DNA of 64,000 nucleotides from contig NC_010321.1 of assembly GCF_000019085.1 (NCBI RefSeq), forward strand, positions 1,995,001 through 2,059,000. Reading direction: 5' to 3'. Shown piece after piece: positions 1 to 64,000 of the stretch. Numbering within the stretch: the first letter of the stretch is position 1; each line of letters opens with the position of its first letter. The notes under the pieces are model-generated. The model ran no database searches. It was not told the DNA's origin and saw only the letters and a program-made list of their open reading frames with translations. Source of the DNA: Thermoanaerobacter pseudethanolicus ATCC 33223. Its GTDB lineage: Bacteria > Bacillota > Thermoanaerobacteria > Thermoanaerobacterales > Thermoanaerobacteraceae. Position numbers and translations under genes: made by a program.

Positions 1-1240
1 ATTTTTTCTTTAAAATAGTTTCTCCCATCGCTGACGAACCCATACCAGCATCGCAGGCAAAAACAATCATTTTAGGCATACCTTCTATTTTTTGTGCATT
101 TGGCTTTATTTCTTCAACTTTTTGTCCTTTGCTTTGCGCTTTAAGTCCGCTAACGACCGAGCGAGCAAAGGTCATACTTTCAGCACTCATGCTTTCTTCA
201 CTTGCCCTTTTTACAATGACTGAAGCTATCAGGAAGGAAACAACAGCACCAACTGTAATACCCGCAAGTACAGGAAGTAATCCGCCTTTTGGTGCCATAG
301 CTATTTCTGCAAATATACTACCAGGTGAAGGTGTAGCTACCAAACCCGCTTTTGTCAAAACAAATGTCGCGTCTGCAGCCATTCCACCGCCTATAACTGC
401 CAAGAGTAGTGATGGATTCATCAAAACATAGGGAAAATATATTTCATGTATTCCGCCAAAAAAGTGTATTATGATAGCACCCGGAGCTGATTGTTTTGCA
501 TCGCCTTTTCCAAAAAGCCAATATGCCAGTAAAACCCCCAAACCTGGACCTGGATTAGTTTCCAGTAAGAAGAATATTGACTTCCCAAACTCTTTAACTT
601 CTGCTACTCCAAGAGGAGCCAGTATGCCGTGATTTATAGCATTATTCAAAAACAATATCTTCCCTGGTTCTATAAAAATTGCTATTAAAGGTAATAAGCC
701 TTTGTTTGTCACCCATTGAGCTGCTGCACCTAATCCTACTGAAATTCCATTTACCACTGGTTCAATGAAAAGAAATGCTAAAATTGCTAATAAACCACCT
801 AAAATACCTGCTGAGAAATTGTTGACAAGCATTTCAAAACCTGCCGGGATTTTTCCTTCTACAAGCTCGTCAAATTTTTTAATGACATAGCCTCCCAAAG
901 GCCCCATCAGCATAGCACCGAGAAACATCGGTATAGATGAACCGATTATGATACCAGCTGTTGCAATGGCTCCTACCACTCCACCTCTTACATCGTATAC
1001 AAGTTTACCACCAGTATAACCAATTAAAATTGGCAAAAGATACGTTATCATAGGTCCAACAAGTTTAGCCAAATGTTCATTTGGAATCCACCCTGTTGGA
1101 ATAAAGAAAGCAGTAATAAGTCCCCATGCTATAAAGGCACCAATATTAGGTATTACCATGCCAGCCAAGAAGCCACCAAGCCTTTGCAACTTCGCTTTTA
1201 CACTTCCGCCACCAGTTATGAGAGCATTAGTGTTTTGCAT
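1..1240 (-). CDS. mtlA: PTS mannitol transporter IICB component, 3' end outside the window
   Basis: Membrane permease and IIB phosphoryl-transfer unit that imports mannitol as mannitol-1-phosphate. The frame is open from an ATG at 1240, with AGGAGG 8 bases upstream, to the window edge (413 codons). The N-terminus reads [20 protein letters not shown], the start of the mannitol-type IIC domain, and hydrophobic segments follow for about 340 residues. Near the edge the IIB phosphocysteine loop [12 protein letters not shown] is visible. The rest of IIB and any IIA or dehydrogenase gene lie outside. It is separated from the beta-glucoside operon by a terminator and has its own promoter. MtlA assignment is from family-typical sequence; fructose or galactitol permeases look different. 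Confidence 0.9.
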
Positions 1241-1278
1241 AAATTTTACCTCCTTTTTGCATTTATTCTTCTATAATT

Positions 1279-1307
1279 ATTGTAAACCCCTATATGCTTT
1301 TATGCAA
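1279..1307 (-). promoter_or_regulatory. Sigma-A type promoter of mtlA
   Basis: On the minus strand a -35 TTGCAT (1302-1307) and a -10 TACAAT (1279-1284) are separated by 17 bases, about 40 bases upstream of the mtlA start codon. Confidence 0.6.
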
Positions 1308-1322
1308 TTCAAAGAAAATCAG

Positions 1323-1349
1323 TTTTGTCATTCGTTTTCTTTGACAAAA
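1323..1349. promoter_or_regulatory. Inverted repeat TTTTGTCA-N11-TGACAAAA, candidate MtlR activator site
   Basis: Two 8-base arms match exactly. The site sits 16 bases upstream of the mtlA -35, where an activator would bind. The TTGTCA/TGACAA arms resemble the mannitol operator of Bacillus-type MtlR (general knowledge, not checked). No mtlR gene lies in the window. Confidence 0.5.
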
Positions 1350-1356
1350 TTGAAGA

Positions 1357-1387
1357 TAAAAAAATAACCGGCGAAAAAACCGGTTAT
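1357..1387 (-). terminator. Rho-independent terminator of the beta-glucoside operon
   Basis: Arms ATAACCGG (1364-1371) and CCGGTTAT (1380-1387) form a hairpin directly after the GH1 stop codon. On the minus strand a run of seven T follows. Confidence 0.85.
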
Positions 1388-1389
1388 GA

Positions 1390-2784
1390 TTAATCAACAA
1401 ATCCATTGTTTTCGGATAATTCTTTATACCAATATCCACTTTTCTTTATAGTTCTTTTCTGTGTTTTTAGATCGACAGATACAAGACCGTAACGGTTTTT
1501 ATATGCATTTAAGAAGGACCAGTTGTCCATAAAAGTCCATAAATGATATCCTTTTACATTGCATCCCTCTTCAATTGCTTTATGGAGCCACTTCAAATGT
1601 TCTTTTATAAACTCTATCCTGTAATCATCTTGGATAATTCCATCTTTTATAAAACGCTCTTCTCCTTCAACTCCCATTCCATTTTCCGAAATAAAAGACC
1701 CTATATTGCCATAATTATCTCTTAAATTTATCATTATGTCATATATTCCCCTTTCGTATATCTCCCATCCTCTATAAGGATTCATTCTTCTGCCTGGCAT
1801 AATATACTCATCATAAAACCAATTAGGTGTAAATACTCCATATGGATTTGGCATATTTTCTTTAGCTTTAACTCTAATTGGCTGATAATAATTTACTCCT
1901 AAATATTCCACAGTGTTATTTTTAATTAATTCTAAGTCGCTATCCGAATACTCTGGTAGATGATTGTAAGTTTTTAGAAGTTCAACAAGTTCTTTAGGAT
2001 ACTCTCCTTTGACAGTTGGGTCCAAAAAACTTCTGTTATAGAACAAATCTGCAATCTCTGCGGCTTTTAAATCAGCCGGATGATTACTCCTGGGATATAC
2101 AGGACTTAAGTTTAAAACAATACCTATTTTAGCCCTTTCTATTTGTAATTTTTTAAATTCCTCTATTGCTCTCGCACTTGCCAGCACTGTGCCATAAGCG
2201 AATTGTACTGCTCTTTTAAAATCTACTATATCTGGATAATGGAAATTATATAAATATCCACCTAATACAGGAACTATTGGTTCATTAAATGTAATCCATC
2301 TTTTGACTCTATCTCCAAACAACTCAAAGCATGTTTTGGCATATTCAGCAAAATATTCTACTACTTTTCTATTCTCAAAACCTCCCATGTTTTGCATTTC
2401 TATAGGCATGTCAAAGTGAAATAGCGTAACAAACGGTTCTATATCATTTTTTATAAGCTCATCAATGACACTGTTATAAAACTCTACGGCTTTTTTATTG
2501 ACTTCACCAACACCACCAGGTATCAGCCGCGACCATGAAATAGAAAATCTAAAAGAGTTATGTCCAAGTTCTTTCATCAGTTTTATATCGTCTTTATATC
2601 TGTGGTAAAAATCAGATGTTACTTGAGGGCCTACTCTATCGAAAAAGCGATTTGGCTCGTTTTTGTACCAATAATCCCATACATTCATTCCCTTTCCATC
2701 TTCATTTGCAGCTCCCTCTATTTGTACTGCTGACGTTGCAGACCCCCACCAGAATCCTTCAGGAAATTTGTATTCTTTAGCCAT
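1390..2784 (-). CDS. GH1 beta-glucosidase, probably 6-phospho-beta-glucosidase
   Basis: 464-residue (beta/alpha)8-barrel retaining glycosidase, last gene of the PTS operon. The acid/base motif TFNEP (Glu168) and nucleophile motif ISENG (Glu367) are both present. In the C-terminal loop where phospho-glycosidases bind the sugar phosphate, the sequence is DNWSFLNAYKNRYG: Ser423 and Tyr432 fit the phosphate-binding Ser and Tyr of LacG-type enzymes, but the Lys is one residue early (Lys429; Asn430 is at the usual position). Non-phospho enzymes carry Glu at the Ser position. Together with the PTS context this favours cellobiose-6-phosphate or a similar substrate. About 210 bases separate it from the GH4 start upstream, with an RBS (AGGAGG) before the ATG. 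Confidence 0.85.
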   Translation of the reverse strand: MAKEYKFPEGFWWGSATSAVQIEGAANEDGKGMNVWDYWYKNEPNRFFDRVGPQVTSDFYHRYKDDIKLMKELGHNSFRFSISWSRLIPGGVGEVNKKAVEFYNSVIDELIKNDIEPFVTLFHFDMPIEMQNMGGFENRKVVEYFAEYAKTCFELFGDRVKRWITFNEPIVPVLGGYLYNFHYPDIVDFKRAVQFAYGTVLASARAIEEFKKLQIERAKIGIVLNLSPVYPRSNHPADLKAAEIADLFYNRSFLDPTVKGEYPKELVELLKTYNHLPEYSDSDLELIKNNTVEYLGVNYYQPIRVKAKENMPNPYGVFTPNWFYDEYIMPGRRMNPYRGWEIYERGIYDIMINLRDNYGNIGSFISENGMGVEGEERFIKDGIIQDDYRIEFIKEHLKWLHKAIEEGCNVKGYHLWTFMDNWSFLNAYKNRYGLVSVDLKTQKRTIKKSGYWYKELSENNGFVD

Positions 2785-2881
2785 AATTATTTTCCTCCTT
2801 GCGCAAGATAATTCAAAATATTATTTAAAAAGTAAAAAGTAATTTAACGGAAAAAATTACTTTGTAAAATCAGCAATATTT

Positions 2882-4192
2882 CTATTTATACTGTGGCAAA
2901 TACTCTTTATTTTGCTCAAGTATATCATCAAGAATTTTTTTAGCAACAGTCGCAGAAGGTACTAATGGATGAATTGTCAACGCCTGTAAAGCTGTATAAT
3001 AGTTCCCCTTTACCCCTGCTTCTATAGTAAGTTCTTCATAGGCTTTTACTGCTTGCATTAAACCCCTTATTTTCGCTGGCACATGTCCAATATTTATCGG
3101 ATGAGCCCCATTTCTATCTATTATTGCATTTGTTTCTATCACCACATCATCTGGCAAATCTGCGATTGTACCATTGTTTCTCACATTGACCACATGTATG
3201 TCTTTTTTGTCATTATATATTGAACTTATCAGGGAGCAAGCAGCATCAGAATAATGAGCTCCTCCCCTTTTTTCTAATTGCGGCGGTTTTATATTCAAAT
3301 TTGGGTCTTTATATAATTCAAATAATTCTTGCTCTACCTTTTTAACGACTTCTCCTCTTGTGCCTACTGTAGCAGCTTCTTTTTTCTGTTCATCAAGCAT
3401 TTTATCAGTTAAATAATAATATCTGTGATATGGACAAGGATACATGCCCAGAGATTTTATAAATTCAGGGTCCCATGGAAACTCAGGTATATTTTTCATT
3501 GATAAAGATTTAGCGCCCGCAAAACTGTCTATTAGTTTTTCTGTCACGTCTTCTCCATCCAGGTAAATATGGGTACCCCATACTAAATGATTAAGACCTG
3601 CAAAATCTATATTCACTCTTTTTGGGTCAACACCAAGTATTTCTGCAATACCATATACCATGCCTATCGGTACATTGCATAAGCCAATAGCTTTTACATT
3701 TGTATGTTTTAAAACCGTTTCTGTTATAACTCCTGAAGGATTCGTAAAATTAATAAGCCATGCGTTCGGCGCAAGTTCTTCTATATCTCTACATATATCC
3801 AGTATAACGGGTATTGTCCTCTGGGCTTTTGCAAAACCACCGGGTCCAGTTGTTTCCTGACCTATAACATCATACTTTAGAGGAATTTTTTCATCTCGGA
3901 TTCTGGCATCTATTCCTCCCACTCTAAACTGAGTAACAACAAAATCTGCATCTTTTATGGCTTCACGCCTGTCCAGAGTCAGATGAATGTTTATCCCTAT
4001 GCCGGCTTTTTCTACCATCCTTTTTGCAAGGCCACCAACAATTTCAAGTTTTTCTTTGCCTTCTTCTATGTCCATTAAATAAATATCTCTTACGGGTAAT
4101 TCTTCATATCTTTTGATAAACCCTTCAATAAGCTCAGGGGTATAACTAGAACCACCCCCTATAACTGCAATTTTTAAATCTTTTTTAGACAT
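2882..4192 (-). CDS. celF: GH4 NAD- and Mn-dependent 6-phospho-beta-glucosidase
   Basis: 436 residues. GH4 enzymes cleave phosphorylated disaccharides by an oxidation/elimination route using NAD+ and Mn2+. The Rossmann motif IAVIGGGSSYTP is at residues 8-19, NFTNPSG at 148-154, and the metal-binding Cys172 (GLCNVPIGM) and His202 (NHLVWG) are present. The frame is open further upstream to 4237, but I place the start at 4192: this ATG follows AAAGGGGGC and overlaps the last codons of the IIA gene by 8 bases, typical of translational coupling. CelF/LicH-type beta specificity is inferred from the operon; the GH4 family also holds alpha-specific enzymes. Confidence 0.88.
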   Translation of the reverse strand: MSKKDLKIAVIGGGSSYTPELIEGFIKRYEELPVRDIYLMDIEEGKEKLEIVGGLAKRMVEKAGIGINIHLTLDRREAIKDADFVVTQFRVGGIDARIRDEKIPLKYDVIGQETTGPGGFAKAQRTIPVILDICRDIEELAPNAWLINFTNPSGVITETVLKHTNVKAIGLCNVPIGMVYGIAEILGVDPKRVNIDFAGLNHLVWGTHIYLDGEDVTEKLIDSFAGAKSLSMKNIPEFPWDPEFIKSLGMYPCPYHRYYYLTDKMLDEQKKEAATVGTRGEVVKKVEQELFELYKDPNLNIKPPQLEKRGGAHYSDAACSLISSIYNDKKDIHVVNVRNNGTIADLPDDVVIETNAIIDRNGAHPINIGHVPAKIRGLMQAVKAYEELTIEAGVKGNYYTALQALTIHPLVPSATVAKKILDDILEQNKEYLPQYK

Positions 4193-4517
4193 TGTAAGTT
4201 GCCCCCTTTGTTTGATAAATAATTTTATACAGCTCAATCATCTCTGTTATCAATTCTTTTGCAAGAATTGCATTCATGAGGTGGTCTTCTGCATGTATCA
4301 AAAGAAGTGTCACTTCTTGCTTCTCACCCTGTGCTTCTTTGTGTATCATATCCGTCTGAACATGATGTGCTTCTAAAAGCTCCTCGCTCGCTTTATTTAA
4401 ACAATTTTCTGCCTCAACAAAGTTGCCTTCTTTTGCATGTTTTAATGCATCAAAACAAATGCTTCGTGCATTTCCTGCGTGAGATATAATAGTGAATACA
4501 ATTTGTTCAAGATTCAT
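4185..4517 (-). CDS. PTS lactose/cellobiose-family IIA
   Basis: 110 residues, the normal size. It passes phosphate from HPr to the IIB protein of the same operon. The family motif HAEDHLM holds the phosphorylated His75 and the second His79; the rest is helical, as expected for the trimeric helical-bundle IIA. It lies between the IIB gene (20-base gap) and the GH4 gene (8-base overlap). The cytoplasmic protein works with the IIB at 4537 and the IIC at 5716. Confidence 0.93.
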   Translation of the reverse strand: MNLEQIVFTIISHAGNARSICFDALKHAKEGNFVEAENCLNKASEELLEAHHVQTDMIHKEAQGEKQEVTLLLIHAEDHLMNAILAKELITEMIELYKIIYQTKGATYNV

Positions 4518-4536
4518 TTTTTAAGCCCCCTAAATT

Positions 4537-4848
4537 TTATTTGTTTTTTAGCGCTTCTATTGCTAAATCCAAGGTTTTAGCTCCATCTATCATTCCATAT
4601 ACATTGGGTGGAATTACCCTGTAAACTTTATTCTTTTCTTTTGTCAGTTCTGCCACATATTTTTCTTTATACCTGATTTGGGGTCCCAGTAACACCACAT
4701 CATAATCGTCAATTACTTTTTCCAAATTATCTGCCGCTTCTGCAAAAATGTATAAATCTTTCATCCCCCTTTTTTCGCCTTCTTTTTTCATTTTTTCAAC
4801 CAACAAACTTGTTGACATCCCAGCACCACAGATTAATAGAATTCTCAT
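4537..4848 (-). CDS. PTS lactose/cellobiose-family IIB
   Basis: 103 residues, full length. The phosphocysteine loop begins LLICGAGMSTS with Cys7. It receives phosphate from the IIA and hands it to the sugar bound by the membrane IIC. It lies 30 bases downstream of the ChbG-type gene, with an RBS (AGGAGG) before the ATG. Sequence alone does not separate cellobiose from diacetylchitobiose specificity. Confidence 0.92.
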   Translation of the reverse strand: MRILLICGAGMSTSLLVEKMKKEGEKRGMKDLYIFAEAADNLEKVIDDYDVVLLGPQIRYKEKYVAELTKEKNKVYRVIPPNVYGMIDGAKTLDLAIEALKNK

Positions 4849-4878
4849 TGCAAATACCCTCCTTGTACTTTTTTGAAT

Positions 4879-5628
4879 TTATTTTAATATCGAATAGTTG
4901 GTTAATAAAATATTATTATCGCGAATAAATTGTAAAACATCTTTATCAGTCAATATTTTTCTTTCAACTTCTCTTTTTGCATGATAAGAGGATATATTCA
5001 CTAATTCATCATCTACGTAAGCTGGATGGCTCATTATTTCAGTTGTTCCTTCTTCTAGACTACCCAATATAGACAACAGATTTTCTTTTTTGACACCATC
5101 ATCATAAAAGGTATAAATAAAATTATCAACAGTTTTTAAACCAGCTTTAATTATTTTTTCCTTATCTAATGGAGTAGATCGTACAGGTAAGTTATATTTG
5201 TGAGCCATTTCTATGAATGCATCTATTACCTTGGAATGACTTTGTGCATGATGATGACTATCCATATGAGTTATCGTTACACCCAAAGAAAAAGCTTTTT
5301 TAATTTGCTCTTCTATCTCAATTCTGATTTGATCTACATCAGCGTCATCTAAAGAATGCGGAAAACCTCTCTTAAAATACCCTCTTTCATCTACCAGAGT
5401 ATTCACTTTTTCAGGACTACTTAACGGTTTACCGGCATCTAAAGTTATGTGTATCCCAAAACCTAAATCTGGACATAATTCTTTTACTTGTAAAGCCTCA
5501 TTAGCGTAAGGCATATTACACATTATAGAAGTGCTTCTTAAAATACCGTTTTTATAGCATTCAACAACTCCTTTATTAACCCCTTTTGTCAGCCCAAAAT
5601 CATCAGCATTTACAATTAAATATTTCAT
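4879..5628 (-). CDS. chbG: ChbG/YdjC-family carbohydrate deacetylase
   Basis: 249 residues. Proteins of this family are metal-dependent deacetylases; E. coli ChbG removes one acetyl group from chitobiose or chitobiose-6-phosphate. Visible metal-site motifs are NADDFG (residues 7-12), GIHIT (His60) and HMDSHHH (121-127). It lies between the IIC and IIB genes in the same orientation, so it is co-transcribed, though a strong hairpin precedes it. Its presence suggests that the transporter also brings in N-acetylated disaccharides, or that the enzyme acts on another acetylated beta-disaccharide. Activity here is inferred. Confidence 0.85.
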
Positions 5629-5654
5629 TCACATCACTCCTATTTTATTGTAAT

Positions 5655-5689
5655 ATATATCCTGAGAGGCAATGCCTCTCAGGATATAT
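5655..5689 (-). other. Perfect 17-bp inverted repeat between the IIC and chbG genes
   Basis: Arms 5655-5671 and 5673-5689 are exact reverse complements around one base. Transcribed leftwards this gives a very stable hairpin with core CCTGAGAGGC. What follows is ATTACAATAAAATAG, not a U-tract, so it is a poor terminator and more likely an RNA processing or stability element inside the operon. Confidence 0.7.
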
Positions 5690-5715
5690 TATTATGCCTT
5701 CGTCTCAGCTAATTT

Positions 5716-6978
5716 TTATTCTTTTTTAAATTGCTGCTCTTCTTCATATTTCTTATTGTCCCATAGTTTCAAGAAAGGATAGTAAATCGCTCCAGCTACA
5801 AGAAAGTTTATAATCTGCAAAATAATAGCTTTCCAATCACCTGTAGTTAAAAATCCGCTAATCAACACAGGTGTTGTCCAAGGAATCAAAGCATAAGGTC
5901 TTGCCACAAGATTTAATGCCATCGCAAAATAAGTTATAAGACCTGCTGCAATAGGAGCTAAAATAAATGGTATAATCATAACGGGATTCATCACTATTGG
6001 CATACCAAAAGTAATAGGTTCGTTTATGTTAAATATACCTGGCCAAATAGCAGCTTTACCAACTGCTTTCAATTGGGCAGATTTTGTAGCAAAAATTAAA
6101 AGCAATGCTAACGCAAGAGTTGTTCCTGAACCACCTATATATATGAAAATATCAAAAAATTGCTGTGTTACTATGTGAGGAAGAATTTTTTCGCCGGCAA
6201 TTTTTGCAGCTGAATTCTCCTGAGTAAAAGTAAGCCAGATTGGCCCTAAAATTCCTCCTACTAAGGCTGCACCATGAATACCTACACTCCATAAGAACTG
6301 AATTGCTAGTATTGCAAGGATAACAGCTGGAAGTGTAGAACCTAATTTTAACAACGGAATAGCTATCAATTTATTAATAGCTTCCGGTATTGTTAAATGA
6401 ATTGTTTTAATTAGTATCATGTGTATTATCCAAATAAATGTGATAGTTACAGCGCCCGGAATCAATGCTGCAAAAGCTCTACCCACAGAAGGCGGAACTC
6501 CCTCTGGCATGCGAATAATTAAATTTTTCTCTACAAATTTTCTTTGTACCTCCACTGTAAAAATTGCAAGAATCATTGCAACAAATAGTCCTTGGCTTCC
6601 CATCCACTTCAAAGGAATATTACCATCTTGGGTTAAAGGTACTGATAACATAAAAGTAGACAAACTTAATACCCCAGAGGCTAAAGGATCTATTTTGTAA
6701 GTTCCGGCAAGTGAATAAGCTATTGTAAAAGATGCAACCATAGCTATTATATCAAATGTTGCATTGACTATTTTTAGTAAGTCATTTACATAAGGTTTAA
6801 CTAAAGCTTCAAGGGCTGGTATGGGCGGAAAAGCTATAATTAAGAAGAAAGACCCAATGAGAAGTAATGGCATTGTTGCAACTATTCCATCACGTATTGC
6901 CTTGAGGTGTCTTTGTTCAGCAATTCTACCTGCTACAGGCATGAAATACCTGTCGAGGAAATTAATAAGTGCATCCAT
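5716..6978 (-). CDS. celB: PTS lactose/cellobiose-family IIC permease
   Basis: 420 residues, full length, strongly hydrophobic with about ten membrane segments. The N-terminal part contains RYFMPVAGRIAEQRHLKAIR followed by DGIVATMPLLLIGSF, the family's usual opening, and FNINEPITFGMPIVMNP carries the conserved NEP(I/V)xFG motif of the sugar site. First gene of the leftward operon, directly behind the sigma-54 promoter at 7021-7036. An RBS (AGGAG) precedes the ATG. It imports a beta-diglucoside or chitobiose with phosphorylation by IIB. Confidence 0.92.
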   Translation of the reverse strand: MDALINFLDRYFMPVAGRIAEQRHLKAIRDGIVATMPLLLIGSFFLIIAFPPIPALEALVKPYVNDLLKIVNATFDIIAMVASFTIAYSLAGTYKIDPLASGVLSLSTFMLSVPLTQDGNIPLKWMGSQGLFVAMILAIFTVEVQRKFVEKNLIIRMPEGVPPSVGRAFAALIPGAVTITFIWIIHMILIKTIHLTIPEAINKLIAIPLLKLGSTLPAVILAILAIQFLWSVGIHGAALVGGILGPIWLTFTQENSAAKIAGEKILPHIVTQQFFDIFIYIGGSGTTLALALLLIFATKSAQLKAVGKAAIWPGIFNINEPITFGMPIVMNPVMIIPFILAPIAAGLITYFAMALNLVARPYALIPWTTPVLISGFLTTGDWKAIILQIINFLVAGAIYYPFLKLWDNKKYEEEQQFKKE

Positions 6979-7020
6979 TAGACCAACTCCTTTTTTAAAT
7001 TTTTTGCATTATACCTTATA

Positions 7021-7036
7021 TGCAAATGTCATGCCA
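7021..7036 (-). promoter_or_regulatory. Sigma-54 (RpoN) -24/-12 promoter of the beta-diglucoside operon
   Basis: The minus strand reads TGGCATGACATTTGCA. It fits the RpoN consensus TGGCAYG-N4-TTGCW with exact GG/GC spacing, 43 bases upstream of the IIC start codon. The sigma-54 activator gene immediately upstream supports it. Confidence 0.92.
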
Positions 7037-7104
7037 AATAGTAATCGCTTCTACAAAATTGCTGCTTTTCCGCCTTCAATGACGAGGTTTATTAAACCGT
7101 TTCG

Positions 7105-7146
7105 ATGTGTATCGTTTAAAAACGTATTCAATACACATATGTGTAT
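7105..7146. promoter_or_regulatory. Candidate upstream activator sites for the LevR-type regulator
   Basis: ATACACATATGTGTAT at 7131-7146 is a perfect 16-bp palindrome. A further ATGTGTAT half-site lies at 7105-7112. They stand about 70-120 bases upstream of the -24 element, the normal distance for a sigma-54 enhancer site, and end at the stop codon of the activator gene. Confidence 0.65.
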
Positions 7147-9851
7147 CAAAGTGAATAGATTATTTTCATCATATTTACACATTCTTCGTCTGAAATCTTT
7201 ACATTACATCCTTCTTCGATAATCCTTATAGCTTTTTTTATAATATCAAACTCCTTTGGGTAATTCTTAATGTATTCTTGTGTATCCTTCATGTGTATTA
7301 ACTGTTTTCCTTGTAATATACGCTCAATTACACAAGCAAGATGAAGTATTAATCCTATTGTAATATCTTCATTTAAATTTACTCCTTCTCTTATTAAAGC
7401 TGCATAAAATTTTTTAAAAAAAGATATATACTTTTCTGAATCTATCTTTATATTTTCTCTTATAACCTCTTTCATGTTATCAATTATCTCGATTTGTGAA
7501 AGAGCCTCAATTTTATTTTTCAATACAGATAATTTATCATTATCAAACACATCTGATGTAGAAATATACAATATAGAATCATCCTGTGGATTTATAGCAC
7601 TTACAACAGCTAAAATATTTTTTTCTTCTTTGATGTTGAGTAGTTTTCTTCTAAATTCTCTGGTGCTTTCAATTTCAATTGGAATAATATCTATATCTTG
7701 CTCTTTTAAGTCAAGGTTTTTTTCAAGTATTGATTTAAGTTTAACCGCTGTACCTTCGCCGGTTATACAAGCAGTTATGATAACATTCTTTTTAAGAGAA
7801 TCTTCAAATTTAACACTGTCTTTGTAGATTCTGCCTACATAAGGACTGAAATTGACAACTGCATCATACACTTCATCTAAAGAAGCGTTAAGGATTGCCT
7901 TTCTTGCCGCCTCTAAAACCATAGGAGTGGAAACCATTTCAATTGTTTTGACGGGTATTCCTGTCCTTTCGTATATCATGTCACCAAATAATACTAGTGA
8001 ACCCATGTCAACAAGAAGTAATACGCCTCTTCCTTTGTCAACTCTTTTTACAATATTAGTTAAATTATTTAACGCAACTTCTGGTTTTTGATCAAGTGGC
8101 ATATTGTACCCAATTACATAATTGTCACCTAAAAGCCTATTGGAAACCTCCGCGATTGAAGTAGCAGCGGCTTCTCCATGCATTGCAACAATAATGCCTA
8201 CCCTTTCGTCTTTTTCCTTTGTTTCTTCGTCAAGGCATAAAAACATTGTAACAAAACCTACTTCATCATCAGGTACTTTTATGTTAAACTCTTTTTGGAC
8301 CCTTTCTCTCAAAACATTTGCCACTTCAAATTCTTTCTCATACACCTTCTTTATATTTTCCAGCTGATGATTTACAATGTCTTTGCCACTTAGTATTCTT
8401 TCGACAGAACTGGCTACATGCATAGAAAGGCCGTATAAAGTTTTCTCACTGAAGGGCCTTTTTAACTTTTTGCTGGCATAATTCAAAAAATCGTTTACTA
8501 TATCAACAATCTTTTTATCTACTACTTTATATAATTCCTCCAAATTATTTTTATCCAGATTTAAGAGATACTTTTTCAAATATGTTTCTATATCAATGCT
8601 CATGATGAGTTTTATATCACTTTCGTTAAGTCCTTTTTGCTCCAAAGCTTTCCTTTTTTCCTCTAATGCCTCATAAAAATTGAATATCTGATTATTCTGT
8701 TGAATAACAGGAGTAGCATTATCGGCTGAAAACTTTATTATATCTCCTGTAATAAATTTATCAATCTCATCTTTTGACTCTTTATACCTAAACAATCCTC
8801 TTCTGACATACTCAGGTAAATCTTCAGTATGCACGCATACTCCTTTATCCCTTTTCATCATGTATCCGAGGTAAGCTTTTGCAATTGAAAGTTTTATATC
8901 ACTTTTTAGTTGACCTATATTATTGGGGCAGTCATAAAGCAATAGTGCTTTTAGAGCATTTGAAGTGATCATAATATCAGTGTTAATAATAGCTGCTTCC
9001 TCTCTAAAGAAACTTTTAATAAGTTCAAATCTTTCTTCATATGTTCTTTCTGCTAAAGCCGGCAATTTAATCACCATTGGTATCCGCCTTATAAAAGTCC
9101 TAAGAAGAGTAGACTCAATGTTCTCTGTTGTAGCGCATATTATTAAAACATTCGCTTTATGTTGTGTTTCAGATTCTCCAAGCCGTCTATAAAGTCCTTT
9201 ATCAATCAGATAAAAAAGCATCTCTTGTCCTTCTGGTGGAAGCCTATGGACTTCATCAAGAAAAAGTATGCCACCATCTGCTTTTTCAACAAGGCCCATT
9301 CTATCCTTATCGGCACCTGTATACGCTCCTTTTTTCACTCCAAACAGTTGTGACATTAAAAGTTGCGGATTATTAGCATAGTCAGCACAGTTAAAAGTCA
9401 CAAAAGGAGCGTTTCTTTTTATTCTCCCAATTTCTTTTGCGAAACTATACATGACTTCTGCAAACATGGATTTTCCAGTACCCGTCTCCCCAAGCAAAAG
9501 TGTATGAAGGCCATTAGGAGGATAAATTATAGCAGCTTTTGCTTGCTGTACGGCATTTTTAAGGCTTAAATTAGCTCCTATTATGCTGTCAAATACATCT
9601 TTCACTACCATATCACTTTCATCAGAAACCATATCAAGTTCTTTAACCTTATACAAAACTGGTTTACCTTCAACTTTTATAACTTTTCCTTCTCTAAAAA
9701 GGGTATTTAAATCGCTGGAAGCATTTGTTCTTTGTATATTAAGGGCATGTGCAATTTCCATAGCTGAAACTCCCACTACTTCTCCTCTTTCAGCCAATTG
9801 CTTATTGCACAATTCCTTTAGACAATTATAAACTTTGTCAATTCTTTTCAC
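7146..9851 (-). CDS. LevR/CelR-type sigma-54 transcriptional activator with PTS regulation domains
   Basis: 901 residues. N-terminal winged helix (about 1-70), then a sigma-54 AAA+ domain with Walker A GETGTGKS (121-128), the sigma-contact loop GAYTGA (175-180) and Walker B LFLDE (196-200). PTS regulation domains with phosphorylatable His and an EIIA-Man-like domain (VGIIVAMHGEAAA) fill the rest. The family hydrolyses ATP to open RpoN promoters and is tuned by PTS phosphorylation. It is the obvious activator of the operon whose -24/-12 promoter lies just downstream. GTG start at 9851. The GAYTGA loop has Tyr in place of Phe, a tolerated variant. Confidence 0.93.
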   Translation of the reverse strand: MKRIDKVYNCLKELCNKQLAERGEVVGVSAMEIAHALNIQRTNASSDLNTLFREGKVIKVEGKPVLYKVKELDMVSDESDMVVKDVFDSIIGANLSLKNAVQQAKAAIIYPPNGLHTLLLGETGTGKSMFAEVMYSFAKEIGRIKRNAPFVTFNCADYANNPQLLMSQLFGVKKGAYTGADKDRMGLVEKADGGILFLDEVHRLPPEGQEMLFYLIDKGLYRRLGESETQHKANVLIICATTENIESTLLRTFIRRIPMVIKLPALAERTYEERFELIKSFFREEAAIINTDIMITSNALKALLLYDCPNNIGQLKSDIKLSIAKAYLGYMMKRDKGVCVHTEDLPEYVRRGLFRYKESKDEIDKFITGDIIKFSADNATPVIQQNNQIFNFYEALEEKRKALEQKGLNESDIKLIMSIDIETYLKKYLLNLDKNNLEELYKVVDKKIVDIVNDFLNYASKKLKRPFSEKTLYGLSMHVASSVERILSGKDIVNHQLENIKKVYEKEFEVANVLRERVQKEFNIKVPDDEVGFVTMFLCLDEETKEKDERVGIIVAMHGEAAATSIAEVSNRLLGDNYVIGYNMPLDQKPEVALNNLTNIVKRVDKGRGVLLLVDMGSLVLFGDMIYERTGIPVKTIEMVSTPMVLEAARKAILNASLDEVYDAVVNFSPYVGRIYKDSVKFEDSLKKNVIITACITGEGTAVKLKSILEKNLDLKEQDIDIIPIEIESTREFRRKLLNIKEEKNILAVVSAINPQDDSILYISTSDVFDNDKLSVLKNKIEALSQIEIIDNMKEVIRENIKIDSEKYISFFKKFYAALIREGVNLNEDITIGLILHLACVIERILQGKQLIHMKDTQEYIKNYPKEFDIIKKAIRIIEEGCNVKISDEECVNMMKIIYSL

Positions 9852-9864
9852 ATCCTTCGCCCCC

Positions 9865-9889
9865 TTTTACGATACATTTTATCATAAAA
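9865..9889. promoter_or_regulatory. 25-bp imperfect palindrome before the activator gene
   Basis: TTTTACGATACATTTTATCATAAAA-type sequence with 10 of 12 symmetric positions paired, 14 bases upstream of the activator's GTG. It may be an operator for its expression; no regulator can be assigned. Confidence 0.35.
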
Positions 9890-9975
9890 GACAAAAAAAT
9901 AATACACTTTAAAACACTTATTTTTTTATCTTTACTCGAAGTGCCCACTTAAATTTACACCCCCATTAAAAAAAT

Positions 9976-10009
9976 GAATAAAAATAAAAGCGCCCCAATT
10001 TAGCGCTTT
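9976..10009 (-). terminator. Terminator after the Rpn-type nuclease gene
   Basis: Arms AAAGCGC (9987-9993) and GCGCTTT (10003-10009), the second touching the stop codon. The minus-strand tail is TTTTATTTTTATT. Confidence 0.75.
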
Positions 10010-10812
10010 CAGTTCATAAGTTTTTTAATTTCTTCTATTGAAAGTTCTGTGATTTTCGCAATCTTATTAATATCCATGCCTTCTTTTAATAATTCTTTTG
10101 CAATTCTTAGGCTTTTTTCTTTAGCGCCTTTTTCTAATATCATTTTGTATGCTTCAGATTCTTCAATCCGCAACATTTCCATCACCTCCGTAAAAACTCT
10201 CTCTATAACTTCCCTGCTGTAGACTAAGCCTGATAATATCTCTGCCTTAAAAGTTATGTCTTTTTTCTTGTTTATATCTATGGGTATATTTTTTATTGCT
10301 TCTACGCACTCTTTAAGATATTTCTCTCCTTCTGTTTTTCTTCTTTCTCTGTCCATTATAGGCAAAAGAGCATATAGATCGTAATAGTCTGTTTTTGTAA
10401 TGTCTAAAAATTTTATTGTCCCCACATCTATTATTTTATACCTGTAGTCCAAAATATTTTCTTCTCCTAAGTTGTAGTCTAATTTATTCTCCATCCTTAA
10501 ATCATTTTTGCCCATATATATTACCAATTGATAAGGTGTTAAATTGTACTTTTCCATTATTTCAAGTGAATATCTTAGCATCCTGTACGGCATTTTATCG
10601 TCATTGTCTGATTGAAATTCTAAATGTACGGCAATATCTCCCTTTTCCGTAGTACATTTAAGTACTATGTCACTTTGTCTTTTTTCAACTTTTGTAAATT
10701 CTATGTTGAGTTCATCTGTTTTAGTATATGTAAGACCTAAAAAATAAGCCGTTATGTCGTCTGCCATATTAGAAAAAATATCTTTAATGGTAATGTCGTA
10801 TTTTTGTGACAT
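10009..10812 (-). CDS. Rpn family PD-(D/E)XK nuclease / putative transposase-like protein
   Basis: 267 residues, family COG5464. Members carry a PD-(D/E)XK nuclease fold and E. coli RpnA promotes RecA-independent recombination. Visible are the opening YDITIKDIFSNMADDI and the nuclease core KRQSDIVLKC followed by AVHLEFQSDNDDKMPYRM (the E-x-Q variant of ExK). The charged C-terminus (KEGMDINKIAKITELSIEEI) is a helical module common in these proteins. It has its own RBS and terminator and stands alone between unrelated operons, as usual for this mobile, multi-copy family. Activity is inferred from the family. Confidence 0.85.
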   Translation of the reverse strand: MSQKYDITIKDIFSNMADDITAYFLGLTYTKTDELNIEFTKVEKRQSDIVLKCTTEKGDIAVHLEFQSDNDDKMPYRMLRYSLEIMEKYNLTPYQLVIYMGKNDLRMENKLDYNLGEENILDYRYKIIDVGTIKFLDITKTDYYDLYALLPIMDRERRKTEGEKYLKECVEAIKNIPIDINKKKDITFKAEILSGLVYSREVIERVFTEVMEMLRIEESEAYKMILEKGAKEKSLRIAKELLKEGMDINKIAKITELSIEEIKKLMN

Positions 10813-10994
10813 AATATTTCCTTCCTTTCATGGCTACTGTTATTATTATACCACACGATAGTAAGAAAAGAGAGGGTTTACGCTAAAATAATAGCTTCAA
10901 TTTTCTGCACTTAACAACATCTTTTCCTACAATACATATAAATATTTTTTATGAACAAAATAAATATAAGAAATTTTAAAATTGGGGTGATGTT

Positions 10995-11252
10995 ATGGCA
11001 AAGGAAAATGATAAATACACAAAACCTCCAAAGCCGGATGACCGCTCAGACAATGTAGAGAAATTACAACAGATGATACACGATACTATAGAAAATTATA
11101 GAGAAGCAGAAGATTACCTAAAATTACACGCAGAAGAACTTTCTCCTGAAGAAATAGAAAGGATTAAGCAGAAAAACAAAAATAGGCTGACAAGTATACA
11201 AAACATGAGAGAAGAAATAATAGATGAAGTACACGATAACGACAAAAAGTAG
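10995..11252 (+). CDS. tlp: Small acid-soluble spore protein, Tlp family
   Basis: 85 residues, very hydrophilic. The segment KPDDRSDNVEKLQQMIHDT is the hallmark of Bacillus Tlp (thioredoxin-like) spore proteins, followed by an EAEDYL helix and the conserved RIKQKNKNR. Tlp accumulates in the forespore; its exact role is modest or unknown. RBS GGGGTGATG precedes the ATG. Rightward, monocistronic, convergent with psuG. I could not find a clean sigma-G promoter by eye. It indicates a sporulating host. Confidence 0.85.
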   Translation: MAKENDKYTKPPKPDDRSDNVEKLQQMIHDTIENYREAEDYLKLHAEELSPEEIERIKQKNKNRLTSIQNMREEIIDEVHDNDKK

Positions 11253-11266
11253 GTATAAGAGGCGGA

Positions 11267-12190
11267 TTACGCCTCTTTATACAATTTATTTAATTCAATG
11301 GCAATTTTCGCACCTACATGGGCATTATTTTTGACAAGTTCAATATTAGCTTTTAAGCTTTTACCTTGTGTCAAATCTTTTATTTTATCCAACAAAAAAG
11401 GTGTTATTTCTTTACCTTTTATATTGCGTTTTTCTGCCTCATAAAGAGCATCTTCTATAGCTTTATCTATATAAGCTTTATCCAAAGCATATTCTTCTGG
11501 AATAGGATTTGCAATCAAAACCCCACCTTTGAGGCCTAAATCCCATTTTGTCTTTATAATTTTTGCAGCCTCTATTTCGTCATCAACTTTATAATCAACT
11601 TTAAGTCCGCTTTCTCTTGTATAAAAAGCTGGAAATTCCCAAGTTTTTAACCCTACTACAGGAACCCCAAAGGTTTCAAGGTATTCAAGAGTACGTGGGA
11701 GGTCAAGTATTGCCTTTGCACCTGCGCATACAACTGCTACGTCTGTATTTGCAAGTTCTTGTAAATCAGCTGATATATCAAATGTTTGTTCTGCTCCTCT
11801 GTGGACACCTCCTATACCTCCTGTAACAAACACTTTTATGCCTGCAAGATTTGCACAAATCATTGTTGCGGAAACTGTAGTCGCTGCACTAAGTCCTTTT
11901 GCTAAAACTACGGGTAAATCCCTTCTGCTAGCTTTTAATATTTCTTTTGAAGTTCCCATAAATTCGAGTTCTTCTTCGCTTAAACCAATTTTTATTCTTC
12001 CTTTTATAACGGCAATTGTAGCAGGTATAGCTCCATGTTCTCTTACAATATTCTCCAAAGTTTTAGCCGTCTCAATATTTTCCGGATAAGGCATTCCGTG
12101 AGATATTATAGTAGATTCAAGTGCAACAACAGGCTTCCTTTCTTCCATTGCTTCTTTAACTTCTTTTGATAAATCAATAAACTTATTCAT
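11267..12190 (-). CDS. psuG: Pseudouridine-5'-phosphate glycosidase
   Basis: 307 residues, full length. It splits pseudouridine-5'-phosphate into uracil and ribose-5-phosphate during RNA salvage. Family motifs seen: ALESTIISHGMPYPEN near the N-terminus, TGGIGGVHRGAEQTFDISAD mid-protein and CAGAKAILDLPRTLE. The ATG overlaps the stop of psuK by 4 bases (ATGA), so kinase and glycosidase are coupled in pathway order. Confidence 0.95.
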   Translation of the reverse strand: MNKFIDLSKEVKEAMEERKPVVALESTIISHGMPYPENIETAKTLENIVREHGAIPATIAVIKGRIKIGLSEEELEFMGTSKEILKASRRDLPVVLAKGLSAATTVSATMICANLAGIKVFVTGGIGGVHRGAEQTFDISADLQELANTDVAVVCAGAKAILDLPRTLEYLETFGVPVVGLKTWEFPAFYTRESGLKVDYKVDDEIEAAKIIKTKWDLGLKGGVLIANPIPEEYALDKAYIDKAIEDALYEAEKRNIKGKEITPFLLDKIKDLTQGKSLKANIELVKNNAHVGAKIAIELNKLYKEA

Positions 12191-13290
12191 TTTACAATCT
12201 CCTTTACTATATTTTTTAATTGATTTTCATTTAAAAATGGATTTACTGTATAAGGTGAGGATATTGTAAGAGATGCCGCAGCAAGACCAAGTTTTGCCGA
12301 TACATCCAGAGTATAGCCATTAAAAATACCATAGACCAAGCCAGCCGTCAAAGCATCTCCTGCACCTGTAGCATCAACAATTTCGGCTTGATATGGTTCT
12401 ATAAATTTTTCAACTTCTTCTGAAGAAATATATACCCCTCTTTCTCCTAAAGTTACTATGACATTTTTGACACCTTTTTGTCTTAAATATTTAACTGCTT
12501 TTTTCATATCCTCATCATTTGCTATTTTAACTCCAGATATCGATTCAAGTTCTTCTTTATTTGGAGTTACATAATCGATTTTGTCAAGTACACCTATTAA
12601 TTTTTTTGCTTTGTCGATGGAAACGGGCTCTGCCACTACAGGAATATTATTATTGTAGCAAAGCTCCACAATATATTTGATGCTGTCTTCAGGAATATTT
12701 GTATCAAAAACTACAATCTCACTATTTTTTATAACTTCCATCTTGGACTCAAGATATTGTATATTTAACTCTTCTAAAATGTCCATTCCCGAAAGAGCCA
12801 CATCCATATCACCAATTGCATTAAGAATGGCAAGATATATACCTGTACGCCTTGTATTTGAAATTACAATCTGTTCAACATTTACCCCTGCTTGCCTTGT
12901 CTCCTCAAGAAGCCTTCTTCCTTCATCATCATTACCTACAACGCTCAAAAGTGTAACAGGTAAGCTAAGCTGTGCAAGGTTGTGAGCAATATTTCGTCCT
13001 ACACCACCAGGTGCTATGTTTATGTGTCCTGGATTTGAAGTATGCTGCTTAAGCTCTGAATAGGGTTTACCTTTTATATCTATATTTGCTCCTCCAACTA
13101 CAGTAACACCTTTAAAGTCCCTCACTACATAGCCTCTTCCTAATATAAAGCCCTTTTTCATGAGGTTTGCTATGTGCCCTGCAACTGCAGATCTACTAAT
13201 ACCCATAAGCTGTGCTAATTCTTCTTGAGAAATCATTGGATTTTTCTTTATAAATCTCAATATCTCTTTTTCCCTCTGTGTCAATGCCAC
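12187..13290 (-). CDS. psuK: Pseudouridine kinase with N-terminal helix-turn-helix (PfkB family)
   Basis: 367 residues from the chosen GTG. Residues 1-60 form an MarR/Lrp-like winged helix (EELAQLMGISRSAVAGHIAN); the PfkB sugar kinase domain follows, with GGVGRNIAHNLAQL and the anion-hole motif DATGAGDALTAG. It phosphorylates pseudouridine for PsuG. The frame is open to 13419, but the ATG there lacks an RBS; GTG at 13290, 9 bases after GGGAG, fits the family N-terminus (GTG at 13296 is an alternative). The fused DNA-binding domain suggests that the kinase also senses its substrate to regulate the operon (inference). Confidence 0.88.
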   Translation of the reverse strand: MALTQREKEILRFIKKNPMISQEELAQLMGISRSAVAGHIANLMKKGFILGRGYVVRDFKGVTVVGGANIDIKGKPYSELKQHTSNPGHINIAPGGVGRNIAHNLAQLSLPVTLLSVVGNDDEGRRLLEETRQAGVNVEQIVISNTRRTGIYLAILNAIGDMDVALSGMDILEELNIQYLESKMEVIKNSEIVVFDTNIPEDSIKYIVELCYNNNIPVVAEPVSIDKAKKLIGVLDKIDYVTPNKEELESISGVKIANDEDMKKAVKYLRQKGVKNVIVTLGERGVYISSEEVEKFIEPYQAEIVDATGAGDALTAGLVYGIFNGYTLDVSAKLGLAAASLTISSPYTVNPFLNENQLKNIVKEIVK

Positions 13291-13360
13291 ATTCACACAC
13301 TCCCAAACAATTATTTGTTTATCAAACATTTGCAAGTATATTATATCACAAAAACGCAAA

Positions 13361-13388
13361 TAAAAAAACTGCTTATTATAAAAAGCAG
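13361..13388 (-). terminator. Terminator after azlCD
   Basis: Arms ACTGCTT (13367-13373) and AAGCAGT (13382-13388); on the minus strand followed by seven T. It separates azlD from the psuKG promoter region. Confidence 0.8.
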
Positions 13389-13420
13389 TAAAAACATTAT
13401 TATCCAGAAAGCATACCAAT

Positions 13421-13744
13421 CTACTTAATAATATATGATAAAATCACATAGCTAACAATACCAACAACAACAGGTGTAAATAGCTTCCTCGTAAAATATG
13501 CAGCTATAAATGTCGGTATTGCTGAAAATAAATATACATTTGATAAATCTAAAAATAATTTTCCATCTTTAATAAAAATTACCGGAAATAAAAGAGCTGA
13601 AAGAACTGCTACAGGCACATACTCAAGAAACGACTTTACAGCTTGAGGAAGTTCTATTTTAGTTAAGCCATAAACAGGCATAAATCGCGGAATATATGTC
13701 ACTAAAAACATTCCAATAACACTTATTATAAATTTCGTACCCAT
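13421..13744 (-). CDS. azlD: AzlD-family branched-chain amino acid transporter small subunit
   Basis: 107 residues with four predicted membrane segments. The typical AzlD opening YIPRFMPVYGLTKIELPQAV is followed by FLEYVPVAVLSALLFP. It forms an exporter of leucine-type or related amino acids with AzlC. The start overlaps the azlC end by 19 bases. Export of branched-chain amino acids is inferred from the family. Confidence 0.88.
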   Translation of the reverse strand: MGTKFIISVIGMFLVTYIPRFMPVYGLTKIELPQAVKSFLEYVPVAVLSALLFPVIFIKDGKLFLDLSNVYLFSAIPTFIAAYFTRKLFTPVVVGIVSYVILSYIIK

Positions 13745-14442
13745 TTGTCAACCAATACCCCCATTCCTGCACCTATTAATGCGGCTACAATGACATTTGT
13801 ATTTCCCGGTAATACAAACATCAAAGTTATAGACAACAACCCCGAAAAGACACTTATAAAAACTTTTTTATACCCTGATATTTGCATAAGTAGCAAGGCA
13901 ATGTACATCGCTGGAAGTGCAAAATCAAGCCCTACGTTTATAGAGCCTCCTATCAAAGTTGCTGATACAGCACCTAAAAATGAAGCAAATACCCAGGCAG
14001 TATACGAGGTTAAAAATAGTTGGTAGAAATAACCTTCAGTATATTCAGAGTTAGTTTGCAAATCTGTAATCGCAACAGCATATGTCTCATCAGTAATAAA
14101 AAAAGATAATATTGGTATATGTTTCCTCGATATGTGTTTCATATACTGCGATAGCGATGTGCTATATAAAAAGTGCCTCAAATTTACTATAAATATTGTA
14201 GACACTAGTGTAACAATATTTGTTCCTGCACTAAGCAAACTTATGGCAATAAATTGTGCTGAACCAGCATATACAAAAAGAGACAATGCCACCACTTGTG
14301 AAATAGTAAAACCGCTTTTCACACCAACGAGTCCATAAGCAAAGCCTATTGGCAAATATCCTAACACAATAGGTAGTGCACTTTTAACTCCATTTATACT
14401 CTTCCTAACATCACCATCTACTATCATAAACCTCACCATCAC
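13726..14442 (-). CDS. azlC: AzlC-family branched-chain amino acid transporter large subunit
   Basis: 238 residues with multiple membrane segments. Family motifs ALPIVLGYLPIGFAYGLVG and YAGSAQFIA are clear, as is the central SFFITDETYAV. Paired with azlD. The genes lie directly downstream of leuS in the same orientation, but a terminator intervenes, so common regulation by leucine supply is only a guess. Confidence 0.9.
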   Translation of the reverse strand: MMVRFMIVDGDVRKSINGVKSALPIVLGYLPIGFAYGLVGVKSGFTISQVVALSLFVYAGSAQFIAISLLSAGTNIVTLVSTIFIVNLRHFLYSTSLSQYMKHISRKHIPILSFFITDETYAVAITDLQTNSEYTEGYFYQLFLTSYTAWVFASFLGAVSATLIGGSINVGLDFALPAMYIALLLMQISGYKKVFISVFSGLLSITLMFVLPGNTNVIVAALIGAGMGVLVDKWVRNL

Positions 14443-14454
14443 TAAAAAATATTT

Positions 14455-14485
14455 ATTTTTTTAAAAGCAGGAGTGAGCCTCCTGC
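14455..14485 (-). terminator. Terminator after leuS
   Basis: Arms GCAGGAG (14467-14473) and CTCCTGC (14479-14485), followed on the minus strand by TTTTAAAAAAATAAAT. It separates leuS from azlC. Confidence 0.8.
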
Positions 14486-14491
14486 CTTTAA

Positions 14492-16942
14492 TTATTTCAC
14501 AACAATATTTACAAGCCTGTTTTTGACAACTATGACCTTCTTTATCTCTTTTCCATCCACATATGCTTTTACATTTTTATCAGAAAGAGCGAGCTTTTCT
14601 ATTTCTTCGTCAGTAGCTTTTGAAGGAACTTCAAGTCTCCCCCTTACCTTGCCGTTTACCTGCACAGCTATTTCTACAACATCTCTTTGTAGAGCTTTTT
14701 CATCCCACTCAGGCCATTTCTGATTGAAGACAGAATATTCATATCCAAGCTTTTCCCACATTTCTTCAGAAAAGTGAGGAGCAAATGGCGCCAAAAGTTT
14801 TATTAAATCTGCCACCACTTCTTCATAAAATTTGATATTTTTAACTTCCACATCTGCCTCGTATTTATAAAGGGCATTTACCAGTTCCATTATCCTCGCT
14901 ATTGCAGTATTAAACTGAAATCTCTCTGCATCTTCTGTCACACCTTTTATAGCATAATGTCTCACATAGTTTAACTCTTTTTCATCTTTCCCCATATCAT
15001 CTTTTATTTTTCCAGGATTGTTTCTTGTCTCTATGAATTTATCTATAAATCTCTCCACTCTGTTGACAAACCTTGCAATGGCTTTTATTCCATCATCATT
15101 CCATGGCCCACCTTCAGAATAAGCAAATCCAAACATCAGATAGAGTCTAAATACATCAGAACCGTATTCTTTAATGTATTCGTCAGGCGAAATTACATTC
15201 CCTTTAGATTTGCTCATTCTGCTGCCATCAGGTCCCAATATTGTGCCTTGATGCACCAAAGATTTAAACGGCTCATCAAAGTCAAGATATCCTAAGTCTC
15301 TCAAAGCCTTTGTAACAAACCTTGCGTACAAAAGATGCATTGTCGCGTGCTCTGCTCCACCTACGTACTTGTCAACAGGCAACATTTTATTTATCCATTC
15401 TTTATTGAAAGGCTCTTTGTCGTTTTTGTTATCGGGATATCTCAAAAAGTACCACGAAGAATCCACAAAAGTGTCCAACGTATCAGGGTCTCTTAAAGCC
15501 TTGCCACCACATTTGGGACAAGTAACGTTCATAAAGCCTTCATGCTTTTTAAGTGGAGATTCACCTGTTGGAGCAAATTCCACATCATAAGGGAGTAACA
15601 CTGGTAAATCTTCTTCTGGGACAGGGACTATGCCACAGCGTTCACAGTGAATAACAGGTATTGGAGCGCCCCAGTATCTCTGCCTTGAAACAAGCCAATC
15701 CCTCAATCTGTAATTTACTTTAAACTCTGCTCTACCTTCTTGTTTTAATTTTTCTACAATTTTTATCCTCGCTTCTTCTGATTTCAAACCTGCAAATTCT
15801 CCACTGTCTACAAGCACTCCATACTCATCAAAGGGTAGACTGTCCTCCACATCTCCAATTCCTTTTATCACTCTTTTTATAGGAAGGTTGTATTTTGTTG
15901 CAAACTCATAATCTCTTTTATCATGGGCAGGAACAGCCATGACACATCCTGTTCCATATGTTGCAAGGACATAGTCTGCTATCCAAATAGGGAGTTTCTC
16001 TCCCGTCAGAGGATGAATTGCGTATGCTCCTGTAAATACCCCTGTCTTTTCTTTTTCAGTAGACAACCTTTCAATCTCACTCTGTTTTCTCGCGTATTCT
16101 TTATACTCTTCAACAGCTTGTTTATATTCTTCTGTAGTAATTAAATCTACAATTTCGTGTTCTGGCGCAATAACTACATACGTCGCTCCATACAACGTGT
16201 CAGCTCTTGTAGTAAATACCTTAAATGTCAGGTCTTTTCCGGCTACTTTAAATTCTATCTCTGCTCCATCCGACTTTCCAATCCAATTTCTCTGCATTAT
16301 TTTTGTCTTCTCAGGCCAATCAAGTTCATCCAGTTTTTCAAGGAGTTCTTCTGCATAAGCAGTTATCTTAAAAAACCACTGAGTCAAATCTTTCTTTGTA
16401 ACTTCAGTGCCGCACCTTTCACATTTCCCATCTATAACTTGTTCGTTTGCAAGAACAGTTTGACAACTGGGACACCAATTCACTGGCGCTTTTTTTCTAT
16501 AGGCAAGGCCTGCCTCAAAAAGCTTCAAGAAAATCCACTGCGTCCATTTGTAGTATTCCGGTAAGCAAGTTATTACTTCATAGTCCCAATCAAAAGTCGC
16601 CCCCATTTCTTTAAGCTGCTTTTCCATCGTCCTTATATTTTCCATGGTGGAATCATAAGGATGTATTCCCGTCTTTATGGCATAGTTTTCTGCAGGAAGT
16701 CCAAAAGCGTCAAATCCCATTGGATGAAAAACTTCCCATCCTTGCATTCTTTTCATTCTCGCCCAAGAATCAGTAGGTCCATAATTGTACCAATGTCCTA
16801 CGTGAAGCTTGGCACCTGAAGGATAAGAAAACATCTCAAGGCAATAAAGCTTTTTATCTACATTTTTAGGATTAAACTTATAAAGTTTTGTCTCTTCCCA
16901 TCTTTTTTGCCATTTTCTATCAATTTCAACCGAATACGCCAT
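14492..16942 (-). CDS. leuS: Leucyl-tRNA synthetase
   Basis: 816 residues, class I synthetase that charges tRNA-Leu. The HIGH box appears as HVGH within [19 protein letters not shown], the KMSKS box as RMSKS, and the editing domain lies between. Two CxxC pairs ([16 protein letters not shown]) fit the zinc domain. The frame opens at a GTG at 16951, but ATG 16942, preceded by AGAGGTGG, gives the usual [11 protein letters not shown] opening and is preferred. Expression is controlled by the T-box leader at 16983-17218. Confidence 0.97.
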
Positions 16943-16982
16943 ACCCTCCACCTCTGCATTAAATTTTATTATTTTTCTCTAT

Positions 16983-17218
16983 TAAAAAAAGTCTTTCATC
17001 TTAAAGAGACGAAAGACTTCACTTCCGCGGTACCACTCTTGTTGGCATACGCCCACTCGAACCTGTAACGGCGGTAACCGTGTATACCTACTAAACTTCG
17101 GTATACCTACTCCGTGGCGAGTTTCAGCAGGAGAAGCTACCGTTTTGCACCAACCAACGGCTCTCTGAAAGCTTATCATGCTTACTACTCCACTTCATCG
17201 CATTTACAAATAGATTTG
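16983..17218 (-). promoter_or_regulatory. T-box riboswitch, leucine (CUC specifier)
   Basis: The minus-strand leader of leuS contains AGTGGAGTAGTAAGC near its 5' end, an AG bulge, the GGTG apical motif, a specifier-loop sequence GAAACTCGCC (CUC = Leu) and the T-box AGTGGTACCGCGG (17025-17037). A terminator with arms AAGTCTTTC/GAAAGACTT (16989-17019) and seven U follows. Uncharged tRNA-Leu should favour the antiterminator. Confidence 0.95.
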
Positions 17219-17224
17219 TACATT

Positions 17225-17253
17225 ATTTTATTACAAAAGAAAAATAAATGCAA
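17225..17253 (-). promoter_or_regulatory. Sigma-A promoter of the leuS T-box transcript
   Basis: Minus strand -35 TTGCAT (17248-17253), 17-base spacer, -10 TAAAAT (17225-17230). The predicted start is near 17218, just before the T-box stem I. Confidence 0.6.
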
Positions 17254-17273
17254 TATCCTTTTAAACAATATTA

Positions 17274-18026
17274 TTATAAATCAGACACAAGTTGATGGTA
17301 CTTAGTAAAAAAGTTTCTATAGGTGAGAAAAGTAACACTAAAGCAAGAAATCGAAACTGTTGATGCCAGCATAAAAGTAACCATTATCTGGTACTTAACT
17401 GCATTAATAGGGTCTACCCCTCCTAATATTAAACCAGTCATCATTCCTGGAAGTTGCACGATGCCAAGAGTTTTCATGCTGTCAACTGTAGGAATCATTC
17501 CCGTCTTTATCGCTGTCTTTATCACTTTTTGAGCTGCTTGCCTTGAAGTTGCACCAAGTGACAAATACGCCTCTATTTCCTCTGACTTATTTTTTATTTC
17601 GTCTTTTAGCCTTGAAACAGCAAGTCCTGAGGCTACCATTGAATTTCCTACTATCATTCCTGATACAGGTATAACTTCCTGGGGTCTAAAATGTATATTT
17701 CCAAACAAAATGAGCAGAGAAATTGTAATCGCGGCACTTAAGGCAATTGAAAAAGTGATAAAATAAAAAACATTCGGTATGCCCTTCCCTCTCTTTGAAG
17801 CATTATTTCCAGCAACTACTATCATTAAAGCCACCATTGCCAAGGTAAATAAAGCATTATTTGCAGCAAATATGTAGTGTAAAATGTATCCCACTATTGT
17901 AAGCTGCACAACTGCTCTTATAGTACCTATAACTATTTCCTTTTCAATCCCCAGCTTTTGGTAATAAGAAACAAAAATTGATATTAGCACAAGACTTGAC
18001 GCCAATGTCAAAGACAATACACTCAT
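17274..18026 (-). CDS. fetB: FetB/UPF0014-family ABC exporter permease
   Basis: 250 residues, about seven membrane segments. The central motif [20 protein letters not shown] and the [11 protein letters not shown] loop, which contacts the ATPase, are characteristic of the UPF0014 permeases. E. coli FetAB exports iron and protects against peroxide stress. Here it overlaps the ATPase gene by 4 bases. The iron role is family inference. Confidence 0.85.
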
Positions 18027-18748
18027 TTAACTTCCTCCTTTAACTTACCTTGTATAAACAATTTTGTAATTTCATTTTGGGGATTTGTAAAAAAATCATA
18101 AGTTTTAGCATATTCTATTAATTGCCCTTTGTTAAGCAGTGCTGTGTAATCTCCAATGCGCTTAGCCTGTTCCATGTTGTGAGTTATCCAAATAATCGTC
18201 AAATTCATTTTTTCTTTTAGGTTAAATATCAATTTCTCTACTATTTCTGTAAAAGTAGGGTCAAGGGCTGAAGTAGGTTCATCAAGTAAAAGAGCTTCAG
18301 GATTATTTGCAAGAGTTCTCGCTATAGAAACTCTTTGCTGTTCCCCTCCTGATAAATTTTTCACATTCCTTGTAGCATACTCACTATTCAATCCTACAAT
18401 GCTCAAATAATACTCCACATTGACATTTTTTTCGCCTTTAAGCATTGGACCATACTCAATATTCTCTTTTACTGTCCCTTCAAAAAGATGAGGCTGCTGA
18501 AAAACCATTCCAACTCTCCTTCTTAAGTCTATCACATCTATTGTTTTAATATCCACATCGTCTATTAAAATACTGCCATGGGTTGGATCTATCAATCGGT
18601 TTATCAGTTTAATCAGCGTCGATTTTCCAGCTCCAGAAGGGCCGACAATAGTATGTATTGCTCCACCTTCAAACTTTACAGAAATGTTTTTTAATATCTC
18701 TTTTCCAAAACTATTGTAGCTTACCTCTTTAAATTCTATTTTATTCAC
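18023..18748 (-). CDS. fetA: FetA-like ABC exporter ATPase
   Basis: 241 residues from GTG 18748. Walker A GPSGAGKS, signature LSGGEQQR and Walker [12 protein letters not shown] are intact, with the switch histidine in IIWITHNM. It powers the permease encoded by the overlapping downstream gene. The frame is open to 18757, but GTG 18748 lies 5 bases after AGAGGTGA. Phosphate-importer PstB-like ATPases are similar; the UPF0014 partner decides the call. Confidence 0.85.
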
Positions 18749-18855
18749 ATAAATCACCTCTATTGTAACAACTGTTACATTTATATTTAAATTGTATCTC
18801 TATCTCTCATTAAAGTCAACAAAGCTAAAAATTTCTTTTCAACTTTGATATTTAT

Positions 18856-18884
18856 TTGACATTCTTTTGTTAAAGTAATAAAAT
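18856..18884 (+). promoter_or_regulatory. Sigma-A promoter of the S-component gene
   Basis: TTGACA (18856-18861), 17 bases, TAAAAT (18879-18884). Predicted start near 18891. Confidence 0.75.
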
Positions 18885-18890
18885 ATAATT

Positions 18891-18982
18891 GACAATATGA
18901 GGTAATTATTTCCCTATGCTATCCTGAACCGAACATTGCGAGGCGAAGATTCCCAGACAATAAAGGAAAGGAGGCGATTTGA
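18891..18982 (+). promoter_or_regulatory. Unassigned 5' leader of about 90 bases, candidate riboswitch
   Basis: GC-richer than its surroundings and without an ORF. Distinct blocks are CCCTATGCTATCCTGAACCG, GCGAGGCGAAGATTCCC and the RBS AAAGGAGGCG. TTTCC (18910-18914) can pair with GGAAA (18965-18969) next to the RBS. It does not match the FMN, TPP, cobalamin, preQ1 or THF patterns I know. A ligand-sensing role is inference from its position before a transporter gene. Confidence 0.4.
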
Positions 18983-19471
18983 GTGAATGTAAAATTCTTA
19001 ACAAGAACTGCTATTTTACTCGCCATCACTTTAATATTTCAGTTCTTAAAAATGCCCCAACTTATAACAGGTTCTATCGTTAATGCAATGCTTTTAATCG
19101 CAGCTGGAACTGTAGGAATGTGGTCAGGAATTATAATAGGACTTTTAACACCAGTAATTGCATTTTTAGTAGGCATAATGGGATTTCCTTTAATGATTCC
19201 TTTCATAATGGTGGGTAATGGGTTATATGTAATGCTTTTTTCAACGCAAAAAAACAAAGTAATAGGAATGATAGTAGGTGCTGTAGTTAAGTTTATATGG
19301 TTGGCTTTATCAGTAAAATATATAATACAACTATTCAATGTAAAAGTTCCCTTAAAAATTGTCCAGGCTTTTACCTTCCCACAGCTTATAACAGCACTCA
19401 TGGGAGGTATTGTTGCACTCATAATAACAGCATTTCTCCAAAACTACTTTAAAACAGCAAAAGAAGGATAA
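18983..19471 (+). CDS. ECF-transporter-like S component, substrate unknown
   Basis: 162 residues with about five or six membrane segments and an N-terminal FLTRTAILLAITLIFQFL helix of the kind found in vitamin-binding S components of energy-coupling factor importers. The motif GLYVMLFS and the short basic C-terminus also fit. S components capture a vitamin or metal and share a common ATPase module encoded elsewhere; none is near. GTG start, about 8 bases after AAAGGAGGCG. Substrate cannot be named; the leader could identify it. Confidence 0.6.
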   Translation: MNVKFLTRTAILLAITLIFQFLKMPQLITGSIVNAMLLIAAGTVGMWSGIIIGLLTPVIAFLVGIMGFPLMIPFIMVGNGLYVMLFSTQKNKVIGMIVGAVVKFIWLALSVKYIIQLFNVKVPLKIVQAFTFPQLITALMGGIVALIITAFLQNYFKTAKEG

Positions 19472-19479
19472 CAAAAAAT

Positions 19480-19501
19480 AAGGGGAGAAAATGCTCCCCT
19501 T
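19480..19501. terminator. Bidirectional terminator between convergent genes
   Basis: Arms AAGGGGAG (19480-19487) and CTCCCCTT (19494-19501). T-rich flanks on both strands (TTGTTTGC rightwards, ATTTTTTG leftwards). Confidence 0.8.
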
Positions 19502-19512
19502 GTTTGCTTCAA

Positions 19513-20475
19513 TTATATAACAGAGTTTGACCATCTGCCACATCTATCTCCTGTCATCGCTATTACTTTGCCGTTTGCTTTAATTTGTATTATTTCACAT
19601 TCGTTAGGACAAGCTTTGCAAATAAAGCTCGTCGTTTCAAACTTCTCCTCTGAAACCTCAAACCCTTTAAATTTAGTAGAATTGCCTGTCCGTTTCATTT
19701 CATCTTTTGCCAACATCGCTATTCCTATTGCTCCCATGATGTCATAATACTTTGGCACAATTACCTCATGTCCTACTTCTTCTTCAAATGCCTTTTTTAT
19801 CGCAATATTTGCCGCCACACCGCCTTGGAATACAAAAACTGGCTTCAATTTTCTTCCTCTTACAAGATTGTTCATATAATTTCTCACTAAGGCCTTAGAA
19901 AGACCTTTTAATATTTCAGCTTTACTAAAGCCGTATTGTTGTTTTGATATCATGTCAGATTCAGCAAAAACTGTACATCTACCTGCAATTCTCACATCAC
20001 GCTTTGCAGTCAGTGCAATTTCACCAAATTCTTCAATCTTTATACCCAGTCTTTGTGCCTGATGGTCAAGAAATGACCCTGTACCAGCAGCACAAACCGT
20101 ATTCATAGCAAAGTCAGCTATCGTACCATCATTTATAATAATAAGTTTTGAGTCCTGTCCGCCAATTTCAAAAATAGTACTAACATCTGGATGAAAGTGT
20201 AATGTAGCAGTAGCGTGGGCTGTAATCTCATTTTTTATTACATCTGCACCAAGAACGTATCCAAGAAGCTGTCTGCCACTTCCCGTTACTCCAACACCAC
20301 CTATTTCTTTAGTTGCTAACTCATTGTGTAATTTGGCTAGTTCATCCTTTACAGTATCAATTGGTTGCCCAACATTTCTTACGTACGAATTGAATAATAC
20401 CTCATTATTTTCATCAATTGCTACAACCTTTATACTTACTGACCCTACATCAACACCAATATATATTTTCTCCAC
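19513..20475 (-). CDS. 2-hydroxyacyl-CoA dehydratase activase-type ATPase (HgdC/BcrA family)
   Basis: 320 residues with an ASKHA ATPase fold. GVDVGSVSIKVV (phosphate 1) opens the protein. The two iron-sulphur cysteines lie in NTVCAAGTGSFLD and AGRCTVFAESD, as in HgdC, where they bridge a [4Fe-4S] cluster at the dimer interface. A C-terminal CKACPNEC motif is also present. HgdC-type proteins inject a high-energy electron into a partner dehydratase. Last gene of the leftward cluster with the two DUF2229-type genes upstream; the true substrate is unknown. Confidence 0.88.
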   Translation of the reverse strand: MEKIYIGVDVGSVSIKVVAIDENNEVLFNSYVRNVGQPIDTVKDELAKLHNELATKEIGGVGVTGSGRQLLGYVLGADVIKNEITAHATATLHFHPDVSTIFEIGGQDSKLIIINDGTIADFAMNTVCAAGTGSFLDHQAQRLGIKIEEFGEIALTAKRDVRIAGRCTVFAESDMISKQQYGFSKAEILKGLSKALVRNYMNNLVRGRKLKPVFVFQGGVAANIAIKKAFEEEVGHEVIVPKYYDIMGAIGIAMLAKDEMKRTGNSTKFKGFEVSEEKFETTSFICKACPNECEIIQIKANGKVIAMTGDRCGRWSNSVI

Positions 20476-20481
20476 TTTTGT

Positions 20482-21578
20482 CTACCTCGCTATCCTTTTT
20501 CTGTGTTTTTTTAGTTTTATTACATCTAAAAAAGCTTCTATTCTCGTTAATACATTGGCAATAGCCATTTGTTCATCTACAGAAAGTGACAAAATTGGAT
20601 AGTCATATTCTCTCATTATTTTATCTATCACACTTTGAGAAACAAGTTCTGGTAAACATCCAAAAGGTTTCAAGTGAATGACTCCATCAAATCCTCTTTC
20701 CATAAAATCAATTATTGCACCTACAGACTGTTTTGCATGCCCACCAATTATTATCTCTATGTATTTCTCACCTTTTTTCAATATTTGATGTTCTTTCTCT
20801 TTGTAAGAAGGCAAAGGTATTAAATTAAAATCAATCCATTCGGAAATGTAATGAGACCTTTCCACTTCTGCGCCATAAGCATTTAAAACTTCTTCTATAT
20901 TACCATTTATTGAAGGCTCCATCACAACATATATTTCTCCTACTATTCCAATCTTTATTTTTTCTTCTTCCGGTACTTCACAAATCTTTATACTATTTAA
21001 CCTCTCGATCGCCTTTTTTTCTACCCTTTTTACATCTTCAGAAGATTCTATTTTCCTGTACTCTTCTGTAATCTCATGCCATGCCTTAGTAAACTCTCCC
21101 TTATTACACTCATAAGCTCTCTTGGTCTCTATGATTTTCTCTACTTTATCCATCGATTTTGCCATGTCATATACAGTTTTTACAGTTTTAATAACCCGTC
21201 GCCATGAATTATTTCCTTTTATCTTTTTTACATTGTCCATAAAAGTCTTTAAATCTCTCTTGGGCTCATCAAATATTATAAATTCGACATCATATCCCAT
21301 ATTTTTAAGTATTTTTTTCTGAGCCTCTCCATAATACCCAGCCCTGCAGGGGCCATTCCCACCAGAAGTCACTATAGTATCCGCTCCTAATTCTAAAGCC
21401 TCAAGATAAGTTCCTAAAATAACCTTTAAAGGAAAACAAGCAAATTCAGGACTATATTTTACCCATAATCTACAGTTTTTTGTGAAGGCTTCGGGGGAGT
21501 TATCACTTCATGCCCTAATAATGTAAAAAGTTTTTCATACATATAAGGAGAACCCATATAAGGAAATGTTATCTTCAC
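20482..21578 (-). pseudogene. DUF2229 / dehydratase-subunit-like gene interrupted by a one-base frameshift
   Basis: A GTG at 21578 opens VKITFPYMGSPYMYEKLF and reads to a stop at 21459-21461; the next frame then continues with KYSPEFACFPLKVILG and runs to 20482. Restoring one base in the GGG run at 21462-21464 rejoins them into about 365 residues. The downstream part has SGGNGPCRAGYYGE, HLKPFGCLPE and LSVDEQ motifs of the HgdB-like DUF2229 family. The first ATG in the long frame, at 21372, lies inside the conserved core and is unlikely to be a true start. Either a real mutation, a sequence error, or frameshifting. Confidence 0.8.
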
Positions 21579-22562
21579 TTAAATCACGCCTTCCACAGAT
21601 TTTTCAGCTTTATATTTTTTAATCCTTATGAGGTCCGTAAATGCCTCAACTCGTGTAATTACGTGACTTTCACCAGTTTGTTCGTCAATTCTTAAAGTCA
21701 TAAAAGGTTTTTTATGTTTTTCAGAATCTATAGTTAAAAAAGGCTCAAGAATTGAATCAGGACCGCATCCAAAGGCAGTAATATGAATAATGCCGTCAAT
21801 GTCATCTCTTTCCATAAACTCATAAGCCGTACCTAAGAGCATATTGCTAAACTCCCAAAACATATTTTTTTTAAATTTTTTCAATTGACGTTGTATTATC
21901 TTTTCTTCCATCATATCAAAAGTCACAACTTTTATGTTGAGCTTGCGAAAAACATTAAGCAAGTCCATATTGACAAATCTATCATAAACATTATATACAT
22001 AACCAATTAGACCTATTGTAATATCGCCATCATATTTTTTTGGTTCATCACTCGTCAAAAGCTCATTTATATCATATCCTTGCCTATTCAAAGTTCTAAA
22101 CTCAAGCCATTTGTCTCGTGCTTTCTTTAAAGCATTTTTTAAATCTTTTCTACTCACACCCAATTTATCGATAAAAACTGTGTAATTGTGAAACTCTGAT
22201 ATGTCAGTACTTTTTGACACTATGTTATGAGTCAAAATTTTATTCTCAATGCCATCAAAAAGACCTTTTATCATGTCAGGCAACCCCATAAATTTAGGGC
22301 ACATAAATATACCTTTCCTTAAGCTTACAAACCTAGGAATATATATGTAATCAACACTCTTATCCAGCAAATTTAAAACATGTCCTGTATATACCTTCAT
22401 AGGTACACATATTTCCGCAACTGCTTCTTTTACCCCTATGTCTAAAATACTTTTTGAAGTATCGTCAGAGGTGACCACTTCAAAACCAAGGCTTTCGAAA
22501 AGAGTTTTCCAGAATGGATAATAAAAATAATACATTAAAGCTTTTGGAATACCTATTTTCAT
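21579..22562 (-). CDS. DUF2229 / 2-hydroxyacyl-CoA dehydratase-subunit-like protein
   Basis: 327 residues. Conserved cysteines appear in AEICVPMK, FMCPKFMGLPD and TAFGCGPDSILEPF, and the MTLRIDEQTGE box is typical. These proteins resemble the dehydratase D/B component and usually occur with, or fused to, HgdC-like activases; most are uncharacterised. First gene of the cluster; its stop codon lies immediately before the GTG of the frameshifted paralogue. The divergent arrangement of key cysteines in the two paralogues suggests a heteromeric complex (inference). Confidence 0.8.
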   Translation of the reverse strand: MKIGIPKALMYYFYYPFWKTLFESLGFEVVTSDDTSKSILDIGVKEAVAEICVPMKVYTGHVLNLLDKSVDYIYIPRFVSLRKGIFMCPKFMGLPDMIKGLFDGIENKILTHNIVSKSTDISEFHNYTVFIDKLGVSRKDLKNALKKARDKWLEFRTLNRQGYDINELLTSDEPKKYDGDITIGLIGYVYNVYDRFVNMDLLNVFRKLNIKVVTFDMMEEKIIQRQLKKFKKNMFWEFSNMLLGTAYEFMERDDIDGIIHITAFGCGPDSILEPFLTIDSEKHKKPFMTLRIDEQTGESHVITRVEAFTDLIRIKKYKAEKSVEGVI

Positions 22563-22648
22563 TATTTGCTCTCCTCTCCTCCAAGTACATCATATATCAT
22601 ATTTTACACTACTTCAATCACTTTTTTCTATTGCTTTTACAAAAATTT

Positions 22649-23197
22649 CTATGCTTTTTTAACAAATTCTCTATCGCTAAAGCCAATTAGCTTGTTACCA
22701 TAGGAGGCATTCATTAAAACAAAACCGAAATTCAATGATATAAAAGCAAAGGCTAAAAGTTCAAAATCATCAGTATTTAATAATCCCTTCTCATACATTT
22801 TTTCAAAATACTTTATCAAAACTTCTTTAAAGCCTTTTGGAATCCTGATCAGATATTCTTTTACCTCTTCAAAAATCTCTGGACTTCTCAATCCTATCAT
22901 GATTTTCGCTTTTTCTTCTGTAAAATTTTTATGATATTCATGAGCCAACATGAATAGGTCTTCTTTTAAATCCCATGTACATTTGTCTAATATTCTTTCA
23001 TTTACAGGCTTTAATAATTCCAGCTCTTTTAATGCATAAAGCACTATATCTTTTTTGCTTCCAAAACATCTAAAAATTGTAACTTCATTTACTCCTGCCT
23101 CTTCTGCAATATTTCTTGTAGTTGTAGACTTATATCCTTTTTCAGAAATTAGTTTTAAAGTAGACATAACTATCTTTTCCTTCACCGAATCGCCCAT
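22649..23197 (-). CDS. TetR-family transcriptional regulator
   Basis: 182 residues. The N-terminal HTH reads TTTRNIAEEAGVNEVTIFRC, standard for TetR, followed by a helical ligand domain with an FMLAHEYHKNF segment. It lies upstream of the dehydratase/activase cluster in the same orientation (gap about 86 bases) and downstream of a perfect operator that overlaps its promoter. It probably represses itself and possibly the cluster or the now-decayed CDF exporter. Ligand unknown. Confidence 0.9.
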   Translation of the reverse strand: MGDSVKEKIVMSTLKLISEKGYKSTTTRNIAEEAGVNEVTIFRCFGSKKDIVLYALKELELLKPVNERILDKCTWDLKEDLFMLAHEYHKNFTEEKAKIMIGLRSPEIFEEVKEYLIRIPKGFKEVLIKYFEKMYEKGLLNTDDFELLAFAFISLNFGFVLMNASYGNKLIGFSDREFVKKA

Positions 23198-23210
23198 TAA
23201 AACACCTCAC

Positions 23211-23244
23211 AATATGTATGCAAGTAATTGCTTGCATACATATT
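23211..23244. promoter_or_regulatory. TetR-type operator, perfect 14-bp inverted repeat
   Basis: AATATGTATGCAAG (23211-23224) and CTTGCATACATATT (23231-23244) are exact reverse complements separated by 6 bases. The repeat lies 14 bases upstream of the TetR start codon and overlaps a minus-strand -10 TATAAT (23242-23247). Confidence 0.8.
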
Positions 23245-23253
23245 ATAACATAT

Positions 23254-23605
23254 TTAAAAGCAAAACAAAAATGAGATCAGTCCAACATTCTCACAACATT
23301 CATATTCCATCTGCAAGGTAACATGATGTATATTAAAAGTTCCCTCAAGGATAGTTCTAATCTGCTCCATTATTGTCTCTGCCTGGCTCAATTTGATATC
23401 ATCTCTTGTGTTAACATGACATTCAAAATGTATATCTTTATCATTAGTCTGCCAGACATGCACATGGTGTATAATTTTTTACCCCTGGAAGTTTTTCAAT
23501 TTCCTTTTTTATGGCATCAAGATTTATATCATTAGGAGTTTTTAGCATTAATATTCCTATTGTTTCATTTATTATTTCAAAGCTTTCTTTTAGTTTTAAT
23601 TTGCT
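23254..23605 (-). pseudogene. Decayed C-terminal fragment of a cation diffusion facilitator (CDF) exporter
   Basis: The end of the frame reads HVWQTNDKDIHFECHVNT, the cytoplasmic domain of CDF metal exporters. About 50 codons further upstream (KLKESFEIINETIGILML) are in another frame; a one-base difference near GVKN separates them. All membrane segments are gone and no start codon exists. Upstream of it lies a half copy of the TetR operator. Confidence 0.75.
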
Positions 23606-23615
23606 ATAGCATTAC

Positions 23616-23629
23616 AATATGCATGCAAG
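23616..23629. promoter_or_regulatory. Half copy of the TetR operator upstream of the CDF remnant
   Basis: AATATGCATGCAAG differs by one base from the left arm of the operator at 23211. The opposite arm is absent. It suggests that the lost CDF gene belonged to the same regulon. Confidence 0.4.
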
Positions 23630-23696
23630 TATAATCATTTCGTGCAAAATAGCAATAATAAAATAATCTAATTATTCAGTAATACCATAAAAGTAT

Positions 23697-23745
23697 AACT
23701 TCGATTACCGCTAAATATTTATTAGTTTTAGCAGTAATCGAAGTT
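23697..23745 (-). terminator. Strong hairpin terminator after the HdrA-like gene
   Basis: 19-base arms (23697-23715 and 23727-23745) with a single non-Watson-Crick pair, which is a G-U in the leftward transcript. It lies 20 bases after the stop codon. The U-tract is short (ACTTTTA). Confidence 0.65.
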
Positions 23746-23765
23746 TCACCTTTTGTTAAAGTAAT

Positions 23766-24137
23766 TTATTTTTTAGATTCTTCTCTTTGAGAAACAGCCT
23801 TTTTGATTTCATTTATAACCTGCTCTGTATTCATGTTTCTTATTTCGATTCCAATATGCTTATCTCTTGGAAAACCTACATCGTCAAAAGCATCTCTGTA
23901 CATTTTTCTTTGCATTGTAGGGTCACAAGCAGCAACATAAAGTTCGTCTATTTGTGCTCCCCTTAATAGTTCCCTTAAATACCTGTCCCCATCATCAGCA
24001 CAAAGTTGAGGATGTAATCCTACCCACTCAAAAATGCCCTCTCTTCTTAAAGTATTTAAAACTTCAAATTTGCCCATTTGTTGAAATGATGGACACGTGC
24101 CTTGGCATACGCATAAAAGTAATCCTTTTTTACTCAT
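23766..24137 (-). CDS. HdrA-N-domain-like small redox protein
   Basis: 123 residues. CVCQGTCPSFQQM near the N-terminus and AACDPTMQRKMYRDAFDDVG in the middle resemble the N-terminal cysteine domain of heterodisulfide reductase HdrA (CxC plus AACxPxxxxxxxR), without its FAD domain. Cysteines at LHPQLCADDG add a possible cluster ligand. It is 5 bases downstream of a ferredoxin gene, so the two likely form an electron-transfer pair. The function is not known to me; an iron-sulphur role is inferred. The ArsR-type operator upstream of the pair points to regulation by metal, sulphur or oxidant. Confidence 0.65.
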   Translation of the reverse strand: MSKKGLLLCVCQGTCPSFQQMGKFEVLNTLRREGIFEWVGLHPQLCADDGDRYLRELLRGAQIDELYVAACDPTMQRKMYRDAFDDVGFPRDKHIGIEIRNMNTEQVINEIKKAVSQREESKK

Positions 24138-24142
24138 AAAAA

Positions 24143-24358
24143 TTACCTCCTATCTCCAAAATATGTTATAGCTTCATTATCACAAACTTTTGAGCATCCA
24201 CGGCAAAATTCCACACAATTGTCTGGATTTACAACATCCGGATACCCATCGTCACCGATGGTATAAACGTCGTGTGGACAAAAGTTCACACATTGATAGC
24301 ACTGAATGCATTTATCTTTATCTATTATAGGATACCAATTCTTTGCCACATATTTCAC
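24143..24358 (-). CDS. 2[4Fe-4S] ferredoxin
   Basis: 71 residues. One classical cluster motif CIQCYQCVNFCPHDVY, and a second CVEFCRGCSKVCDNEA with longer spacing after the first cysteine. Small soluble electron carrier. An RBS (GGAGGTGA) precedes the ATG. Co-transcribed with the HdrA-like gene and controlled by the operator at 24493-24518. Confidence 0.9.
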   Translation of the reverse strand: MKYVAKNWYPIIDKDKCIQCYQCVNFCPHDVYTIGDDGYPDVVNPDNCVEFCRGCSKVCDNEAITYFGDRR

Positions 24359-24492
24359 CTCCTCTCCAGCGTTTAAAGCTCTTTCAATATATCAGCTATC
24401 CTTCCATTTACAAATAAAAGCTCATTAATTTAAACCAAGATGATTCTTTGATGCAAAAGCAATTATCATTTATATTAATCTCCTATTATATT

Positions 24493-24518
24493 ACTATATT
24501 CGAATATTCAAATATAGT
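24493..24518. promoter_or_regulatory. ArsR-type operator upstream of the ferredoxin operon
   Basis: ACTATATTCGA-N4-TCAAATATAGT, 26 bases with one symmetric mismatch. The same architecture recurs at 24842-24867 before the arsR gene. Confidence 0.75.
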
Positions 24519-24530
24519 AAGTAAAAAAAT

Positions 24531-24818
24531 TTATTTTGTAACAAGAAAGATATTTTTCACTTCCTCAATAATGTTTATGATATTTTCATCTGTTAAAGAA
24601 TAAAAAATTATAGTACCTTCTCTTCTCGTTTTTACCATTTCATTTGCTCTTAATACCATTAAATGCCTTGATACATGGGATTGGTCTAAATTTAGTGCTG
24701 CCATCATCTGACATACGCACATTTCTTTTTTGCTTAAAAGCTCTATTATTTTTATCCTCGTAGGATGTGATAATGCTTTAAAGTACTCGGCAGCTTTATT
24801 ATATACGTCAGCTTCCAC
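24531..24818 (-). CDS. ArsR/SmtB-family repressor
   Basis: 95 residues. Winged helix with the recognition helix in LNLDQSHVSRHLMVL and the metal-binding motif ELLSKKEMCVCQMM: the CVC in this helix is the arsenic/antimony or heavy-metal site of ArsR proteins. The preceding KALSHPTRIKII is standard. Transcribed towards the ferredoxin pair. Twin operators flank it, so it should repress itself and that pair. Redox or polysulfide sensing through CVC is an alternative. Confidence 0.9.
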   Translation of the reverse strand: MEADVYNKAAEYFKALSHPTRIKIIELLSKKEMCVCQMMAALNLDQSHVSRHLMVLRANEMVKTRREGTIIFYSLTDENIINIIEEVKNIFLVTK

Positions 24819-24841
24819 TTTTTTTTCACCCTTTCATATAA

Positions 24842-24867
24842 ATTATATTCGATTTTTCAAATATAGT
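24842..24867. promoter_or_regulatory. ArsR-type operator upstream of arsR
   Basis: ATTATATTCGA-N4-TCAAATATAGT, 26 bases, the same arms and spacer length as the copy at 24493. It lies 24 bases before the ArsR start codon. Confidence 0.75.
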
Positions 24868-24915
24868 CAAGTTAATTTTTTGTCAAGATAGTATCAAGAT
24901 ACTGTAGGATAATTT

Positions 24916-25064
24916 TTAGCGACAACCCTCTTTTATCCATCTCGCTCCATCTCCTGCTATGTATATCCTCTTTTATTATCTTGTCTAATATTTTCTGATA
25001 TTACTTCTAAGTCCTCTTTGTATATTCTTGAAAATTTTTCTTCTCCTAACGAGCTTTTAGAATG
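24916..25064 (-). mobile_element. Remnant of an ISLre2/UPF0236-type transposase gene
   Basis: One frame reads SSLGEEKFSRIYKEDLEVIS and the next, after a one-base shift, IYIAGDGARWIKEG, which resembles the GDGxxWIK core of ISLre2 transposases. Stops and shifts follow. No terminal repeats are recognisable. The family call is by motif memory only. Confidence 0.45.
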
Positions 25065-25122
25065 CATGCTTCCTTTAGTAAGCTAATTGAAGGTTTATCT
25101 AAACCGTAAATACGTGGCAATC

Positions 25123-25188
25123 CGAACTACCTAACACAAATATCCCATGGACTCCGCCTTTGATAAGAAAATCAACAAGAGTTCTAAG
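25123..25188 (-). pseudogene. Fragment of a dihydrodipicolinate synthase / KDG aldolase (DapA) family gene
   Basis: Reads LRTLVDFLIKGGVHGIFVLG followed by SS, the N-terminal barrel strand of DapA-family aldolases. It is joined directly to the HAD fragment, which indicates a deletion. The stop follows after eight more codons. Confidence 0.6.
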
Positions 25189-25550
25189 CCAAAGTAATTT
25201 AAAGCTTTGACAGTATTAGCCTTGTTTTTGGATGTAACAATGGCTAATCTATAACCCAAGCTTTTTAACTGAAACAAAACGTCTTTAACTCCCGGATATT
25301 CCTTAATTAGCTTATTGTGAAGACGATTATAAATGTCGTAATAAATTTGACAGGCTTCGTCTACTTGATCCGGAACTAATTTTTGTCAAATATCTTTTAA
25401 GGGCCGTCCCAATTCCCTCATTATTTCAGGAATTGAAACGGCTACTCCAAGTTTTTCAATAAAAGTATAGCGGTAGCATTCTTCAATTAGCGGAAGCGTA
25501 TTGACTAAAGTTCCATCAAGATCAAATAGTATTAGTTTCCAACTTTTAAT
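25186..25550 (-). pseudogene. HAD-family phosphatase remnant with in-frame stop and lost 3' end
   Basis: Opens with KLILFDLDGTLVNTLPLIEE (HAD motif I), then a TGA at 25386-25388 interrupts RPLKDI/QKLVPDQ; motif II is visible in AIVTSKNKANTVKALNYFG. The C-terminal half with motifs III and IV is missing and DapA-type sequence follows. No ATG: an ATT stands 6 bases after AAGGAG where the start is expected. It was the last gene of the sugar-acid operon, next to the dehydrogenase. Confidence 0.75.
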
Positions 25551-25553
25551 TTT

Positions 25554-26552
25554 CTACTCCTTGCGCTCTTTTAACTGTAATTTTTCTTTTACTTCTTTAT
25601 TTACTAAATACTTTGGCCAGTAGCCCAGCAACACATCAGCAACACCCTGCGCAGCTTTAGTCCTTAATTCAGCCTCGGATTCTTCAGAATACCAGGCAAC
25701 GTGGGGAGTAATAATCACATTATCCATTTTTAAAAGAGGATTATCACTTGGGGTCGGTTCTTGTTCAAGCACATCCAAACCTGCTCCGGCAATGCGTTTT
25801 TCTTGTAACGCCTTTATTAATGCTTTCTCATCAATCACTGGTCCTCTTGCTGTGTTGATTATAAAAGCACTCGGCTTCATCAAACCAATTTCCGTTTCTC
25901 CAATCAAATGATACGTCTTCTCGGTTAAAGGTGCATGCACAGAAACAAAATCGGACTTAGACATTAATTCTTCTAAACCCACTAAAGTTGCACCATATGG
26001 TTCTACATCTTCTTGGGTAATGTAAGGATCATACACTAAAATATCAAAACCAAATGGCCTTGCTTTTTCGGCTAAGGTTCTGGGAATACGTCCAAAACCT
26101 ACTAGTCCTAAAACTTTGCCCCTCAGACGGTAAATAGGTTTGCTTATCTTAAAATCCCATGTACCCGCTTTCACTGCATTATTCATTAAAACTACTTTAC
26201 GCGCACAGCCCAACAATAAGGCCAAGGCATGGTCAGAAACTTCATCCATACAATAATCCGGAACATTAACAACACAAATACCTCTCGCCGTAGCAGCTTT
26301 TATATCAATAGTATCAACTCCAATACCATAACGAGCAATTACTTTGCATTTATCTAAAGCCTCAATAACACGTCGGGTAATTTTTGCATATTGATTAATT
26401 AATCCATCCGCATCCTTACAAGCCAAAATTAATTCCTCTTCAGTTTTGCACTGGGCAGGCACTAAGGTAATGCCAGCCTTGCTTAAAACTTCCTCTTCAT
26501 ACTTGAGGTTTGCATATTCAAAATCGGTAACTACAACTTTTAATTGACTCAT
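25554..26552 (-). CDS. D-isomer-specific 2-hydroxyacid dehydrogenase
   Basis: 332 residues. NAD-dependent reduction of a 2-keto acid, possibly 2-ketogluconate, hydroxypyruvate or a related sugar acid. The catalytic Arg is in NTARG, the Glu follows in LDVLEQEP and the His in ITPHVAW. The dinucleotide loop reads GFGRIP: the usual third Gly is replaced by Pro, an oddity. Upstream partner is a KDPG aldolase gene, 37 bases away. Substrate is inferred from the sugar-acid operon. Confidence 0.85.
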   Translation of the reverse strand: MSQLKVVVTDFEYANLKYEEEVLSKAGITLVPAQCKTEEELILACKDADGLINQYAKITRRVIEALDKCKVIARYGIGVDTIDIKAATARGICVVNVPDYCMDEVSDHALALLLGCARKVVLMNNAVKAGTWDFKISKPIYRLRGKVLGLVGFGRIPRTLAEKARPFGFDILVYDPYITQEDVEPYGATLVGLEELMSKSDFVSVHAPLTEKTYHLIGETEIGLMKPSAFIINTARGPVIDEKALIKALQEKRIAGAGLDVLEQEPTPSDNPLLKMDNVIITPHVAWYSEESEAELRTKAAQGVADVLLGYWPKYLVNKEVKEKLQLKERKE

Positions 26553-26589
26553 ATTACATCACCTCTTTAAGATTTTTATGACTTCTATT

Positions 26590-27234
26590 TTAATTTGTTT
26601 TGCGTGCCCGCTTCACTTCTTCAACCAATTGACGAGCTTTTTCAGTTATTAATTCCCATTTACCCTCTTGAATCATCTGGCGGGAAACTAAAGAGCCTCC
26701 TACCCCAACTACGTCAACGCCAGCTTTAATAAAATCGGCAATATTATGCAAATCTATTCCTCCAGTAGTCATTAAAGGAATATGTCCTAATGGTCCGCGT
26801 ATATCCTTGATATACCCGGGGCCCAAGATACTAGCTGGGAAAACCTTAATCATATCAGCGCCTAATTCATATCCTTTAACAATCTCTGTAGGAGTCATAC
26901 CACCGGGAATAACAATTTTTCCATATCGTTTGCTAACGGTTATAACATCTGGATGTAGGCTTGGAGATACTATAAATTGTGCACCCGCTAAAATTGCCAT
27001 ACGGGCCGTTTCTCCATCCATTACTGTACCTGCACCCAGCAAAATCTCATCCCCGAATCTTGTCGCCAAGTCCTTTATTACATCAATTGCCCGGGGAGCA
27101 TCAACAGTGATCTCAATAATGCTAATCCCACCTAACATTAAAGCTTCAACCAATCTATGGGCAGTCTCAAATTGAACTCCTCGAACAACTGCCACCAATC
27201 CCTGTTCCTTTAGTCTTACTAAATCATTCTTCAT
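26590..27234 (-). CDS. eda: KDPG/KHG aldolase (second copy)
   Basis: 214 residues, class I aldolase splitting 2-keto-3-deoxy-6-phosphogluconate (or the 6-phosphogalactonate epimer) into pyruvate and glyceraldehyde-3-phosphate. The Schiff-base Lys lies in DMIKVFPAS; LLGAGTV and MTTGGID phosphate-site motifs are present. Its ATG overlaps the KDG kinase stop by 4 bases. A paralogue lies at 28948, so the two copies may act on different epimers. Confidence 0.93.
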   Translation of the reverse strand: MKNDLVRLKEQGLVAVVRGVQFETAHRLVEALMLGGISIIEITVDAPRAIDVIKDLATRFGDEILLGAGTVMDGETARMAILAGAQFIVSPSLHPDVITVSKRYGKIVIPGGMTPTEIVKGYELGADMIKVFPASILGPGYIKDIRGPLGHIPLMTTGGIDLHNIADFIKAGVDVVGVGGSLVSRQMIQEGKWELITEKARQLVEEVKRARKTN

Positions 27235-28190
27235 CGATCAATCCCCTCCCTCTCTCCCATGAATACTAAAACCTCATCCATTGTTGGTAAACCTTCAACA
27301 TCGCCTATAACTGTAGTCACAATTGCACCTACTGCATTAGCAAGCCTTACAGCTTTTTCTAAACTGTAACCTTTGAGCAATCCTGTTACAAAACCAGCCG
27401 CAAAGCCATCTCCTGCACCAATGGGATCTACTACTTTCTCAATGGGAAACCCAGGAATAAATTTACTCTCAGACTTCGTTGCATAGTAAGCTCCTTGTTT
27501 CCCCATCTTCACTACAACAGTACCTACCCCTAATCCTAAAAATTTGGCAGCTATCTTCTCCGGTTCCCTCTCCCCTACTAATATCTCTCCTTCGCTCACT
27601 CCCGGTAATACAATATCCGCTTGAGCCGCTAACTCCATTATTACTTCTCTTGCTCGTTCCTTGCTCCATAGTTTTAAACGAATGTTTGGATCAAATGTAA
27701 TTTTTACACTCCTACTCTTCGCTATTTTTATCGCTTCTTTTACCGTCTGGTAGCACGACTCACTTAATGCCGGAGTAATTCCAGTAAGATGTAAGTATTT
27801 TGCTGAACCAATATAATCAGGATCAAGGTCTTCCGGTCTGAGCCGGCTCGCAGCTGAACCACGCCTATAATAGTAAACTCTACTCTCGCCGTATTCTCTT
27901 CGCTCCTTAAAATATACAGCCGTCGGCGCATCTGGATCAAATTTTACCCTGGATGTATCCACCCCTTCTCCCCGTATAAATGACAAAATATATTTCCCAA
28001 ACTCATCATTTCCTAGTTTGCTAATCCAACCTGCCCTATGCCCTAACCTCACTATACCAATGGCAAAATTAGATTCAGCACCACCAATCTGTTTAATAAA
28101 CTTGTTAACATATCTAAGGGGGCCAGAAATTTCTGGAGTCATGAGAACCATTGTTTCTCCAAGAGTAACTACATCTAGCATCTTCTTCAT
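27231..28190 (-). CDS. kdgK: 2-keto-3-deoxygluconate kinase (PfkB family)
   Basis: 319 residues. It makes KDPG from KDG and ATP. The PfkB signature GGAESNFAIGIVRLG and the catalytic DPIGAGDGFAAGF are present. Start overlaps the FAH-family gene by 4 bases (ATGA); an in-frame ATG three codons later has better RBS spacing and may be the real start. The neighbouring aldolases make KDG kinase much more likely than ribokinase or fructokinase. Confidence 0.9.
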   Translation of the reverse strand: MKKMLDVVTLGETMVLMTPEISGPLRYVNKFIKQIGGAESNFAIGIVRLGHRAGWISKLGNDEFGKYILSFIRGEGVDTSRVKFDPDAPTAVYFKERREYGESRVYYYRRGSAASRLRPEDLDPDYIGSAKYLHLTGITPALSESCYQTVKEAIKIAKSRSVKITFDPNIRLKLWSKERAREVIMELAAQADIVLPGVSEGEILVGEREPEKIAAKFLGLGVGTVVVKMGKQGAYYATKSESKFIPGFPIEKVVDPIGAGDGFAAGFVTGLLKGYSLEKAVRLANAVGAIVTTVIGDVEGLPTMDEVLVFMGEREGIDR

Positions 28191-28951
28191 CTCCCTTCAA
28201 CTACATAATTTTGAAGGTTTCCTATACCTTCGATTTTTGCTTTAATGTGGTCCCCTGGTTTTAGAAATCCAGCCCCAGGAGGAGTACCTGTAATAATAAC
28301 GTCACCAGGATTTAAGGTCATAATGCCCGAAATATAGGACACTAATGTTGGTACATCAAATATCATGTCAGATGTTTTCCCTCTTTGAGTTTTAGTGCCA
28401 TTCAAATACATTTCAAGTTCCAAGTTGCTTGGGTCTAAATCGGTCACAATCCATGGACCAAGAGGTAAAAAAGTATCATACGATTTAGCTTTGGTCCAGG
28501 GACCTCCCGTCATTTTATCCTTAGCTGTCAGGTCATTGGCAATTGTATAACCAAAAACATGTCTTAATGCTTCATCTCTACTTACATTTTTTACAGTATC
28601 TTTTATTACCACAGCCAATTCTACTTCATAACCAAGTTCCTTTACATCAGGAGGATAAACAATATTTTCCTCCGGGCCAATCACTGCCGAGGGTGGTTTT
28701 AAAAATATTACCGGTTCTTGAGGAACTTGAGCATTGAGCGCTGCAACATTTGAGTAGTAATTTAATCCCACCCCGATAATCTTGCTTGGAACCACTGGAG
28801 ACAATAACTTAACTTCCTCAAGAGGGTATTTTGTTTCGGTTGCTTTCCAATCATCAAAAATATTGCCTTCTATTACATGTACAATTTGATTATCTAGAAC
28901 TCCGTAAAAAACCTCGTTGTTTGTTTTAAAACGAACAAAGGTAGTCATCAT
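28187..28951 (-). CDS. Fumarylacetoacetate hydrolase (FAH) family protein
   Basis: 254 residues. The C-terminal FAH fold shows GVGLNYYSNV, YEVELAVVIKDT (metal-binding Glu residues) and GDVIITGTPPGAGFLKPGD. Family members cleave or isomerise acylpyruvates, for example 2,4-diketo-3-deoxy sugar acids or hydroxyheptadienedioate. In a KDG operon a role on a diketo-deoxy sugar acid is plausible but unproven. Coupled by 4-base overlaps at both ends. Confidence 0.85.
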   Translation of the reverse strand: MMTTFVRFKTNNEVFYGVLDNQIVHVIEGNIFDDWKATETKYPLEEVKLLSPVVPSKIIGVGLNYYSNVAALNAQVPQEPVIFLKPPSAVIGPEENIVYPPDVKELGYEVELAVVIKDTVKNVSRDEALRHVFGYTIANDLTAKDKMTGGPWTKAKSYDTFLPLGPWIVTDLDPSNLELEMYLNGTKTQRGKTSDMIFDVPTLVSYISGIMTLNPGDVIITGTPPGAGFLKPGDHIKAKIEGIGNLQNYVVEGR

Positions 28952-29592
28952 CCGTCACCTCCTTTCCGCACCTCGCGAATTATTTTTAAATACTGCTCTG
29001 TTTTTCTCTTTATCTCATTATATCTCCCATCTTGAACAATCTTGTTATTTACCAAATCACTCCCTATCCCTAAAGCTATTGCCCCAGCTCTTAAAAAATC
29101 AGCTGCATTTTTAAGGTTAATCCCGCCTACCGCCATCATCTGCAAATTAGAATACGGTCCTAATATATTTGAAAAATATTCTGCTCCAAGTGTACTTGCT
29201 GGAAAAACCTTTACCATCTTTACTCCCAATTGCAAGGCTTGCGTGATTTCAGTAGGGCTCATTACCCCTGGAATCACATCTTTTCCATAGAGATTTCCTA
29301 TCTCCACAACTTCCTTAGAAAAGTGAGGCATGAGAATATATTGGGCTCCCGCTAATATTGCTAACCGGGCCGTTTCCCTATCTAGTACTGTGCCTGCACC
29401 TATCAACAATTCCTTACCAAAGCTGTCTCTTAACTTGCTGATCATTTCTATCGCACCGGGAGTATTGCAAGTTACCTCAACCGCTTTGCAGCCTCCCTCT
29501 GCTAAAGCCTCAACCACCGGAATTAAGTATTCTTCTTCTGTGCCTCTAATAATAGCAACAAGCCCAGTTTCAGCAATTAATGATAAACTCAT
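28948..29592 (-). CDS. KDPG/KHG aldolase (first copy)
   Basis: 214 residues from ATG 29592, which lies 6 bases after GAGGTG (a GTG at 29601 is in frame but less likely). Schiff-base Lys in KMVKVFPAST; LLIGAGTVLD and MMAVGGINL are conserved. Similar to but clearly distinct from the copy at 26590, so an old duplication or separate acquisition rather than a recent copy. First gene of the tight overlapping group; the operator-like palindrome at 29640 lies just upstream. Confidence 0.9.
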   Translation of the reverse strand: MSLSLIAETGLVAIIRGTEEEYLIPVVEALAEGGCKAVEVTCNTPGAIEMISKLRDSFGKELLIGAGTVLDRETARLAILAGAQYILMPHFSKEVVEIGNLYGKDVIPGVMSPTEITQALQLGVKMVKVFPASTLGAEYFSNILGPYSNLQMMAVGGINLKNAADFLRAGAIALGIGSDLVNNKIVQDGRYNEIKRKTEQYLKIIREVRKGGDG

Positions 29593-29639
29593 TTCGTTCA
29601 CCTCATTAATTATTTTAACAATACAAATAAATGTTTCAC

Positions 29640-29662
29640 ATTACAAAATATTGTTTTGCAAT
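29640..29662. promoter_or_regulatory. Candidate IclR/KdgR operator
   Basis: ATTACAAAATATTGTTTTGC followed by AAT: 23 bases, symmetric at 9 of 11 pairs, about 48 bases upstream of the first aldolase. It shares the block ACATTACRAAAYA with the site at 32530. Confidence 0.5.
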
Positions 29663-29713
29663 GGTCGCAAAAAAACAAGTCAAATTCTACCCAAATTAAA
29701 CTTAAATTTTTAA

Positions 29714-30487
29714 TTACCCTGAATAACCAAGGCGTTGCGATATTTTTTTGGTAATCTCTTTAACTTTAACCGCTAGCCCAGGAACTTTTTCCCAAGTTAC
29801 ACGATACTCTGGACCAGAAATACTCACAGAAGCTACAACCTGTCCAGTATAATCAAAAATAGGAGCAGCAACACAACGAATGCCTTCTTCATGTTCTACA
29901 TTATCGATAGCATATCCTAATCTTCTAATTTCTTCTAAGTGCTTAAGCATTTCTTCTAAGCTGGTTATTGTATTCGGCGTTTTTCGAGGTAGGCCTTTAG
30001 TCTTTAAAATACTAATAGCTTCCTCTTGCGGCAAAAACGCTAATATTGCTTTTCCTACCGCAGTACAATGAACCGGAGCACGTTTGCCTATTTGCGAGTA
30101 CATTTGAATAGTATTGTGAGACTCGACTTTGTCAATATAAACTATTTCCCCATCTCTTAATACACAAAGATGCACTACTTCATTTGCAAATTCCATTAAT
30201 TCTTCTAAATACTGGCGAGCTACTTCTCTAAGCTCCAAATTATTTAAAATATTACTACTAAGCTCAATTATTTTTAAACCTAACTTGTATTTTTCATTTT
30301 CTTTTTCTTGCTCCACGTAACCCCATTTTGCAAGGGTACTTAAAAGGCGGTAAACAGTACTTTTAGGAAGATCAACCTCGCGAGCCAGTTCAGTAACTCC
30401 TAAACCGTTTGGGTTTTTCCCTAAAACCTCAAGAATTTTTAAGGCTCTCTCCAAAGATTGAACCGCTGTTATGTTGCTTTTTTCCAT
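29714..30487 (-). CDS. IclR-family transcriptional regulator (KdgR-like)
   Basis: 257 residues. N-terminal winged helix GLGVTELAREVDLPKSTVYR and the C-terminal effector domain with VHCTAVGKAILAFLP and RRLGYAIDNVEHEEG motifs. IclR members in such operons sense KDG or related sugar acids; that is the likely role here. It lies inside the cluster between TRAP and aldolase genes, about 120 bases upstream of the aldolase group, in the same orientation. Confidence 0.92.
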   Translation of the reverse strand: MEKSNITAVQSLERALKILEVLGKNPNGLGVTELAREVDLPKSTVYRLLSTLAKWGYVEQEKENEKYKLGLKIIELSSNILNNLELREVARQYLEELMEFANEVVHLCVLRDGEIVYIDKVESHNTIQMYSQIGKRAPVHCTAVGKAILAFLPQEEAISILKTKGLPRKTPNTITSLEEMLKHLEEIRRLGYAIDNVEHEEGIRCVAAPIFDYTGQVVASVSISGPEYRVTWEKVPGLAVKVKEITKKISQRLGYSG

Positions 30488-30511
30488 TTTTTCACCCCTT
30501 TAAAAGGTGGT

Positions 30512-31131
30512 TTAATCTACAAACCAGTTAAGAGGAACCATAACTAATTTAGGGAATAAAATCATTAACAGAAGCACAGCCATTTCTACTATTAAAAATG
30601 GAATAAGTTTTTTAACAAGGTCGGTCATTGAAATTTTACCTATGCCGCAACCTACATATAGAACAGTTTCAACCGGTGGAGTTATTAGACCTATAACAAG
30701 GTTCAATACCATAATGAGCCCAAAATAAATAGGGTCGATACCTGCACTTTTTACTAGTGGTAATAATATCGGTGCAAAAATTAATACTGCCGGCGTTAGA
30801 TCCATTACCATTCCTAAGAACAGGAGAGAAAGATATTAATTACTATCAAAAGCATTAATTTTGAGCTAATAAGGCCCGAGAAAACATTAACAATAGCTTG
30901 AGGCAACTGTGCAGTAGATATTACCCACGCAACACTCATAGCAGTTGCTGCAACTAATAAAACCTGCCCAGTGGTTTTTGAGGCATTTATTAAAACCTTG
31001 GGGAAATCTTTTATTTTTAACTCTTTGTAAACAAAGAGGGAGATAATAAAAGCATATACTACTGCAATTGCACCCGCTTCTGTTGGCGTTACAATACCTA
31101 GTCGAATACCGCCAACTATAATAATCGATAT
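30512..31131 (-). pseudogene. TRAP transporter large permease (DctM), truncated and frameshifted
   Basis: The C-terminal half of DctM: IIIVGGIRLGIVTPTEAGAI, then TTGQVLLVAATAMSVAWVI, then a shift. Near 30825 the expected INIFLLFLGMVMD is broken by an extra CT dinucleotide; the remaining 99 codons (MVMDLTPAVLIFAPILLPLV onward) are in the new frame. The N-terminal half is missing and the fragment starts 5 bases after the LarA-like gene ends. No DctP or DctQ gene remains. Confidence 0.85.
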
Positions 31132-31135
31132 TTAA

Positions 31136-32419
31136 TTAAAACAGGTTACCATTTTCATCAAATTTTAATGGTTCTGGATTACTTAAAATTTCAATTTGCG
31201 GATTATTCATTGCTTCTGGTAAAAGAGCTTCCGAAATATAAATCTCATTTAGATACAAAGTATTTTTAATCCGCACAATACGAAGTTGTTCACTATTCAA
31301 ACAATAAGAAGTTTTTATTGCACATTTTATCGCATATTCATCATTAGGCATAACCATTGGTATACGTACAGTTGGGGGAAAAGCAGCAGTTATAGCATTG
31401 ATATACGTTTTTGCCATGTTAATATTCTCATAAACGCGCATTGTTGTAATATCAGCAGCGCCTATACCATTCCCATTCCCTTCAGTTTCCTTAGTTAGAC
31501 CTAAAACAACAATTCTCTCTACTTCAACTTCACCATAGGCAAACTTTGTTGAAAAACGCCCCGTCACATTCGGGTCCATTCCATCACCACTGATGTCTTT
31601 TCCAATTTCATCAACAATTAAAATATCTAAAGGGTTAAACAAAATTTTGGGCATCAAACTTTTTGCAGTTTCTAACAACTTAGGTTCCCTTTCCAATATT
31701 TCAGAACCAGGAATTGCTTGAATCTGAGCAGTTTGATGATAAGCATTCTCTAAAATAGCCACTCCAAAAAGTATATTTGCCTTTTCAAATATAATCTTAC
31801 TAAATTGAATAAGGCGTTGATCAAAGTTTTTCATACTTAACTGGTGACAAGCTTCAGCTCCCTTTTGTTTCCCTAATCCAATTACACTCATCTTAATTAG
31901 TCCACTTTCAATTATACCCCTAAAAGCAGTATGAGGCTTAATTCTATTTACAAGAACTACACCATCAGCCGCAAGTGCATATTTATCAATATAAACTGGT
32001 GTTCCTTCTACCACACCTATCTGTTCAACATCCATAGAAGATAATATTGGCACTCCCATTGTCTGCTCAGTTATGCCGAATTCTGCTAACACTTGTTTTT
32101 GTCCTTCGGCAGTGGCCCCTCCATGGCTACCCATAGCCGGTATAATAAATGGCTCAACCCCTTGACTCTTCAGAAAGTCAATCGTAGCCTTAACAATTTT
32201 AGCAAGATTAGTAATACCACGACTCCCTACCGCAACTGCTACTTTCATACCAGGTTTAAGTAATTGCTTAATTTTTTCGTTACTGAGCTCTCTAACAACA
32301 GTATCATTAATATTTTCTACAACTGGGGCACTAAAGACTTGTCTCACCTTTAAAAACTTTGGTATCTTTACTTCAGATAAGATTTTCTCAATTTCTTTGA
32401 AATCACCTAAAACAGACAT
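31136..32419 (-). CDS. LarA-family (DUF2088) nickel-pincer racemase/epimerase homologue
   Basis: 427 residues. LarA uses a nickel pincer nucleotide bound to a Lys and a His to racemise lactate; homologues act on other 2-hydroxy acids, including D-gluconate. Here His99 (AMGSHGGAT), His163 (RIKPHTAF), Lys176 (ESGLIKMS) and His192 (AEACHQ) are candidates; the Lys-His spacing of 16 equals that of LarA K184/H200 as I remember it. RBS GGAGG upstream. In this KDG operon a sugar-acid 2-epimerase role is attractive. No larB, larC or larE gene is in the window. Confidence 0.75.
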   Translation of the reverse strand: MSVLGDFKEIEKILSEVKIPKFLKVRQVFSAPVVENINDTVVRELSNEKIKQLLKPGMKVAVAVGSRGITNLAKIVKATIDFLKSQGVEPFIIPAMGSHGGATAEGQKQVLAEFGITEQTMGVPILSSMDVEQIGVVEGTPVYIDKYALAADGVVLVNRIKPHTAFRGIIESGLIKMSVIGLGKQKGAEACHQLSMKNFDQRLIQFSKIIFEKANILFGVAILENAYHQTAQIQAIPGSEILEREPKLLETAKSLMPKILFNPLDILIVDEIGKDISGDGMDPNVTGRFSTKFAYGEVEVERIVVLGLTKETEGNGNGIGAADITTMRVYENINMAKTYINAITAAFPPTVRIPMVMPNDEYAIKCAIKTSYCLNSEQLRIVRIKNTLYLNEIYISEALLPEAMNNPQIEILSNPEPLKFDENGNLF

Positions 32420-32434
32420 TTTACATGTACCTCC

Positions 32435-32518
32435 TTAGGAGAACCATTTCAATGGTACCATAACTAAATCCGGGAATAAGATCAATAATAACAACGCAAT
32501 CATTTCAACAATCAAGAA
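32435..32518 (-). pseudogene. 3' remnant of a second DctM gene
   Basis: 27 codons read FLIVEMIALLLLILFPDLVM and then VPLKWFS-stop, closely matching the C-terminus of the other DctM remnant (FLIVEMAVLLLMILFPKLVM). Upstream sequence switches at once to promoter-like DNA with an operator, so nearly the whole TRAP operon has been deleted. Confidence 0.8.
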
Positions 32519-32529
32519 AGATGTTCTAC

Positions 32530-32549
32530 ATTACGAAACAATATTTCAT
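32530..32549. promoter_or_regulatory. Second candidate IclR/KdgR operator
   Basis: Contains GAAACAATATTTC (32535-32547), symmetric at 5 of 6 pairs. It shares TGTT-N2-ACATTACRAAAYA with the site at 29640 and lies directly before the DctM remnant and the LarA-like gene. Confidence 0.4.
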
Positions 32550-32621
32550 TTCTCTCTGTTCGTAATTTTACTCTAAAGCAATGTTGTTGTCAATACCAAA
32601 TATTTGTTTTTTTGGTTCTAG

Positions 32622-32849
32622 ATTGAATATGTTTCCTACAAGCATCTCAAAGAATTTAGTAGAGATTTTAAACCTGTATACCAAGCCGCTAATGAAGAGA
32701 TTGCAAGAGATGAATTTGAAAAACTTAAAAGCAAATGGCAGAATACTTATCCATATGCAATAAAAAGTTGGGAAAATAACTGGGATGCCGTTAAAACCAT
32801 CATTAATAAAACAATCTTTTTCAATTTAACTCCTCCAACTATATCTTAA
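32622..32849 (+). mobile_element. Remnant of an IS256-family (mutator-type) transposase gene
   Basis: 75 codons on the plus strand: VSYKHLKEFSRDFKPVYQAA through KSKWQNTYPYAIKSWENNW then DAVKTI, a well-known IS256-family segment. N- and C-terminal parts, including the DDE residues, are missing, and the last 15 codons do not fit the family. No inverted repeats recognised. It fills most of the otherwise gene-free stretch 32519-32915. Confidence 0.8.
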
Positions 32850-32876
32850 TTTAATAATAGCACATTTTATAAAAAA

Positions 32877-32909
32877 AGCATACTTGAAAGCTATGCTTTC
32901 AAGTATGCT
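32877..32909. terminator. Bidirectional terminator downstream of the penicillin-binding protein gene
   Basis: 15-base perfect arms AGCATACTTGAAAGC (32877-32891) and its complement (32895-32909), with T runs on both sides. Confidence 0.9.
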
Positions 32910-32915
32910 TTTTTC

Positions 32916-35405
32916 TCATGGTATTGGATTTGTTGTGGAAGGAGGGTTATTACTAGGCGGACTAGTTTGAGAATTACCATTGTTAGGAGGCGGATTGGTC
33001 GTTTCTCCTCCAGGAGGTTGCTCTGTACCACCGTTATTAGCGGGCGGTGGTTGAGTATTATCCCCTGGAGCATCACCATTATCAGAATTCTGTGGTGGCG
33101 GAACAGTATCATCGTATTCTTTTGGAACCACATATTTTCCATCTAGTGCAACTGCATTCTGCGCTGGTGTTCTACCTGGTGGATCTATAAACACAGCATC
33201 TTTTACCAAATCAGGAGGAGTTAAATCCGTTGCTAGTTTACCATTTTGAGAATTTATTTTTGCTGTAACATGAACAGTGCAATAAGTTGTGGGTTGAGTA
33301 CCCTGTGCAAAAATTTCAGTATAGGTTCTGTCACCTCTAGGATCCAAATGACACAAATCTGTAGGAAGTTCTCCTGAATCGCGACATACTGTTACAGAAA
33401 TAATTCCTGGTGGCCTTACAAAATCTTTATATGGTAAATTTTTGTGTATCTGCATCATCACTGTTTTCCAAAATATTGCTGGATAAGAACCTCCTGTAAC
33501 TCCTTTACCACCATATATCATTGCTATATTCTCCCCGGTTCCCATCCACACTGAAGCCGAATAATAAGGGGTAAACCCTGCAAACCAGGCATCATAATAG
33601 TTTTCATTTGTACCAGTTTTCCCTGCAACAGGCATATTAGGAAGTCTTGCATTCGTACCCGTCCCTCCAGGTTTTACAACCTCCTGCATCATATTTGTTA
33701 ATATATAAGCATTTTGCGGACTTAAAACTATATGCTGGGAAGGTTTATTTTCTAAAATTACATTCCCTTCTGAGTCAGTAACCTTTGTAAATGTAATAGG
33801 AGATGTGTAAACTCCTCCATTTGCAATCGCTCCATAAGCAGCGGCCATTTGAAGTGGGGTAACTTCTCCACCTGCTCCAAGGGAAAGGGCAGCTGGTGAT
33901 TTTTCAATTCTTTCCGTTATGTCAAGCCCAAATTTTTTGCCATATTCTGCAGCAGTATTAAGCCCTATCATCTCGACAACTATCCTTACAGCAGGTATAT
34001 TTTGGGATACTTTTAAAGCTTCTCTGAAGGTCATAAGACCTTTATAAGTATTTCTACTATAATTGTGAGGCTCCCAATTCCACTGTTTGTAATAAACAGG
34101 AACATCATCAACAACTGTAGCAGCTGTATAGCCTTTCTCCAATGCTGGTCCATAAACTGTAATAGGCTTTATTGAAGAACCAGGTGGTCTGCCACCTGTA
34201 GTTGCATAATTGAAAACTCTTACTTTGCCCTGAGTTTCGTCAGTTTCTCTTCTCCCAACTATACCCTTAACTTCTCCTGTTCTCCAATCCATTACTACCA
34301 TGGCACCTTGAACTATTCGAATGTTGCCTTCTTTATCTTTTAAATCAGCCGGAAAAAGTTTTGAGTTTTTGAAAGCTTCCTCCATAATATTTTGGATATT
34401 TACATCCATTGTCGTGTAAATTCTAAGACCACCATTGAATATTTTGTTCATAGCCTCTTCATACGATATGTTTAATTTTTGTGAAAGAGCATTAGCCACA
34501 TCCTCTTTTACTTGATCTATGAAATATTTATGTTTATCGCTGACAACAGAATAATGTATATCAAACTCCAACTTTTCATTAATAGCCTCATCGTATTGTT
34601 CTTGTGTAATGTACCCTTGTTTAAGCATTTCTTTTAAAACAAGACGCTGCCTCTCTATTGCAGCTTCTTTGTTAGCTGCAGGCGAATACAAGGAAGGGTT
34701 CTTAGTTATACCAGCAATTAAAGCACTTTCTGCTAAATCTAACTCATTAACATGTTTGTTGAAATAAGCTCTTGCAGCTGCTTCCACTCCATATGCATTT
34801 ACATTAGGTCCTCCAAGGTATATTGTGTTGAGATAAGCCTCTAGTATTTGTTCTTTTGAATATTTCTGTTCCAGTCTCCAAGCAAGAATCGCTTCTTTAA
34901 TTTTTCTTGAAAGGGTTTTTTCACTGGAAAGCATGGTATTTTTTACAAGCTGTTGAGTTATAGTACTTGCACCTTCAACAGGTTTACCTCCCGCTTTAAT
35001 ATTTGCAATAAGAGCTCCAATGATTCTTTTTGGATCAATTCCTAAGTTATTTTGATAAAATCTTTGGTCCTCAATAGCAACGAAAGCATTTTGTAAATCT
35101 TTAGGTATTTGGTCTAATGGAACCCATATCCTATTACTTGCCCCAAACAAAGTTGCTACTTCTTCTCCGTTATCTGCATAAACAATAGAAGATTGGGCTT
35201 GCTTTGTTAAAGCTTCCTCAGATATCTCGGGAGTATCTTTAATTATTGTCCATACTTTAGCTCCAATAACCCCAGCAGCTGCAAATATTAGAATTATAAA
35301 AGTATATATGACAAATTTTATTATGTTTTTTGCCACGCTTTTCTTTTTAGTTTTATCCTTCTGTTTTCTCCTTTCACTTCGCTTTAAATTTGCGTTATTA
35401 TCCAT
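32916..35405 (-). CDS. ponA: Class A penicillin-binding protein 1A
   Basis: 829 residues. Short cytoplasmic basic stretch, one membrane anchor (about residues 27-50), a GT51 glycosyltransferase domain with VAIEDQRFYQNNLGIDPKRI and STITQQLVKN, and a transpeptidase domain with the catalytic SSIKP, SQN and KTGTN motifs. The last 90 residues or so are rich in Pro, Asn, Gly and Thr, a low-complexity wall-exposed tail. It polymerises and cross-links peptidoglycan. Monocistronic with its own terminator. Confidence 0.95.
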   Translation of the reverse strand: MDNNANLKRSERRKQKDKTKKKSVAKNIIKFVIYTFIILIFAAAGVIGAKVWTIIKDTPEISEEALTKQAQSSIVYADNGEEVATLFGASNRIWVPLDQIPKDLQNAFVAIEDQRFYQNNLGIDPKRIIGALIANIKAGGKPVEGASTITQQLVKNTMLSSEKTLSRKIKEAILAWRLEQKYSKEQILEAYLNTIYLGGPNVNAYGVEAAARAYFNKHVNELDLAESALIAGITKNPSLYSPAANKEAAIERQRLVLKEMLKQGYITQEQYDEAINEKLEFDIHYSVVSDKHKYFIDQVKEDVANALSQKLNISYEEAMNKIFNGGLRIYTTMDVNIQNIMEEAFKNSKLFPADLKDKEGNIRIVQGAMVVMDWRTGEVKGIVGRRETDETQGKVRVFNYATTGGRPPGSSIKPITVYGPALEKGYTAATVVDDVPVYYKQWNWEPHNYSRNTYKGLMTFREALKVSQNIPAVRIVVEMIGLNTAAEYGKKFGLDITERIEKSPAALSLGAGGEVTPLQMAAAYGAIANGGVYTSPITFTKVTDSEGNVILENKPSQHIVLSPQNAYILTNMMQEVVKPGGTGTNARLPNMPVAGKTGTNENYYDAWFAGFTPYYSASVWMGTGENIAMIYGGKGVTGGSYPAIFWKTVMMQIHKNLPYKDFVRPPGIISVTVCRDSGELPTDLCHLDPRGDRTYTEIFAQGTQPTTYCTVHVTAKINSQNGKLATDLTPPDLVKDAVFIDPPGRTPAQNAVALDGKYVVPKEYDDTVPPPQNSDNGDAPGDNTQPPPANNGGTEQPPGGETTNPPPNNGNSQTSPPSNNPPSTTNPIP

Positions 35406-35523
35406 ATTAAATCCCCCATATTAAAGTACTCTTCTGAAAGCATATAATGATTAATATAAATTATATCATAAATTCAGGCCATTTTTATGTCCAATTTGTA
35501 ACAAATCATTAAAAATCCCATCA

Positions 35524-35553
35524 AAAAAGTCAGCCACTAATGACTGACTTTTT
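35524..35553. terminator. Bidirectional terminator after the Fe-alcohol dehydrogenase gene
   Basis: Arms AAAAAGTCAG (35524-35533) and CTGACTTTTT (35544-35553); stop codon of the dehydrogenase 7 bases away. Confidence 0.75.
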
Positions 35554-35559
35554 AAAAGC

Positions 35560-36738
35560 TTATTTTGCTAATTTATATATATTGATGACATCTTCCTTTC
35601 CTAACTTTATAAAATTACCAATTTTTTTGTTGCCGTTGTCTGTGCACTTATTTGCCATCTCTTCAAATCTGTCATCAGAAATGCCTGCTTCTTTGAGCGT
35701 AACAGGAAGACCAATCGCTTTAAAAAATTCTGTCATTCGTCTTATACCTTCTAATGCTATGTCTTCGAGGTTTTCATAAGCTAAATTCACATCCCATACT
35801 CTTACAGCAAATTGTACAAAGCGATTTATATCATGCTTGTATACGTACTTCATCCAGGCTGGAAAGATAATTGCAAGTCCTGCTCCATGGGCAATATCGT
35901 AAATAGCACTTAATTCATGTTCAATTTTATGGGAAGCCCAATCTCCTATCCTTCCTGTGCTTAGTAAATCATTGTGTGCAATGGTACCTGCCCACATAAT
36001 TTCTGCCCTTGCATTATAATTTGTTGGGTCTTTTAGCACAATACGCACATTATTTATAACAGTTTTTAAAGTAGCCTCACAAAACCTATCAGTCAAATCA
36101 ACACCTTTGACATTTGTAAAATATCTTTCCATGACGTGTGCCATAATATCTGCAACACCACAGGCCGTTTGATAATTTGGCAATGTATATGTAAGCTCTG
36201 GATTCATAATCGCAAACTTAGGTCTTATCAAGTCATGATGAAAACCTATTTTAAACCATCCGTTTTCATTTGTAATAACTGTAGCATCACTCGCTTCACT
36301 TCCTGTTGCAGGAATAGTTAAAATTACACCTACAGGTAAGGCCCTCTCAAGCTTCGCTCTTCCTACAAAAAAGTCCCACACGTTGCCATCATAAGGCACA
36401 CCCATTGCAATAGCCTTTGCAGTGTCAATAACACTTCCTCCACCAACAGCTAAGATAAAATCGATATTGTTTTCTCGACATAGTTTTATTCCTTCCTGCA
36501 CAAGACTAAGCCTTGGATTAGGCTTTACCCCTGATAGCTCTATAAACTCAATCTCAGCCTCTTTTAAAGAATTTACAACTTTATCATATAAGCCAGATTT
36601 TTTTATGCTTCCTCCACCATAACAAAACAACACTTTACTGCTATAATTTTTTACTTCACTTCCAACCTGATGTTCTGTTCCCTTACCAAAAATAATTTTT
36701 GTAGGGCTTGAAAAAAACAAAGTTTTCCATAAAATCAC
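35560..36738 (-). CDS. Iron-containing alcohol dehydrogenase (butanol dehydrogenase type)
   Basis: 392 residues. NAD(P)H-dependent reduction of aldehydes to alcohols, or the reverse. The cofactor motif GGGSVIDTAKAIAMG and the iron ligands in MAHVMERYF and IAHGAGLAIIFPAW are intact. The opening NFxF-like region and length match YqhD/BdhA enzymes. Monocistronic. In a fermentative host it probably takes part in ethanol or longer-alcohol formation or in aldehyde detoxification; substrate not deducible. Confidence 0.9.
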   Translation of the reverse strand: MILWKTLFFSSPTKIIFGKGTEHQVGSEVKNYSSKVLFCYGGGSIKKSGLYDKVVNSLKEAEIEFIELSGVKPNPRLSLVQEGIKLCRENNIDFILAVGGGSVIDTAKAIAMGVPYDGNVWDFFVGRAKLERALPVGVILTIPATGSEASDATVITNENGWFKIGFHHDLIRPKFAIMNPELTYTLPNYQTACGVADIMAHVMERYFTNVKGVDLTDRFCEATLKTVINNVRIVLKDPTNYNARAEIMWAGTIAHNDLLSTGRIGDWASHKIEHELSAIYDIAHGAGLAIIFPAWMKYVYKHDINRFVQFAVRVWDVNLAYENLEDIALEGIRRMTEFFKAIGLPVTLKEAGISDDRFEEMANKCTDNGNKKIGNFIKLGKEDVINIYKLAK

Positions 36739-36856
36739 TCCTCAATGTTTTTATTATTCTAATTTAATTATAATCTATTGAAGATCAATTTCAAAAAATT
36801 TATATCTTTTATTATCCATATTGTATAAAAATTCCTTCCCTTATCATTTACAAATT

Positions 36857-36903
36857 TACAAAATTAAAAGTCCTTGAACGTAAAGAAAAACGTCCAAGAA
36901 CTT
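36857..36903 (-). terminator. Terminator of the ascorbate-type PTS operon
   Basis: 14-base arms (36868-36881 and 36890-36903). In the leftward transcript all 14 pairs form, two as G-U; on the other strand these would be mismatches. The tail is TTTTAATTTTG. This shows the direction of use. It lies 70 bases past the SIS gene. Confidence 0.75.
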
Positions 36904-36973
36904 CATCATCTGTGAAACCTTCTGTTTCTAAAAAATTAACCAACATGGCTTACTCATTTTAAAGCATTAAATC

Positions 36974-37717
36974 TCACAAATGTTTTACTCTTTTCTTATA
37001 CTTTTCAATTAATTTTAAATTATGTTCCTCTGCTCCTTCTATATTACCGCTCAAAAATACGGGAGGAACTAAATTCTTTTTTATCATAATAAAAACTATT
37101 TCAGCCTCTATCATATTTAATATAACAGTATTAAGTACAGTAGAAAGAGGAGAAAATGAAATTTCCAGAGTATCTTTTTTAATTTTCAACGCTGCATCAC
37201 CATACTGCCCACAATTATCTATAACAATATCTGCAATATCTTCGAGAAACTTACCAGAAGAATGTCTAGAAAATGTTTTTTGCTTATATTCTTTTGAGGT
37301 TATTGCCACAACTTTTAACCCTCTACGCTTAGCTTCAACTGCTGCTTCAATTGGTGCTCCATTTCTGCCAGAATGAGAAACAATAATAATACATTCTTCT
37401 TGTCGTAAATCATATCTATCAAAAATCAATTTTATTATGTCTTCATTCCTCTCATAATAAGAACTTTTTAGTGCTCCTTCATGAAGCATTAATTCTGAAG
37501 GCAAAATAGGATTTACACAAGCAAGACCTCCTGCACGATAAAACAATTCTTCTGCGGCCATATGAGAATGGCCGCAGCCAAATACATGAAAAACACTGTC
37601 TTCTTCTTTTAGAAGAGAATTAGCTATTAATGTTGCTGCCTCTTGTATATTTTTAATCTGAGTTGCTTTTATCTTTTCTACGCTTTTATAAACTTCGTCA
37701 ATATACTCTAATAACAA
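36974..37717 (-). CDS. SIS-domain sugar phosphate isomerase-like protein (UPF0309 type)
   Basis: 247 residues. The sugar-isomerase fold shows [20 protein letters not shown] and the phosphate-binding [23 protein letters not shown]0309 proteins are uncharacterised relatives of phosphosugar isomerases such as GmhA. Co-transcribed with IIB and IIC of an ascorbate-type PTS, hence it probably processes the phosphorylated sugar. The identity of that sugar is unknown. Confidence 0.85.
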
Positions 37718-37731
37718 TTTTTATAGCCCCC

Positions 37732-38037
37732 TTAATTTTGTACTTCTTTCACTTTATCTAACCCTTCGATAAGTTTTTCTCTTAATTTTTCTTTATCAAA
37801 AAAATTATCAATAGTTATTACCACTTTTGCTATATTTTCCATCTTGTCTTTGTGAAACGTTTGAACTACAACTATATCAGCGTTAGTACTTTTTATACTT
37901 CCTATATCAGTATTTTCTACTTGCGCATTTATATCTAATTCTTTTAAAAGGTCTTCTATCATCATCTTAAGTATAAGACTGCTTCCCATACCTACACCGC
38001 ATGCTGTTACAATTCTTATTCTGTCTTTCATCAACAA
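37732..38037 (-). CDS. PTS IIB, ascorbate (SgaB/UlaB) type
   Basis: 101 residues. The phosphocysteine loop reads TACGVGMGSSLILKM, typical of the ascorbate-class IIB. It lies 11 bases downstream of the IIC gene and 14 bases before the SIS gene. No separate IIA gene is present in this operon. Confidence 0.9.
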   Translation of the reverse strand: MLMKDRIRIVTACGVGMGSSLILKMMIEDLLKELDINAQVENTDIGSIKSTNADIVVVQTFHKDKMENIAKVVITIDNFFDKEKLREKLIEGLDKVKEVQN

Positions 38038-38048
38038 AACCTCCTAGG

Positions 38049-39326
38049 CTAAAATACCAACTTTATAAGTTTACCAATTCCTATTATTAGCCACATTATG
38101 ATATACCAGTCAGGATCTGCAAGAACAGCAAGTTCAGGAGCAGTATTACTTAACATAGGCCAAGTCAGTGCTTGACCAAAAGCCAAAAATAAACCATTTA
38201 TTGCTCCTCCAAATACAGCACCTTTCCATCCCCCAACTGCATTTCCAAATACTGCAGCACCAGCAGCAGGAAAGAAAAGCATTATCATTGAAGGAACTAT
38301 TGTCGCAAATCCAGTTAACCCGAATATTATCATAAAGAGCAAAAATACTAGTGTTGAGCTAATAAAACCAATAAGAACTGCAGTAGGTGCATATGGAAAT
38401 ACTACTGGTACATCTAAAGCGGGTTTTGCACCAGGAATAAGTTTCTGCGATATTCCTCTAAAAGCAGGAACAATCTCGGCAAGAAAGAGTCTTACTCCAT
38501 ATAATAGAATAGTTATACCTGCGGCAAACTTAAATCCTTGAATTATTGCCCAAATAACAAAATTTAGATCTCCTGCTTGTTTTAATACAACTTCTCTTTC
38601 TGCAAAGAAACTAGCAACAAGCATTATTATCGTTATAATAAAAGCAGTTCCAACAGTAATATCTTTCATAAATTCAATTTTCTTTGGAATGTTCACTTTC
38701 TCAGTACTTTCTTCTGGTCTTCCAAATAAATGTCCAAAACATCCTGCTAAATAAGCAGCAATGGAAGAAGTATGGCCATAACCAATTTCATCACTATTTG
38801 TAACTTTCCTCATATATTTATGGAGATAAACAGGCTGAAAAGTCCAATAAAGTGCTATTAAAATCGCTCCTGTTAGTATTAAAGTACCTTGATTAATATT
38901 GGGAAATACTTCTAATAAACTTGCTGTAATAACAAGAGAAATCCACCACATTAAGTGTCCTGTTAAATATACAAATTTTGTATTAAATAGTTTTACAATA
39001 ATGAGATGAATTAAAAAGCCAAGAGCCATTATTGAAACTGCAATACTTCCGAAGTTATTCGTAAAGTTTTGTAAAGTATTCTTAGCAACTGGGGCAGAAA
39101 TATGAAATGCTGATGAAACTATCGTTTGAAAAGAAACAAGACCTGCTATAAAAACATCTGTCCCCGCTAGCATAATTAGTATACCTACCATTGCTTTTAT
39201 AGTACCTGAAATTGTGTCTTGAAAAGATTTTTTCTGTAAAAGTAAACCAATCAATGTAACAAGACCTATTAAAACAGATACCTGATTAAACAAATTTTTA
39301 ACCAAAAAATCAATTAATGCCATCAA
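38049..39326 (-). CDS. PTS IIC, ascorbate (SgaT/UlaA) type permease
   Basis: 425 residues, about eleven membrane segments. Family sequences GHLMWWISLVITASLLEVFP and YGHTSSIAAYLAG (UlaA-type) are clear. First gene of the operon; a regulator gene lies 89 bases upstream. The substrate could be ascorbate or another sugar acid or sugar; the SIS partner argues against the standard ascorbate pathway, which would need UlaDEFG. Confidence 0.88.
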   Translation of the reverse strand: MMALIDFLVKNLFNQVSVLIGLVTLIGLLLQKKSFQDTISGTIKAMVGILIMLAGTDVFIAGLVSFQTIVSSAFHISAPVAKNTLQNFTNNFGSIAVSIMALGFLIHLIIVKLFNTKFVYLTGHLMWWISLVITASLLEVFPNINQGTLILTGAILIALYWTFQPVYLHKYMRKVTNSDEIGYGHTSSIAAYLAGCFGHLFGRPEESTEKVNIPKKIEFMKDITVGTAFIITIIMLVASFFAEREVVLKQAGDLNFVIWAIIQGFKFAAGITILLYGVRLFLAEIVPAFRGISQKLIPGAKPALDVPVVFPYAPTAVLIGFISSTLVFLLFMIIFGLTGFATIVPSMIMLFFPAAGAAVFGNAVGGWKGAVFGGAINGLFLAFGQALTWPMLSNTAPELAVLADPDWYIIMWLIIGIGKLIKLVF

Positions 39327-39415
39327 ATTCCCTCCTCTAAAAATAAACTATCTTTTATTTGTTTTCACATAGTAAATACCATTATCAAACACACAAACTC
39401 CATTTGACAAAATAT

Positions 39416-41533
39416 CTACTTAATCAAATTTACCACTTCTTCAACGTCATTTGCCTCACATATTGTTTTTACCGTATTTTCATCTCCCAAAAGTTCTACC
39501 AGTTCAGACAATGCTTTAAGATGTGAAGAATGGTCGATTGCACAAAGGGAAACTACAATTTTTACTGGATCGTTTTCTTTATTGCCAAAGTTGACAGGAT
39601 TTTTTAGTGTAATTAAGCTCATGCCTATTTTTTTAGCACCTGCTTCTGGCCTTGCGTGGGGCATCGCTATTCCTGGCGCAATAACAATGTAAGGGCCTAT
39701 CTCTTTTACAGTGTTTATCATTGCATCAATATACCTCGGTTCAATTGCCCCGCTTTTCTCTAATAACTCACCTCCTATCCTCACTGCTTCCTCCCAATCT
39801 TTTGCCTCAACATTTAGTTTTATAGTATCCTTAGTCAAAAGGTCTTTTAACACTGGTTGTACAACTCCTCTCGTATTTTCATATGATGCTACATTTAAAA
39901 ATTTTGATAAATCTTCTATTAACTTTTCACGATTGCCTATCACACAATGCTTTTCTATTATTTTTATTAAATCATTAATAACTGTCCCTTGCAGCTTAGG
40001 TTTAATAACAAGGTCTTTTAATAATTCTATGTCTTTCTCTGTAAGAAGCGGATTTACTTCAATGGTTTTAATACCTTCATAAGGAATTGGAACAGTAGAT
40101 ACTATTAGATCTATATCTTTTTCTTTCAATCTTTCTTTTACCTGATGGTATGCGACAGCATCTACTATATTCACATCAAAAACTGATTGTAATCTCGAAG
40201 AAAGAAGTTTCGCCGTACCTATTCCTGTACCACATACAACGAGGATATTAGGCTTAGGTGCTTTAGTAACTTTTAATCTTTCAATTGCAGCACCAAAATG
40301 TATTGTAAAATAACCTATTTCTTCGTCGTTTAATGCTTTGCCTGTATAATCTTCTAAAGGTTTTAAACTTTCTTTGACTATTTCAAACAATTCTTTATAA
40401 TTTGCTTTAATCTCATCTAAAATGGGATTTTTTAATTTAAGTCCGTGTTTTAACCGGTATACTGTAGGCCTTAAATGGTCTAAAAGCCCTTCAAAAAGCT
40501 GTCTATCTCCTGATAAATCTTGGTGTATTTTGTTGGTGACATTTGTAATAATTTTTTCCGTCAATAACTGGTATTCAACCCAGTTTTCATTAGGATAAGG
40601 ACGTGTTTTTGAGACATTACTTCCAAGAAGATGAACAGTAATATATCCGATTTCATCAAGAGGAATAGAAACTTTAAAATGGTCCTCCAACATTTTTGCA
40701 ATATTTGATGCAACAGCAAATTCCTTTGTAATTTCCAAAGCTTTTAATTCTTCTTTTGGCATAATTATGTCTTTCCCTAGTTGAATCCTTTTAATCGCTA
40801 TTGCTATGTGTATTACAAGGCCAGAAAATGCCGCATCCGAAAAAACAGTTTCCAGTTCTCTTTCTGCTATTTGTATGCATTCTTCGATATAAGGTATGTC
40901 TATATCTTCAAATAGCTTGGTAATTTGTTTATCAATTCCTACACTAGAACGAGTATAAATCGGAGATTTTACAATATCCAGCGCCTTATCAACGTCAATT
41001 GCCTCTGTTAGAAGTTCTATAGCAGCTCTTCGTAATCGTTTTTCATCCCCCACAACTTTGATTCCATATTTCGGTGCAGACTTTAACTGAAGTCCATGAC
41101 GTGTAAGCCACTCTCTTACATCTTTTAAATCTTTTATAATGGTACTTCTTGACACCATCAATTTATCTGCAATGCTATTGATAGTGATGTAGTCTTTTTG
41201 CTGTATAAGTTCACTTAATATGATATTTACTCTTTCTTTTTGAGATAAGTTGTAATAATAAATATTGAGATTATCAAGAAGAGATAAAACTTTATTTCTG
41301 TATTCCAATAGTTCAGAAAATTCCACACCCACATTCGGTTTGCGTATCAATTGTGGCAAATTGTTGTACTTTAAAAACTCATCGATTGTATCAAGGTCGT
41401 ATCTTATAGTTCTACTGCTTACATTGAATATTTTTGCAAGGTCAGAAATTTTAATAGGCGCATTAGAATTAATAAGTCTGATAAGGATTTGAGTACATCT
41501 TTCATTGAGTGTGATAATTATCACCTCTTTCAT
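39416..41533 (-). CDS. PRD-containing transcriptional activator with EIIB and EIIA domains (BglG/MtlR-type)
   Basis: 705 residues. Two N-terminal HTH units (ISDLAKIFNVSSRTIRYDLD; ADKLMVSRSTIIKDLKDVR), two PTS regulation domains, an EIIB-like domain (ILVVCGTGIGTAKLLSS, phosphocysteine) and a C-terminal EIIA domain of the fructose/mannitol class with the phosphohistidine motif IAMPHARPEAGAKK. Phosphorylation by PTS components sets its activity. It lies directly upstream of the ascorbate-type operon, which it should control. Its EIIA domain might also supply the IIA function missing from the operon (inference). Confidence 0.92.
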   Translation of the reverse strand: MKEVIIITLNERCTQILIRLINSNAPIKISDLAKIFNVSSRTIRYDLDTIDEFLKYNNLPQLIRKPNVGVEFSELLEYRNKVLSLLDNLNIYYYNLSQKERVNIILSELIQQKDYITINSIADKLMVSRSTIIKDLKDVREWLTRHGLQLKSAPKYGIKVVGDEKRLRRAAIELLTEAIDVDKALDIVKSPIYTRSSVGIDKQITKLFEDIDIPYIEECIQIAERELETVFSDAAFSGLVIHIAIAIKRIQLGKDIIMPKEELKALEITKEFAVASNIAKMLEDHFKVSIPLDEIGYITVHLLGSNVSKTRPYPNENWVEYQLLTEKIITNVTNKIHQDLSGDRQLFEGLLDHLRPTVYRLKHGLKLKNPILDEIKANYKELFEIVKESLKPLEDYTGKALNDEEIGYFTIHFGAAIERLKVTKAPKPNILVVCGTGIGTAKLLSSRLQSVFDVNIVDAVAYHQVKERLKEKDIDLIVSTVPIPYEGIKTIEVNPLLTEKDIELLKDLVIKPKLQGTVINDLIKIIEKHCVIGNREKLIEDLSKFLNVASYENTRGVVQPVLKDLLTKDTIKLNVEAKDWEEAVRIGGELLEKSGAIEPRYIDAMINTVKEIGPYIVIAPGIAMPHARPEAGAKKIGMSLITLKNPVNFGNKENDPVKIVVSLCAIDHSSHLKALSELVELLGDENTVKTICEANDVEEVVNLIK

Positions 41534-41620
41534 TTTAAATTATATTCTATTTATATTATTATGAAAAGCTTAACATTTTGCAATATAAATGTGGCAAAAA
41601 TAAACTAAATAAATGGCATA

Positions 41621-41665
41621 AAATAAACTGCGGAAGGTAAGCTATTCACCTTCCGCAGTTTATTT
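41621..41665. terminator. Bidirectional terminator next to the aminotransferase gene
   Basis: 18-base perfect arms (41621-41638 and 41648-41665) with core ACTGCGGAAGGT, adjacent to the stop codon; A/T tails on both strands. Confidence 0.9.
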
Positions 41666-42832
41666 TTAAAACTTTGACATAAATTCTTTCATTCTTTTTA
41701 CTGCTTCTTCTAAGTTTTCCATAGAGGTTGCATAAGCCATGCGAACATATCCTTCACCATTTTCTCCAAAGGCATTTCCCGGCACAACTGCAACTTTTGC
41801 TTCGTAAAGGAGTCTCTTAGCAAATTCCATTGAGGTAAGGCCTGTCTTTTTTATTGAAGGGAATATGTAAAAAGCACCCTTTGGCTCAAAACAATCGAGT
41901 CCCATTTCTCTCACACTTTGAAGCAAATACTTTCTTCTTTTGTCGTACTCTTCTCTCATCATTAAAATATCTCCGTCCCCATTTTTTATAGCCTCTATAC
42001 CCGCATACTGACACATCGTTGCTGCTGCTGTTACGCCGTATTGGTGTATTTTTGTCATATGTTTTATAAAATATTCTGGTGCCGCTATATATCCGAGACG
42101 CCAACCTGTCATCGCATAGGATTTAGAAAAACCGTTTATAGTAACCGTCCTTTCCCACATGTCTTTTAAAGAAGCAAAGCTTACGTGTTCAAAACCACTA
42201 TATATTAGCTCAGCATAAATTTCATCAGTAACCACAATAAGGTCATATTTTTTAACCACTTCAGCTATCTTTTCCATCGCTTCTTTTGGCATTACCGCAC
42301 CAGTTGGATTATTAGGATAGGGTAAAATTAAGACTTTTGATCTGTCCGTAATGTACTTCTCTAAAACATCTGCCCTTAATACAAAATCATCCTCTTCATA
42401 TGTTGGGACAAAAACGGATTTAGCACCTGCAAGAATTGTACAAGGATGGTATGCCACAAATGAAGGTTCTGGAATTAATACTTCGTCTCCTTCTTCTACC
42501 AAAGTATTTAAAGCAACGTATATAGCTTCAGTAGCCCCAATTGTAACTAAAATTTCTGTTTCCGGATTGTAAGAAAGGTTATACCTTCTATTAAGATAAT
42601 TCGAAATTTCTTGCCTCAATTCAATAAGCCCTGGATTTACAGTATATCCTGTTTTACCTTCATCGAGGGCTTTTTTCGCTGCTTCTCTTATATGCGCTGG
42701 CGTTACAAAATCCGGCTCTCCAATAGCAAGGGATATTGCTCCCGGCACCTCTCGCGCCATGTTAAAGAAATATCTTATGGTAGATATTTCTATAGATTTT
42801 GCTCTTTTTGCCACCTTGTCTTCAAAGTTCAT
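41666..42832 (-). CDS. Class I/II PLP-dependent aminotransferase
   Basis: 388 residues, fold-type I. The PLP lysine is in NGFSKSYAMTGWRLGYIAAP; AIGEPDFVTP and YPNNPTGAV are family motifs. It transfers amino groups to aromatic amino acids or aspartate-type substrates; closest by eye to the PatA/AspC-like subgroup. Monocistronic with an RBS (GGAGG) upstream. Exact substrate not deducible. Confidence 0.92.
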   Translation of the reverse strand: MNFEDKVAKRAKSIEISTIRYFFNMAREVPGAISLAIGEPDFVTPAHIREAAKKALDEGKTGYTVNPGLIELRQEISNYLNRRYNLSYNPETEILVTIGATEAIYVALNTLVEEGDEVLIPEPSFVAYHPCTILAGAKSVFVPTYEEDDFVLRADVLEKYITDRSKVLILPYPNNPTGAVMPKEAMEKIAEVVKKYDLIVVTDEIYAELIYSGFEHVSFASLKDMWERTVTINGFSKSYAMTGWRLGYIAAPEYFIKHMTKIHQYGVTAAATMCQYAGIEAIKNGDGDILMMREEYDKRRKYLLQSVREMGLDCFEPKGAFYIFPSIKKTGLTSMEFAKRLLYEAKVAVVPGNAFGENGEGYVRMAYATSMENLEEAVKRMKEFMSKF

Positions 42833-42901
42833 CTCTAATCCTCCTAAAACAATAGTTTTATTATTATAGTTCTACAAAAATCTTAAAAATCCTCTATAAT
42901 C

Positions 42902-42936
42902 AAAAGCACTCCACCGCAAAAAGGTGGAGTGCTTTT
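42902..42936. terminator. Bidirectional terminator after the OsmC gene
   Basis: 14-base perfect arms AAAAGCACTCCACC (42902-42915) and its complement (42923-42936). Confidence 0.85.
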
Positions 42937-42941
42937 GACTA

Positions 42942-43385
42942 TTATTCAACAATCACATCTGACAAAACTAATTTTACTGGATTTGCTAAAGAATCTCCTA
43001 CTGGGCAGGTATTTTCTATAAACTTTGCAAATTCTTCTACTTTTTCTTTTGGGGCATCTGTCTTTATGTGCATTTTAAATCTTATTTCTTGAAAACCTGG
43101 TCTTACACCAGCTTTTCCCATAAATCCGTCTGTATCAAGGTCTCCTTCTAATTCTACCCAAAAACCTTGTAGATTTATGCCTTTCGCCTGTGCAAAAGCT
43201 GCCGCTACAATCGTCTGGCATGACCCTAAAGCGCAAAGTAAAGCCTCAACAGGATTCATCCCTTTATTCGTGCCGCCTAGCTCTTTAGGTTCATCTAAGA
43301 TTATTTTAAAGCCTCTTACCTCGCTTTCAACTGCTAATCCCTCTGGCAATTTCCTTGAAACTGCTTTAAATGTTTCAATTGCCAT
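42942..43385 (-). CDS. OsmC/Ohr-family peroxide-reducing protein
   Basis: 147 residues. Two redox cysteines in CALGSCQTIVAAAFA and IENTCPVGDSLANP, the standard OsmC pair, which reduce organic hydroperoxides using lipoyl or thiol donors. Located between the aminotransferase and the lipoyl-bearing dihydrolipoamide dehydrogenase, in the same orientation as the latter (89-base gap). Since OsmC/Ohr proteins can be reduced by lipoylated proteins and dihydrolipoamide dehydrogenase, the neighbourhood is suggestive. Confidence 0.88.
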   Translation of the reverse strand: MAIETFKAVSRKLPEGLAVESEVRGFKIILDEPKELGGTNKGMNPVEALLCALGSCQTIVAAAFAQAKGINLQGFWVELEGDLDTDGFMGKAGVRPGFQEIRFKMHIKTDAPKEKVEEFAKFIENTCPVGDSLANPVKLVLSDVIVE

Positions 43386-43474
43386 TTTAAACTCCTCCTT
43401 TTATTTTTCAAAGTTTATGTATTTCGAAAGCCCTTTAAGAGCTTCGAAAGCACTATAGATAAATAACGTTAAAA

Positions 43475-45130
43475 TTATACTTTGTGTACAGACTCCCCGA
43501 AAATATCCTTAACAGCTTCCATAATAGTTTCGCTTCGGGTAGGATGGGCATAAACCGCTTTCTTCAAAGCTTCTGCATCCACACCTTCTTGGCAGGCTGT
43601 TGAAAGTATGTGGATAAGTTCAGAAGCTCCACTACCTACCACCCACACACCGACTACTTCTCCTTTTTCGTTTGAAATTACTTTTGCAAAACCTTCCGTT
43701 TCTCCATATGTCTTTGCTCTCCCATTGTGTTCAAAATTAAATCTTCCCACTTTTATATCTTTAAATTTCTTTCTCGCCTCTTCTTCGGTATAGCCAAAAT
43801 ACCCAATCTCTGGTTCTGTAAATACTGCTGCAGGTATTTTCATATAGTCTAATGTATTTGATTCACCAAAAATGTTGTCAACTGCTACCTCCCCTTGTGC
43901 AGAAGCCACATGGGCTAACATCATTTTGCCTGTAACATCACCTACTGCATAAACCCCTTCTACATTTGTCCTCATGTACTCATCAACTTTAATAGCTTTC
44001 CCTTCAAAATCTAATAGTTCTACAATTGGACCAATATCTGTATTTAACTTCCTCCCTATAGACACAAACACTTTATCTGCGTATATGCGTTTTATATTTT
44101 CACCATTTTTAACTGTTACTATACTTCCGCCATTTTCTTCTTCATCTATTCTCTCAACTGTTGAAGAAGTATATATTTTAATCCCTCTTCTTTGAGCCAC
44201 GGCCCTAATAAAAGAACTTACTTCTTTATCAAGGATGGGCAGAATGTCAGGCATCATCTCAACAACAGACACTTTCACTCCAAATTGGTTCATTATAAAG
44301 GCGAATTCCATGCCTATTACTCCGCCACCTATAATACATAAGCTTTGAGGCAAAGAGGTAATTTCAAGAATAACATCGCTATTCATGACATTTTTGGAGT
44401 TAATGCCTTCGATAGGAAGTTCAGCAGGTGATGACCCCGTTGCAATGATAATATTTTTCGCTTTAATTTTGTTTTCTCCAAAGAGCACATTCTTTTCCTT
44501 GTCAACTTTTGCTTCAGCGTAAAACAAATCCACTCCATTGGCTTTAAGTAAAGCATTTATACCTTCTGTCAGCTCTCCTACAATGTCATTTTTTCTTTTT
44601 ACAATTTTAGCGTAATCAAAAGAATTTACTTTCACATCAAATCCAAATTCTCCTGACCGTTTTAAAATGTCATACACTTCAGCAATTCTCGCATAAGCTT
44701 TTGTTGGTATGCATCCTCTGTTTAAACAGGTGCCACCTAATTTATCCTTCTCAAACAAAGCCACTTTTGCACCTTTTTTAGCAGCTTTAATAGCAGCCAC
44801 ATATCCCCCTGGTCCAGCCCCTATGACAGCTAAATCATATTCTTTGTATTCATATTTAATTTCTTTTTGGGTGGCAGAAGGCTTTACTTCTTCAGACTGT
44901 GTAACAATTGCAATAACATCTCCCGGTTCAACTGTACTTCCAGCAGGACAAACAATTTTTGAAATAATGCCTTCATAGTCACTGTATACTTCAAAATTTA
45001 CTTTATTTACTGCTATATCACATAGACAAGAGTCTTTTTCTACGTATTGTCCTTCTTCTACGTACCATTTTGTAATTCGCCCACTTTTCATCGTATCTGA
45101 CAAAGCAGGTATTTTTATTTCTATTTCCAT
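43475..45130 (-). CDS. lpdA: Dihydrolipoamide dehydrogenase with N-terminal lipoyl domain
   Basis: 551 residues. Residues 1-75 are a biotinyl/lipoyl domain (KIPALSDTMKSGRITKWYVE) with the modified Lys in AVNKVNFE, a variant of the usual ETDKA. After a linker comes the flavoprotein with AVIGAGPGGYVAA, the redox-active disulfide GGTCLNRGCIPTKA and the C-terminal HAHPTRSE-like base AYAHPTRSE. It re-oxidises dihydrolipoyl groups with NAD+. No pyruvate dehydrogenase genes are near; the glycine cleavage operon at 46.6 kb is the obvious client. The attached lipoyl domain is common in Firmicutes. Confidence 0.93.
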   Translation of the reverse strand: MEIEIKIPALSDTMKSGRITKWYVEEGQYVEKDSCLCDIAVNKVNFEVYSDYEGIISKIVCPAGSTVEPGDVIAIVTQSEEVKPSATQKEIKYEYKEYDLAVIGAGPGGYVAAIKAAKKGAKVALFEKDKLGGTCLNRGCIPTKAYARIAEVYDILKRSGEFGFDVKVNSFDYAKIVKRKNDIVGELTEGINALLKANGVDLFYAEAKVDKEKNVLFGENKIKAKNIIIATGSSPAELPIEGINSKNVMNSDVILEITSLPQSLCIIGGGVIGMEFAFIMNQFGVKVSVVEMMPDILPILDKEVSSFIRAVAQRRGIKIYTSSTVERIDEEENGGSIVTVKNGENIKRIYADKVFVSIGRKLNTDIGPIVELLDFEGKAIKVDEYMRTNVEGVYAVGDVTGKMMLAHVASAQGEVAVDNIFGESNTLDYMKIPAAVFTEPEIGYFGYTEEEARKKFKDIKVGRFNFEHNGRAKTYGETEGFAKVISNEKGEVVGVWVVGSGASELIHILSTACQEGVDAEALKKAVYAHPTRSETIMEAVKDIFGESVHKV

Positions 45131-45314
45131 CTATATATACCTCCAATACTTTCTGTTTCATCAATCACTTACAAATCGTATCTCTTGTAATAGCTCCCCA
45201 TTAGGGAGGGGATTAAATTTGATAAAATAAAAACGCCAATTATTTAACAATTTCCTTCATATATATCTTATCACTTTTTAGTTAAAAATTCAACAATTTA
45301 AAAATATTTTTTTA

Positions 45315-46301
45315 TCAAAACATCACTTCGATTAAATTGTCAACAGTTATGTTGGCAAAATAATCATTCATGCCAATATTTGAAAGCACTTTTCTTATTT
45401 CCTCTTCCGAATGCTTTACGCCTTTTAAAAGGTTTTCTACCTCTGAAACATCGTATTTTCCAAAAAAGTCGCCGTAAATTTTTATATCTTTTATTATTCC
45501 CTTTTCTACATTTAAATTTACTTCTACAGTGCCACCGGCAAATTTTTTCTCATTTTTAAACTTGTAATCTGGCGATGTTCCAAAATTCCATTCCCATGTG
45601 CTATACTTTTCCCTGACCAATTTCTCTATCTTTTCTATATCTTCTTGAGTAAATTCATACATTTCACTTCCACGAGTTTGTTCTCTAATGTGATTCATAA
45701 TGAGGTCTATAAATTGTTCTATCGTAATGGGTTCTTTTAAATGTTCACTTATGTTTGTAACTCTTTTAGACACAGATTTTACACCTTTATCTTCAAATTT
45801 TACAGGTCGCACTTTCAGTGCCGCTGACAAATCTGTAATGCTAGAAGAAAACAAAAGTGTTCCATGGTGTAATATTCTATTTTTGTAATAATATTGTGCA
45901 TTTCCTGAAATTTTTTTACCGTCAATTGTTATGTCATTTCTCCCTGAAAACTCAGCATTGATAGAAAGTTTTCTAAGCACATCTATGATTGGCTGCGTAA
46001 ATCTTCTAAAATCGCTGAAACTACTGACATCCTCATTTACTATAAAAGTAAAATTTAGATTGCCGAGGTCGTGAAAAACCGCTCCTCCTCCTGATAATCT
46101 TCTGACAACCGGAATTTTATGTTGTCTCACATAATCTAAATTTATTTCCGCTAATGTGTTTTGATTTTTTCCTACTATAATGCTAGGTTCATTCCTCCAC
46201 AGCATGAAACATTCTTCTTGGAATTCTTTTAAAACGTATTCTTCAGCTGCTAAATTAAAATAGGGATTTGTGTTTTTATTGTAAATATATAACATAGCCA
46301 C
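45315..46301 (-). CDS. lplA: Lipoate-protein ligase A
   Basis: 328 residues. Adenylates lipoate and attaches it to lipoyl domains. RRLSGGGAVFHDLGNLNFTF is the lipoate-binding motif and NAQYYYKNRILHHGTLLFSS the second core motif; the C-terminal accessory domain is present. Divergent from the glycine cleavage operon with 330 bases between the start codons; its targets are likely GcvH and the LpdA lipoyl domain on either side. Confidence 0.95.
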   Translation of the reverse strand: MAMLYIYNKNTNPYFNLAAEEYVLKEFQEECFMLWRNEPSIIVGKNQNTLAEINLDYVRQHKIPVVRRLSGGGAVFHDLGNLNFTFIVNEDVSSFSDFRRFTQPIIDVLRKLSINAEFSGRNDITIDGKKISGNAQYYYKNRILHHGTLLFSSSITDLSAALKVRPVKFEDKGVKSVSKRVTNISEHLKEPITIEQFIDLIMNHIREQTRGSEMYEFTQEDIEKIEKLVREKYSTWEWNFGTSPDYKFKNEKKFAGGTVEVNLNVEKGIIKDIKIYGDFFGKYDVSEVENLLKGVKHSEEEIRKVLSNIGMNDYFANITVDNLIEVMF

Positions 46302-46319
46302 CTCTCCTCGTTTTGATTA

Positions 46320-46347
46320 TTGACTATTACAGGGAATATAATATAAT
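46320..46347 (+). promoter_or_regulatory. Sigma-A promoter of the glycine cleavage operon
   Basis: TTGACT (46320-46325), 16-base spacer, TATAAT (46342-46347). The start would be near 46354, upstream of the riboswitch. Confidence 0.65.
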
Positions 46348-46387
46348 AAAAGTATAGCATATTTTAAAAAAATTTAATACTGTTTCT

Positions 46388-46617
46388 AGATGAAGATAGC
46401 GAGAGATATCTTTGTAAAAAGATAGCCGAAGGGGAAATATAAAGGCCCGCCAAGCCTTTATAGAAGCTCTCAGGCAAAAGTATCGCTATCGGATAGACCT
46501 CTGGAAAGCTCGGAAGAGCACCGAAGGAGCAATACTTTAAGTAGAAGCTCTCAGGTTAAAAAACAGAGGAGTTGTGATGGCATATTCTCTTGTTGTGCTC
46601 ATCATAACTCCTCTGTT
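46388..46617 (+). promoter_or_regulatory. gcvT leader: Tandem glycine riboswitch with terminator
   Basis: Aptamer 1 (about 46394-46495) has GCCGAAGGGG and CTCTCAGGCAAAAG; aptamer 2 (46497-46570) has ACCGAAGGAGCAA and CTCTCAGGTTAAA. A terminator hairpin with 18-base arms (46562-46579 and 46600-46617) and a short U tail (TTAAATTTT) follows. CCTCTG (46498-46503), the 5' side of aptamer 2 P1, can pair with CAGAGG (46564-46569), which is also in the terminator's 5' arm. Glycine binding should therefore block termination (ON switch). Confidence 0.97.
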
Positions 46618-46643
46618 AAATTTTATGAAAGGGTGTGGTATGT

Positions 46644-47750
46644 TTGGATAACCTCAAAAAAACACCTCTTTTTGACCTTTACAAAAAATATAATGGAAAA
46701 ATCATTGACTTTGCAGGATGGGCTCTCCCTGTTCAGTTTGAAAGTATAATCTCTGAACACGAAGCAGTGAGAAATGCTGCAGGACTCTTTGATGTTTCTC
46801 ACATGGGAGAAATAACTGTAAAAGGAAGAGAAGCTTTTAACTTTTTACAAAATCTCATAACAAATGATTTGTCAAAACTAAAAGACAACCAAGTCTTTTA
46901 TACTTTCATGTGCAATTACAATGGCGGCGTTGTAGATGACTTATTAGTCTACAAATATTCTGATGAACACTTCTTACTTGTTGTAAATGCGGCTAATATA
47001 GAAAAAGATTATAAATGGATGAAGGATAACAAAGGAGTATATGAGGTAGAGATAAATAACATTTCAGATGAAATTTCAGAGCTTGCAGTACAAGGTCCAA
47101 AAGCAGAAGAAATACTTCAAAAACTTACATATACTGATCTTTCAGAAATTAAATTTTTCTACTTTAAAGACAATGTAAAAATAGCTGGAATTGAATGCCT
47201 GGTATCAAGAACAGGATATACGGGTGAAGATGGCTTTGAAATTTACATGCCTAATAAATACGCAGTAGAATTGTGGGAAAAAATAATTGAAGTTGGAAAA
47301 GAATATGGACTTAAACCGGCAGGATTAGGTGCAAGAGATACTTTGAGATTTGAAGCAGGTTTACCTCTATACGGAAATGAACTTTCAGAAGAAATAACTC
47401 CTTTAGAAGCAGGTTTTGAGTTTTTCGTCAAATTTGACAAGGGCAATTTTATCGGAAAAGATGCTCTACTAAAACAAAAAGAAGAAGGGCTTAAACGTAA
47501 AATTGTAGGGTTTGAAATGATAGACAATGGAATTCCAAGACACGGTTATGAAGTTCGTGCTGATAATCAAAAAATTGGTTATGTAACAACAGGGTATTTC
47601 TCTCCTACACTAAAGAAAAATATAGGCCTTGCATTGATTGATTCAAAATATGCCCAATTAGGAAATCAAATTGAAATTGTGATAAGAAATAAGCCACTTA
47701 AGGCTTTAATCATAAGCAAAAACTTTTATAAGAAAAATTATAAAAAATAG
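46644..47750 (+). CDS. gcvT: Glycine cleavage T protein (aminomethyltransferase)
   Basis: 368 residues. Releases ammonia from the aminomethyl-lipoyl intermediate on GcvH and passes the methylene group to tetrahydrofolate. Seen: [38 protein letters not shown] and [18 protein letters not shown]. Start: TTG at 46644 after AAAGGGTG gives [10 protein letters not shown], the usual opening; GTG at 46635 is a possible alternative, and the nearby ATG at 46640 is out of frame. First gene of the operon behind the glycine riboswitch. Confidence 0.93.
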
Positions 47751-47762
47751 GAGGTTTTTGGT

Positions 47763-48143
47763 ATGGAAGTTATAGAAGGCTTGTATTATTCAAAAGACCA
47801 TGAATGGGTCAAAGTAGAAGGAGATAAAGCATACATAGGAATAACTGACTATGCACAGCATTCTTTAGGAAATATAGTGTACATTGAGCTTCCAGAAGTA
47901 GGCGCAGAACTCTCTGCTGGCGATGTACTTGGAGTTGTAGAATCTGTAAAAGCTGCATCTGATGTTTACACACCTGTAGATGGAAAAGTACTTGAAGTAA
48001 ACAATGCTATCGTTGACGACCCCTCTTTAGTAAACAATGACCCCTATGGCAGTTGGATGGCATTAGTAGAACTCAAAGACAAGTCACAGCTTGATAATTT
48101 GATGACAGCCGAAGAATATAAAAAATTTTTAGATGAGGAGTGA
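47763..48143 (+). CDS. gcvH: Glycine cleavage H protein
   Basis: 126 residues, full length. Carries the lipoyl arm: the modified Lys lies in [36 protein letters not shown] is the family N-terminus. It shuttles the aminomethyl group between P and T proteins and is re-oxidised by LpdA. RBS AGGAGG before the ATG. Confidence 0.97.
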
Positions 48144-48147
48144 GAGC

Positions 48148-49491
48148 ATGTTTCCTTACCTTCCTGCCTCCTCCAATGACGAAAAAGAAATGCTAAAAAC
48201 AATAGGAAAAAATTCTATAGAAGAACTGTTTGAAAACATACCTCAAGAAGTTCGCTTAAAAAGGCCTTTAAATCTTGGAAGTCCAATGTCAGAAGTAGAA
48301 CTTACAGCCCACATAAAGAAATACGCCAAAGAAAATAAAAGCCTTGAAGAGCTGACAAGTTTTTTAGGCGCTGGAGTATATGACCATTACATTCCTTCTG
48401 TTGTAAAGCATATAATATCCCGTTCTGAATTCTACACGGCCTATACCCCTTACCAGCCAGAAATAAGCCAAGGAACACTACAAGCTATCTTTGAGTACCA
48501 GACAATGATTACAAACCTTACAGGAATGGAAGTCACAAACGCTTCAATGTACGACGGAGCAACAGCCTGCGCAGAAGCTGCAATTATGGCTTGTGAAAAT
48601 ACAAAAAGAAAAACCATATTAGTTTCAAAAACTGTAAATCCAGAAACGCGAAAAGTTTTAAAGACTTATATGCATTTTAGAGATATCCAAGTAATTGAAA
48701 TAGACGATAATGAAGGAGTAACAGATTTAGAAAAATTAAAAGCGGAAATTGGGACTAATACCGCGGCAGTAATTGTACAGTATCCTAATTTTTTTGGAAT
48801 CATTGAAGATTTGCAAGAAATTGAGAAAATAACACATGAAAACAAAGCAATGTTAATAACTTACGTACATCCAATACCTCTCGGCGTACTTAAATCACCA
48901 GGAGAAATTGGCGCAGATATAACTGTAGGAGATGGTCAGTCTCTTGGCAATGGATTAAATTTTGGTGGTCCTTATCTTGGTTTTTTAGCTACAATGCAAA
49001 AGCTTGTGCGAAAAATGCCAGGAAGAATAGTAGGCCAGACAAAAGATGTAGACGGCAAAAGAGCCTTTGTGCTTACTTTGCAAGCAAGAGAGCAACACAT
49101 AAGAAGAGAAAAGGCAACTTCAAATATTTGCTCCAACCACTCATTAAATGCCTTAACAGCTGCAGTGTATCTAGCAACTATGGGTAAAAAAGGTATAAAA
49201 GAAGTGGCTTATCAGTGCACTCAAAAGGCTCATTACGCTTTTTCTGTGCTTACCGCATCAGGAAAATATAAACCTGCTTTTAACAAGCCCTTCTTTATGG
49301 AATTTGCATTAAAGACTGATGTAAATGTAGACTTAATTAATAAAAAACTTTTAGAAAAGGGCATATTAGGCGGATACAACCTCCACAGAGATTACGACAA
49401 ATACGAAAATACAATGTTACTGGCCTTTACAGAAAAAAGGACAAAAGAAGAAATTGATGAGTTAAAAGCTCTGTTGGAGGTGATAGTGTGA
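48148..49491 (+). CDS. gcvPA: Glycine dehydrogenase (decarboxylating) subunit 1
   Basis: 447 residues from ATG 48148, preceded by AGGAGTGAG; the upstream ATG-like frame at 48133 overlaps gcvH and is rejected. Motifs [35 protein letters not shown] and [14 protein letters not shown] are typical. It forms the split P protein with GcvPB. Confidence 0.96.
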
Positions 49492-50942
49492 AAGAGTACA
49501 ATAAATTGATATTTGAATTGTCAAATGAAGGAAGAAAAGCCTACACTCTCCCTAAGTTGGATGTAGAAGAAAAACCTTTAGAAGACATACTTCCGCAACA
49601 AATGATGAGAAAAGAAGAAATAGAGCTTCCCGAAGTAAGTGAAGTAGACATAGTAAGACATTACACCCTTTTATCAAATAAAAACTACGGCGTCGATACG
49701 GGTTTTTATCCATTAGGTTCTTGTACTATGAAGTACAATCCTAAAATAAATGAAGACATGGCATCCCTTGTCGATTTTACAGCTCTGCATCCTTACCAGC
49801 CTGTGGAATCTGTGCAAGGCGCTTTGAAACTCATGTATGAATTAGAAAATATGCTCTCTGAAATAACTGGAATGGACAAATTTTCATTACAGCCTGCTGC
49901 AGGTGCCCACGGAGAATTGACGGGACTCATGATAATTAAGGCCTATCACGAACACAGAAATGACAAAAAACGTAAAAAAATAATCGTGCCAGACTCTGCT
50001 CATGGTACTAACCCCGCTAGTGCAGCAGTTGCAGGTTTTGACGTAATTGAAATTAAATCCAACAAAGAAGGGGCTATAGATTTAGAAGCCTTAAAGGCTG
50101 TTTTAAATGATGAAGTAGCAGGACTTATGCTGACAAACCCAAGTACTTTGGGGCTTTTTGAAGAGAACATAGTAGAAATCGCAAGATTAATACACGAAGC
50201 AGGAGGTCTTCTATACTACGATGGTGCAAATCTAAATGCTATAATGGGAATTACGCGTCCTGGAGACATGGGATTTGACGTTGTACATCTAAATCTTCAC
50301 AAGACCTTCTCTACACCTCATGGCGGTGGTGGCCCGGGTTCTGGACCTGTAGGTGTCAAAAAAGAGCTTGCCGACTTTTTGCCAGTGCCTGTAATAGAAT
50401 TTAAAGACGGCATATATAGCTTAAACTATGATAGGCCGCTTTCTATTGGAAAAGTGAGAAGCTTTTATGGCAACTTCAATGTGCTTATAAAGGCTTATTC
50501 CTACATTTTAACTATGGGAGCTGAAGGACTTAAGAGAGCCAGCGAAATGGCAGTTTTAAATGCTAATTATCTTAAAGAAAAACTCAAAAATCACTACAAA
50601 GTCGCTATTGACAAAGTATGCATGCATGAATTTGTTTTAGCTGGTCTTTTAGAAAAAGTCAATGATATCACAACATTAGATGTAGCTAAAAGACTTATAG
50701 ATTACGGTTTCCATCCACCCACAATATATTTCCCATTAATTGTTGACAGCGCCATAATGGTAGAGCCTACTGAAACAGAAAGTAAAGAAACATTAGACGC
50801 TTTCATTGAAGCAATGATTAAAATAGCAGAGGAAGCAAAAGAAAATCCGCAACTTTTAAAAGAAGCTCCACACAACACGCCTGTAAGAAGGGTTGATGAG
50901 GTACTGGCTGCAAGAAATCCTGTTTTAAAGTGGAGCAAATAA
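49488..50942 (+). CDS. gcvPB: Glycine dehydrogenase (decarboxylating) subunit 2
   Basis: 484 residues. PLP-binding Lys in [20 protein letters not shown]. Decarboxylates glycine and loads the aminomethyl group onto GcvH. GTG start overlapping the gcvPA stop (GTGTGA), with GGAGG just before. The order T-H-PA-PB is the standard Firmicute split-P operon. Confidence 0.97.
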
Positions 50943-50970
50943 AGGAGGACCATTGAAAAAGCGGGGGATA

Positions 50971-50999
50971 AAAAAGACGGGTTTTACCCGTCTTTTTTA
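50971..50999. terminator. Bidirectional terminator between gcvPB and the FBP aldolase/phosphatase
   Basis: Arms GACGGG (50977-50982) and CCCGTC (50988-50993) with A6 and T6 flanks. Confidence 0.9.
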
Positions 51000-51003
51000 T
51001 CCT

Positions 51004-52092
51004 TTATTCTTCCTTCCATCTCCCTTGAAGTTTTTTAACAACATGAGGTAGGGTAGTGTATTCCAATTCCTCTAAAGGCAACCTGTGAGGCTCAAAGGGT
51101 CCCATCTTTCTTATGTAATCGGCTATTTCTAACGCTTTTTCCCTTGCATTGTCAAAAGCAACATCTTTAAAGAAGTCCTGCGGGCCAATAAGCTTACCCT
51201 CTGCTAATTGAAAACCAAGTGCGCATACTCTTGGAGGCCCATCAAATCTGGTAGGCACAGCATCTTCCAATGAAACAGGTATCATAGGTCCATTATGAGA
51301 CCCCCTCATCCAACCAGCAACAAGATAGGGATTAGCAAAAGGTTCCAACGCTTCACCTACTGCTGGAAGACCATTTTGGCATCTCACAATAAGTACAGGG
51401 TCATCCTTTCCTATATACTTCCCCGCCATAAAATTCATTCTTTGAGTAGAAGACACTGCTGCAATTTCATTGTTTTTTGTATACACTCTTCGTATGCAAT
51501 ATCGTCCTGTCGCTCCAATAAAGACCAGCATATCATAAATATCTTCTGGAGTTTCAAATATTATTTTTTTATGCCCAATCATATCATAAACTTCAAATTT
51601 AAATCCTTGGTGCATATTAGGGTCAATTGCAAGTCCTACTGTATTAAAAGGATCTGCAAACATCTTGTAAAGTGGTAAATTCCATGCTCCTGGCTCTGTT
51701 TTATCAGCCATAAAAATTATGACAGGCTCACTTTTTCTTTCTTCAATTTCCATCTCTGCAACTCCCGGTCCTAACCCCTTTATATTGCCTGAAAATGAAT
51801 CTTTCAACAAATCTTGTCCTGCACCGTACAATTTAAGTTCTTTAGCTTTCTCACCACAAGACCAAAGTGCATCCCATGCAAGTTTATGAACTTCTTCGTT
51901 ATCTATTCCTTCTCTATGAGTCATTATAAGTTCAATGTCATCTCCTACTCTAGTCACATGAAAGTCAATGAGCATTTTCCCTTTTTCTTTTAAATGTTTC
52001 TTAGCGATTTCAAGAAGTTCAGGATGTACGTCTGTATGCCCTACAAAGCCACCAACATCTGCTTTAATCACAGTTAAAGTTATTTTGGACAT
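51004..52092 (-). CDS. fbp: Class V fructose-1,6-bisphosphate aldolase/phosphatase
   Basis: 362 residues. The bifunctional enzyme of archaea and deep-branching thermophilic bacteria: condenses triose phosphates and then dephosphorylates FBP to fructose-6-phosphate. N-terminal TVIKADVGGFVGHTDVHPEL with its metal ligands, ADKTEPGAWNLPLYKMFADP, and the aldol Tyr/Lys region (ATGRYCIRRVYT, FMAGKYIGK) are all recognisable. Unidirectional, heat-stable gluconeogenesis enzyme, and a marker of a thermophile. Monocistronic. Confidence 0.95.
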   Translation of the reverse strand: MSKITLTVIKADVGGFVGHTDVHPELLEIAKKHLKEKGKMLIDFHVTRVGDDIELIMTHREGIDNEEVHKLAWDALWSCGEKAKELKLYGAGQDLLKDSFSGNIKGLGPGVAEMEIEERKSEPVIIFMADKTEPGAWNLPLYKMFADPFNTVGLAIDPNMHQGFKFEVYDMIGHKKIIFETPEDIYDMLVFIGATGRYCIRRVYTKNNEIAAVSSTQRMNFMAGKYIGKDDPVLIVRCQNGLPAVGEALEPFANPYLVAGWMRGSHNGPMIPVSLEDAVPTRFDGPPRVCALGFQLAEGKLIGPQDFFKDVAFDNAREKALEIADYIRKMGPFEPHRLPLEELEYTTLPHVVKKLQGRWKEE

Positions 52093-52227
52093 AGAATTTT
52101 CCTCCTTTTTACATTAGTATGTTATATTTTATTAATAATGTTATGCTATTTATACTTATATTATAAATTATTATATCTATTTTTCAACAATATGTCCTAT
52201 TTATTTCGGATGCTCTTACGTTCATTT

Positions 52228-52326
52228 TTATCGTTTGAAATCAAAAACAACAATGAAACGTTTGATATTAGGTAAATCCATTGATTCTTGGTTTACCGTA
52301 GATATAGGAAAACCTGAAGTTTTCAT
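52228..52326 (-). CDS. Small ORF of 32 residues with a good RBS
   Basis: MKTSGFPISTVNQESMDLPN is followed by 12 more residues ending FDFKR. It is preceded by GAAAGGAGTGAG, 7 bases from the ATG, better than chance. It looks like the intact start of a protein or a real small peptide; I recognise no family. The surrounding stretch 52093-52448 otherwise holds only AT-rich promoter-like DNA for the flanking divergent genes. Confidence 0.35.
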   Translation of the reverse strand: MKTSGFPISTVNQESMDLPNIKRFIVVFDFKR

Positions 52327-52448
52327 ATTAAACTCACTCCTTTCGCACATGAACCAAAAAGGTATATATCCTCTGTAAATTCCACACTCAAGCAAGTTTA
52401 TGATATAATTAATAATGTAAAAAATAAAAGTTAAAAGGATGTGGTTTT

Positions 52449-52877
52449 ATGGGGTATAAAAGTGTATTAATTGAGAGAAAGTTCATGGGTAGATTTCCAT
52501 ACGGGAAAGACTTACTTGAAGAAATCAATAAACTGATTACAGAAGAAAACATACTCTCAGGAGAAATACGCATAATAGGTGCTGTATCAAAAGCAGTATT
52601 TGGCTACTATGATGCACAAAGCAAAAACTACATCTACATATCAAAAGACGAACACATGGAAATACTAAATGCCATAGGAAATATCTCCGTAAAAGATGGC
52701 AAGCCCTTTGCTCATGTCCACATAACATTAGCAGATAAAAACGGAAACGCTTTTGGCGGCCATTTGATGGAAGGGACAATAATATTTGCTGCAGAATTCG
52801 TAATAACAGATTACGGTGACAATAATTTGGAAAGAGTTTACGATAAAACAACAGGCCTTCAATTGTGGAATATTTAA
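52449..52877 (+). CDS. PPC-domain (DUF296) protein
   Basis: 142 residues. The plant-and-prokaryote-conserved fold found in AT-hook proteins and in stand-alone bacterial trimers. Diagnostic motif: FAHVHITLADKNGNAFGGHL, whose His residues bind zinc in known structures. No AT-hook. Function in bacteria is unknown. Monocistronic, converging with the FAD-oxidoreductase genes. Confidence 0.88.
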   Translation: MGYKSVLIERKFMGRFPYGKDLLEEINKLITEENILSGEIRIIGAVSKAVFGYYDAQSKNYIYISKDEHMEILNAIGNISVKDGKPFAHVHITLADKNGNAFGGHLMEGTIIFAAEFVITDYGDNNLERVYDKTTGLQLWNI

Positions 52878-52889
52878 GGCCCAGTTTAA

Positions 52890-53957
52890 TCACTGGGTCT
52901 TGTTTGTTATTTTTGCAAGAAAATGTAAATATTTTATCACATCTAAATTAGTTTTGTACATCACTCTTTTAACTATAGGATTTCCAATCATTTTTACTAT
53001 TCTATCATAGTCTTCATTTTTTATACTATCCATCATCTTCCTAAAATCTACAAGTTTATCAACTTTATCTGTTATTTTCTTTACTTTTTTTTCATAATCT
53101 TCGCCATGTTTAATTGATTCAGCTGAATAAACCGCACTTTCTACAGCGTTTAAAAGTCCAAATCCTAAAAAAGGACCTAAAAAACCTCCTGCATTTCCTA
53201 TTAGATATATATTGTCTATTTGGTGTCTATCTGTTATACTTATGTCTAATTCCGTCTCAAAAGTTTCTATCATCTCATAATTTAGTTTTTCTTGATACAA
53301 AAAGGTTTGCCACATATTTTCAATCTCTTCTTTTTGCGTATAAGTAGCCACAAGAATTATTGACGCTTTATTTTGACTAAGAGGTACAAGATATGCAAAT
53401 CCTGACCTCGCGTACATTGTGTTAAGCCATAAGTACACAGTATGAGGCTCAAAATCTCCTAAAGCAATTCCTCCTTTGATCCTTGAAGAAACTATATTTT
53501 CAACTTCTGTAAGTTGTTTTGCTATCATACTATTTCCTGTAGCAACTACCACATAATCATAAGATTTTGCTAATTCCTTGTAATCCGCATTAATATTAAA
53601 ATTTATCTTTGCATTTATTCTTTTTGCCAATTGGTTTTCTACACTTTCTTGCTCTTGACCTCTTTGCACAATATATCCAAGATTTTCTCCCTTAATAACT
53701 GTTATGTTTTTTGGAGATTTGATAATTATTTTTTTCACTTTGGTCAAAGGTATAATAGAAATTCTAAACTGACTCTCCATAAACTTAAGAGGATCTTTGT
53801 GAGGCCTATGAACAATTTGCAACAGCAATTCTCCAAAAGAATAGAGGCTTCCAATTGTATGCTTCCTTTCATAAATATCACACTGTACACCTAATTTTTC
53901 AAGAATGTAAGCGCAGCATAAGCCTGATACTCCTGCGCCGATTATTGCCACTTTCAT
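52890..53957 (-). CDS. FAD-dependent oxidoreductase, geranylgeranyl-reductase-like (paralogue B)
   Basis: 355 residues. FAD-binding Rossmann start VAIIGAGVSGLCCAYILEKL and the second FAD motif IDNIYLIGNAGGFLGPFLGFG, as in geranylgeranyl reductase and related flavoproteins. Conserved with its neighbour throughout, including the HRPHKDPL block near residue 50. 2 bases separate the two genes. Substrate unknown. Candidate roles: lipid saturation, or an NAD(P)H-dependent partner of the small protein at 55062. Confidence 0.75.
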   Translation of the reverse strand: MKVAIIGAGVSGLCCAYILEKLGVQCDIYERKHTIGSLYSFGELLLQIVHRPHKDPLKFMESQFRISIIPLTKVKKIIIKSPKNITVIKGENLGYIVQRGQEQESVENQLAKRINAKINFNINADYKELAKSYDYVVVATGNSMIAKQLTEVENIVSSRIKGGIALGDFEPHTVYLWLNTMYARSGFAYLVPLSQNKASIILVATYTQKEEIENMWQTFLYQEKLNYEMIETFETELDISITDRHQIDNIYLIGNAGGFLGPFLGFGLLNAVESAVYSAESIKHGEDYEKKVKKITDKVDKLVDFRKMMDSIKNEDYDRIVKMIGNPIVKRVMYKTNLDVIKYLHFLAKITNKTQ

Positions 53958-53959
53958 TT

Positions 53960-55060
53960 TTATACCCTCTTTCTATGTTCATAAGGCTTATTGTGTAGCT
54001 TGTTTACTGTATATTCCATAAAAAGTGAACCGTATTTTATCGCATTGAAATTAGTATTGTAAACAAGTTTTTTCACAGGAGGAAAAGTAAGAATTTTTAT
54101 AAACTTGTCCAATTTATCATTGTCCATAAGGTCTAAAGCTTTTCTAAACTCCAACATTTTTATATTAGCATTTGACAAAAAACTAATTTCTTTTTCAAAG
54201 TCAATTCCCTCTGCTATGCTTTTAGCAGCTATTGCCCCACTCATAATAGAGTTAAAAGTTCCAAATCCTAAAAAAGGCTCTATCGCCCCTCCTGCATTCC
54301 CAACAAAAAGCAAGTTTTCATATTGATGTGGAAAACAATTACCCGAAGTATGCTGCAAATCCACCATATTGACAATATCTACATTCATTTTCTCTACTTT
54401 TAGAAAGGTATCCCAATAATACTGCAGCTCTTCTTTTGAAATGTAAGGTATAACCATAGCTAAAACAGCTCTTTTTTCATTGTAAGGAATCAAATACACA
54501 TAGCCGCTCTTAGTGTATAAAGTATTTATCAACATTATAAGAGTTTTTGTATCAAAATTTCCTAATACATTTGCAACTCTCACCCAGGTCGTCACCAGCT
54601 CTTGCCAACACCCCAATTCTTTTGGAATTTGCGAACTTCCCGTAGCAATAATGACATAATCGTAATTATTTTTTAACTTCTTATAATCAGCTTCTATATT
54701 GAAATTAACTGGTATTTCTAACTTATTATACAATTGATTTTCAAGAGAGTTTGCGTCCTGTCCTCTTAAAATCATATACCCAAGATTACTCCCAGTAACA
54801 GAAGCTGTTACAGTTGGCCCCTTCATTACTATTTTGTCAATGGTGTTAATTGGTTTAACTTCTATTCCATAAACATTTTTAAGATGATGAAGCGGATCCT
54901 TTATAGGCCTATTTATCACTTTTAATAACCCCGCAACATGGTTAAATAATTCACCTATTTTGCACTTTTTTTCAAAAATATCTGGTGTAATGCCATACCT
55001 TTGAAAAGTAATTGCCGCAGCCAGCCCTGAAACACCAGCACCAATAATAGCCACTTTCAT
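53960..55060 (-). CDS. FAD-dependent oxidoreductase, geranylgeranyl-reductase-like (paralogue A)
   Basis: 366 residues. VAIIGAGVSGLAAAITFQRY and LLFVGNAGGAIEPFLGFGTF are the FAD motifs. Shares with paralogue B the blocks INRPIKDPL, GSNLGYMILRGQD and FNIEADYKKLKNNYDYVVIA-like sequence, so an ancient tandem duplication. The start lies 1 base after the stop of the small helical protein gene. Function unknown. Confidence 0.75.
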   Translation of the reverse strand: MKVAIIGAGVSGLAAAITFQRYGITPDIFEKKCKIGELFNHVAGLLKVINRPIKDPLHHLKNVYGIEVKPINTIDKIVMKGPTVTASVTGSNLGYMILRGQDANSLENQLYNKLEIPVNFNIEADYKKLKNNYDYVIIATGSSQIPKELGCWQELVTTWVRVANVLGNFDTKTLIMLINTLYTKSGYVYLIPYNEKRAVLAMVIPYISKEELQYYWDTFLKVEKMNVDIVNMVDLQHTSGNCFPHQYENLLFVGNAGGAIEPFLGFGTFNSIMSGAIAAKSIAEGIDFEKEISFLSNANIKMLEFRKALDLMDNDKLDKFIKILTFPPVKKLVYNTNFNAIKYGSLFMEYTVNKLHNKPYEHRKRV

Positions 55061-55061
55061 A

Positions 55062-55529
55062 TTAACTCATCTCCGGTGTATTTAAAACTGTGTTATTTGG
55101 AATAGAAGGTTTCGATTCCAGACTTTCAATCTCCATTTGAAGAATAGAAATAAATCTCATAACATCATCCCTCATTTGAGTAAACAACTGTCTAACGTAA
55201 GGATTAGTAATATTCACAACAGTTTCATTATAAAAGGCTTGAATATTAACTAAATTTTTTAATAAATCTTGAAGCATGTCTAAAGGCTCTTGAGACATAT
55301 TTTTTTTGACAAGGGAATTAATATGCATAGTCTTTTGTGCCTTTTTTATGTCTTCTTTATGATTTTTTATCATTATTTCAATTTGCTTTAACAATGCTTT
55401 TATTTGATTATCTACTGATTCTTTCCCATATTCTCTTACTTTATCCAACAGTATCTTTTCTAAATTTTGTGCTTCAACAAAGGCACTTAAAATAATCTCC
55501 TGCTGAGTTATTTTCTGCACGACTATCAC
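55062..55529 (-). CDS. Uncharacterised all-helical protein
   Basis: 155 residues, no signal peptide or membrane segment; long amphipathic helices and no cysteines. It looks like a four-helix, ferritin-like or coat-like protein (for example QQEIILSAFVEAQNLEKILL), but clear iron-ligand motifs are not evident. First gene of a three-gene operon with the two FAD oxidoreductases (spacings 1 and 2 bases), so it probably works with them. I do not recognise a family. Confidence 0.6.
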   Translation of the reverse strand: MIVVQKITQQEIILSAFVEAQNLEKILLDKVREYGKESVDNQIKALLKQIEIMIKNHKEDIKKAQKTMHINSLVKKNMSQEPLDMLQDLLKNLVNIQAFYNETVVNITNPYVRQLFTQMRDDVMRFISILQMEIESLESKPSIPNNTVLNTPEMS

Positions 55530-55586
55530 ACCCTAAAAAATCATTATTTTAATTATTATATTTTCACGCTGTGACTTTTTATATAC

Positions 55587-55609
55587 AAAAAAAGAGGGTT
55601 TCCCCTCTT
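55587..55609 (-). terminator. Terminator after ldh
   Basis: Arms AAGAGGG (55592-55598) and CCCTCTT (55603-55609), overlapping the ldh stop codon; minus-strand tail of seven T. Confidence 0.8.
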
Positions 55610-56543
55610 ATATATCAAGCTCTTGTATTACACTTTTGATAACTTCGGCTGATCTTCTAAAAGCAGCAATTTCTTCCTGTGAAAGTGGTAATTCAAGTAT
55701 ATTTACGATTCCATTTCGTCCAACAACGGAGGGAAGGCTCAAAGCCACATTTGTAACACCATATTGGCCGGTTAGCGGAGATGACACAGTCAAAATGGAA
55801 TTTTCATCTCTGAAAATAGCTTCTACGATTCTTCTTACTGCGAGAGCAACCGCATAATATGTCGCACCCTTTTTTTCTATTATCGTATAGGCAGCTCTTA
55901 CAACATTATTAAAAATCTCCTCTCTAAAATCTTTTTCACATGCTTTTCCACATAAATTGCAGTAATTATCAATTGGTATGCCTGCTATGTTCGTAATGCT
56001 CCAAGCTGCAAGCTCAGAATCGCCATGCTCCCCAATTATATATCCGTGTATATTCCTCGGATCTATGTTACAATGTTTGCTTAAAAGATATCTGAATCTC
56101 GCACTGTCGAGAACTGTGCCAGACCCCAATACTCTTCCGTATGGCAAGCCAGATATTTTATAGGTAACGTATGTAAGAATATCTACTGGATTTGTAACTA
56201 TAAGGTATATTGCTGTGTCATTTACTTTAATAAGTTTTGCCACTATGTCTTTAAAAATCATCGTATTTCTCTTCACTAAGTCAAGTCTGGTTTCTCCCGG
56301 TTTTTGTGCTGCTCCCGCTGTAATGATTATTATGTCAGAACCTGAAACATCACTATAATCTCCCGCGTACAATTCAACTGGACTAATAAACGGTACGCCG
56401 TGGCTTATATCAAGAGCATCGCCTTCTGCTTTGTCTTTATTAATATCTATTAATACAATAGTTTTGGCAATCCCACTCAAAGCCAGTGTGTATGCAGTAG
56501 TAGCACCGACAAATCCAGAACCTATTATAGATATTTTGTTCAT
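55608..56543 (-). CDS. ldh: L-lactate dehydrogenase
   Basis: 311 residues. NAD-dependent reduction of pyruvate to L-lactate. IIGSGFVGATTAYTLALSG (dinucleotide loop), GAAQKPGETRLDLV with the substrate Arg and the loop, and the catalytic His in IIGEHGDSELAAWS. The Gln in AAQKPGETR separates lactate from malate dehydrogenases (which have Arg there). Monocistronic; typical FBP-activated fermentative enzyme (family knowledge). Confidence 0.96.
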   Translation of the reverse strand: MNKISIIGSGFVGATTAYTLALSGIAKTIVLIDINKDKAEGDALDISHGVPFISPVELYAGDYSDVSGSDIIIITAGAAQKPGETRLDLVKRNTMIFKDIVAKLIKVNDTAIYLIVTNPVDILTYVTYKISGLPYGRVLGSGTVLDSARFRYLLSKHCNIDPRNIHGYIIGEHGDSELAAWSITNIAGIPIDNYCNLCGKACEKDFREEIFNNVVRAAYTIIEKKGATYYAVALAVRRIVEAIFRDENSILTVSSPLTGQYGVTNVALSLPSVVGRNGIVNILELPLSQEEIAAFRRSAEVIKSVIQELDI

Positions 56544-56693
56544 AATATCTTCTCCTTTTCAATATTAATTTTCTATTAATAATAGTCTATCAAATTTCAA
56601 AAAATAGTCAAGTCTATTTTTTCTCTAATAATTTAAAATATTCAACGTTTAAAATGATTCCTCTGTGGAATATTAAGAAAGAGGTGATATTTT

Positions 56694-57218
56694 ATGGGAG
56701 ATATACATGAAATAAAGTCTTTGATGGAAGAACTCATAAAAAGTGAAAAAGATAAAGAGATGGCAAATAAAAAAATGCAAGAAGTGCTTGTAAAATCCAT
56801 TTCAGAAATAAAAAACATACTTTTGGCAATAAAAAAATACATAGGAGTCGAAAATATAAAACTTAGAAGTTATAGCGGAAAAACTTTTGAAATAGGAGAA
56901 GGTATAATAATTTACGATAAAAGCATAGATGAAAAAATAGTTTTAAAACCCGACAACATTTTTTATCACTATAAAATAGAAGGGGAGGAATTAATCGCAG
57001 TTCCAATCTCCGACCTTGAAATGCATAATTACATTACTTATGATACGCTTTTTGAAACTGTAAAAAACTCCCTTAAAAAATGTATACAAAAAAACGAAGA
57101 AGATATACGCCTATATAGAAGTACCATGTTGAAAATAGATAAATACAATAAAGAATTAGAAGAAATATTGTCACTAAAAAATTCTATAGAAAATAAAATA
57201 AAAAATGACAACCTCTGA
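56694..57218 (+). CDS. Uncharacterised coiled-coil protein
   Basis: 174 residues. Residues 1-55 and 120-174 are Lys/Glu-rich heptad helices; the middle (KLRSYSGKTFEIGEGIIIYD) looks like a small beta domain. No membrane segment. RBS AAAGAGGTGA before the ATG. Monocistronic with its own terminator. Not recognised. Confidence 0.6.
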   Translation: MGDIHEIKSLMEELIKSEKDKEMANKKMQEVLVKSISEIKNILLAIKKYIGVENIKLRSYSGKTFEIGEGIIIYDKSIDEKIVLKPDNIFYHYKIEGEELIAVPISDLEMHNYITYDTLFETVKNSLKKCIQKNEEDIRLYRSTMLKIDKYNKELEEILSLKNSIENKIKNDNL

Positions 57219-57243
57219 TATGAAAAATGTCAGAGGTTTTGTA
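57211..57243 (+). terminator. Terminator after the coiled-coil protein gene
   Basis: Arms CCTCTGA (57212-57218) and TCAGAGG (57230-57236) followed by TTTTGTAACTTTTTTG. Confidence 0.65.
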
Positions 57244-57394
57244 ACTTTTTTGTAATAAAAACTTAATAATTTCTTAATAAATTTTAACATTTTCCATGTT
57301 ATAGTATTTATAGAGTATCATAGTTATTTATAAAAGTGCATATAAGCTGAAACCAAAAGCAAGACGAAGATGTCTTTTTATATAGAGAAAGGAT

Positions 57395-58141
57395 GTGGAG
57401 AAATTGAAAGGAAAGGCATTGCAAACTTTATCTTTGATACTTGTATTTATTGCAATGGGTCTCATGATTTCTATGCAATTTAAAACTGTACAAGGCGGCG
57501 ATAAACCTCCTACCTCTATTTCAGTTACAAACTCTGCAAGATTAGAAGAACTTACTCAACAGCTCAAAAAAGCTCAAGAAGAAAAGGCAAATTTAGAACA
57601 GCAATTAGAAGAACTCACTAAAAGATTTAAAGAGTACGAAGATGTTGCATCAAAAGATGATGCCGCTTTAAAAAATCTACAGCAGGATGTTGAAAAATAC
57701 AAAATTTTAGCAGGACTTACAGATATGGTAGGCCCAGGAGTTATAGTAACGGTAAATGACAGCGACTTACAGCCTCGAGACGGGGAAGACCCTAATTTGT
57801 ACTTAGTCCATGATGAAGATTTATTAAGTATTGTAAATGAATTGAAAGCGGGTGGAGCTGAAGCAATAGCTATAAACAACCAAAGAATAATTGCAACATC
57901 TGAAATACGATGCGTAGGTCCAACGATAATCATAAACTCTACCAGGTATGCTCCTCCTTACGTAATAAAAGCAATAGGAGACCCTGACACATTGCAAGCA
58001 GCTCTTAATTTAAAAGGCGGAATAGTAGATACTTTAAGATTTTATGGTATTAAAGTAGACATACAAACTTCTGATAAAATAGTGGTACCTAAATACAGTG
58101 ACCCTATTAAATTCTTTTACGCTAAACCTGTGACTCCCTAA
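57395..58141 (+). CDS. DUF881-family membrane-anchored protein
   Basis: 248 residues. One N-terminal membrane helix (LSLILVFIAMGLMISMQF), a coiled coil (about 50-100: ARLEELTQQLKKAQEEKANL), then the DUF881 domain (VGPGVIVTVNDSD, GGAEAIAINNQRI, PPYVIKAIGDPDTLQAAL). The family is widespread in Gram-positives, often near division or sporulation genes, with unknown function. Start is GTG 57395 or possibly TTG 57404; neither RBS spacing is ideal. Confidence 0.85.
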   Translation: MEKLKGKALQTLSLILVFIAMGLMISMQFKTVQGGDKPPTSISVTNSARLEELTQQLKKAQEEKANLEQQLEELTKRFKEYEDVASKDDAALKNLQQDVEKYKILAGLTDMVGPGVIVTVNDSDLQPRDGEDPNLYLVHDEDLLSIVNELKAGGAEAIAINNQRIIATSEIRCVGPTIIINSTRYAPPYVIKAIGDPDTLQAALNLKGGIVDTLRFYGIKVDIQTSDKIVVPKYSDPIKFFYAKPVTP

Positions 58142-58250
58142 ACTCTCTTACCTTTTTAATAAAGGATAAACTTCCGACACATTCTCTAAACTCATAGCAT
58201 ATATCCTCTATATCTAAAAGATCAGATACATTTGCTATCTTCTTAATAGT

Positions 58251-58871
58251 TTACGTTAGATACTTTTCTTTCATCCAAAGGAGTACCTTCCAAACTACAT
58301 ATAAAAATATCATAAAGCCTATTGTAGAAGCAAAATACACCCAAGGCGGTTGGCTCTTTCCGAAAAAGTTTATGTTAATCAATTGTTTTGCAGCAAGATA
58401 AGACACTACTGCCCAAAAAGTAGACCATATAAAATCAGCAATAGCAGAAAACACCACATACACAGTAAAATTCATACGCGTTATTCCCGAGGCCCAAATA
58501 GCCGGGGTCCGCGGAAGTCCTATTAGCCTACCTAATAAAACCGTAAATCCTCCATATTTAGCAAACCATTTATCCATAGCTTCAAGGTCTTTTACTGTTA
58601 TTTTTAGATATTTACCGTACTTTTCAACAACAGGCCTACCTTTATAATAGCCTACCAAATAAGCTATCACATTTCCTGTCACATTTCCTAATGCAGCGAT
58701 GACTATAACATAAAAAAGGTTCATTTCCCCCTTTGAAACCAAGTACGCTGCAGCGAAAAATAATATTTGCACTGGTCCCGGCATTCCAGTTCCTTCAATC
58801 ATAAGCCCTATAAAAAGCGCTATGTAGCCATAAATTATTACCGAATTATAAAGAAAAGATTCTCCTTCCAT
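58251..58871 (-). CDS. DedA-family (SNARE-associated/VTT) membrane protein
   Basis: 206 residues from ATG 58871, which has GGATGGTG just upstream; an in-frame ATG at 58886 is also possible. About five membrane segments with the family core GNVIAYLVGYYKGRPVVEKY and the motif FTVLLGRLIGLPRTPAIWASG. DedA proteins act in membrane homeostasis, including undecaprenyl-phosphate or phospholipid translocation. Upstream and divergent from nothing; shares orientation with the glycogen operon. Confidence 0.88.
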   Translation of the reverse strand: MEGESFLYNSVIIYGYIALFIGLMIEGTGMPGPVQILFFAAAYLVSKGEMNLFYVIVIAALGNVTGNVIAYLVGYYKGRPVVEKYGKYLKITVKDLEAMDKWFAKYGGFTVLLGRLIGLPRTPAIWASGITRMNFTVYVVFSAIADFIWSTFWAVVSYLAAKQLININFFGKSQPPWVYFASTIGFMIFLYVVWKVLLWMKEKYLT

Positions 58872-58910
58872 GGCCACACCATCCATTATTTTTTAAGTTT
58901 ATTATAACAC

Positions 58911-58943
58911 AAAAAAACAAAGCAGGGAAATTGTCACCCCTGC
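58911..58943 (-). terminator. Terminator of the glycogen-type operon
   Basis: Arms GCAGGG (58922-58927) and CCCTGC (58938-58943); minus-strand tail TTTGTTTTTTTG. Lies 10 bases after the GT4 stop. Confidence 0.75.
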
Positions 58944-58953
58944 CTTAGCGCAT

Positions 58954-60120
58954 TTATTTTTTATATTTCTCTATTACATCCTTGTACATCTCATAAGTCT
59001 TTTTGGCGATGCTTTCCCAACTAAACATCTCTTCAACACGTTTTCTCCCATTTTCTCCAAACTTTACAGCTAAATCTTTGTTATTTAAAAGTATGTTTAT
59101 ATATTTTGCCAATTCTTCAGAATTGCCTGGTTCTACAAGGAATCCTGTCTCTTCATGAACTACAACCTCTTTAATTCCTCCTGTAGCACTTGCCACAACA
59201 GGAGTTTTACAAGCCATTGCTTCTAAGTTTATTATACCAAAAGGCTCATAAATAGAAGGACAAACAAAAACTTCAGCATTGCTGTACAACTCTATAATTT
59301 CTTCTTTTTCTACCATTTTATTTATCCAAATAATATTGTCGTAAAGTTTAACCTTTTGCTCTACTTCTTCTAAAACCTCTTGTGTATCTGGAGAACTAGC
59401 ACATAGTACAACCTTTATATCCTTAGGTAGATACTTTACTGCATCTATTAAATAAGTAATGCCCTTTTGCCTTGATATTCTTCCTACAAAGAGAATGTAT
59501 TTACCCTCAATTCCATATTTTTTGCGAGCAATATTTCTATCTGTTTTCTGGTATTGGTTCAAATCTATGCCGTTATATATAACTTCAGCTTTTTCTTCTG
59601 GAATATTGTAATACTTCAATATATCTTCTTTCGATCCTTGTGATACTGCTATAACCCTATCAGCGGCTTCAATTCCTGTTTTTTCCATCCAAGAACTTAG
59701 CTTATATCCATTTCCTAACTGTTCCTCTTTCCATGGCCTTAAAGGCTCAAGGCTGTGAATTGTAACTACAAGGGGTTTATCATACAATTTTTTAGCTAAA
59801 AAGCCCGCCATGAAAGTATACCAGGTATGGCAGTGTAAAATATCTGAGTCTATCTCATCTTTCACCATTGCCAAATCTATGGAAAAAGGCCCCAAAACTT
59901 TCTGATATCTTGGATCTGAATTTTCCTTTAACTTATCCCACTCTTTATATCCACGGACTTTTACATTATCAGCCGTATAATCTTGGTCACCAAAGCATCT
60001 CACATCTACTTTCATCAGTTTAGACAGTTCCCTGACAAGATAATCTACATGAACGCCAGCTCCACCGTAAATATTAGGTGGGTATTCATTTGTAAACATT
60101 GTAACTTTTAACTTATCCAT
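58954..60120 (-). CDS. GT4-family glycogen synthase / ADP-glucose glycosyltransferase
   Basis: 388 residues. GT-B fold with TNEYPPNIYGGAGVHVDYLV (N-terminal donor loop) and the retaining Glu pair in EPFGIINLEAMACKTPVVA. The IHSLEPLRPWKEEQLG segment is characteristic of the actinobacterial-type GlgA (GlgM) group, which uses ADP-glucose and in mycobacteria can make maltose-1-phosphate. It overlaps the maltokinase-like gene by 8 bases, which supports a maltose-1-phosphate or alpha-glucan role. Not GT5-type GlgA. Confidence 0.85.
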   Translation of the reverse strand: MDKLKVTMFTNEYPPNIYGGAGVHVDYLVRELSKLMKVDVRCFGDQDYTADNVKVRGYKEWDKLKENSDPRYQKVLGPFSIDLAMVKDEIDSDILHCHTWYTFMAGFLAKKLYDKPLVVTIHSLEPLRPWKEEQLGNGYKLSSWMEKTGIEAADRVIAVSQGSKEDILKYYNIPEEKAEVIYNGIDLNQYQKTDRNIARKKYGIEGKYILFVGRISRQKGITYLIDAVKYLPKDIKVVLCASSPDTQEVLEEVEQKVKLYDNIIWINKMVEKEEIIELYSNAEVFVCPSIYEPFGIINLEAMACKTPVVASATGGIKEVVVHEETGFLVEPGNSEELAKYINILLNNKDLAVKFGENGRKRVEEMFSWESIAKKTYEMYKDVIEKYKK

Positions 60121-61690
60121 AATTTACCTCCGATCTGTGCTTTTCTAATTTCAAATCCTCAATACACTCTAAAATACCTTTTAAAGGTATTCTAAACCAA
60201 GAAGGTCTATTATTTACCTCATAAATTCCTTCAAAAAGAGCTTTATCTAATTTAAAAATAGCTAAAGCCTTATCAAAGTTTTTACCTTCTGGTACAATGT
60301 CTGGTGCTTCCCTTGTCACCAATTCCAAATAGTTTTCCACAAAGGTCTCTGTGACAGCTTTTTCCCACCATAATAGCGCTTTTTCTATTTTTTCATCCCG
60401 AAACTTACCTTTTGCATTAAGATAATTAAAATAAGCAGCATAAGCAGCATAACTAAAAGAGCGTATCATGCCTGCCACATCTTTTAATGGAGATATTTTT
60501 TTTCTCCTCACCTCAATAGGTTTTGTCGGTTCCCCTTCAAAATCTATTATCACATATCCCTCTTCAGTCTTTAAAATTTGCTCTAAGTGTAGGTCTCCAT
60601 GACATCTTATATATTTGCCAAAAACAGCAGTATCTTTAAATTCTTCTAATTTGCTCATTAAAAAATCTTGTTGCTTTACAATCTCTTCTATCATTGAAGT
60701 TATTTGTTCATCGAAAGTTGACAATTTTACAAAATTTAAAAGTTTAGTAAAATTATTTTTTATACTTTTTACTATTTCTTCAACATCTGATATTTCCACA
60801 TTTCTTTTAGCAAAATCTTCTTTATCAATATAAGACAATTTAATATGCATATCGGCAATTATCCTTGCTATCCCTCTTACCTCTTCAAGGTAATTGCTCA
60901 AGTATCCTTCTACGTAACTTTCCTTAATTTCATCATAATCGGATAAAGTAGAAATTACAGAAGACAAATACTCTTCGGTATATTGCCACATGTCTCCCAT
61001 GTTTTTAATGTGTTCCACTATTATAGCAACAGTGTACCTTTCTCTGTTCCTGTCTTTATATAAAAAATATCCTCTTATATCTTGAACATTTCCAAAACCT
61101 GCATTTTTAAGTTCAAAAGTCATTTCAAGGTCAGGATTAACTCCTTTTACAAATTTTCTATAAGTCTTTATTATTTCATCTTTTTGCAAAAATGTTAAAC
61201 TATTACTAGACTTATTGCTCAGCCTTCTTGAACTGTATATATCGTCTTTTTTAAGATTATAAGGAATTAATTGGGCACCAGACTCAAATTTTATAACTGT
61301 TTCTTCACTTAACACTTTATTTAAAAACTTAACATAATTTATATCGTCAATTCCATCGTATATAAAAGCTTTTAAATTTGGATTCTCAATAATATCTATT
61401 AAATCATTATTCCTAAAATAAGGAGTTATAATTAAAGGCACATAATAAAGCAAAGTAATCTCTTTCTTACTCGTTGGAGCTTTCACCACAAAAGCTATAA
61501 TAGCTGCAATTATAATCTCAGTTTCCTTTTTAGACAATATTGCATAATCAAATAAAAATATATCTAAAATATTATAAGCCTTCTCCTGAAACCACCTAAA
61601 CTTTTTAAAATTGTCTTTATCTATATTTTTAATTATATCTTTCAGTTTTGTAGGTATATCTTCAAAGTTGAAGGTTTTATCAATATACAT
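60113..61690 (-). CDS. Maltokinase-like aminoglycoside-phosphotransferase-fold protein
   Basis: 525 residues. Pep2/maltokinase features: the catalytic YIRCHGDLHLEQIL, the metal motif IIDFEGEP followed by the family-typical SPLKDVAGMIRSFSYAAYAA, and a C-terminal EVNNRPSWFRIPLKGI. Maltokinases make maltose-1-phosphate from maltose and ATP. The N-terminal 150 residues are a cap-like domain. Its neighbours, a GlgM-type synthase and a GalT-like enzyme, suggest that it belongs to alpha-glucan metabolism. GlgE and TreS are not in the window. Confidence 0.82.
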   Translation of the reverse strand: MYIDKTFNFEDIPTKLKDIIKNIDKDNFKKFRWFQEKAYNILDIFLFDYAILSKKETEIIIAAIIAFVVKAPTSKKEITLLYYVPLIITPYFRNNDLIDIIENPNLKAFIYDGIDDINYVKFLNKVLSEETVIKFESGAQLIPYNLKKDDIYSSRRLSNKSSNSLTFLQKDEIIKTYRKFVKGVNPDLEMTFELKNAGFGNVQDIRGYFLYKDRNRERYTVAIIVEHIKNMGDMWQYTEEYLSSVISTLSDYDEIKESYVEGYLSNYLEEVRGIARIIADMHIKLSYIDKEDFAKRNVEISDVEEIVKSIKNNFTKLLNFVKLSTFDEQITSMIEEIVKQQDFLMSKLEEFKDTAVFGKYIRCHGDLHLEQILKTEEGYVIIDFEGEPTKPIEVRRKKISPLKDVAGMIRSFSYAAYAAYFNYLNAKGKFRDEKIEKALLWWEKAVTETFVENYLELVTREAPDIVPEGKNFDKALAIFKLDKALFEGIYEVNNRPSWFRIPLKGILECIEDLKLEKHRSEVNYG

Positions 61691-61714
61691 TTGACCACTT
61701 CTTTCAATAGAATT

Positions 61715-62686
61715 TCATTCTATTCTTAAAACTGATGCTGCCAATTCTGGTGGCACAGGATTTATATAAACTCCTGTCCCTAACTCGAAACCAGCTGCCA
61801 CAGTAAGCCTTGGAATAATTTCAATATGCCAATGATAATTTCTTATATCAGAAATTGGTAATGTGTGAATCACAATATTATATGGAGGCAAGTTAAATTC
61901 TTTCTCGTACTTTTCTATAAGAGGCTTCAAAATTTCAGTCAGACTTGCAATATTTCCTTCTCTTAACTCTTCAAATCGCTCCTGATGCTCTTTGGGTATT
62001 ACCCATGACTCATAAGGATATTGAGATGCATAAGGGGCTATAATAATGAAACTCTCATTTTCAGCTATTATCCTTTTACCTTCTTCTTTTTCATATTTGA
62101 CAATTTCACAATAAGGACATTTGCCCTTCTTCTTAATATATTCTTGTGTACCTGTTACCTCTTTTTCTACTACATCTGGAATAAAAGAAATAGCTATAAT
62201 CTGCCAGTGCCCGTGTTCTAAGGAAGCTCCTCCTCTTGCTCCAAAATTTTTGAACACCTGAATGTATTTTATTTTATCGTCTTGAGCAATTTTTTTATAA
62301 CGCTCAATTATTGCCATAAAAACTTTTTGCATTTGCCCTAAAGATAAACTTCCAAAAGTTACATCGTGTTCTGGTGACTCTACTATCACTTCTGCTACAC
62401 CATAACCATATTCTGCTTTATAAAGGGATGGTACCTCAAAGCTCTTTAAATCCCTATTCACGGCTGCAAATTTATTTTCAAATCCTCTCACTAACCAGTT
62501 CCCTTTTTTATCCTTAATTTCAACTAAAGTAGGAGGAGTCATCTCTTCATTCATGGGGCAAAAAGGGCAAGTATTATTATTTTTCTTTCCCTCATAGTTT
62601 ACATTGAAATCATGAGGTCTTTTACCTCGCTCTGTAGCTATAATTACCCTTTTACCAGTTATAAGGTCATATCTTATTTCGGACAT
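61715..62686 (-). CDS. galT: Galactose-1-phosphate uridylyltransferase-like nucleotidyltransferase
   Basis: 323 residues. HIT-superfamily transferase: CPFCP and CPYC zinc cysteines, the active-site histidine triad in SLEHGHWQIIAI (HGH rather than HPH), and the C-terminal NYHWHIEIIPRL. It exchanges a nucleotide between sugar phosphates; UDP or ADP specificity is not decided by sequence here. With the alpha-glucan genes, an ADP-glucose phosphorylase-like role is possible. Start at ATG 62686; the longer frame to 62737 would run through the operator. First gene of the operon. Confidence 0.85.
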   Translation of the reverse strand: MSEIRYDLITGKRVIIATERGKRPHDFNVNYEGKKNNNTCPFCPMNEEMTPPTLVEIKDKKGNWLVRGFENKFAAVNRDLKSFEVPSLYKAEYGYGVAEVIVESPEHDVTFGSLSLGQMQKVFMAIIERYKKIAQDDKIKYIQVFKNFGARGGASLEHGHWQIIAISFIPDVVEKEVTGTQEYIKKKGKCPYCEIVKYEKEEGKRIIAENESFIIIAPYASQYPYESWVIPKEHQERFEELREGNIASLTEILKPLIEKYEKEFNLPPYNIVIHTLPISDIRNYHWHIEIIPRLTVAAGFELGTGVYINPVPPELAASVLRIE

Positions 62687-62715
62687 TTGTAAGACCTCTC
62701 CTATTCTTTTTAGTA

Positions 62716-62731
62716 AATGCAATCGAATGCA
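62716..62731. promoter_or_regulatory. cre/LacI-type operator 1
   Basis: ATGCAATCGAATGCAT matches the CcpA cre consensus WTGNAANCGNWNNCA and is near-palindromic. Lies 30 bases before the galT start codon, and 87 bases from an almost identical copy. Confidence 0.75.
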
Positions 62732-62749
62732 TCCCACATTAAAAAAAGA

Positions 62750-62776
62750 ATTTGATTAATTTTGAAAATTAATCAA
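62750..62776 (-). terminator. Attenuator-like hairpin in the galT leader
   Basis: A 27-base perfect palindrome (13-bp arms around one base, TTTGATTAATTTT and complement) followed on the minus strand by TCTTTTTTT. It lies between promoter and galT, so it could terminate the leader transcript. Confidence 0.65.
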
Positions 62777-62802
62777 ATCGGGGAGAAATGTCAAGAACTT
62801 TT

Positions 62803-62818
62803 ATGCAACCGAATGCAT
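62803..62818. promoter_or_regulatory. cre/LacI-type operator 2
   Basis: ATGCAACCGAATGCAT, one base different from operator 1, also a full cre match. It sits at the predicted transcription start of the galT operon. Confidence 0.75.
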
Positions 62819-62827
62819 TCTACTATT

Positions 62828-62856
62828 ATAATATACTTTTCCTTTAAAATTGTCAA
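62828..62856 (-). promoter_or_regulatory. Sigma-A promoter of the galT operon
   Basis: Minus strand -35 TTGACA (62851-62856), 17-base spacer, -10 TATTAT (62828-62833); TATAAT overlaps at 62825-62830. Confidence 0.7.
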
Positions 62857-62929
62857 TGTTTTTTTGAAGATTACTGCTTCATTTTTTAATAATTTCTTCT
62901 CATGAAGGAAAAAATAAAACAAAAAACTG

Positions 62930-62960
62930 TTGACAAAACTAAAAATTAATATTATAATAA
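62930..62960 (+). promoter_or_regulatory. Sigma-A promoter of the peroxide operon with PerR-like box
   Basis: TTGACA (62930-62935), 17 bases, TATAAT (62953-62958). TTAATATTATAATAA (62946-62960) overlaps the -10 and has the 7-1-7 symmetry of a Fur/PerR box (6 of 7 pairs). Confidence 0.7.
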
Positions 62961-63008
62961 AATTGAAATCAATACAAAATTAAATTTAATACAAATGAGG
63001 TGAGATAA

Positions 63009-63185
63009 ATGGAAGTAAAAGAGTTGGTACTAAAAACTTTAAAAGAATCCTCTGAACCTTTAAGACCAGGAGATATTGCTCAAAAAGCTAATTTAGACAA
63101 AAAAGAAGTAGACAAAGCTATAAAAGAGCTAAAAAAAGAGGACTTGATAATGTCTCCCAAAAGATGCTACTACGCAGCAAAATAA
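63009..63185 (+). CDS. Small winged-helix protein, 58 residues
   Basis: A complete short ORF with GAGGTGAG before its ATG. SSEPLRPGDIAQKANLDKKE followed by VDKAIKELKKEDLI is a minimal winged-helix repressor fold with a wing ending CYYAAK. DNA binding is likely; no sensor domain is present. First gene of the perR operon, 16 bases before perR. Function unknown; perhaps a co-regulator or autoregulator of the peroxide response. Confidence 0.8.
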   Translation: MEVKELVLKTLKESSEPLRPGDIAQKANLDKKEVDKAIKELKKEDLIMSPKRCYYAAK

Positions 63186-63201
63186 TCGTGAGAAAGAAGT
63201 A

Positions 63202-63636
63202 ATGAAAATGACTTATACAATAGAGCAATTAAAAGATTATTTAAAGAGACATGATATAAAGCCTTCTACCATAAGGATAAAAGTATTAGAATACCTTTTA
63301 AACAATAGAATACACCCAACAGCTGATGACATTTATCAATACTTGATAAGCGAAATACCAACCCTTTCAAAAACCAGTATTTACAACACATTGGAATTGT
63401 TTATGGAAAAAGGAGTTGTAAATGCTTTATCTTTGAAAGAAAAAGAATTGCGATATGATATAAACACTTACTTTCACGGACACTTTAAATGTGAAATATG
63501 TGGCAACGTATATGATTTTCCCGTATCAGAGGAAATTATAAATGTAGAAGAATTAAAAGGCTTTGTAATTAGAAATGTTGACATAAATGTTTATGGCATA
63601 TGCAAAAAATGTAATGAGAAAAATAAGGAGGTTTAA
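63202..63636 (+). CDS. perR: Fur-family peroxide regulator, PerR-type
   Basis: 144 residues. N-terminal winged helix (TADDIYQYLISEIPTLSKTS) and the metal site RYDINTYFHGHFKCEICG, with the H-G-H and first Cys pair; the second pair is GICKKCNEK. PerR senses peroxide through metal-catalysed His oxidation. The Asp in YDIN corresponds to the PerR-specific Asp that favours PerR over Fur or Zur. The peroxiredoxin gene 3 bases downstream supports the call. Start is ATG 63202; ATG 63208 two codons later is an alternative. Confidence 0.88.
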   Translation: MKMTYTIEQLKDYLKRHDIKPSTIRIKVLEYLLNNRIHPTADDIYQYLISEIPTLSKTSIYNTLELFMEKGVVNALSLKEKELRYDINTYFHGHFKCEICGNVYDFPVSEEIINVEELKGFVIRNVDINVYGICKKCNEKNKEV

Positions 63637-63639
63637 AAA

Positions 63640-64000
63640 ATGGAGGAAATTAGAATGAAATTGTTAGGAGAAAAATTCCCATCTATGGAGGTAGTAACAA
63701 CTCAAGGAGTAAAGAGACTGCCTGAGGATTACGCGGGAAAGTGGTTTGTGCTTTTTAGCCACCCAGCAGACTTTACACCAGTTTGCACAACAGAATTTGT
63801 AGAATTTGCAAGGAAAGCTAATGACTTTAAAGAATTAAACACTGAATTAATAGGTCTATCAGTTGACCAAGTTTTCTCCCACATAAAATGGGTAGAGTGG
63901 ATAAAGGACAACACAAACATAGCTATTCCTTTCCCAGTAATAGCTGATGACTTAGGAAAAGTCTCTAACCAATTAGGAATGATTCATCCAGGCAAAGGTA
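63640..64000 (+). CDS. Peroxiredoxin (1-Cys/Prx6-like), 3' end outside the window
   Basis: 120 codons seen. [20 protein letters not shown] holds the peroxidatic Cys and the conserved PxxxT/PVCTTE motif; the GEKFPSMEV opening and [17 protein letters not shown] fit the Prx6-type family. It reduces peroxides with a thiol donor. RBS AAGGAGG lies 8 bases before the ATG. Part of the PerR operon. Confidence 0.93.

Follow-up and report, generated by a model that had tools for sequence, protein, structure and literature searches.

The window, the whole stretch of 64,000 nucleotides that was analysed, carries on its minus strand a cluster in which an ArsR/SmtB repressor gene is followed by the remnant of a decayed gene, a ferredoxin gene (fd) and a gene for a 123-residue protein. 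We gave the names hdn and HDN to the latter gene and its product. The window covers 1,995,001-2,059,000 of the genome, which its homologues assign to Thermoanaerobacter. In the direction of transcription the features are:

24842..24870, minus strand: arsR promoter, TTGACT (-35), 17 nt, TATAAT (-10), by promoter match
24842..24867, minus strand: operator 1, an imperfect palindrome 5' of arsR overlapping the promoter spacer, by genome scan and conserved in relatives
24531..24818, minus strand: arsR, ArsR/SmtB repressor of 95 amino acids, by open reading frame and family HMMs
24493..24518, minus strand: operator 2, at the promoter of the operon of the NifX remnant, fd and hdn, by pattern scans, conservation and alignment with relatives
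24373..24469, minus strand: remnant of a NifX/NafY-like first gene, both ends kept and about 220 bp lost, by alignment with the Thermoanaerobacter wiegelii loci L030 and L031
24143..24358, minus strand: fd, a 2[4Fe-4S] ferredoxin, by open reading frame and family HMMs
23766..24137, minus strand: hdn, a 123-residue HdrA-N-like putative Fe-S domain, by profile, alignment and predicted fold

The likely start codon of the ferredoxin is GTG 24349, which is preceded by AGGAGG. A mercury-methylation HgcB identity was discarded for it (41 bits against the HgcB equivalog cut-off of 99). Just downstream of hdn, at 23257-23590 (minus strand), a gene for a CDF metal transporter (ZT_dimer domain, E 7e-8) survives as a frameshifted remnant, and CDF-like genes lie close to hdn in L036, L100 and L108. 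Farther away, at 20482-21372 (minus strand), a 296-residue frame starts within a homologous 365-residue protein of L042, the upstream part being out of frame or lost, possibly by a recent frameshift; it stands beside a DUF2229 protein and a CoA-enzyme activase, under a TetR gene.

Regulator, twin operators and a decayed first gene

The repressor is a member of its family by NF033788 (97 bits, cut-off 55) and PF01022 (56 bits, cut-off 22), one of three genes above the family cut-off in this genome. Its only cysteines, C34 and C36, form the CxC of α3 (MCVCQ), which is conserved in relatives; nearly all ArsRs close to hdn in relatives have a CVC or CxC in α3. A BigR/SqrR-type persulphide sensor was considered and rejected (70 bits against the BigR equivalog cut-off of 155; the CxC pair being the sole cysteines). 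The first-pass annotation had taken the CVC to suggest sensing of a metal, a metalloid or reactive sulphur; the motif stands and its context favours an arsenic-type metalloid, while reactive sulphur is disfavoured by the BigR score and the cysteine pattern. Sensing of an As(III)/Sb(III)-type metal(loid) is supported by family knowledge, from which the putative ligand is taken.

The 26-bp palindrome ACTATATTCGAATATTCAAATATAGT occupies 24493-24518 and the near-identical ATTATATTCGATTTTTCAAATATAGT occupies 24842-24867, with one mismatch at a specified base of the pattern. No twin-palindrome sites of this kind occurred in shuffled sequence, and the 20-bp operator core is found without mismatch only at these two positions in the complete genome of 2.36 Mb (2,362,816 bp). 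The further genomic copies for which the first-pass annotation had proposed a search did not emerge, degenerate sites with up to two mismatches numbering 16 against 20 for a reversed control pattern, i.e. none beyond chance. Operator 1 takes up the whole 17-bp spacer between the -35 and -10 hexamers of the arsR promoter, which match at 11 of 12 positions; this is a near-perfect sigma-70 promoter, and an operator that fills its spacer is the classic anatomy of an autorepressor. Immediately downstream of operator 2 (minus strand) lies a TATAAT, at 24485-24490, with a weak -35.

A core scan of the fetched loci showed the twin operators kept in about 20 related loci, belonging to Thermoanaerobacter, Thermoanaerobacterium, another family of the order (one locus) and another family of the same class; the arrangement (one site before arsR, one between arsR and the next gene) is that of the loci which retain arsR. 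In these loci the operator sequences drift and the palindrome persists. L015, of the same class, retains the operator before fd though arsR is not adjacent; here hdn has as its neighbour, in convergent orientation, a gene that scores as genuine ACR3 (434 bits against a cut-off of 283). T. wiegelii and its relatives have two further copies, before a TDT/SLAC1 transporter gene and before an SBF/ACR3-like transporter gene, the latter scoring 98 bits in T. wiegelii and hence below the ACR3 cut-off of 283. That ArsR autoregulates and controls fd-hdn through the twin operators is strongly supported by the sequence pattern and its conservation.

Both operator sites are thus as the first-pass annotation had described them, save for the single mismatch; the second, said to precede the ferredoxin gene, is separated from it by a gap of about 135 bp that consists of the two ends of an internally deleted NifX-like gene, the start MIIAFASKNHLGLN, followed by a stop, and the end GRIADILKEL-stop. 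In T. wiegelii (L030, L031) the gene is intact, encodes 106 residues with a weak PF02579 match, and is the first of the operon; from this alignment the intact order is read as arsR, the second operator, nifX-like, fd and hdn. The gene is reduced further in L042 than in the window. By this comparison, the stretch between operator 2 and the ferredoxin is a gene remnant and not a designed leader.

HDN and the N-terminal domain of HdrA

Pfam and NCBIfam have no entry for the HDN family. None of 57 members matched Pfam, and the nearest NCBIfam models, those of full-length HdrA, remain far below cut-off (17 bits against 1400, HDN having 123 residues only). When the family profile was compared with solved structures, HdrA was the only convincing match (E 8e-6 to 1e-4 for three sequences, two more being weaker). 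The AlphaFold2 model of HDN (pLDDT 92.7, pTM 0.88) superposes over 120 residues on the HdrA N-terminal domain, with Z 12.4-14.4 and rmsd 2.3-2.4; among unrelated folds the best reaches Z 8.3. The structure comparison that the first-pass annotation had called for bears out its view of a lone N-terminal part of HdrA, and the ferredoxin near hdn in 70 of 75 loci (see below) its view of a coupled ferredoxin.

Over 57 sequences from many phyla, 18 positions of HDN are invariant: C9, V10, C11, G13, C15, F18, M21, R31, H42, L45, C46, D49, G50, C71, M75, K78, M79 and R100. C9, C11, C46 and C71 align with the four cysteines of the HdrA N-domain (L025/L029), and C15 is a fifth invariant cysteine, where HdrA has another residue. 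Profile, predicted fold and cysteine pattern all mark HDN as a homologue of the N-terminal domain of HdrA that stands by itself, with a predicted [4Fe-4S] cluster. The corresponding cluster of HdrA is reported to be held by the N-domain cysteines together with Cys197 of the other subunit, and to be placed on the way to free ferredoxin (PMC9012536). With C15, HDN may be able to supply every cluster ligand itself and do without the partner-subunit cysteine of HdrA, and the adjoining ferredoxin would be its electron partner. Long frames in L039 and L086 that could pass for natural fd-hdn fusions look like upstream extensions of the reading frame. In several Thermoanaerobacter genomes (L020, L021, L024, L046) hdn is truncated, a sign that some members of the genus are losing the module.

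Neighbourhood and distribution of the fd-hdn pair

Neighbours were counted within 2.5 kb of hdn in 75 less redundant loci, using a simple ORF caller and home-made profiles, with the flanks at 3-5 kb as internal control. A ferredoxin gene was present in 70 of the 75 loci, mostly directly adjacent to hdn, ArsR in 40, and at least one ars marker in 59, leaving 16 loci without any. The pair had no arsR nearby in 35 loci, and ArsR is consequently a frequent regulator rather than a defining part; the first-pass annotation had held that wide occurrence of the pair apart from arsR would speak against its reading, and with almost half of the loci of this kind the objection applies in part. Other neighbours were DsbD/CcdA (23 loci), ArsE-type thioredoxin and ArsP-family permease (21 each), ACR3 (15), DGC (12), NifX-like (10) and ArsF (8). 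Relative to 3-5 kb, the density near hdn was 29-fold for ferredoxin, 20-fold for NifX-like and 16-fold for ArsF (neither of the last two found far away), about 4-fold for ArsE and DGC, and 3-fold for ArsR. Counts within 1.5 kb against 3-5 kb were 38 and 12 for ArsR, 16 and 4 for ArsE, and 8 and 0 for ArsF. By these counts hdn recurs beside arsR and further ars genes more often than the background would give, as expected of an ars accessory gene. The densities of ArsP and ACR3 close to hdn and at 3-5 kb were about equal, perhaps a mark of longer ars islands. Among 133 operon partners, profile scans named the ArsE, ArsG/SaoE, ArsF, arsenite methyltransferase-like (ArsM), ACR3 and ArsC families.

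With three ArsR genes in the window genome, the chance of finding one within five genes is near 1% there. In this genome the fd-hdn pair stands alone with arsR, the sole ArsE and ArsP genes being elsewhere (G000:C1:800063-801454) and without the operator. They belong to a second ars-like locus (L120, G000:C1:800063-801904) made up of an ArsR (ICVCE), an ArsP-family permease and an ArsE-type thioredoxin, without an operator of the 24493 type. A search for ACR3 in the same genome gave two weak SBF matches only, one with stops in the matched frame, and the region inspected had no operator.

A second form of HDN (CVCTGKCPGF) occurs in several Bacillota (L023, L028, L135-L138, L140, L141), in the order dihydrolipoyl dehydrogenase (lpd), hdn, fd, a DGC::GcvH fusion and a second DGC protein. 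The GcvH-like lipoyl domain of the fusion retains the lysine motif (ESGKAV), and one of these loci also has arsR and an arsenite methyltransferase. From its gene content the branch looks like a lipoyl-based redox system; it links fd-hdn to protein dithiols and is the best lead for the electron acceptor.

The family, a gene of 115-130 residues, extends over more than ten bacterial phyla and the Thermococcaceae; bacterial hosts include Bacillota, Thermotogota, Caldisericota, Cryosericota, Dictyoglomota, Chloroflexota, Omnitrophota, Atribacterota, Margulisiibacteriota, Spirochaetota and Geobacter relatives. Most loci were collected by a single similarity search that had the HDN of the window as query, whereby distant branches are under-sampled. 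The family is sparsely distributed: of 299 genomes sampled from the phylum of the window, 16 have it. In the tree, the window HDN groups with Cryosericota, Caldisericota and an Actinomycetota MAG, in a clade with support values of 98/92, and its identity to the Caldiserica/Cryosericum copies is 82-85%. The nesting and the identity across phyla fit horizontal transfer; as one of the Cryosericum copies is from a RefSeq (NZ_) genome, binning error by itself explains the pattern poorly. PLSDB yielded no plasmid-borne copies. Judged from tree and loci, fd-hdn is a widespread, horizontally moving module and not an ArsR-specific pair. Two Thermococcaceae loci (L108, L104) have TDT, NifX-like, hdn, fd, CDF and SBF-like genes in common with T. 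wiegelii L030, a set shared across domains.

Proposed role and comparison with known systems

We propose, at what we consider close to even chances, that the fd-hdn pair is induced by metalloids under ArsR and relays electrons from the ferredoxin, by way of a [4Fe-4S] cluster in HDN, to a protein dithiol. By means of the twin operators ArsR would keep both arsR and the fd-hdn operon repressed, and binding of an As(III)/Sb(III)-type soft metal(loid) to its CxC would release it from them. The dedicated ferredoxin would then pass electrons to HDN, the induced pair acting as a low-potential electron-transfer unit, and HDN would pass them on to a protein dithiol/disulphide used in metalloid detoxification, for which ArsE-like thioredoxin, ArsC or ArsF in many relatives, and the lipoyl carrier in the divergent branch, are candidates. 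The module would so be an accessory that ars-type regulons of anaerobes have gained by horizontal transfer. A more specific version, that HDN and ferredoxin constitute a new, minimal ferredoxin:dithiol reductase, distinct from the plant-type ferredoxin:thioredoxin reductase, whose one [4Fe-4S] domain of HdrA origin reduces ArsE-type thioredoxins or lipoyl carriers, is possible but doubtful.

The five invariant cysteines of HDN and its control by ArsR would also suit a chaperone or sink for metalloids and soft metals, ArsD-like in role, in which the cysteines hold As(III), Sb(III) or Cd and the ferredoxin only keeps the thiols reduced; the efflux transporter genes of relatives that carry the same operator agree with it. 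We regard this as unlikely, however: the fold and four of the cysteines match an Fe-S cluster domain, the invariance of G13, R31, H42, D49-G50, K78-M79 and R100 goes beyond the need of a sink, and the pairing of fd with hdn is near universal. The NifX/NafY-like ancestral first gene, found within 1.5 kb in 10 cases and never at 3-5 kb, points in another direction, to an electron-fed cluster carrier or repair factor that protects Fe-S clusters under metal stress. Some loci do have SufB-like and Fe-S_biosyn neighbours, but the SufB-like density near hdn is only 1.2 times that farther away and thioredoxin-like and ars partners are more frequent, which makes such a role quite unlikely.

A regulon that answers reactive sulphur (polysulphide, sulphite), with HDN and ferredoxin as a persulphide or disulphide reductase, would account for the TDT/SLAC1 transporter gene under the same operator and the TauE and OsmC neighbours, and HdrA-like proteins do act with lipoyl carriers in bacterial sulphur oxidation (PMC6067878). 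Nevertheless, ArsR lacks the BigR-type dithiol arrangement, having only C34 and C36 and scoring 70 bits against 155, and TauE occurs in just 2 of the 133 operon partners; we hold this to be distinctly improbable. That HDN is a functionless, degenerate leftover of HdrA is scarcely credible: it is one domain of a larger protein and some Thermoanaerobacter copies are truncated, yet 18 positions are invariant over 57 sequences, the ferredoxin pairing is near universal and the operators are conserved.

Anaerobes depend chiefly on ferredoxin as reductant, whereas thioredoxin or glutathione powers most of the arsenic chemistry known so far. The electron relay proposed here would make fd-hdn probably an undescribed part of metalloid detoxification; a minimal ferredoxin:dithiol reductase, if true, would provide anaerobes with a ferredoxin-driven route of arsenic detoxification. 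HDN, a family with 18 invariant residues across bacteria and archaea that Pfam and NCBIfam do not catalogue, has neighbours that point to such a ferredoxin-powered process, and it shows what the N-terminal domain of HdrA may do alone. No description or function of an ArsR/ferredoxin/HdrA-N pair was found in the largely open-access literature searched.

With the N-terminal domain of HdrA in the HdrABC of methanogens (5odc, 7bkb, 8rvu) HDN shares the predicted fold, the CxC...C...C pattern and the profile match; in contrast to HdrA, it stands alone, without the FAD/thioredoxin-reductase or ferredoxin domains, has an extra invariant cysteine (CQGTCP) and is 15-20% identical, and no hdrBC was seen beside hdn. 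The window ArsR, as read from its sequence, has the winged helix family, the CVC, the palindromic operator over the promoter and the autoregulation of the E. coli/R773 type, but its regulon consists of the ferredoxin/HdrA-N pair, with no transporter or reductase gene. Relatives of hdn-fd share operons with ArsE, ArsF and ArsG-family genes, as in ars operons of the ArsEFG/ArsP type, of which hdn and fd are not described as members in the literature found. At the arsC-1 locus of Fusibacter sp. 3D3 a ferredoxin and a redox-active disulphide protein lie beside arsC, and its authors propose a ferredoxin-driven arsenate reduction (PMC9751042); unlike in the hdn loci, an HdrA-like protein is not mentioned there. 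In the sHdr/LbpA system of sulphur oxidation (PMC6067878) an HdrA-like protein is linked with a lipoyl carrier, as it is in the divergent branch of HDN, but sHdr/LbpA comprises full Hdr-like complexes, whereas HDN is a single HdrA domain accompanied by a ferredoxin.
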